From Deltaproteobacteria bacterium (GTDB lineage Bacteria > Desulfobacterota_C > Deferrisomatia > Deferrisomatales > JACRMM01): a stretch of DNA of 24,088 bases. This document shows, piece after piece, positions 1-24,088 of this stretch (positions within the stretch are counted from its first letter, which is position 1; each line of letters starts with the position of its first letter). Below the pieces are notes generated by a model, which saw only the letters and a list, made by a program, of their open reading frames with translations, searched no databases and was not told the DNA's origin. Both the position numbers and the translations under genes were made by a program. Where the stretch lies: the NCBI GenBank assembly GCA_016218905.1, contig JACRCS010000767.1, forward strand, positions 1-24,088, written 5' to 3'.

Positions 1-169
1 CCCAATGTTCCTTCCTCCCTGCCCGTCCTCACAAAGTCGAGCCCGAACAGGCCGCCTGTTTCGCCAGTCAGCTCCGAGAAGCCTCCAAGCCGTATCTCCG
101 GCTCCCAAGCCTCGATGGTCTGAGGCGGAGCCTCGTTAGTCGGACTCTTCGCGAAGGAGGGGAAGGCCC

Positions 170-1027
170 ATGGAAATCCAGAAGGTCGGGGTTGCCGGGT
201 GCGGTCTGATGGGCGGCGGCATCGTCCAGGTGTGCGCCCAGTCGGGGTACGAGGTCGTGGTGCTCGAGGCGGCGGAGGCCTTTCTCGACAAGGGGATGAC
301 GGCGATCCGAAACAGCCTCACCGGCTCGGTCGCCCGGGGCAAGCTCTTGCAGGCCGAGATGGACGCGACTCTCGCCCGGGTTCGGGGCACCACCTCGGTC
401 ACGGACCTCGCTGGCTCGGACATCGTCATCGAGGCGGTGGTCGAAGACCTGCAGGCGAAGCGCAAGCTCTTCAGCGAGCTCGACTCCTGCTGCGCCGAGC
501 ACACCCTCTTCTGCTCCAACACGTCCTCGATCCCCATCATCGAGATCGCCGCCGCGACGAAACGGCCCGACCGCTTCGTGGGGCTTCATTTCTTCAACCC
601 GGTTCCGGTGATGAAGCTTGTGGAAGTCATTCGCACCCTTCGTTCGAGCGACGAGGCTGTGCGGGCCGCGACCGCTTTTGCGGAAAGCCTGGGCAAGAAG
701 ACGATCCAGGCCAAGGACCGGGCGGGTTTCGTGGTCAACCTGCTGCTTGTACCCTACCTGCTCGACGCGGTGCGCGCGGTCGAGGCCGGCGTCGCGAGCC
801 CGGAGGACATCGATGCCGGCATGGTGCTCGGCTGCGGCTACCCCATGGGGCCGCTTCAACTGATCGATCTCGTGGGGATCGACACGAGCTATTTGATCAG
901 CCGGGTGCTCTACGACGAGTTCAAGGACCCGAAATATGCCGCCCCCCCGCTCCTGAAACAGATGGTCGCGGCAGGGCTACACGGCCGAAAGACGGGCCGG
1001 GGCTTCTACGACTACGCCGGAAGGTGA
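170..1027 (+). CDS. 3-hydroxybutyryl-CoA dehydrogenase (3-hydroxyacyl-CoA dehydrogenase family)
   Basis: 285 aa, the usual length of the single-function enzyme. It would interconvert 3-hydroxybutyryl-CoA and acetoacetyl-CoA with NAD(P), in butyrate/PHB-type metabolism or beta-oxidation in the cytoplasm. Residues 5-35 hold the Rossmann fold with GCGLMGGG (nucleotide loop at 10-17). SNTSS lies near 116-120, and the HFFNPVPVMKLVEV stretch near 140 carries the catalytic His. The C-terminal half has the helical dimerisation domain and ends in GRKTGRGFYDY, typical of the family. The ATG is preceded by GAAGGAGGGGAAGG, a strong ribosome-binding site. It appears monocistronic, with a hairpin 24 bp past the stop. 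No partner thiolase or crotonase is in view, so substrate chain length is inferred only from the family (PaaH/Hbd/FadB2-like). Confidence 0.93.
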   Translation: MEIQKVGVAGCGLMGGGIVQVCAQSGYEVVVLEAAEAFLDKGMTAIRNSLTGSVARGKLLQAEMDATLARVRGTTSVTDLAGSDIVIEAVVEDLQAKRKLFSELDSCCAEHTLFCSNTSSIPIIEIAAATKRPDRFVGLHFFNPVPVMKLVEVIRTLRSSDEAVRAATAFAESLGKKTIQAKDRAGFVVNLLLVPYLLDAVRAVEAGVASPEDIDAGMVLGCGYPMGPLQLIDLVGIDTSYLISRVLYDEFKDPKYAAPPLLKQMVAAGLHGRKTGRGFYDYAGR

Positions 1028-1050
1028 GGTGAACCCGAACACCGATGACT

Positions 1051-1077
1051 CCATCCGGAAAGGCACTTTCCGGATGG
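1051..1077 (+). terminator. perfect 12-bp inverted repeat, probable terminator
   Basis: Arms CCATCCGGAAAG and CTTTCCGGATGG are perfectly complementary around a 3-nt loop (GCA). The hairpin lies 24 bp after the stop of the dehydrogenase. No T-run follows, so it is either a T-less terminator, a 3' stabilising hairpin or a dispersed palindromic repeat. Confidence 0.5.
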
Positions 1078-1502
1078 ACACTACCTCGCCAGCGAAGGAT
1101 CCGAATACCTCTCCTGGCCCTGACCAGAGCTGCCTCGGGACTGGAGCGGGACGCCGAATTCGGCTGTGAACCGAAAGGTGCTCCCCTTCCGACCCAGACT
1201 CTGAGCCGGCCACTCGGCGCCGGAGGAGTTCTGCAATCCGCTCTCCCTATCCCCCGCGTAACCCCACCACGGCCTCATGGCTCCGCTCATCTCCCGGGAA
1301 GGCCCGTACGCCGCGAACTCGCCCCGGGCGGCGGTTAGGACGAGGGCGATGGGGTAATCCTTGCACGATGCGCTGAGAAAGAACTGCGATCCTGAGCTAA
1401 AGGTCCCTGTCCGCCCCGCCGAACAAAAGTGCGCAAGAGCACGGGCAATGGGGACAGCAGTGGCCGAAGAGGGAGTTCCCCTTCCGGAAAGGAATTCAGC
1501 TC
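1078..1502. other. apparently non-coding gap upstream of the chemoreceptor
   Basis: About 425 bp with no open frame that resembles a protein on either strand and no tRNA-like fold that I can see. The short frames here lack ribosome-binding sites and recognisable sequence. The only candidate signal is a weak sigma-54-like element at 1350-1365. The stretch could hold a small RNA or the remains of a lost gene, but nothing in it demonstrates this. Confidence 0.4.
1350..1365 (+). promoter_or_regulatory. weak sigma-54-like promoter candidate
   Basis: TGG at 1350-1352 and TTGCA at 1361-1365 have the spacing of a -24/-12 promoter (10 nt between the GG and GC pairs), but the CACG part of the -24 box does not match. 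It lies about 140 bp upstream of the chemoreceptor start. Chemotaxis and hydrogenase genes are sometimes RpoN-dependent, which makes it plausible but unproven. Confidence 0.22.
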
Positions 1503-2498
1503 ATGAAGAGTTCAATGGCGGGCCTTTCCCCCCTGCACGTCTGTACCGGGGTGGCCTCCCTGCTCGCAGCTGCTCTCTCCGCGCACTATCTCTCGTGGTT
1601 CTTCACCATCCCCATCGCGTGCGGTCTCGGCGCCTGGCACGCATGGCTGGGTTACCGGGCCGCCTCGGAAAATGGAAAGATGGTCGAAAGGGCGGCCGCC
1701 GGCGCTCTGCCCGTGCAGGAGGTCGCGCCGGTACACGCCATTGACCTGCAGCCTCTGAAGAGCGCGCTGACGGTGGTGTCAGAGCAGGTAGCGACGGCAG
1801 TTGGACTCATCGGAGACGTCACCGCTTCCATTCTCGGTCAGAGCGACACGCTCACGGCGTCGAGCAGTGCAATTGAGGAGCTCGCCGCGAATGGCAGTTC
1901 CATGGCGCTCCAGGCGGGTCAGGCCAAGGAGGGCATCGACGCCGCTGCCGCCGGCATCAGTGCAACGGCCGCCGGTGCCGCGCAGCTCGACGGGGCGATG
2001 AAGGCGATCGCAAAGGCGACGGCAGAGATCAGCGGCATGGTCGAAGTGATCGCTGACATTGCCGACCAGACAAACCTCCTGGCCCTCAACGCCGCCATCG
2101 AGGCCGCCCGGGCGGGCGACGCGGGCCGCGGCTTCGCCGTCGTCGCCGATGAGGTGAGGAAACTCTCCGAGCGAGTCGAAGCGAGCACGAAGAGCGTCAC
2201 CGCAAGCATCAAGGCCATCAACCGCACCGTAGAGGAGGGGGCCCAGGTGGCTCAAAGGGTCATCGGCGATGCCACCGAGTTGGCCAACCGTTCCGAGAGC
2301 ATTTCGGTATCCGTCACGGCGCTCGTGAACTCCGTCAAGGAACAGGAGAACGCCCTCGCGTCCGTATCGATCCAGACCGAGCGACTGGCAAGCGATTGCG
2401 GCGGGCTCACCGTCTCCGCCGGGAGCATGAGCGAGGCGGTCATCGCCATCGCCGGCGCGGCGGACGAGGCCTGCACGGTCGCCGACCAACTGTGCTGA
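1503..2498 (+). CDS. methyl-accepting chemotaxis protein, short form without a sensor domain
   Basis: 331 aa. The N-terminus has two hydrophobic stretches (about residues 10-29 and 32-51) with only a couple of residues between them, so there is no periplasmic ligand-binding domain and no visible HAMP or PAS domain. From about residue 75 onward it is long amphipathic helix. The invariant hairpin tip of methyl-accepting proteins lies near 180-225 ([20 protein letters not shown], then [18 protein letters not shown]), which contacts CheA and CheW. There is no C-terminal CheR-binding pentapeptide. The ATG has GGAAAGGAA upstream. The hydrogenase small-subunit start lies only 34 bp past the stop, so the receptor is probably co-transcribed with the hydrogenase genes. 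This suggests a link to H2 or redox status, which is inference. Confidence 0.9.
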
Positions 2499-2532
2499 CC
2501 ACATTGGCCTCCCTGCCGACGGAGTGACCGCG

Positions 2533-3534
2533 ATGGGGCCCAAACCCAAACTGGCCATGTACTGGGCCGCTTCGTGCGGCGGGTGCGAGATCGCCCTCGC
2601 CAACGTGCACGAGGTCCTCCTCGAAGTCGACAGCCACTTCGACTTCATGTTCTGCCCTTGTCTGCTGGACACCAAACGCGCCGACATCGAGGCGTTGCCT
2701 GACGGTGCGATCTTCCTCACTCTCCTGAACGGAGCCCTGCGCACGTCTGAAAACGTGGAAATGGCCGAGCTCCTGCGCCGCAAGTCGCAGGTCCTGGTCG
2801 CGTTCGGCGCCTGCGCCTCCGCGGGAGGCGTCCCTGCTTTGGCCAACCATCACGGGCTCGACCACGTTCTCGAAATAGCCTTCCGTCGAGCGCCGAGTGT
2901 AGACAATGCCGAGGGCGTCGTCCCCGGTCCCCGCACCGCTGTCGGTGATGGCGACCTCGAGCTTCCGCGTCTCCTCTCCCGAGTTCTGCCCCTCCACGAC
3001 GCAGTGGCCGTCGATTACTCGATCCCCGGCTGCCCGCCAGAGCCCGAGCAGATTGTCGCGGTCGTCCGTCACGTGGCGAGCGGGAACCCCCTCCCGGCCG
3101 CCGGTAGCCTGCTCGGCTGCACGGAGCGGTCGGTCTGCGATGAGTGTGAGAGAGAGAAGAGGACGATCCTCGCCAAGCGGCTCGTGCGCCCCTTCGAGGC
3201 CATGCCGGAACCGGGTTGGTGCCTGGGGGAGCAGGGGTTCCTATGCGCAGGACGGGCAACTCGCGGGGGCTGCGGAGCTCTCTGCCCAGCGGCCAACATG
3301 CCGTGCACGGGATGCTACGGCCCGATCGATCGAACCGCGGACCCGGGCGCGGCGGCGCTCACGGCAGTGGCGGCTGCGGTAGATCCGGGCGCGTGCGCGG
3401 GCAAGGAGGAGGCGGCCGTTCAGGACCAGCTGGCGGCGGCCCTCGCCGCGGTCGCTGATCCCCTCGGCACCTTCTACCGGTACTCGCTCGCCGCATCGGT
3501 CGTCGCCGCTCATGAGCCGGAGGTGGAGCCGTGA
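2533..3534 (+). CDS. mvhG: [NiFe] hydrogenase small subunit, group 3c (MvhG-like)
   Basis: 333 aa from the ATG at 2533, which has GGAG 8 nt upstream; an in-frame GTG at 2524 overlaps that site and is less likely. There is no Tat signal peptide, so it is cytoplasmic, as in group 3 enzymes. The proximal [4Fe-4S] cluster ligands are visible: SCGGC (C15, C18), FGACASAGG (C near 96) and PGCPPEP (C near 168). The C-terminal half is cysteine-rich (CTERSVCDEC; WCLGEQGFLCAG; GGCGALCPAANMPCTGCYG), consistent with two more Fe-S clusters that pass electrons to HdrA/MvhD. It overlaps the large-subunit start by 4 bp (GTGA). The assignment to group 3c rests on sequence type plus the downstream HdrA/MvhD genes; F420-reducing (Frh) enzymes are the alternative, but no FrhB is present. 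Confidence 0.88.
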   Translation: MGPKPKLAMYWAASCGGCEIALANVHEVLLEVDSHFDFMFCPCLLDTKRADIEALPDGAIFLTLLNGALRTSENVEMAELLRRKSQVLVAFGACASAGGVPALANHHGLDHVLEIAFRRAPSVDNAEGVVPGPRTAVGDGDLELPRLLSRVLPLHDAVAVDYSIPGCPPEPEQIVAVVRHVASGNPLPAAGSLLGCTERSVCDECEREKRTILAKRLVRPFEAMPEPGWCLGEQGFLCAGRATRGGCGALCPAANMPCTGCYGPIDRTADPGAAALTAVAAAVDPGACAGKEEAAVQDQLAAALAAVADPLGTFYRYSLAASVVAAHEPEVEP

Positions 3535-5021
3535 GCCAGCGGATCACGATCGACCCGATCACCCGGCTCGAGGGCCACGGGAAGATCGAGATCTTCCTGG
3601 ACGAGCGGGGCGAGGTTTCCTCCGCCTACTTCCAGGTGCCCGAGCTTCGCGGGTTCGAGTCGTTCTGCGTCGGCCGCCACGCCGAGGAGATGCCGAACAT
3701 TACGAACCGGATCTGCGGCGTCTGCCCCGAAGCCCACCACATGGCGGCGGCCAAGGCCTTGGATGCGCTCTTTGGGGCACCCTGCCTGCCCGCGGCCGCT
3801 CGCGTGCGCGAGCTGATCTACTCCACGTTCTACGTCACGGACCACGCGACCCACTTCTATTGCCTGGGCGGACCGGACTTCATCGTCGGGCCCGACGCTC
3901 CCAAAGAGGAGCGAAACGTCCTCGGCGTGATCCGCAAGCTCGGCCTCGACGCGGGCAAGGCGGTCATCGCCTGTCGGGCGCGCAATCACGAGCTGATCAA
4001 GAAGCTCGGCGGCCGTGGGATCCACCTTTGCGGCGCGCTGCCCGGCGGCTGGAGCGTCCCAGTGAGCCCCGAGGTCGCTGCCGAAGCGCAGAGGTACGCA
4101 CACGAGAACGTCGAGTTCGCTCTCTTCAGCCTCAGCGCCTTTCACAAGATCGTGCTCGAGAACGACGCGTACCGCGACGCCGTCCTCTCGGACCTGTACT
4201 TTCACCGGACGTACTCGATGGGCACGGTCGACGGCCGGTTCGCCCCGAACTTCTACGACGGTCGGATCCGCGTCGTCGACCCGGACGGAGGCGAGTTCGC
4301 CCTTTACGACCCGCCCGAATACCTGGAGCACGTGGCGGAGCACGTAGAGCCGTGGAGCTATCTCAAGTTCCCGTACCTGAAGAAGGTCGGCTGGCGCGGG
4401 TTCGTGGACGGGGCGGAGAGCGGCGTCTACCAGGCGACACCCCTCTCGCGCCTGAACGTCGCCGATCGGATGACGACGCCGCGCGCCCAGGCCGAATTCG
4501 AGCGCTTCTATGAGACCTTCGACTGCCTCGGCAGGGGCCCCGGCGCCCGCAATCGGCCGGTCCACCATCGCCTCGCGACGCACTGGGCTCGCCTCATCGA
4601 GCTGCTCTACGCGGCGGAGCGGATGCAGGAACTGGCCCACCACCCCGAACTCTGTGATCCCGCGGTCCGCCAGGTCGTACCGGTGCGCGCCGGCGTCGGC
4701 ATCGGGTCCGTGGAGGCACCTCGGGGAACGCTGACCCATCACTACGCCTGTGACGAGCGGGGGGTCCTGACGGCCGTCAACCTGATCGTCGGTACGACGA
4801 ACAACAACGCGCCCATCGGGATGTCCATCGCGAAGGCCGCCAAGGGGCTGATCCACGGGGGAAAGGTCTCGGACGGCATCCTCAATCGCGTCGAGATGGC
4901 CTTCCGGCTCTACGACCCCTGTTGTTCCTGCGCGACCCACGCCCTGGGCAAGGCGCCGCTCGAGCTGACGGTGCGCCGGACGGGCGACGGCGCCGTCCTC
5001 GACCGGATCCGAAGGGGCTGA
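3531..5021 (+). CDS. mvhA: [NiFe] hydrogenase large subunit, group 3c (MvhA-like)
   Basis: 496 aa catalytic subunit that would oxidise H2 at a Ni-Fe centre. The N-terminal ligand motif is RICGVC (C62, C65), preceded by TRLEGHGK. The C-terminal motif is DPCCSCATH (C464, C467; C465 is an extra Cys between them). A further 26 residues follow the His, consistent with a precursor whose tail is removed by the protease encoded next. This argues for an active Ni-containing enzyme rather than a degenerate homologue. The GTG start overlaps the small-subunit stop (GTGA) and is preceded by GGAGGTGGAG. The stop lies 2 bp before the protease ATG. Group 3c placement follows from the neighbours HdrA and MvhD. 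Confidence 0.92.
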   Translation: MSQRITIDPITRLEGHGKIEIFLDERGEVSSAYFQVPELRGFESFCVGRHAEEMPNITNRICGVCPEAHHMAAAKALDALFGAPCLPAAARVRELIYSTFYVTDHATHFYCLGGPDFIVGPDAPKEERNVLGVIRKLGLDAGKAVIACRARNHELIKKLGGRGIHLCGALPGGWSVPVSPEVAAEAQRYAHENVEFALFSLSAFHKIVLENDAYRDAVLSDLYFHRTYSMGTVDGRFAPNFYDGRIRVVDPDGGEFALYDPPEYLEHVAEHVEPWSYLKFPYLKKVGWRGFVDGAESGVYQATPLSRLNVADRMTTPRAQAEFERFYETFDCLGRGPGARNRPVHHRLATHWARLIELLYAAERMQELAHHPELCDPAVRQVVPVRAGVGIGSVEAPRGTLTHHYACDERGVLTAVNLIVGTTNNNAPIGMSIAKAAKGLIHGGKVSDGILNRVEMAFRLYDPCCSCATHALGKAPLELTVRRTGDGAVLDRIRRG

Positions 5022-5023
5022 CG

Positions 5024-5500
5024 ATGGTCGTGATCGGCCTCGGCTCTCCCTTCCTGAGCGACGACGGCGTGGGTCCCCGCGTGGTGCGGGAACTGGCCCG
5101 CCAGGGGTTGGCCGGGGCGCGGCTCGTCGAAGCCCACGCCGGCGGACTGCTCCTCGTCGAGGAACTGGCCGGCGCCGAGCGCGCGGTGATCGTCGATGCC
5201 CTCATCGATGAGCGCCGCGAGCCCGGCGAGGTCGTCGTCTCCGGCATCGGCCAGGCGACGCAGAACGCCTCGTGCAGCCACGACTGCGACCTGCCCCAGG
5301 CAATGGCTCTCGGCCGGGCGATGGGTCTCCCCCTACCCGAGGACGCGGCCATTCTGCTCGTCGCCGTCGTCGCCGGCGAGGTCACCCGTTTCAGCGAGAC
5401 CCTCTCGCCGGCTGTCGAAGCGGCCGTGCCCGAAGCGTGTGCGGCGGTGCGTGCCTGGCTCGCGGGAGTCGGGCGACAACCCGCAGCGGAGGCCGCATGA
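5024..5500 (+). CDS. hydrogenase maturation protease (HycI/HyaD/HybD family)
   Basis: 158 aa, normal for the family. It would cut the C-terminal tail of the large subunit after nickel insertion. The N-terminal GLGSPFLSDDGVG matches the family motif (usually GxGN.L..D(D/E)GxG; here Ser replaces the Asn). Candidate nickel-sensing ligands are D13/D14, D58 in VIVDAL and H86 in SCSHDCD. The ATG at 5024 lies 2 bp after the large-subunit stop, so translational coupling is likely; longer upstream readings of the frame run inside mvhA and are not credible. The stop overlaps the HdrA start by 4 bp. No hypA-F maturation genes are in the window, so they must lie elsewhere. Confidence 0.9.
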   Translation: MVVIGLGSPFLSDDGVGPRVVRELARQGLAGARLVEAHAGGLLLVEELAGAERAVIVDALIDERREPGEVVVSGIGQATQNASCSHDCDLPQAMALGRAMGLPLPEDAAILLVAVVAGEVTRFSETLSPAVEAAVPEACAAVRAWLAGVGRQPAAEAA

Positions 5501-7434
5501 GCCAGCCCACCACCGCCGTGATCCTCTGCACCTGCAGCGGCGTCGTGAGCGAGAAGATCGACTGGGCCGAGGTCCAGGCCCTACTCGCGGCACATCCGGC
5601 GCGGCCCGTCTGGAGGGTCGAGGAGCTCGCCTGCGGGGCGGAGAACCTGGAGAGCCTCGGCGCCTGGCTCGGCGCCGAGAGACCCGACCGCGTCGTGGTT
5701 GCCGCCTGCTCGCCCCGGGAACAGGAGCCGACCTTTCGCAAGCTGTTGACTTCCGCAGGCATCAATCCGTTCCTTCTTCAGCTCGTCAACGTACGGGAAC
5801 AGGTGGCGTGGGTCACGGCCGACGGCAACAGCGCCACCTCCAAGGCAGCCCGTCTCTTGGCGGGAGCCCTGAACCGGGTGCGCCGCCATGAGCCGCTCGA
5901 CGAGCGGCGGGTCCCGGTTCGCACCGACGTCGCAGTGCTCGGCGCAGGCCCGGCGGGGATGCAGGCAGCCCTCACCCTGGCCCGGGCGGGCCGGCACGTG
6001 ACCCTCGTCGAGAAGGAGCCGTTCATCGGCGGCCTGCCGGTTCGCTTCGAGGAACTCTTCCCGAACCTGGAGTGCGGTCCCTGCCTCCTCGAGCCGGTGA
6101 TGGCCGAGCTGCTCCACGGCCCGGAGAGCGCCAACGTTACCCTCCTCACCCTCTCGGAAGTGACCGAGGTCAAAGGGAGTTTCGGTAACTGGAGCCTCAC
6201 GGTCCGACAGAGGCCCCGCTACGTGCGTCCGGAGCTCTGCATCGGGTGCATGGTCTGTGCGAGCGCTTGCCCGGGCCGGCGGCCGAATCGTTGGAACGGC
6301 GCGGGGGAGATGGCCGCCGTCGATACGTCCTTTGCCGGCGCCCTCCCAAACCTCCCTCACGTCGACCCGAGCTCTTGCCTCCGACTGAACGGAGAGGAGT
6401 GCGCCGCCTGCCTCGGAGAGTGCCCGGTGGAGGGCGCCCTCGACTTCGCAGACGGGGAGCAGACCCACGAAATCGCGGCCGGCGCCCTGATCGTGGCCAC
6501 GGGCTGCGTCGAGCGGCCGGAACCAGCCGCAGGCTTCGCAGGGTTGCCCGATGTCCACTCCGCCTACGCCTTCGAGCGGATGCTCGCAATGAACGGCCCC
6601 ACCGGCGGCGAACTGCTGAAGGCCGACGGCACGCCGCCGTCCTCGGTCGCGGTCGTCCAGTGCGCGGGCTCCCTGGATCCCGAGGACGTTCCCTACTGTT
6701 CAGGCACCTGCTGCAAGGCCGCGCTCAAGTACGCCCACGTCGCTCGGGGCAAGGTGGAGGGCCTGACGGTGACGCGCCTGGTGCGGGAGCACTCGGTCGG
6801 CGGAGTGGATGCCGCCCGCCTGCTTCGCCATGGGGGCGACACGCACGTCCGCTACGGCGGCCTGACCGAGCTGAGCGTGAGCGAGACGCCGGAAGGGAGG
6901 GCGCTCCGCGCTGCCGGGACCGCCGAGCCGATTCCTGCCGACCTGATCGTCCTCTGCAATCCCCTCGTCCCTGGCGACGGGACCTGCGCCGCGGCCCGGC
7001 TGCTGGAGCTCGCCATGGACGAGGCCGGCTTCATCGCCCCCCTCCACGGGATCTCGAGCTCCTGCGCCGCGGCCCAGAAAGGAGTCTACCTGGCGGGAAG
7101 CTGTCGGGGCCCCGCAGACATTCGGGAGGCTTTCTCCACCGGCACCGCCGCTGCGGGGCACGCCCTGTCGGACCTCGTCGAGGGCCGCGATCTCGTGGTG
7201 GACCCGCAGGTGGCGGTCGTCGACGCGACGCTGTGCGCCGGTTGCAGGAGCTGCCAGCAGGTCTGCCCCTATAAGGCGGTGACCTGGAAGGAGGAGGAGA
7301 GGGTCGCCGAGGTGGCGGATCTTCTGTGCCGCGGCTGCGGTACCTGCGCGGCTGCCTGTCCGGCGGGCGCGATAATCGCCAGCGGTTTCTCCCGGGAGAT
7401 GCTCCGGGCAGAACTCGAGGGAGTCTTGTCATGA
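5497..7434 (+). CDS. hdrA: HdrA-like FAD/iron-sulfur electron-bifurcation subunit
   Basis: 645 aa from the ATG that overlaps the protease stop (ATGA); upstream extensions of the frame are shadows of the protease gene. The N-terminal domain (1-140) has the HdrA-type CTCSG (11-15). The flavin fold carries GAGPAG at 149-154 and CGPCLLEPVM near 193. An inserted ferredoxin region holds CIGCMVCASACP (248-259) and CLRLNGEECAACLGECP (294-310). Further cysteines lie at 389-406 (CAG...CSGTCC). The C-terminal ferredoxin domain has CAGCRSCQQVCP (580-591) and CRGCGTCAAACP (611-622). In known Mvh-Hdr complexes HdrA bifurcates electrons from H2 to ferredoxin and to HdrBC. HdrB and HdrC are missing here, so the high-potential acceptor is unknown. 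The 4-bp overlap with mvhD indicates one operon. Confidence 0.92.
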   Translation: MSQPTTAVILCTCSGVVSEKIDWAEVQALLAAHPARPVWRVEELACGAENLESLGAWLGAERPDRVVVAACSPREQEPTFRKLLTSAGINPFLLQLVNVREQVAWVTADGNSATSKAARLLAGALNRVRRHEPLDERRVPVRTDVAVLGAGPAGMQAALTLARAGRHVTLVEKEPFIGGLPVRFEELFPNLECGPCLLEPVMAELLHGPESANVTLLTLSEVTEVKGSFGNWSLTVRQRPRYVRPELCIGCMVCASACPGRRPNRWNGAGEMAAVDTSFAGALPNLPHVDPSSCLRLNGEECAACLGECPVEGALDFADGEQTHEIAAGALIVATGCVERPEPAAGFAGLPDVHSAYAFERMLAMNGPTGGELLKADGTPPSSVAVVQCAGSLDPEDVPYCSGTCCKAALKYAHVARGKVEGLTVTRLVREHSVGGVDAARLLRHGGDTHVRYGGLTELSVSETPEGRALRAAGTAEPIPADLIVLCNPLVPGDGTCAAARLLELAMDEAGFIAPLHGISSSCAAAQKGVYLAGSCRGPADIREAFSTGTAAAGHALSDLVEGRDLVVDPQVAVVDATLCAGCRSCQQVCPYKAVTWKEEERVAEVADLLCRGCGTCAAACPAGAIIASGFSREMLRAELEGVLS

Positions 7435-7901
7435 GCTGCACGACACCGGCCACGGCCGAGCACGAGCCCCCCAAGACCCTCGGGCGCCGCCGGGAGGACG
7501 CCAGGGTCGTCGCCTTTCTCTGCAACTGGTGCTCTTACGCCGGTGCCGACAAGGCAGGCATGAATCAGCTCGCCGTGCCGCCCGAGCTCACCGTCGTCCG
7601 GGTCATGTGTTCGGGCCGGGTCGAGCCGACGCTGATCCTCGACGCCTTCCGGAAAGGGGCCGACGGGGTGATGGTGCTCGCCTGCCACCCGGGCGACTGT
7701 CACTACAAGGAAGGGAATCTGCGCGCCTACTGTCGCGCGGAACTGCTCCAGCGGATGGTCCCCCAGCTCGGCATCGCCCCGGAGCGTTTCTACTTCGGCT
7801 ACGTCTCAGCAGCCGAGGCCGACCGATTCTCCCAGCTAACCGGCGACTTCGTCGCAGGCATCCGCGCCCTCAACGCCCAACTCGATGATGAAAGAGGATA
7901 A
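7431..7901 (+). CDS. mvhD: MvhD/FlpD-family [2Fe-2S] electron-transfer subunit
   Basis: 156 aa, near the usual 130-150. It bridges the hydrogenase and HdrA in Mvh-Hdr complexes. Visible cysteines are CNWC (C31, C34), MCSGR (C60) and CHPGDCHY (C85, C90), the family's [2Fe-2S]-type pattern. The first 23 residues form a charged extension before the conserved domain begins at VVAFLCNWC. The ATG overlaps the hdrA stop by 4 bp. The stop is 3 bp before the TusA start, with GAAAGAGGA inside its own 3' end serving as that gene's ribosome-binding site. Confidence 0.92.
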   Translation: MSCTTPATAEHEPPKTLGRRREDARVVAFLCNWCSYAGADKAGMNQLAVPPELTVVRVMCSGRVEPTLILDAFRKGADGVMVLACHPGDCHYKEGNLRAYCRAELLQRMVPQLGIAPERFYFGYVSAAEADRFSQLTGDFVAGIRALNAQLDDERG

Positions 7902-7904
7902 GCG

Positions 7905-8129
7905 ATGGCTACCCAGACGCTCGACTGCGTCGGACTCAAGTGCCCCCAGCCCACGCTCAAGATCACCGTCACGGCGTGCAAGATGAAGGCGGGCGACATC
8001 CTCGAAGTCAAAGCGGACTGCGCCACGTTCGAGAAGGACGTCCGCGAATGGTGCACCCGCTCGAAGAAGGCGCTCCTATGGATCAAAGACGAGGGCGGCG
8101 GGCAGAAGAAAGCGCAAATCCGGTTTTGA
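7905..8129 (+). CDS. tusA: TusA-family sulfur carrier protein
   Basis: 74 aa, typical of TusA/SirA/YeeD carriers. The active-site CPQP (C13-P14-Q15-P16) follows DCVGLK, so C8 is a second cysteine five residues before the sulfur-binding one. TusA proteins hold sulfur as a persulfide on the CPxP cysteine and pass it on for tRNA thiolation, molybdenum cofactor biosynthesis or dissimilatory sulfur metabolism. Here the gene is the last of the hydrogenase-hdrA-mvhD run, 3 bp after mvhD, which suggests a role with the Hdr-like module rather than housekeeping. That role is inference. In sulfur oxidisers TusA is encoded with sHdr genes, a useful parallel. AGAGGATAAGCG precedes the ATG. Confidence 0.9.
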   Translation: MATQTLDCVGLKCPQPTLKITVTACKMKAGDILEVKADCATFEKDVREWCTRSKKALLWIKDEGGGQKKAQIRF

Positions 8130-8199
8130 CCGGCCTCGGCCCCGGGGCACCGTTCGAGGTGCTCTCGGCGGGAGTGTCACCTCCGAACCGAGGCGGAGC

Positions 8200-8237
8200 G
8201 CTCTCAGCAGAGGCGCGGCAGCTGCTCCCCTGAGAGC
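8200..8237. terminator. hairpin between convergent genes, probable terminator
   Basis: Arms GCTCTCAG (8200-8207) and CTGAGAGC (8230-8237) are perfectly complementary around a 22-nt spacer. It sits in the 208-bp gap between tusA (plus) and the lipoprotein gene (minus) and could end either transcript. There is no T-run. The rest of the gap shows no gene. Confidence 0.4.
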
Positions 8238-8337
8238 ATCTCCACCGGCCTAGTCCCTCCAGCGATCGTCCCCCGAGCTTCTACCCCGCGGGCACTCAAG
8301 GAATCAGGATGTTCCCGACCTTCACCGGCGTCCGGGG

Positions 8338-9813
8338 CTACTCCTCCAGTTCGATTTCGGTCGGCGTCAGCTGGTTGTCGGCGGTCAGATCCCCGCGCAC
8401 CTTGACGACCGTCCCGGTCCGGACCTGAGCCATGAACGCCGCCTGGCTGATGGTCAGCTCGTTGGCGTCGACGCTGTTGTCGTCGTTGGGACGGAACACG
8501 ATACCGGTCGCGGCAGTGTTCACGGTGAGGCCGAGGAGGGTGAGGTTCGATCCGGCGACGGCCTCCACGGGTCCGCGGATGATCACCCGATCGAGGTTGC
8601 CTCCGGGCGCGTTGTCGATTCGAAGGCGGGTGGCGATGATCGTCCCGTCCCTCGACTTGCGCCCGCGGATCTCGAGCTGGTCGTTCAGCCCGATCCCGGC
8701 TATCGCGCTGGCGTCGGTTACGCGGGTGAGGACGTTGCTCTCGACCGTGACGGCCGAGAGGTTCCGGAGGACGATGTTCGCCAGATCGGCGCTCGCGAGG
8801 CCGGACACGATCTGAAGGCGCACGTTTTCGCGGAACCGGACCCTGGTCGCCGCAAGGGTGCCGCCGGTCAGATTGCCTTCGACCTCGACCTTCGTCCCGA
8901 GGATGAGGTCGGCGCGCGGCCCGCCCGCAAAAACGGTCGCGCCGCTCGTGGTCACCGTCAGCGTCTGATCGAGGTGGCCTCCGCTCACGACGAAGCTGTT
9001 CGCGTCACCGCTCGTGACGAAGCCCTCGAAGTGGAAGTTGTTGACGTTCCCCAGTCCCGTCTTGAGTTCGACCGAAGTGGCCGCCAGGCTGCCGCCCGCG
9101 AACGTCCCTTTGGCCTCGACGATATCCCCCACCGCAGGGGACGTACCCGCCGGGAAGTTCGGGAAGGTGGTGCCCACCCCGGTCGTGACGGTGACGCCGG
9201 CTACCACGAGGGGATTGGCGCTATCCACTCGCCCCGTGACCTCGCTCTCGGCGCCCGCCGGCTTCAGCTGCACGTGCGTGGCGACGACGCGGCCCAGGTC
9301 GTCCACCGCGCCGCTCACCTCCACCTGGGCGTCGGCCACGACGTCGTTGAACCCCGGTGTGGCGCCCACGCCCACCGCCCCCGCGGCCCGGCTGAACTCC
9401 GTGTCCTGCACGGTGACGACTTCCTGGCCCATGGCCGTGAAGGTGCCGTTCGGGCTCGGGTTGGCGACAGGGCCCTGGATGGTGTCGTCGAAAGCGACGC
9501 GGGTGGCTGTCCCCGTCGTCCCGTCGGCGTTTACGGTCCCCTCCACCTCCACCACCATCCCGACCTTCAGCTTGTCTTCCGTGGCAGTCGCGCCGTCCAT
9601 GGCGATCTGTGCCCCGGTGGTCTGAAAGCGGACGCCGTTGACGACAACGCTCCCGAGCGCTTCAATTTCGCCGGTCTGGCGGGTCGGGACGGGCCCTGCG
9701 CCTCCTCCCCCTCCCCCGCCTCCGCAAGCGACCAGCGCGCCGGCCAAGGCGAAACTGGATACGAGGATCAGCAGCCGCGGCATCCCGCCTAGGATCTTCT
9801 TCGGGCTGGACAT
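8338..9813 (-). CDS. DUF5666-type repeat lipoprotein
   Basis: 491 aa from the ATG at 9813, preceded by GGAGGAGGAAGAAG; a start 45 bp further upstream in the same frame lacks such a site. The signal peptide ends in a lipobox LVAC (C30), followed by eight glycines and a short linker, so it is probably anchored to a membrane facing the periplasm or outside. The rest contains six related units, each with a V-E-V-x-G ... G-T-x-x-A-T-x-V/L pattern, at about residues 88-108, 164-183, 232-250, 308-327, 380-399 and 470-489. They form an all-beta, OB-like series of the DUF5666 type. The function is unknown in the family. It is transcribed away from the transporter and toward the hydrogenase cluster. 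Moderately sure of family, not of role. Confidence 0.82.
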   Translation of the reverse strand: MSSPKKILGGMPRLLILVSSFALAGALVACGGGGGGGGAGPVPTRQTGEIEALGSVVVNGVRFQTTGAQIAMDGATATEDKLKVGMVVEVEGTVNADGTTGTATRVAFDDTIQGPVANPSPNGTFTAMGQEVVTVQDTEFSRAAGAVGVGATPGFNDVVADAQVEVSGAVDDLGRVVATHVQLKPAGAESEVTGRVDSANPLVVAGVTVTTGVGTTFPNFPAGTSPAVGDIVEAKGTFAGGSLAATSVELKTGLGNVNNFHFEGFVTSGDANSFVVSGGHLDQTLTVTTSGATVFAGGPRADLILGTKVEVEGNLTGGTLAATRVRFRENVRLQIVSGLASADLANIVLRNLSAVTVESNVLTRVTDASAIAGIGLNDQLEIRGRKSRDGTIIATRLRIDNAPGGNLDRVIIRGPVEAVAGSNLTLLGLTVNTAATGIVFRPNDDNSVDANELTISQAAFMAQVRTGTVVKVRGDLTADNQLTPTEIELEE

Positions 9814-9910
9814 CTTCTTCCTCCTCCTGCCGTTTAAAGCGCGTGGGCCCACCTCCATCTGACTCCGCGTCGTTGCTGTCAGACGGATGTGGGCGCTGAA
9901 CCCGACTGAA

Positions 9911-9938
9911 ACGCTAGCGCAATGGATCGAAAGATCAA
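9911..9938 (-). promoter_or_regulatory. possible promoter of the lipoprotein gene
   Basis: On the minus strand, TTGATC (9938-9933) and TAGCGT (9916-9911) are spaced 16 nt apart, a partial match to a housekeeping -35/-10 pair, about 95 bp upstream of the lipoprotein start. Matches are 4/6 and 3/6, so this is only a candidate. Confidence 0.18.
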
Positions 9939-10203
9939 GAAATCAGGTAGAGGAAGAGGCCGTGGGGCGGGGATCGTCGCGGGTCTTCCCATCCGGTAGG
10001 GCCTCGGGCCTCGACGACCTGAAGCGGCGTAGCAAGCTGGATGAGTAGCCGGAGACGTCGGTCGTCGCCCGGTCTAGGTGCCGGCACCTCATAGACGCTG
10101 ACGGCAGCCGGTTCTGCGACTGCCGGCGTGAGGACTACCATGGAAGAGCACGAGCTCCCGGGGCTTCTCGCCGCGTTCACTCACGGCGCCGGTTCAGACC
10201 GGC
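9939..10203. other. divergent intergenic region, no clear gene
   Basis: Together with the promoter candidate this makes a 390-bp gap between divergent genes. A 23-codon frame on the plus strand (10140-10211, ATG GAA GAG ...) ends across the transporter's GTG start and could be a coupled leader, but it has no good ribosome-binding site. An 81-codon minus frame (9935-10180) starts with GTG, lacks a ribosome-binding site and has no recognisable domain. Neither is called. Confidence 0.35.
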
Positions 10204-11595
10204 GTGCGTGAGCACTGGAAGACCCGGGCGGGGTTCGTCCTCGCTTCGGTCGGGAGCGCGGCCGGGCTCGGGGATCTCTGGCGCTTCCCGTGGATGACGG
10301 CGGAAAACGGAGGGAGCGCCTTTCTCGGCGCGTACTTGGCCGCCCTGCTCCTGGTGGGGATTCCCGGGCTCGTCGCGGAGTTCGTGATCGGGCGCCGGGC
10401 GCGCCGAAACCCTGTCGGCGCGCTCCGCGCCCTCTCCGGGTCGCGCGGCTGGTGGCGCTTCGGGTTCCTCGCGCTCGCCACCGCGGTTTTGGTCCTCTCG
10501 TTCTACAGCGTCGTCGGCGGATGGGTGCTCCGGTACTTGATGGCGAGCCTTACGGGCGCATACTTCGAGGCTCCGCAGGCCTACTTCGCGGACGCGAGCT
10601 TCGGGCTGCCCGCCACCGCCTTCCACGCGCTCTTCCTCTCCGCCGTGGCGGCCGTCGCGGCAGCGGGACTGAGGCGGGGAATCGAAACCGCGAACTGGCT
10701 TCTCGTGCCGGTGCTCCTCGCCGTTCTCATCGGCCTCGCGGCCTGGGGCGCGACCCGGCCGGGCGGTGCCGCCGGTCTTCGCTTCTTCCTCCACTTCGAC
10801 TGGAACTATCTCGCCTCTCATCCGGCCGAGGTCTGCAAGGCTGCAGTGGGGCAGGCCTTTTTCACCCTGTCGATCGGGGCGGGATCGATGATCACCTACG
10901 CCTCGTACCTTGGGGAGGAGCGTTCGCTTCCGGCCGACGCGGTCCTCATCGCGGGGCTGGATACGCTCGTCGGCGTCCTCGCCGGTCTCGCCGTCTTCCC
11001 GCTGCTCTTCGCCCAGGGCATCGCCCCCGGGGAGGAGGGGCCCGGAGCGATCTTCGTCAGCGTCGCGTCCGCCTTTGCGGCTCTGCCCGGCGGGCGCCTC
11101 CTCGGGGCGGTGTTCTTCGCCGCGACGGGCGCGGCCGCCCTGACGAGCGCCGTGAGCATTCTCGAGATTCCCGTTTCATACCTCGTCGACGAGCACCGCC
11201 TTTCGCGGCGGCGCGCCATCGCGGGGGTGAGTGGCCTCGCCCTTCTCCTGGGCGCGGCCTGTGCCACGCTGCCGCGACTCTTTGCCTTCGTCGCCGAAGG
11301 CCTGGCCGATTCTCTCCTCTCGGTCGGGATGTGCGGATTTCTCCTCTTCCTCGGCTGGGCCATCCCCCAAGAAGCGCTGGCCGAGGTCAGGACCGGCGCA
11401 GGGCGGCTCGGCTCGAGCCTCGGCAGAGCGTGGCTCGCCACTGCCCGCCTGTTTCTGCCGCCGCTCCTCCTCTTCCTGCTGATCTCCCGAGGCGCCGCGG
11501 CCGCGGGGTTCCGCCTACCGCCCTGGGCGAGCGCCAGCCTCGCTCTGGTCCTAGCGTCGGCGGCAATACCGGCACTCCGGAAGTCGCGAGCGTAG
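10204..11595 (+). CDS. neurotransmitter:sodium symporter (SNF/NSS) family transporter
   Basis: 463 aa with about 11-12 hydrophobic segments, the LeuT fold. It would import an amino acid or related solute with Na+ across the inner membrane. The TM1 signature GSAAGLGDLWRFPW is followed by AENGGSAF and the conserved LLVGIPGLVAEFVIGR. TM6 has LSIGAGSMITYASYLG and TM7 has AGLDTLVGVLAGL. Compared with LeuT, the TM1 Asn of GLGN (a Na1-site ligand) is Asp here, and the TM7 Asn is also Asp; the latter is common in bacterial members. The substrate cannot be told from sequence. Start is GTG at 10204, just at the conserved N-terminus, without a strong ribosome-binding site. A hairpin follows the stop. 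Confidence 0.92.
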   Translation: MREHWKTRAGFVLASVGSAAGLGDLWRFPWMTAENGGSAFLGAYLAALLLVGIPGLVAEFVIGRRARRNPVGALRALSGSRGWWRFGFLALATAVLVLSFYSVVGGWVLRYLMASLTGAYFEAPQAYFADASFGLPATAFHALFLSAVAAVAAAGLRRGIETANWLLVPVLLAVLIGLAAWGATRPGGAAGLRFFLHFDWNYLASHPAEVCKAAVGQAFFTLSIGAGSMITYASYLGEERSLPADAVLIAGLDTLVGVLAGLAVFPLLFAQGIAPGEEGPGAIFVSVASAFAALPGGRLLGAVFFAATGAAALTSAVSILEIPVSYLVDEHRLSRRRAIAGVSGLALLLGAACATLPRLFAFVAEGLADSLLSVGMCGFLLFLGWAIPQEALAEVRTGAGRLGSSLGRAWLATARLFLPPLLLFLLISRGAAAAGFRLPPWASASLALVLASAAIPALRKSRA

Positions 11596-11599
11596 CCGG

Positions 11600-11627
11600 C
11601 ACGAGCCCGGTACGCGCGAGGCTCGTG
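11600..11627 (+). terminator. hairpin after the transporter, probable terminator
   Basis: Arms CACGAGCC (11600-11607) and GGCTCGTG (11620-11627) pair perfectly around a 12-nt loop, starting 5 bp after the transporter stop. No T-run follows. Confidence 0.4.
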
Positions 11628-11832
11628 ACGTGGACGACGGCCGGGTACTGCGTTGGCCCGAAGGTGTATTGAAGCCGTCCGCGTGCACGCTTATGGGTAG
11701 GGGAACACGAATGCCTCCCTCCGACGTGGATTAAGGCCCGCGGTTCAGGGGGAGCTCTTCTCGACCATGGAAAGAGGTCCAGCGCCTGCGCTCGCTCAGG
11801 CATGAGGGAGCACGGGAGAGGGAGAAGCGACG

Positions 11833-12270
11833 ATGGACGTACGCGACGTTATGAGCCCTAACCCCACCTGTTGTAAGCCGGACACCAGCGTCCCGGAGGT
11901 CGCCGAGCTCATGGAGCAGCACGACTGCGGGGCGATTCCGGTCATTGACGAACTCGGCGTCCCCAAGGGGATCATCACCGACCGCGACCTCGCAATGCGC
12001 GTGATCGCCAAAGGAAAACCCGCGGGGGAGCTGAAGGCCCGTGACGTAATGACCCCGGTCACCGTCACCCTGAAACCGCACGAACCGGCCAGCGAAGCCA
12101 GCAAGCTCATGGCCAAGCACCGGATCCGTCGTCTCCTGGTGGTAGACCAGGGCGGCAAGTGCGTCGGTATGGTCAGCCTGGCCGATCTGTCGAGAGCGTG
12201 CCCTGCCGAGGAGATGGGGCGCCTGGTGAAGAAGATCTCGGAACCGATAGAGGAGCCTGCGAAGCTTTAG
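11833..12270 (+). CDS. two-CBS-domain protein
   Basis: 145 aa made almost entirely of a tandem CBS pair (Bateman module): domain 1 about residues 1-60 (DVMSPNPTCCKPDTSV ... GIITDRDLAMRVI) and domain 2 about 69-130 (DVMTPVTVTLKPHEPA ... GMVSLADLSRACP). Such free-standing modules bind adenine nucleotides or S-adenosylmethionine and act as cytoplasmic energy sensors or regulators; the target cannot be read from sequence. The ATG is preceded by GAGAGGGAGAAGCGACG. It stands alone between a transporter on the same strand 237 bp upstream and a convergent gene. CysCys at 13-14 is unusual but has no assigned role. Confidence 0.92.
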   Translation: MDVRDVMSPNPTCCKPDTSVPEVAELMEQHDCGAIPVIDELGVPKGIITDRDLAMRVIAKGKPAGELKARDVMTPVTVTLKPHEPASEASKLMAKHRIRRLLVVDQGGKCVGMVSLADLSRACPAEEMGRLVKKISEPIEEPAKL

Positions 12271-12321
12271 AGGCAGGCTGGCGAGAAACCGGGTGGCCGG
12301 ACCGAGGCCGCGGCCGCCCGG
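12254..12321. terminator. paired hairpins between convergent genes
   Basis: Two adjacent inverted repeats. The first, AGCCTGC (12254-12260) with GCAGGCT (12273-12279), spans the CBS gene stop codon. The second, CCGGGTGGCC (12289-12298) with GGCCGCCCGG (12312-12321), has one G-U pair. They lie in the 91-bp gap between the CBS gene and the convergent CapA-like gene and probably terminate one or both transcripts. Confidence 0.45.
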
Positions 12322-12361
12322 CTGTCCTGGCCGTTGGAACTCGACGTGACCACTCCCGCGC

Positions 12362-13471
12362 TCAAAACCAGTCCAGCACCAGTTCTTCGCCGCTGGCGGC
12401 GACCGAGGTCCTGAAGGGCCGGCCCTCGCGGGTCAGGACTTCGGCCAGCCACGCGACGTCCTCCGGGCCGGGATGCTCCAGGCGGAAGCGTCTCATCCGC
12501 ATCGGAGCCATTCGAAGGGAAAGGAGCCGGCCGGTGGAAACCTCCACATCCGCGAAGTACATCAGGCTCAGATCGCCGCGGAACGCCTCGTAGCCTTCGA
12601 TGCCCTCGTAGTCATTGATGAAGTCGCCACAACCGTAGAGGATCAGCTTGCCCCGGTGCACCTCGATGGGCCTGGGGTGGTGAGACGAGTGGCCGTGGAC
12701 GAGGTCCACCGAGGCCTCTTCGGTCAAGCGCTCGGCGAACTCCCTGTGCGCATCGGGGATGTCGTACCCCCAGTTGCTTCCCCAGTGGAGGGAGACCACG
12801 ACGAGGTCCCCGGGCTGCTTGACCGCCTCCACCTGCGCCGCGATCCTTCGGAGCGACGGGCCGGAGAGGCCCGGAAGGAAACTGACCCCGGAGCGTCCCT
12901 TGCCAGCCGCCCAAGCCTCCGGGACCCCGCTCGTCGGAGAGCCGAAGGCGAAGACGAGCACGCGCCCCTTTCCCGCCACCTCCAGGACCGCGGGCGCTCG
13001 CGCTTCCTCCGCGTCTCGCCCGGCTCCCGCCGTCCTCAGGCCGGCGGCTCTCAGGGTCTCCAGCGTCTCTGCGAGCCCTTCGTAGCCCCAATCCAGGACG
13101 TGATTGTTGGCGAGGCTCGCACAATCGGGGCGCGCCGCGGCGAGACATGGCGTATTGGCTGGGTGCATGCGATAGTTGATCCCCTTTCGGGGCCAGTACG
13201 CCTCGCTTCGGGTGACGCTCGTCTCGAGGTTGATGATTCTCGCGTCGGGCCGGCGAGCTTCGAGCTCCTGAAGCGCATCTCCCCAGACGTAGTCGAAGTC
13301 CACGGGTCTCGGAATCGGCCCGTTGACCTCTTCCGCCAAGGCGACGTAGTCGCGGGCGTCCCTGACCCAGGGCTCGTAGATCCCGGGGCGGCTCGGATGC
13401 GGGAGGATCTGGTCGATTCCCCTGCCCGTCATCACGTCGCCGCAGAGGAAGAGGCGAACCGGTGCACCCAT
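12362..13471 (-). CDS. CapA-family protein (PGA_cap metallophosphoesterase-like)
   Basis: 369 aa. Shows the full motif series of the CapA/PGA_cap fold: GDVMTGRGID (11-20), NLETSVT, SLANNHVLDWG, SLHWGSNWG, VHGHSSHHPRP and LYGCGDFINDY. CapA was named from Bacillus poly-gamma-glutamate capsule synthesis, but most relatives have unknown phosphoesterase-like roles and no capBC genes are here. There is no signal peptide, as the conserved GDV motif begins at residue 11, so it is probably cytoplasmic, unlike membrane-linked CapA. The start at 13471 has only a weak GGGA upstream. A perfect 14-bp palindrome lies 23 bp upstream and may insulate it from the gene before. The function is not claimed beyond the family. 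Confidence 0.88.
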   Translation of the reverse strand: MGAPVRLFLCGDVMTGRGIDQILPHPSRPGIYEPWVRDARDYVALAEEVNGPIPRPVDFDYVWGDALQELEARRPDARIINLETSVTRSEAYWPRKGINYRMHPANTPCLAAARPDCASLANNHVLDWGYEGLAETLETLRAAGLRTAGAGRDAEEARAPAVLEVAGKGRVLVFAFGSPTSGVPEAWAAGKGRSGVSFLPGLSGPSLRRIAAQVEAVKQPGDLVVVSLHWGSNWGYDIPDAHREFAERLTEEASVDLVHGHSSHHPRPIEVHRGKLILYGCGDFINDYEGIEGYEAFRGDLSLMYFADVEVSTGRLLSLRMAPMRMRRFRLEHPGPEDVAWLAEVLTREGRPFRTSVAASGEELVLDWF

Positions 13472-13493
13472 CAGCGATCCCAGAGAGCAGAGC

Positions 13494-13524
13494 CATGAAG
13501 CGCCGGTGGGACCGGCGCTTCATG
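13494..13524. terminator. perfect 14-bp inverted repeat between smbP-like and capA-like genes
   Basis: Arms CATGAAGCGCCGGT and ACCGGCGCTTCATG match perfectly around a GGG loop. It lies in the 86-bp gap between two minus-strand genes, after the first and in the leader of the second. No T-run is present. It may be a terminator, an mRNA leader hairpin or a palindromic protein-binding site. Confidence 0.45.
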
Positions 13525-13557
13525 GGCACGGGTTCCCGTTACCCGACTGTCTCCAGG

Positions 13558-13887
13558 TTAGCCGCCTAACCCCTGCAATTGGCTCTGTGCTTGGGTCGCG
13601 TGTAGTGCACCGGAGGACGCATCTCCGGCCCTGCCGGCCGCGATCGCTTCCTGCAGGTGCCTTGCCGCTTCCATGGAGCGGGGATCGGTCCTACCAGACA
13701 GTGCGTTCAGGGCTTGCTGTGCGTGGTCGGCAACGCCCGCTCCCTGGCCTGCCTGGCCAGCGGTGATTGCCTCCCGAGTGTGCAGCAACGCGTCGTTCAC
13801 GCTCTGGTCCACTGCCCCTAAGTCGGCGCCTCCGAACAGCCCCGCCGCTCCCAGCAGCGTCACCAGCAGTAAAAGTTTCGTCTTCAT
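13558..13887 (-). CDS. SmbP-like small periplasmic helical protein
   Basis: 109 aa from the ATG at 13887, which has GAGGAG 8-9 nt upstream; the frame is open 105 bp further up but that part is unlike a protein. Residues 1-25 form a signal peptide (MKTKLLLLVTLLGAAG...). The mature part is four short helical repeats, each with H-x-x-(E/Q)-A: HTREA (H36), HAQQA (H55), HLQEA (H77), HATQA (H96). This matches the layout of SmbP, the small metal-binding periplasmic protein of Nitrosomonas, which has many more histidines. Here only the four core histidines remain, so copper or other metal binding is uncertain. A 6-bp hairpin (GGTTAG/CTAACC, 13556-13571) spans the stop codon. Confidence 0.8.
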   Translation of the reverse strand: MKTKLLLLVTLLGAAGLFGGADLGAVDQSVNDALLHTREAITAGQAGQGAGVADHAQQALNALSGRTDPRSMEAARHLQEAIAAGRAGDASSGALHATQAQSQLQGLGG

Positions 13888-13992
13888 CCCATCCACTCCT
13901 CGCGCACGACACGCGGGCGCCACGAGCGGCGTCCGCGTTCCGACTGCGCCGTCACGTCCCATAACCGTAGGGCGAGGGGTATGTAGGAGCAA

Positions 13993-14016
13993 GCCGGTGG
14001 CGCTTCAGGCGCCGGC
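13993..14016. repeat. imperfect GC-rich hairpin
   Basis: GGCGC (13999-14003) pairs with GCGCC (14009-14013), and outer GCC/GGC extend the stem across a bulge. It lies about 70 bp after the Memo-family gene stop (minus strand) and could help end its transcript. It shares GGCGCTTCA with the 13494-13524 palindrome. Confidence 0.3.
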
Positions 14017-14083
14017 ATGGAAGATGCTCTGCGACGAGCTGCAGGTCTGACCGTACTTCCGGCCGGGCCCCCTCGCTGCCTTG

Positions 14084-14887
14084 TCACACGATCAGGATCC
14101 CCGCGTATCCCACCACGGCGTCGTAGTCCCGGCTCGTCTCCCCGGAAGTCGTGTACGCGGCGAGCTCGCCTCGGGTGGCACCGAGGCGGCGGGCGGCGGT
14201 GAGGAGGACGGCGGTGGGGATGACTCCGCACATCGTGATCTTGGCTCGGCCGGTCACGTCGAGGAGGCCCTTGGGGTCGAGGGCCAGGACCTTCTCGATG
14301 GCTTGGGCGTCCTTGGCCCTCGTTCGGGCCTCGGGCTCGTAGTGGCTCATGTCGCTGGAGGCGACGAGGAGGCACGGCTCGGGCCGGGCGGCGAGGACCG
14401 AGGCGATCGCGTTGCCGAGGCTCTCGATCTCGGCGGCGCTCCGGAGCCGCAGGGCGATCGGCACGATCTTTATTGCGGGGTTGCGGTGCTGGAGGAAGGG
14501 GACCTCGACTTCGAGGGAGTGCTCGCGCGCGTGGGCGAGGTCGTCCTCCGTGAGGAGCGGAGATGCGGCCCGGAGGGCGGCCGAGAGGTCGGCGTCGATC
14601 GGCGCTTCGCCCAGCGGCGTCGCCCAGGCTCCCTCGGGGGCGACGGCCGCGACGGCGCCGCGCCCCGTGTGATTCGGGCCGAGGAGGAGTGCGGCCGAGG
14701 GGACCTCCACCCTTCCGAATACCTCTCCGGCAACCTTTCCGGAGTAGACGTAACCCGCGTGGGGCGCGACGACCCCCACGGCCCGGATCCGATCCGGCCG
14801 GGGCGGCATCGCCTCGTCCAGGAACGCGCGCAGCCGATCGGCGGTGCCGGGGTAGAACTGGCCTGCGACGGCAGGCTTTCGAACCAT
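14084..14887 (-). CDS. Memo-family protein (AmmeMemoRadiSam system protein B)
   Basis: 267 aa, matching the family's usual 260-280. Motifs: RKPAVAGQFYP at the N-terminus, APHAGYVYSGK, LLGPNHTG, EHSLEVEVPFLQ, SSDMSHYE and MCGVIPTAVLL. The two His (in PHAG and PNHTG) and the Cys of MCG correspond to metal-pocket residues of human MEMO1, a dioxygenase-like fold that binds iron or copper. In bacteria it is often encoded with an AMMECR1 protein and a radical SAM enzyme, neither of which is here, so the gene is a lone member. It starts with GGAGGAG upstream of the ATG, 19 bp after the phosphatase stop, so the two are likely co-transcribed. The biochemical role in bacteria is not settled. Confidence 0.9.
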   Translation of the reverse strand: MVRKPAVAGQFYPGTADRLRAFLDEAMPPRPDRIRAVGVVAPHAGYVYSGKVAGEVFGRVEVPSAALLLGPNHTGRGAVAAVAPEGAWATPLGEAPIDADLSAALRAASPLLTEDDLAHAREHSLEVEVPFLQHRNPAIKIVPIALRLRSAAEIESLGNAIASVLAARPEPCLLVASSDMSHYEPEARTRAKDAQAIEKVLALDPKGLLDVTGRAKITMCGVIPTAVLLTAARRLGATRGELAAYTTSGETSRDYDAVVGYAGILIV

Positions 14888-14906
14888 GGGTTCTCCTCCC
14901 TACGCC

Positions 14907-15635
14907 TCAGGGGTTCTCGGGCACGGCCCTCACCACCGCGACCGTGGCGTTGTCCCGGGTGCCGAGCCGCAGGGCCTCACGCACGAGCTCCTCGGCCGCC
15001 CATTGCGGCGGGGCTCCCCAGGCGAGCGCCTGCAGGCGGTCGGCCGGCACGGCGCCGTGAACGCCGTCGGTCGTGAGGAGGAAGACGTCGCCGTGCGCCA
15101 CGTCGCCCTGCGAGACGTCGGCGTCCACGGAAGCGTCCGTCCCTACGGCCCGAGTGATCACGTTCCTCAGCGGGTGGTGGGCCGCTTGCCGTGGCGTCAG
15201 GAGCCCCGCGTCCACCTGCTCCTGGACCAGGGAGTGGTCCTTCGTGAGCTGCGCGAGCGCGCCCCGGGAGATCCGGTACGCTCGCGAGTCGCCCGCGTGG
15301 GCCACCGTGTACCGGCCGCGCCGGACCGTCAGGCAGACCATCGTCGTCCCCATGCCCAGGAGCCCCTTCCGCTCGGCGGCCTCGAAGATCCGCTCGTTCG
15401 CTTCGCGGATGACCCGGACGAGGAGCTCCGGCTCCGGGCCCGTGTCGGGCTCTCCGAGTCCGGCGAGGAGCTCCCGGGCCGCCTCCACGGCGAGGCGGCT
15501 CGCTTCCTCGCCGCCCGCCGGGCCCCCCATCCCGTCGGCGATGACGGCGTATCCGAGACCCGCGTCGACGAGGACGGCGTCCTGGTTCGTGGACCGGTGC
15601 CCCCGGTCCGTGCAGTGCCCGACCTCCAGAACCAT
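14907..15635 (-). CDS. PP2C-family serine/threonine protein phosphatase
   Basis: 242 aa, the compact bacterial form (Stp1/PrpC type) that removes phosphate from Ser/Thr in the cytoplasm using two or three Mn/Mg ions. Motifs in order: TDRGHRSTNQDA (D19), VIADGMGGPAGGE (metal-binding D34 G35), MGTTMVCL, HAGDSRAYR, TKDHS, FLLTTDGVHG and RDNATVAVV with the final metal Asp. All key acidic residues are present, so it should be active. There are no membrane segments. No Hanks-type kinase gene lies next to it, although such pairs are common. The ATG has GGGAGAACG upstream. It is divergent from the DUF5752 gene across a 149-bp gap that must hold both promoters. Confidence 0.92.
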   Translation of the reverse strand: MVLEVGHCTDRGHRSTNQDAVLVDAGLGYAVIADGMGGPAGGEEASRLAVEAARELLAGLGEPDTGPEPELLVRVIREANERIFEAAERKGLLGMGTTMVCLTVRRGRYTVAHAGDSRAYRISRGALAQLTKDHSLVQEQVDAGLLTPRQAAHHPLRNVITRAVGTDASVDADVSQGDVAHGDVFLLTTDGVHGAVPADRLQALAWGAPPQWAAEELVREALRLGTRDNATVAVVRAVPENP

Positions 15636-15784
15636 CGTTCTCCCTTCCCCTATGGAGTGCAGGATAGCAGCTCCCGGGCGGACCGAAAGGCGGCCTCAGC
15701 GCTTCTTCACGAGCTTCTTTGGCCGTCTTGCCCAAGCTCCCTTTCCCGGTACTCTTTCGGACAAACGCGAGGGAGGAGGAAGGT

Positions 15785-16477
15785 TTGCCCACCGCCAGCC
15801 GGCCCGTGGGGCCGTTCGTCGTCAAGGACAGCGCGCTGATCGCCCTGGCCACCGGCCTTCGGGCGGAGAACCTGAAGGAGTTCCGGGACGGACTCGTCCG
15901 GGTGCCGCTGGCCAGCATCTATTATCACTTCTGGGGAAGGCTCCTGCGGCCGGGGTTCGACGAGCCGGAGTACAATAACGACTTTGCCTCCTGGGCCTAC
16001 CACGGGCTGCACGAGAAGCCGTTGGCCGAGCGCCTGAGCATGATCGATCCGGCCGGCTACGAGGACCTGGAGGCCCTGCGGCAGCGGGTGGTGGAGGTCG
16101 TGGAGGAACTCCTCGACGAGAGTGGGACGGTCCCCTGGGCCAGGGCGGACCAGCAGTTCTACTTCGTGCAGTCCCAGACGGTCGTCCTCGACGCCGGGTT
16201 GGTGCTCTCGAGCCCGGCCGAGCTGCCGGCCGCGGTCCTCGGCTTCTCGACCGGGACGATCTTCTACCACGTGATCGACGCCCGCCGCCGCACGTCCGAC
16301 CGGGTCGACGACTTCACCGAGTGGCTGAGGGAGTTCGGCACGACGTACGCCCGAGTGGTGGAGGGTTTGAAGCGGTTGGACCCCTACTTCTCCTCCCTGG
16401 TGGAGCTGCGCCGGATCATCGCCGGCATCTGTCAGGCCTGCCGGACGCCCGAGCCGGCCCGGAAGGTCCCCCGTTGA
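15785..16477 (+). CDS. DUF5752 family protein
   Basis: 230 aa from a TTG at 15785 preceded by GGGAGGAGGAAGG; an earlier in-frame TTG at 15719 has no such site and would add an unconserved 22 residues. The protein begins RPVGPFVVKDSALIALATGL and has the family's RVPLASIYYHFWGRLL and NDFASWAYHGL segments. It is soluble, mostly helical in the second half, with no signal peptide. The family is repeatedly found beside trehalose synthase/glycosyltransferase genes, as here: its stop overlaps the next start by 4 bp. The function is unknown; a role with the TreT-like enzyme is inferred from this coupling only. Confidence 0.82.
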   Translation: MPTASRPVGPFVVKDSALIALATGLRAENLKEFRDGLVRVPLASIYYHFWGRLLRPGFDEPEYNNDFASWAYHGLHEKPLAERLSMIDPAGYEDLEALRQRVVEVVEELLDESGTVPWARADQQFYFVQSQTVVLDAGLVLSSPAELPAAVLGFSTGTIFYHVIDARRRTSDRVDDFTEWLREFGTTYARVVEGLKRLDPYFSSLVELRRIIAGICQACRTPEPARKVPR

Positions 16478-17742
16478 AGGCGCTCCTCGACCGCTATGTG
16501 GACGTGGCGGGCCGGGAGATCCTGCACCACCTCACCCAGCTCGCGGCGCCGTTGCGGGGCGCGAAGGTCGTGCACGTGAACTCGACCCGGCAGGGTGGGG
16601 GCGTGGCCGAGATCCTGAGCGTCCTCGTGCCCCTCATGAACGCCCTCGGCCTGGAGGCGCGCTGGGAGGTGATTGCCGGACCCGAGAAGTTCTACCAGTG
16701 CACCAAGAACTTCCACAACGCGCTCCAGGGCCAGCGGGTCTCGCTCGACGGGGACCAACTCGGGGTGTACGAGGAGACGAACCGGCGCGCGGCCGAGGAG
16801 CTGCGGCCGGTGCTCGACGAGGCGGACTTCGTCTTCATCCACGACCCGCAGCCGGCCCCGCTGCTCTCCTTCTGCCCGGGGCGGCGCGGCAAGTGGACGT
16901 GGCGCTGCCACATCGACGTCAGTCGGCCTTATCGTCCGGTCTGGAAGTACCTCCGGGACCGGGTCGCTCCCTACGACGCGAGCATCTTCTCCCTTCCGGA
17001 CTTCGCCCAGCCCCTGCCGCACCCCCAGTACCTCATGGCGCCGAGCATCGACCCGCTGAGCGAGAAGAACCGGGACATCCCCCAAGCCGAGCTCCTGACC
17101 GTTCGGGAACGTTTCGGCCTCGCCCCCGAGCTCCCGCTCCTCCTCCAGGTCTCCCGCTTCGATCGGTTCAAGGATCCGCTGGGCGTGATCGACGCCTACC
17201 GGCTGGTGCGCGAGTACGTCCCGTCGCAGCTCGTCCTGGCCGGCTCCAGCGCGGCGGACGATCCGGAGGGGGAGGCCGTGCTGGCGGAGGTCCGGAGGGC
17301 CGCCGCGGGCGAGCCCAACATCCACGTCCTCCTCCTCCCCTCCGACTCCCATCTCGAGATCAACCTGCTCCAGCGCGCCGCCGACGTGGTCCTCCAGAAG
17401 TCCATCCGCGAGGGCTTCGGCCTGACCGTGTCCGAGGCCATGTGGAAGGGCAAACCCGTGATCGGGGGGGACACGGGAGGCATCCGTCTCCAGGTGATCA
17501 ACCACCACACGGGCTTCCTCGTCCGCACGCCCGAGGGGGCCGCCCTGCGCATCCGCTATCTCCTCCACCGGCGCGACCTGCTGCGCCAGATGGGCGAGAG
17601 GGCCCACCGCCTCGTCCGGGAGAACTTCCTCATCACCCGGGACCTCCGCGAGTACCTCACGTTGATGACCTCCATCCTCCGCGGACAGCCCGACTGGATC
17701 GAGGTCAGTCCGGCGCCTTGGGCGCCGGCTCTTGGCGGCTAG
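16474..17742 (+). CDS. treT: trehalose synthase-like glycosyltransferase (TreT type, GT4)
   Basis: 422 aa from the TTG that overlaps the previous stop (TTGA), with GGAAGG upstream. TreT joins a nucleotide-activated glucose to glucose to give trehalose, a stress protectant. The N-terminal Rossmann domain has HVNSTRQGGGVAEIL (acceptor side) and FVFIHDPQPAPLL, then WRCHIDVSRP. The C-terminal domain has LLLQVSRFDRFKDPLG and the donor-binding EGFGLTVSEAMWKGKPVIGG with the conserved acidic residues. Length and order match TreT (about 410-420 aa). The last codons include a GC hairpin (17710-17728). Other GT4 retaining transferases are possible, but the N-terminal motif and the DUF5752 neighbour favour TreT. 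Confidence 0.85.
   Translation: MKALLDRYVDVAGREILHHLTQLAAPLRGAKVVHVNSTRQGGGVAEILSVLVPLMNALGLEARWEVIAGPEKFYQCTKNFHNALQGQRVSLDGDQLGVYEETNRRAAEELRPVLDEADFVFIHDPQPAPLLSFCPGRRGKWTWRCHIDVSRPYRPVWKYLRDRVAPYDASIFSLPDFAQPLPHPQYLMAPSIDPLSEKNRDIPQAELLTVRERFGLAPELPLLLQVSRFDRFKDPLGVIDAYRLVREYVPSQLVLAGSSAADDPEGEAVLAEVRRAAAGEPNIHVLLLPSDSHLEINLLQRAADVVLQKSIREGFGLTVSEAMWKGKPVIGGDTGGIRLQVINHHTGFLVRTPEGAALRIRYLLHRRDLLRQMGERAHRLVRENFLITRDLREYLTLMTSILRGQPDWIEVSPAPWAPALGG
17710..17728 (+). terminator. GC hairpin at the end of treT
   Basis: Arms CCGGCGCC and GGCGCCGG pair perfectly around TTG, 14 bp before the stop codon. It may be part of the terminator for the DUF5752-treT pair; there is no T-run. Confidence 0.3.
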
Positions 17743-17791
17743 AGGTTAGGAGTTCGCGGTGAGAAGCTGAGCCCCGGTACTCCGTGCTCCC

Positions 17792-17814
17792 AATTGCTAA
17801 TAGCTAATTGCTAA
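17792..17814. repeat. short direct repeat in an AT-rich intergenic patch
   Basis: AATTGCTAA occurs at 17792-17800 and 17806-17814, separated by TAGCT, in an otherwise GC-rich region between treT and the MBL-fold gene. Possibly a promoter or a dispersed intergenic repeat. Confidence 0.35.
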
Positions 17815-17848
17815 CGGCTCATCCTCTCCGATATCATGCCGCTTCCCG

Positions 17849-18682
17849 GTGGGCCTGGGCCTGAACCCGCTTCCGACGCACGGGAGGTCTGCCCTGGAGT
17901 TCTGCGCCCTCGCCAGCGGAAGCAAGGGAAACGCCGTGTACGTAGGCTCCCAGGGCCGCGGGCTGCTGGTGGACGCCGGGCTGCCGGGACGCGAGATCGC
18001 CCGGAGGCTCTCCGCCGCCGGGGTCGGGCCCGAGAGCGTCGAGGGCGTCGTCGTCACCCACGAGCACCGCGACCACATCTCCGGGGTAGGCGTCTGGGCG
18101 CGCCGTTTCCGCGTGCCGGTGTACGCGGACCCGGTCACCTGGGACGCCGCCGTGAAGGCACTGCCGGCCGGGGCCCTGCGCGGGGTGGAGGTGATCCCCT
18201 TCGAGCCCGGCAGGACCTTCGAAGCCGCGGGTCTGGAGCTTCTGCCCATCACGACGAGCCACGACGCCGCCGGTTCCGTCGGCTTCCGCATCCGCGACGG
18301 CGCGTGCGCCCTCGGCTTCGTCACCGACCTCGGCTACGCCTCGGGCCTCGTCCGCGAGGCGCTGAAGGGGGCGGAGATCCTTTTCCTGGAGTCGAACCAC
18401 GACGAGGAGATGCTCGTCCGCGGGCCGTACCCCTGGCCGCTCAAGCAGCGGATCCGCTCGCGCCAGGGGCACCTCTCCAACGCGGACTGCGCCGCCCTCG
18501 TCGCCGAGCTCGTGCACGGGAAACTTCGGACGCTGGTGCTCGGTCACCTCTCTCAGACCAACAACACGCCCCGGCTCGCCTACGAGGCGGCGCAAGGCGC
18601 GCTCAAGAGCCGCGGGGCCGAGGAGGACGTCGTCCTCCTGGTGGCGAGGCAGGACGTCCCCGGGAGGCTGGTGGCGGCGTGA
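17849..18682 (+). CDS. MBL-fold metallo-hydrolase (YycJ/WalJ-like)
   Basis: 277 aa from GTG at 17849. The core motifs are ASGSKGNAVYV near the N-terminus, VVTHEHRDHISG (HxHxDH metal site), TTSHDAAGSVGF, FVTDLGYAS (metal Asp) and LESNHD, ending with LGHLSQTNNTP. It would hydrolyse a phosphodiester or similar bond using two metal ions; YycJ/WalJ relatives are nucleases linked to DNA repair and cell wall control in Firmicutes. The start is uncertain. Family members usually begin right at the LEFCALASGS part, and an in-frame CTG at 17894 has GGGAGG 6 nt upstream, whereas GTG 17849 has no good site. The true product may therefore be 262 aa. Single gene, flanked by repeat-containing gaps. Confidence 0.9.
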   Translation: MGLGLNPLPTHGRSALEFCALASGSKGNAVYVGSQGRGLLVDAGLPGREIARRLSAAGVGPESVEGVVVTHEHRDHISGVGVWARRFRVPVYADPVTWDAAVKALPAGALRGVEVIPFEPGRTFEAAGLELLPITTSHDAAGSVGFRIRDGACALGFVTDLGYASGLVREALKGAEILFLESNHDEEMLVRGPYPWPLKQRIRSRQGHLSNADCAALVAELVHGKLRTLVLGHLSQTNNTPRLAYEAAQGALKSRGAEEDVVLLVARQDVPGRLVAA

Positions 18683-18711
18683 AACTTGTCTCCGAATGCT
18701 GTAGGTTGTCT

Positions 18712-18775
18712 ATCCCATAGGTCCCACAGGACCTATAGGTCCCATGGTGGGAGTTATGGGATTCATGGGAATGAT
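18712..18775. repeat. repeat-rich intergenic patch (ATAGGTCCCA units)
   Basis: ATAGGTCCCA occurs at 18717-18726 and 18735-18744. ATAGGTCC (18717-18724) also pairs with GGACCTAT (18729-18736) around CACA, and TCCCA/TGGGA pair at 18740-18752. Then ATGGGA recurs with similar ATGG words up to 18775. It lies just before purB. Could be a purine-operon control site, an attenuator-like structure or a dispersed repeat. Confidence 0.45.
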
Positions 18776-18813
18776 GGCACCTTCCGCACCCGGCCCCCCT
18801 AACAGGAACAACC

Positions 18814-20145
18814 ATGATAGCACGGTACACCCGCCCCCAGATGGCCACAGTCTGGACCGCAGAGAACCGGTACCGGAAGTGGCTCGGCGGAGAGATCTAC
18901 GCCTGAGAGGCGTGGAACCAGTTGGGCGCGGTGCCCGACGCCGCCCTGGAGACGATCCGCTCCAAGGCCCGGTTCGAGGTGGCGCGGGTCGAGGAGATCG
19001 AGGCCGAGGTCAAGCACGACGTCATCGCCTTCCTGACGAACGTCGCCGAGCACGTCGGCCCCGACGCCCGCTTCCTCCACCTCGGCATGACCTCCTCGGA
19101 CGTCCTCGACACCTCGCTCGCCATGCTCCTGGTGGAGGCGACGGACCTCCTGATCGCGCAGGTGGAGACGCTCCTCGAGGTCCTCAAGGCGAGGGCCCAC
19201 GAGTTTCGGTCGACTCCGCAGATGGGGCGCTCCCACGGCATCCACGCGGAGCCGATCACGTTTGGCCTGAAGCTCGCCCTCTGGTACGACGAGACGCGGC
19301 GAAACCTCGGGCGGCTCCAGCGCGCGCGGGAGGTGATCGCTTTCGGGAAGGTCTCCGGGGCGGTGGGAACCTTCGCCAACGTCGAGCCCTTCGTCGAGGA
19401 GTACGTCTGCCGGAAGGCCGGGCTCAAGCCCGCGCTCGTCTCGACGCAGGTCGTCCAGCGCGACCACCACGCCGAGTACTTCGGCCTGCTCGCGGTGGTG
19501 GCGGCGAGCATCGAGAAGTTCTGCGTCGAGATCCGGCACCTCCAGCGCACCGAGGTCCTGGAGGCGGAGGAGTACTTCTCGAAAGGGCAGAAGGGCTCCT
19601 CCGCGATGCCCCACAAGCGCAATCCCATCGCCAGCGAGAACCTGGCGGGCTGTGCCCGGCTCATGCGCTCCTACGCCCAAGCCGCGCTGGAGAACGTGGC
19701 CCTGTGGCACGAGCGCGATATCTCCCACTCCAGCGTGGAGCGGGTGATCGCCCCCGACGCGACGATCCTCCTCCACTATATGCTCCACCGCTTCACGGGC
19801 CTCGTGAAGAACCTCGTCGTCTATCCCGAGAACATGGCGAAGAACCTCGAGCGCACCGGGGGGCTGATCCACAGCCAGCGGCTGCTGCTCGCGCTCGTGG
19901 AGAAGGGCATTGCCCGGGAAGAGGCCTATCGCCTCGTCCAGCGTAACGCCATGCGGGTCTGGGAGGAGGGCGCGGACTACCGCGCGCTCCTGCGGGCCGA
20001 TCCGGACGTCTCCCGGCTGCTCACCGAGGCCGAGATCGACGAGGCCTTCGATATCCGGTATCATATGAAAAATATTGGCAAAATTTTTGAGAGGGTCTTC
20101 GGCGAAGACTCTCTGCCCGTCGCCGGGACCACTCCGGCCGGGTGA
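18814..20145 (+). CDS. purB: adenylosuccinate lyase with an in-frame TGA at codon 31
   Basis: Frame of 444 codons. PurB acts twice in purine synthesis (SAICAR to AICAR; adenylosuccinate to AMP). From the ATG at 18814 (AGGAAC just upstream) the first 30 residues are clearly PurB (MIARYTRPQMATVWTAEN...), then comes TGA at 18904-18906, then EAWNQLG and the rest in frame. Relatives read ACEAW here, so TGA replaces the Cys codon. After it all family motifs are intact: HLGMTSSDVLDTSL, MGRSHGIHAEPITFG and the signature GQKGSSAMPHKRNPIASEN. Restart at TTG 18922 or GTG 18931 would lose the RYTRP substrate-binding segment. It may be a nonsense mutation, a sequence error or a recoded codon. The 3' end has an AT-rich island and hairpin, and purL follows after 13 bp. 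Confidence 0.85.
18904..18942 (+). other. in-frame TGA followed by a small two-part stem-loop
   Basis: TGA at 18904-18906. Downstream, GGCGT (18909-18913) can pair with ACGCC (18938-18942), and inside it TGGGC (18923-18927) with GCCCG (18933-18937, one G-U pair) around a GCGGT loop. Bacterial selenocysteine elements have a comparable position and a G near the start of the loop, but such stems arise easily in GC-rich coding DNA. This is a candidate structure, not a called element. Confidence 0.2.
20059..20114 (+). other. AT-rich island and hairpin at the purB-purL junction
   Basis: Bases 20059-20092 are strongly AT-rich, with nearly all codons ending in A or T, unlike the rest of the gene. 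Next, AGAGGGTCTTC (20090-20100) pairs with GAAGACTCTCT (20104-20114) around GGC, with one G-U pair. It sits where PurB homology ends, about 45 bp before purL. Confidence 0.5.
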
Positions 20146-20158
20146 GTTCGAGGCTTCC

Positions 20159-23149
20159 ATGACCCATCGCTCCGAAGTGGCCACGAAGGGACACCTCCGC
20201 GACGCCCGCGGCGACGGGGTGACCCGGGAGATCCGAGAGTTCCTGCACCTTCCGGTGGACGAGGTGCGCACCCTCGACGTCTACACCCTCGACCTGGGGC
20301 TCGGGCTCGACGAGGCGGAGGTCTGCGCCCGGGAGGCGCTCTCGGACCCCGTCGTCCAGGAGGTCTCCGTCGGCTCGCCCCTGGCGCTGCGGCTCTACCC
20401 GGGGTTCCACTGGGCCGTGGAGGTGGGCTTCCTGCCCGGCGTGACGGACAACGTGGGGCGGACCGCCAAGGAGGCGGTCGAGATGCTCCTCGGGCGGGAC
20501 TTCCCCCACGAGGCGCAGGTCTACACCTCGGTCCAGTACCTCCTTCGCGGCGAGGCCCTCGGCAGGGATGACGTGGAGGCGATCGCCTCGGGGCTGCTCG
20601 CCAACTCTCTCATCCAACGGTGGGCGATCCTCTCCCGCGAGGAGTTCAGCAAGGCCGGAGGCTTTCCCATCCACGTCCCCCGGGTCCGCTCCGCCTCCGA
20701 GCCCACGGTCGAGGAGGTCGACCTGGAGGTCTCGGAAGAGGAGCTCCTGCGGGTCTCCCGCGAGCGTCTCCTGGCCTTGAGCCTCGAGGAGCTGGAAGCC
20801 ATCCGGGGCTTCTACGCGGCTTCCCGGAAGGACCGGGCGGCGCGGGGGCTCCCACCCGGCCCCACGGACGTGGAGCTCGAGTGTCTCGCCCAGACGTGGT
20901 CCGAGCACTGCAAGCACAAGATCTTCAACGCGACCATCCACTACCACGACGGCGGCGAGGAGCCCCGGACTATCCGAAGCCTCTTCAAAACCTACATCGT
21001 CGGGGCCACCGAGCGGGTGCGCCGGGGCCTGGGCGACCGGGACTTCTGCCTCTCGGTCTTCAAGGACAACGCCGGCGTGATCGCGTGGAACGACCGGTGG
21101 TCGCTCTGCTTCAAGGTCGAGACCCACAACTCTCCTTCGGCCCTGGACCCCTACGGCGGCGCCCTCACCGGCATCGTCGGCGTCAACCGGGATCCGATGG
21201 GCACCGGCATGGGCGCCCGGCTGATCTTCAACGTCGACACGTTCTGCTTCGCGGATCCCTTCTTCGGGGGTGAGCTCCCGCCGCGGCTCCTCCACCCCCG
21301 CCGCATCTACGAGGGTGTCGTCCGGGGGGTCGAGCACGGGGGAAACAAGAGCGGCATCCCGACCGTCAACGGGACCGTCGTCTTCGACGACCGCTTCCTC
21401 GGAAAGCCGCTGGTCTACTGCGGCACCGCGGGCATCCTGCCGCGGGACCTCCACGGCCGGCCGGGGCACGAGAAGCGGGCGCTCCCGGGGGACCGGATCG
21501 TCATGGCCGGCGGCCGCATCGGGAAGGACGGCATCCACGGCGCGACCTTCTCCTCCGAGGAGCTCCACGAGGGGAGCCCGGCCACGGCCGTCCAGCTCGG
21601 GGACCCGATCACCCAGAAGCGGCTCTACGACTTCCTCATGGTCGCGCAGGAGAGGGGCCTCTACCGCTCGATCACCGACAACGGGGCCGGAGGGCTCTCC
21701 TCGAGCGTCGGCGAGATGGCGGGCGAGACCGGCGGGGCGAAGCTCCACCTCGACCGCGCGCCGCTGAAGTATCCAGGCCTCGCGCCGTGGGAGATCCTCG
21801 TCTCCGAGTCCCAGGAGCGGATGACGCTGGCGGTGGGCGCCGAGCGGATCGACGAGTTCCTCGCGCTGGCGCGCGAGATGCGCGTGGAGGCGACGGTGCT
21901 CGGGGAGTTCACCTCCGACGGGGCGTTCCAGGCCCTCTACGAGGGGCAGACGGTGGCCCACCTCCCGATGGCCTTCCTCCACGAGGGCCTGCCGACGATG
22001 GAGCTCACGGCCCGGTGGGAGAAGCCCGTCCACCCCGAGCCCTCCGAGGCCGCTCCGGAGGACCTGACGGGAGACCTCGTGGCGCTGCTCGGCCGCCTCA
22101 ACGTCTGCTCGAAGGAGCCCATCGTCCGGCGTTACGACCACGAGGTGCAGGGGGGCAGCGTCGTCAAGCCCTTCGTCGGGGCGGCCAACGACGGGCCTTC
22201 CGACGCCGCGGTGATCCGGCCGGTCCTCGACTCCTTCGAGGGAGTGGTGACGGCCCAGGGCATCTGTCCCCGCTACAGCGACGTCGATACCTACTGGATG
22301 ATGGCTGCGGCCGTGGACGAGGCGATCCGCAACGCCCTGGCCGTGGGCGGGAGCCTCGAACACCTGGCCGGCCTCGACAACTTCTGCTGGTGCGATCCGG
22401 TCCGGAGCGAGAAGACGCCGGACGGGGAGTACAAGCTCGCCCAGCTCGTGCGCGCCAACGAGGCGCTCTACGACCTCACGGTCGCCTACGGAGTCCCCCT
22501 CATCTCGGGCAAGGACTCCATGAAGAACGACTACTCCATCGGCGGCACCAAGATCTCCATCCCGCCCACCGTGCTCTTCAGCGTCATCGGCCGGGTGGAG
22601 GACGTTCGCCGGTGCGTCACGATGGACGCGAAGCGGCCGGGAGACCTGGTCTACGTGCTCGGGACGACGCGCAGGGAGCTCGGCGGGTCCGAGTACTGGG
22701 CGTCGAAGGGCTTCGTCGGCAACGGGGTGCCCAAGGTCCATCCGGAGGAGCACCTCCTCCTCTACCGGTGCCTCTCGGCGGCCATCCGGGAGGGACTCGT
22801 CGCCTCGTGCCACGACTGCTCCGACGGCGGTCTCGCGGTCGCGTTGGCGGAGACGGCCTTCGCGGGCGGCCTCGGCCTGCACGCAGATCTCTCGCGCGTA
22901 CCGACCGAAGGCGTCGCGCGGGACGACGAGCTCTTCTTCTCGGAGTCCCAGGGGCGGTTCGTGGTGACGGTCCGGCCGGCCCACGCGGCGCGCTTCGAAG
23001 AGCTCTTCTCCGGGCGCCCGGCGGCCCGGGTGGGGGAGATCCAGGCGGCGCCGGACTTCACGCTCGTGGGCCTGACGGAGCGGGAGGCGGTCAGGACCCG
23101 TATCTCCGAGCTCAAGGAAGCCTGGCAGAGACCCCTGGCCAGGATATGA
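20159..23149 (+). CDS. purL: phosphoribosylformylglycinamidine synthase, PurS-PurL fusion
   Basis: 996 aa from the ATG at 20159 (GAGG 5 nt upstream); an in-frame ATG at 20075 lies within purB and is unlikely. It converts FGAR, ATP and glutamine-derived ammonia to FGAM, step four of purine synthesis. The first roughly 200 residues are PurS-like, with two related beta-rich stretches (VRTLDVYTLDLGLGL...; WAVEVGFLPGVTDNVGRTA). The synthetase follows: TWSEHCKHKIFNATI, ETHNSPSALDPYGGA, GGNKSGIPTVNG, GGRIGKDGIHGATFSS, DNGAGGLSSSVGEMA and ISGKDSMKNDY. The glutaminase is separate (purQ next). Length and order match Geobacter-type enzymes, intermediate between small PurL and the 1,300-aa proteobacterial fusion. 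Its stop overlaps an in-frame ATG of purQ. Confidence 0.93.
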   Translation: MTHRSEVATKGHLRDARGDGVTREIREFLHLPVDEVRTLDVYTLDLGLGLDEAEVCAREALSDPVVQEVSVGSPLALRLYPGFHWAVEVGFLPGVTDNVGRTAKEAVEMLLGRDFPHEAQVYTSVQYLLRGEALGRDDVEAIASGLLANSLIQRWAILSREEFSKAGGFPIHVPRVRSASEPTVEEVDLEVSEEELLRVSRERLLALSLEELEAIRGFYAASRKDRAARGLPPGPTDVELECLAQTWSEHCKHKIFNATIHYHDGGEEPRTIRSLFKTYIVGATERVRRGLGDRDFCLSVFKDNAGVIAWNDRWSLCFKVETHNSPSALDPYGGALTGIVGVNRDPMGTGMGARLIFNVDTFCFADPFFGGELPPRLLHPRRIYEGVVRGVEHGGNKSGIPTVNGTVVFDDRFLGKPLVYCGTAGILPRDLHGRPGHEKRALPGDRIVMAGGRIGKDGIHGATFSSEELHEGSPATAVQLGDPITQKRLYDFLMVAQERGLYRSITDNGAGGLSSSVGEMAGETGGAKLHLDRAPLKYPGLAPWEILVSESQERMTLAVGAERIDEFLALAREMRVEATVLGEFTSDGAFQALYEGQTVAHLPMAFLHEGLPTMELTARWEKPVHPEPSEAAPEDLTGDLVALLGRLNVCSKEPIVRRYDHEVQGGSVVKPFVGAANDGPSDAAVIRPVLDSFEGVVTAQGICPRYSDVDTYWMMAAAVDEAIRNALAVGGSLEHLAGLDNFCWCDPVRSEKTPDGEYKLAQLVRANEALYDLTVAYGVPLISGKDSMKNDYSIGGTKISIPPTVLFSVIGRVEDVRRCVTMDAKRPGDLVYVLGTTRRELGGSEYWASKGFVGNGVPKVHPEEHLLLYRCLSAAIREGLVASCHDCSDGGLAVALAETAFAGGLGLHADLSRVPTEGVARDDELFFSESQGRFVVTVRPAHAARFEELFSGRPAARVGEIQAAPDFTLVGLTEREAVRTRISELKEAWQRPLARI

Positions 23150-23157
23150 GGACGACC

Positions 23158-23976
23158 ATGAAAGCCGTGAAGGCCCTGGTCCTGACGGGAAACGGGACGA
23201 ACTGCGAGCGGGAGATGGCCCACGGCTGCCGGCAGGCGGGCGCGGAGACGACCATCGCGCACACCGCAGAGCTCTTCTCCGGCCGCGTGCGGCTCTCGGA
23301 CTACCACTTCCTGAATTTGCCCGGGGGGTTCCTGGACGGGGACGACCTCGGTTCGGCCAAGGCCGGCGCGGTCAGGCTCAAGTACGGCCGAGTGAAGGAG
23401 AACGGGCAGCACCCCTTCTTCGCCGACCTCCTCCGCTTCGTCTCGGAGGGGAAGCTCATCCTGGGCGTCTGCAACGGGTTCCAGCTCCTGGTGAAGCTCG
23501 GGCTCCTGCCCGGGCTCGAGGAGCCGGGCCGGCAGGAGGCGAGTCTCACGCACAACGACTCCGGCCGGTTCGAAGACCGGTGGGTCAACCTGACCGTCGA
23601 TCCGGAGAGCCCGTGCATCTTCACCCGGGGTCTCCGGACGCTCTACTTTCCGGTGCGCCACGGCGAGGGGAAGTTCATCCCGGGCGACCACGAGGTCCTT
23701 CGGCGGCTCGAAGCGAAGAGGCTCGTGCCGCTCCGCTACGCGTCCCCGGACGCGCAGCCCACGATGGAGTACCCGTGGAATCCGAACGGCAGCCTCGGGG
23801 CGATCGCGGGCGTCTGCGACCCGTCGGGCCGGATCTTCGGGCTCATGCCCCACCCCGAGGCCTTTCTCCACCGGACGAACCACCCCCGGTGGACCCGGGA
23901 GGAGTTGCCGGAGGAGGGGCAGGGGGCGGCGCTCTTCCGGAACGCGGTCGAGTTCGCGGGGGCAAATCTGGTCTGA
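23158..23976 (+). CDS. purQ: phosphoribosylformylglycinamidine synthase, glutaminase subunit
   Basis: 272 aa, a class I glutamine amidotransferase that supplies ammonia to PurL. The nucleophile is C105 in LGVCNGFQLL, with H232 and E234 in PHPEAF completing the triad. The N-terminus ALVLTGNGTNCEREM is typical. It is longer than the roughly 227-aa Bacillus form and fits the long PurQ type that goes with PurS-PurL fusions. The ATG at 23158 has GAGGA 5 nt upstream; an ATG at 23146 overlaps the purL stop (ATGA) but has no properly spaced site. It is 16 bp before purF, in the same operon. Confidence 0.93.
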   Translation: MKAVKALVLTGNGTNCEREMAHGCRQAGAETTIAHTAELFSGRVRLSDYHFLNLPGGFLDGDDLGSAKAGAVRLKYGRVKENGQHPFFADLLRFVSEGKLILGVCNGFQLLVKLGLLPGLEEPGRQEASLTHNDSGRFEDRWVNLTVDPESPCIFTRGLRTLYFPVRHGEGKFIPGDHEVLRRLEAKRLVPLRYASPDAQPTMEYPWNPNGSLGAIAGVCDPSGRIFGLMPHPEAFLHRTNHPRWTREELPEEGQGAALFRNAVEFAGANLV

Positions 23977-23992
23977 GGAGAGGTTCTTCGCG

Positions 23993-24088
23993 ATGTTCGA
24001 CAAATGGCACGAGGAGTGCGGCGTCTTCGGTGTCTACAACCACCAGGAGGCCGCTAACATCACGTACCTGGGCCTCTACGCCCTCCAG
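23993..24088 (+). CDS. purF: amidophosphoribosyltransferase, N-terminal fragment cut by the window end
   Basis: The first 32 codons only; the gene runs off the right edge. The sequence begins MFDKWHEECGVFGVYNH, where ECGVFG is the PurF N-terminus. The Cys after the short propeptide MFDKWHEE becomes the N-terminal nucleophile that releases ammonia from glutamine, and PurF uses it to make 5-phosphoribosylamine, the first step of purine synthesis. TYLGLYALQ continues the family pattern. The start is supported by GAGGAGAGG upstream. Position after purL-purQ fits a pur operon. Confidence 0.9.
   Translation, partial: MFDKWHEECGVFGVYNHQEAANITYLGLYALQ

What the first reader, a model, noticed from the sequence alone, without database searches (positions are those of the whole stretch)
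18814..18945. purB carries an in-frame TGA exactly at a family cysteine (ACEAW motif)
Seen: from the ATG at 18814 with a ribosome-binding site, the reading frame gives a textbook PurB N-terminus, then TGA at codon 31, then the family continues in frame with all later motifs intact. In Bacillus-type PurB this position is Cys (ILACEAW). TGC or TGT to TGA is a single change. A Cys-to-Sec swap would look exactly like this, and a two-part stem-loop follows the TGA. The simplest explanations are still a point mutation or a sequence error, because the essential gene appears otherwise under selection. An annotation pipeline would likely call a truncated gene starting near 18922 and miss the N-terminus.
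Basis: partly seen in the sequence, partly recalled or inferred. Interest (0 to 1): 0.75.

Follow-up and report, generated by a model that had tools for sequence, protein, structure and literature searches.

The report
Private stop codon in housekeeping gene
A bacterial purine-making gene in one metagenome contig carries a stop codon where its close relatives have a cysteine; most likely this is a sequence error or a one-off mutation, not a new selenium-containing enzyme.

Summary
The in-frame TGA is in the sequence (18904-18906, codon 31 of purB 18814-20145). The gene is the operon copy: the order MBL-fold gene, purB, purL recurs in 9 of 9 relatives fetched.

No relative seen shares the TGA: 119 of 120 best protein hits have Cys, one Thr; of 78 DNA rows, 34 are Cys, 36 Ala, 8 Thr/Leu/Met/Ser. 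The position tolerates Ala, so an obligatory catalytic cysteine is unlikely.

Sec cannot be dismissed for lack of machinery: SelB and tRNA-Sec occur in 12 of 12 related genomes, SelA in 10 of 12, with TGA-bearing Fdh, SelD, FlpD and HesB-like genes.

The hairpin after the TGA is unusually strong and passes the published bacterial SECIS model, but 1930 of 6296 codons of this contig pass too. All 36 distinct elements that I could place in the relatives have an NG[GU] apical loop; the window's GCGGU does not.

Verdict: a private, unrecoded TGA; sequence error or unfixed variant most likely, genuine nonsense second, Sec about 5%. The window's own genome and reads were not available; reads at 18906 would decide.

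The parts
17849..18682 (+). MBL-fold hydrolase gene upstream of purB; ends in TGA
   Evidence: Lactamase_B_2 and Lactamase_B; same neighbour in 9 of 9 fetched relatives; stop read
18804..18808 (+). AGGAA, likely ribosome-binding site of purB
   Evidence: sequence
18814..20145 (+). purB (adenylosuccinate lyase) interrupted at codon 31
18904..18906 (+). in-frame TGA; Cys in 119 of 120 best hits
18896..18916 (+). 9-bp inverted repeat with 3-nt loop GAG; base 18906 is the middle of the loop
   Evidence: fold
18921..18939 (+). 7-bp hairpin, loop GCGGU (18928-18932), 21 nt after the TGA; SECIS-like in strength, not in loop
18922..20145 (+). 407-aa open frame from TTG, the possible restart
20159..23149 (+). 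purL, intact

Best explanation
The TGA is not recoded. It is a departure private to one metagenome contig, in the operon copy of an otherwise selected purB, and most likely a base-call or consensus error, or an unfixed variant caught in the consensus; the living population probably carries an uninterrupted purB. Shown: privacy in all sets searched, coding-like sequence on both sides, conserved operon place, SECIS loop unlike that of the relatives. Inferred: that the cause is error rather than mutation.
For: No TGA at this codon in 120 protein hits or 78 DNA rows. A YAUEAW pattern in 395 genomes of the phylum gave one match, which is not PurB. After the TGA 1 of 219 conserved positions departs; codons 1-30 differ from L006 by 3/5/12 at codon positions 1/2/3, 22% overall against 20% in codons 32-430, as in coding sequence. 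Residues R4, Y5, M10, W14, W23, L24, E27, A30 and E32, invariant in the homologues that cover them, are kept. Only one row for the nearest genome G001 appears among the printed PurB matches (list cut). Such single Cys/TGA pairs were left as mere candidates because of sequencing error in the Sargasso Sea survey (PMC1088965, passages).
Against: No reads were available, so error is inferred. The other odd codons before the TGA and the excess of A-ending codons there (5 of 30 against 8 of 412 later, p = 9e-4; p = 0.025 against the starts of 16 other genes) are not explained by one wrong base. The strong hairpin (42 of 6278 codons have a 5-nt-loop hairpin as stable) is then coincidence.
Confidence: 0.62

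Rival explanations
1. A genuine nonsense mutation in the sequenced strain: PurB stops after 30 residues, and the cell relies on another lyase, on imported adenine compounds or on low-level UGA read-through.
For: The window departs at 4 conserved positions before the TGA besides the TGA itself, a sign of relaxed constraint; one change from a Cys codon is enough (one search shows TGC in L006).
Against: Conserved positions after the TGA are kept (1 of 219 departs), codons 1-30 are coding-like, purL beside it is intact. AMP synthesis needs this enzyme (general knowledge), so a fixed loss is unlikely.
Confidence: 0.25
2. The TGA is read as selenocysteine: SelB with Sec-tRNA binds the hairpin at 18921-18939 and PurB is a selenoprotein.
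For: SelB over cut-off in 12 of 12 related genomes, SelA in 10 of 12, tRNA-Sec over the gathering score in 12 of 12 (also over it in 5 of 14 control genomes). TGA aligns with Cys. The hairpin meets the published constraints (Fig. 2 legend of PMC13188914; tested) and is stronger than in 77 of 77 PurB relatives. In another register, an 8-bp stem with a 3-nt loop CGG, it even passes my looser loop pattern; 1.4% of codons do as well.
Against: 1930 of 6296 codons, 41 of 118 Cys codons and 28 of 77 PurB relatives pass the published model. All 36 distinct TGA elements placed in relatives have an NG[GU] loop (33; 3 with GGUCCU); the window has GCGGU. The fold after the TGA is not exceptional against shuffles (z -0.83 and -1.14; -2.29 only for the stretch that includes the repeat around the TGA). 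The position is Ala in 36 of 78 rows. No second sequence has the TGA. PurB is not mentioned in the 2026 review (term search).
Confidence: 0.05
3. Translation restarts after the TGA (for example at TTG 18922) and a shortened PurB works, with or without the 30-residue leader.
For: An open 407-aa frame follows; some departures before the TGA.
Against: The lost part holds residues invariant in the homologues that cover them, such as R4, Y5, M10, W14, W23, L24, E27, all kept here. Codons 32-35, which would not be translated, are identical to L006. No such protein of this contig is listed.
Confidence: 0.05

Closest known systems
Adenylosuccinate lyase of the 1f1o/1c3u type (PDB; Bacillus and Thermotoga origin recalled)
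   Same: Aligned over residues 1-428, Pfam Lyase_1 and ADSL_C, same place before purL in relatives.
   Different: TGA in place of the Cys at codon 31; a few odd residues before it.
Bacterial selenoproteins of the same clade (Fdh, SelD, FlpD, HesB-like)
   Same: In-frame TGA followed by a stable hairpin at similar distance.
   Different: Their loops are NG[GU] and the TGA recurs across several genomes; here the loop is GCGGU and the TGA is private. The HesB-like matches are below the family's curated cut-off.
Single-sequence Cys/TGA 'selenoprotein candidates' of metagenome surveys (PMC1088965)
   Same: One metagenomic sequence with TGA aligned to Cys and a SECIS-like structure.
   Different: Nothing of substance; that survey left such cases open because of sequencing error (passages).

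Membership tests
Adenylosuccinate lyase (PurB) | Lyase_1 and ADSL_C domains in one frame | tested here: met
   with the TGA read through and also from 18907 on
Adenylosuccinate lyase (PurB) | place in the purine operon | tested here: met
   MBL-fold gene, purB, purL in 9 of 9 fetched relatives; in the window purL and a GATase_5 (PurQ-like) gene follow
Adenylosuccinate lyase (PurB) | uninterrupted reading frame under the standard code | tested here: not met
   TGA at codon 31
Bacterial selenoprotein | in-frame TGA aligned with Cys of homologues | tested here: met
   119 of 120 best hits; only 34 of 78 in the wider DNA set
Bacterial selenoprotein | Sec machinery in the same genome | tested here: inconclusive
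   own genome not held; relatives: SelB 12 of 12, SelA 10 of 12, tRNA-Sec 12 of 12
Bacterial selenoprotein | published bSECIS constraints | tested here: met
   but 1930 of 6296 codons meet them too
Bacterial selenoprotein | apical loop NG[GU] as in the 36 distinct elements placed in relatives | tested here: not met
   GCGGU; 11 of 54 TGA-bearing loci could not be placed
Bacterial selenoprotein | TGA conserved in at least one homologue | tested here: not met
   0 of 120, 0 of 78, no PurB match of the pattern in 395 genomes
Bacterial selenoprotein | Sec at a redox or catalytic Cys | tested here: inconclusive
   Ala, Thr, Leu, Met or Ser in 44 of 78 rows speaks against; no structure was examined
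Bacterial selenoprotein | selenium in the protein | not testable with these tools
   needs mass spectrometry or 75Se labelling

The most novel reading that the evidence does not exclude
A selenocysteine-containing adenylosuccinate lyase in a Deferrisomatales-like bacterium, decoded through a strong hairpin with a non-canonical GCGGU loop: Sec in a purine-biosynthesis lyase at a non-catalytic, Ala-tolerant site.
Probability: 0.05. Interest if true: 0.8.

Novelty: not a real feature. Interest (0 to 1): 0.15.

Why it matters
If the TGA were read as Sec, it would show Sec spreading to a non-redox housekeeping enzyme. As it stands, the case shows how easily a lone TGA at a Cys codon in GC-rich DNA looks like a selenoprotein: the generic SECIS model passes about a third of the codons here, while a loop signature taken from the relatives' own selenoprotein genes argues against it.

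Tried and rejected
Sec machinery absent in the lineage: rejected. TGA reassigned in this organism: rejected, purB and its upstream neighbour end in TGA. Old pseudogene: rejected, conserved positions after the TGA are kept and codons 1-30 are coding-like. Conspecific found through PurL: only the contig itself at 100%; next by score 80%, one partial match 82%. TGA-PurB elsewhere: pattern in 395 genomes, one match, not PurB. N-terminal substrate contacts of PurB from the literature: nothing useful (search listing; passages of PMC6301967), so that point rests on conservation. No structure was predicted or searched.

Weaknesses: the hairpin criteria were set after I had seen the fold. The 36 SECIS elements come from four gene families, so independent cases are far fewer. 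11 of 54 TGA-bearing loci could not be placed by motif and were left out; duplicates were merged on their first 45 nt; one wrong-frame HesB match was dropped. Three of the ten FlpD/SelD-type hairpin groups are weak (-2.3 to -4 kcal/mol), so strength alone does not define the real ones. In one search I used a wrong frame for purQ, so I claim no purQ order in relatives. The mvhD start used lay upstream of the likely start. Kinship of the 12 genomes is not told by the tool; they are G001 and the genomes listed next as its relatives, and three of them (G005, G011, G014) had no close PurB match.

Full report
The observation. The frame from ATG 18814 gives PurB, with TGA at 18904-18906 as codon 31, and runs on to TGA 20143-20145. 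Read through, the protein matches Lyase_1 and ADSL_C and aligns over residues 1-428 with the solved lyase 1f1o. The order MBL-fold gene, purB, purL is found in 9 of 9 stretches fetched from relatives, so this is the operon copy and not a stray duplicate. The window is a whole contig: its own PurL is in the protein database on a contig of 24,088 bases (P0121). No genome is held for it and no conspecific was seen: best PurB 83% among the 120 listed, next PurL 80% by score, one partial 82%. Names of the best hits (Deltaproteobacteria, Deferrisomatales, Deferrisoma) suggest a Deferrisomatales-like bacterium.

The site in relatives. In 120 best hits the residue is Cys in 119 and Thr in one. In 78 DNA rows covering it (2 of 80 do not), it is Cys 34, Ala 36, Thr 3, Leu 2, Met 2, Ser 1, and no stop (L006 and L054 are one gene seen twice). 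The 10 rows at 70% identity or more read TGC in nine and TGT in one. The cysteine is a habit of this lineage rather than a need. In four relatives 11-19 codons of purB lie one change from TGA, and 4 or 5 of these are Cys, so an accidental hit on a Cys is unremarkable.

Is the gene alive? After residue 45, 1 of 219 positions conserved in at least 95% of 44 homologues departs; in residues 1-45, 5 of 24. Without the TGA itself Fisher p is 3e-4. None of the 44 homologues shows so many departures at its N-terminus (the highest is 4 of 26, in P0040, which also has 5 of 222 later). The contrast weakens at a 90% cut-off (5 of 29 against 7 of 242). With the nine family-level genes as reference it is milder too: 13 departures at 250 invariant positions, 4 of them in residues 9-31, and purL also has a 30-residue stretch with 4. 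At DNA level codons 1-30 differ from L006 by 3/5/12 at codon positions 1/2/3, 22% overall against 20% in codons 32-430, as coding sequence does. Nine residues of the first 36 that are invariant in the homologues covering them are kept. An excess of A-ending codons before the TGA (5 of 30 against 8 of 412 later, p = 9e-4; p = 0.025 against the starts of 16 other genes) stays unexplained. The interruption is therefore recent or unreal.

Selenocysteine, the case for. SelB is over cut-off in 12 of 12 related genomes, SelA in 10 of 12, tRNA-Sec over its gathering score in 12 of 12. TGA lies inside 14 of 14 Fdh matches in 9 of 12 genomes, 12 of 14 SelD matches, 25 of 44 FlpD matches and 12 of 12 HesB-like matches, the last all below the family's cut-off. 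The hairpin at 18921-18939 (7 bp, loop GCGGU, 21 nt after the TGA, -10.7 kcal/mol) is stronger than at the same place in any of 77 PurB relatives; by that first measure 150 of 6313 codons of the contig do as well, and only 42 of 6278 have a 5-nt-loop hairpin as stable.

The case against. The published constraints (Fig. 2 legend of PMC13188914, passage) are met, but also by 1930 of 6296 codons, 41 of 118 Cys codons and 28 of 77 PurB relatives. A sharper test uses the relatives' own elements. From 54 TGA-bearing loci I could place the TGA in 43, giving 36 distinct elements: 5 Fdh, 10 SelD, 10 FlpD, 11 HesB-like. In 33 the most stable 5-nt-loop hairpin has the loop NG[GU]NN; the other 3, all SelD, have GGUCCU, or GUCC with one more pair. 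Spacing varies (18-26 nt in that frame); the loop signature does not. The window's GCGGU has C where these have G. By chance 254 of 1841 hairpin-bearing codons of the contig have the signature. Against my reading: a looser pattern with an optional first base accepts an 8-bp register of the window's stem with loop CGG (-10.4 kcal/mol; 1.4% of codons do as well); the 3-nt loops of the real elements in that call start with G, not C. The four families are not 36 independent cases, so the test lowers the Sec reading without excluding it. The fold after the TGA is not exceptional against shuffles (z -0.83 and -1.14).

No second sequence supports it: 0 of 120, 0 of 78, and a pattern search in 395 genomes of the phylum gave one match that is not PurB (that pattern covers only the YAUEAW context). 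The Sargasso Sea authors left single sequences as candidates because of sequencing error (PMC1088965, passages). The 2026 review has no mention of adenylosuccinate or PurB (PMC13188914, term search of the main text), and a full-text search for selenocysteine, selenoprotein and adenylosuccinate lyase together listed 2 papers, neither about this by title and abstract start.

Verdict. On present evidence the stop is private and unrecoded. I put error or unfixed variant at 0.62, genuine nonsense at 0.25, Sec at 0.05 and a working restart at 0.05. These are judgements, not computed odds. The base sits at the apex of a 9-bp inverted repeat (18896-18916), a kind of place where sequencing is known to stumble (recalled, not tested). 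Reads at 18906 decide.

Noticed in passing
18712-18762: The gap before purB holds three 13-nt direct repeats (CCCATAGGTCCCA-like) and inverted repeats up to 16 nt; the nearest relative has different short repeats (ACCAAGG) at the same place.
   Followed up: partly
7431-7901: The window's own FlpD/MvhD-like gene is open with Cys throughout, while 25 of 44 FlpD matches in related genomes carry an in-frame TGA.
   Followed up: partly
L151, L158-L160 versus L153, L156, L157, L162, L165, L166: FlpD in these relatives shows TGA at two different sites, CNWU/CHWU and AGU, each followed by a loop with the NG[GU] signature.
   Followed up: no
18814-18903: Excess of A-ending codons and several odd residues before the TGA, unlike the rest of purB.
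   Followed up: partly
18799-20271 (minus strand): A 490-aa open frame lies opposite purB, probably a GC-rich artefact; it may be why no own PurB appears in the protein database.
   Followed up: no
8338-9858 (minus strand): Protein with five DUF5666 stretches.
   Followed up: no
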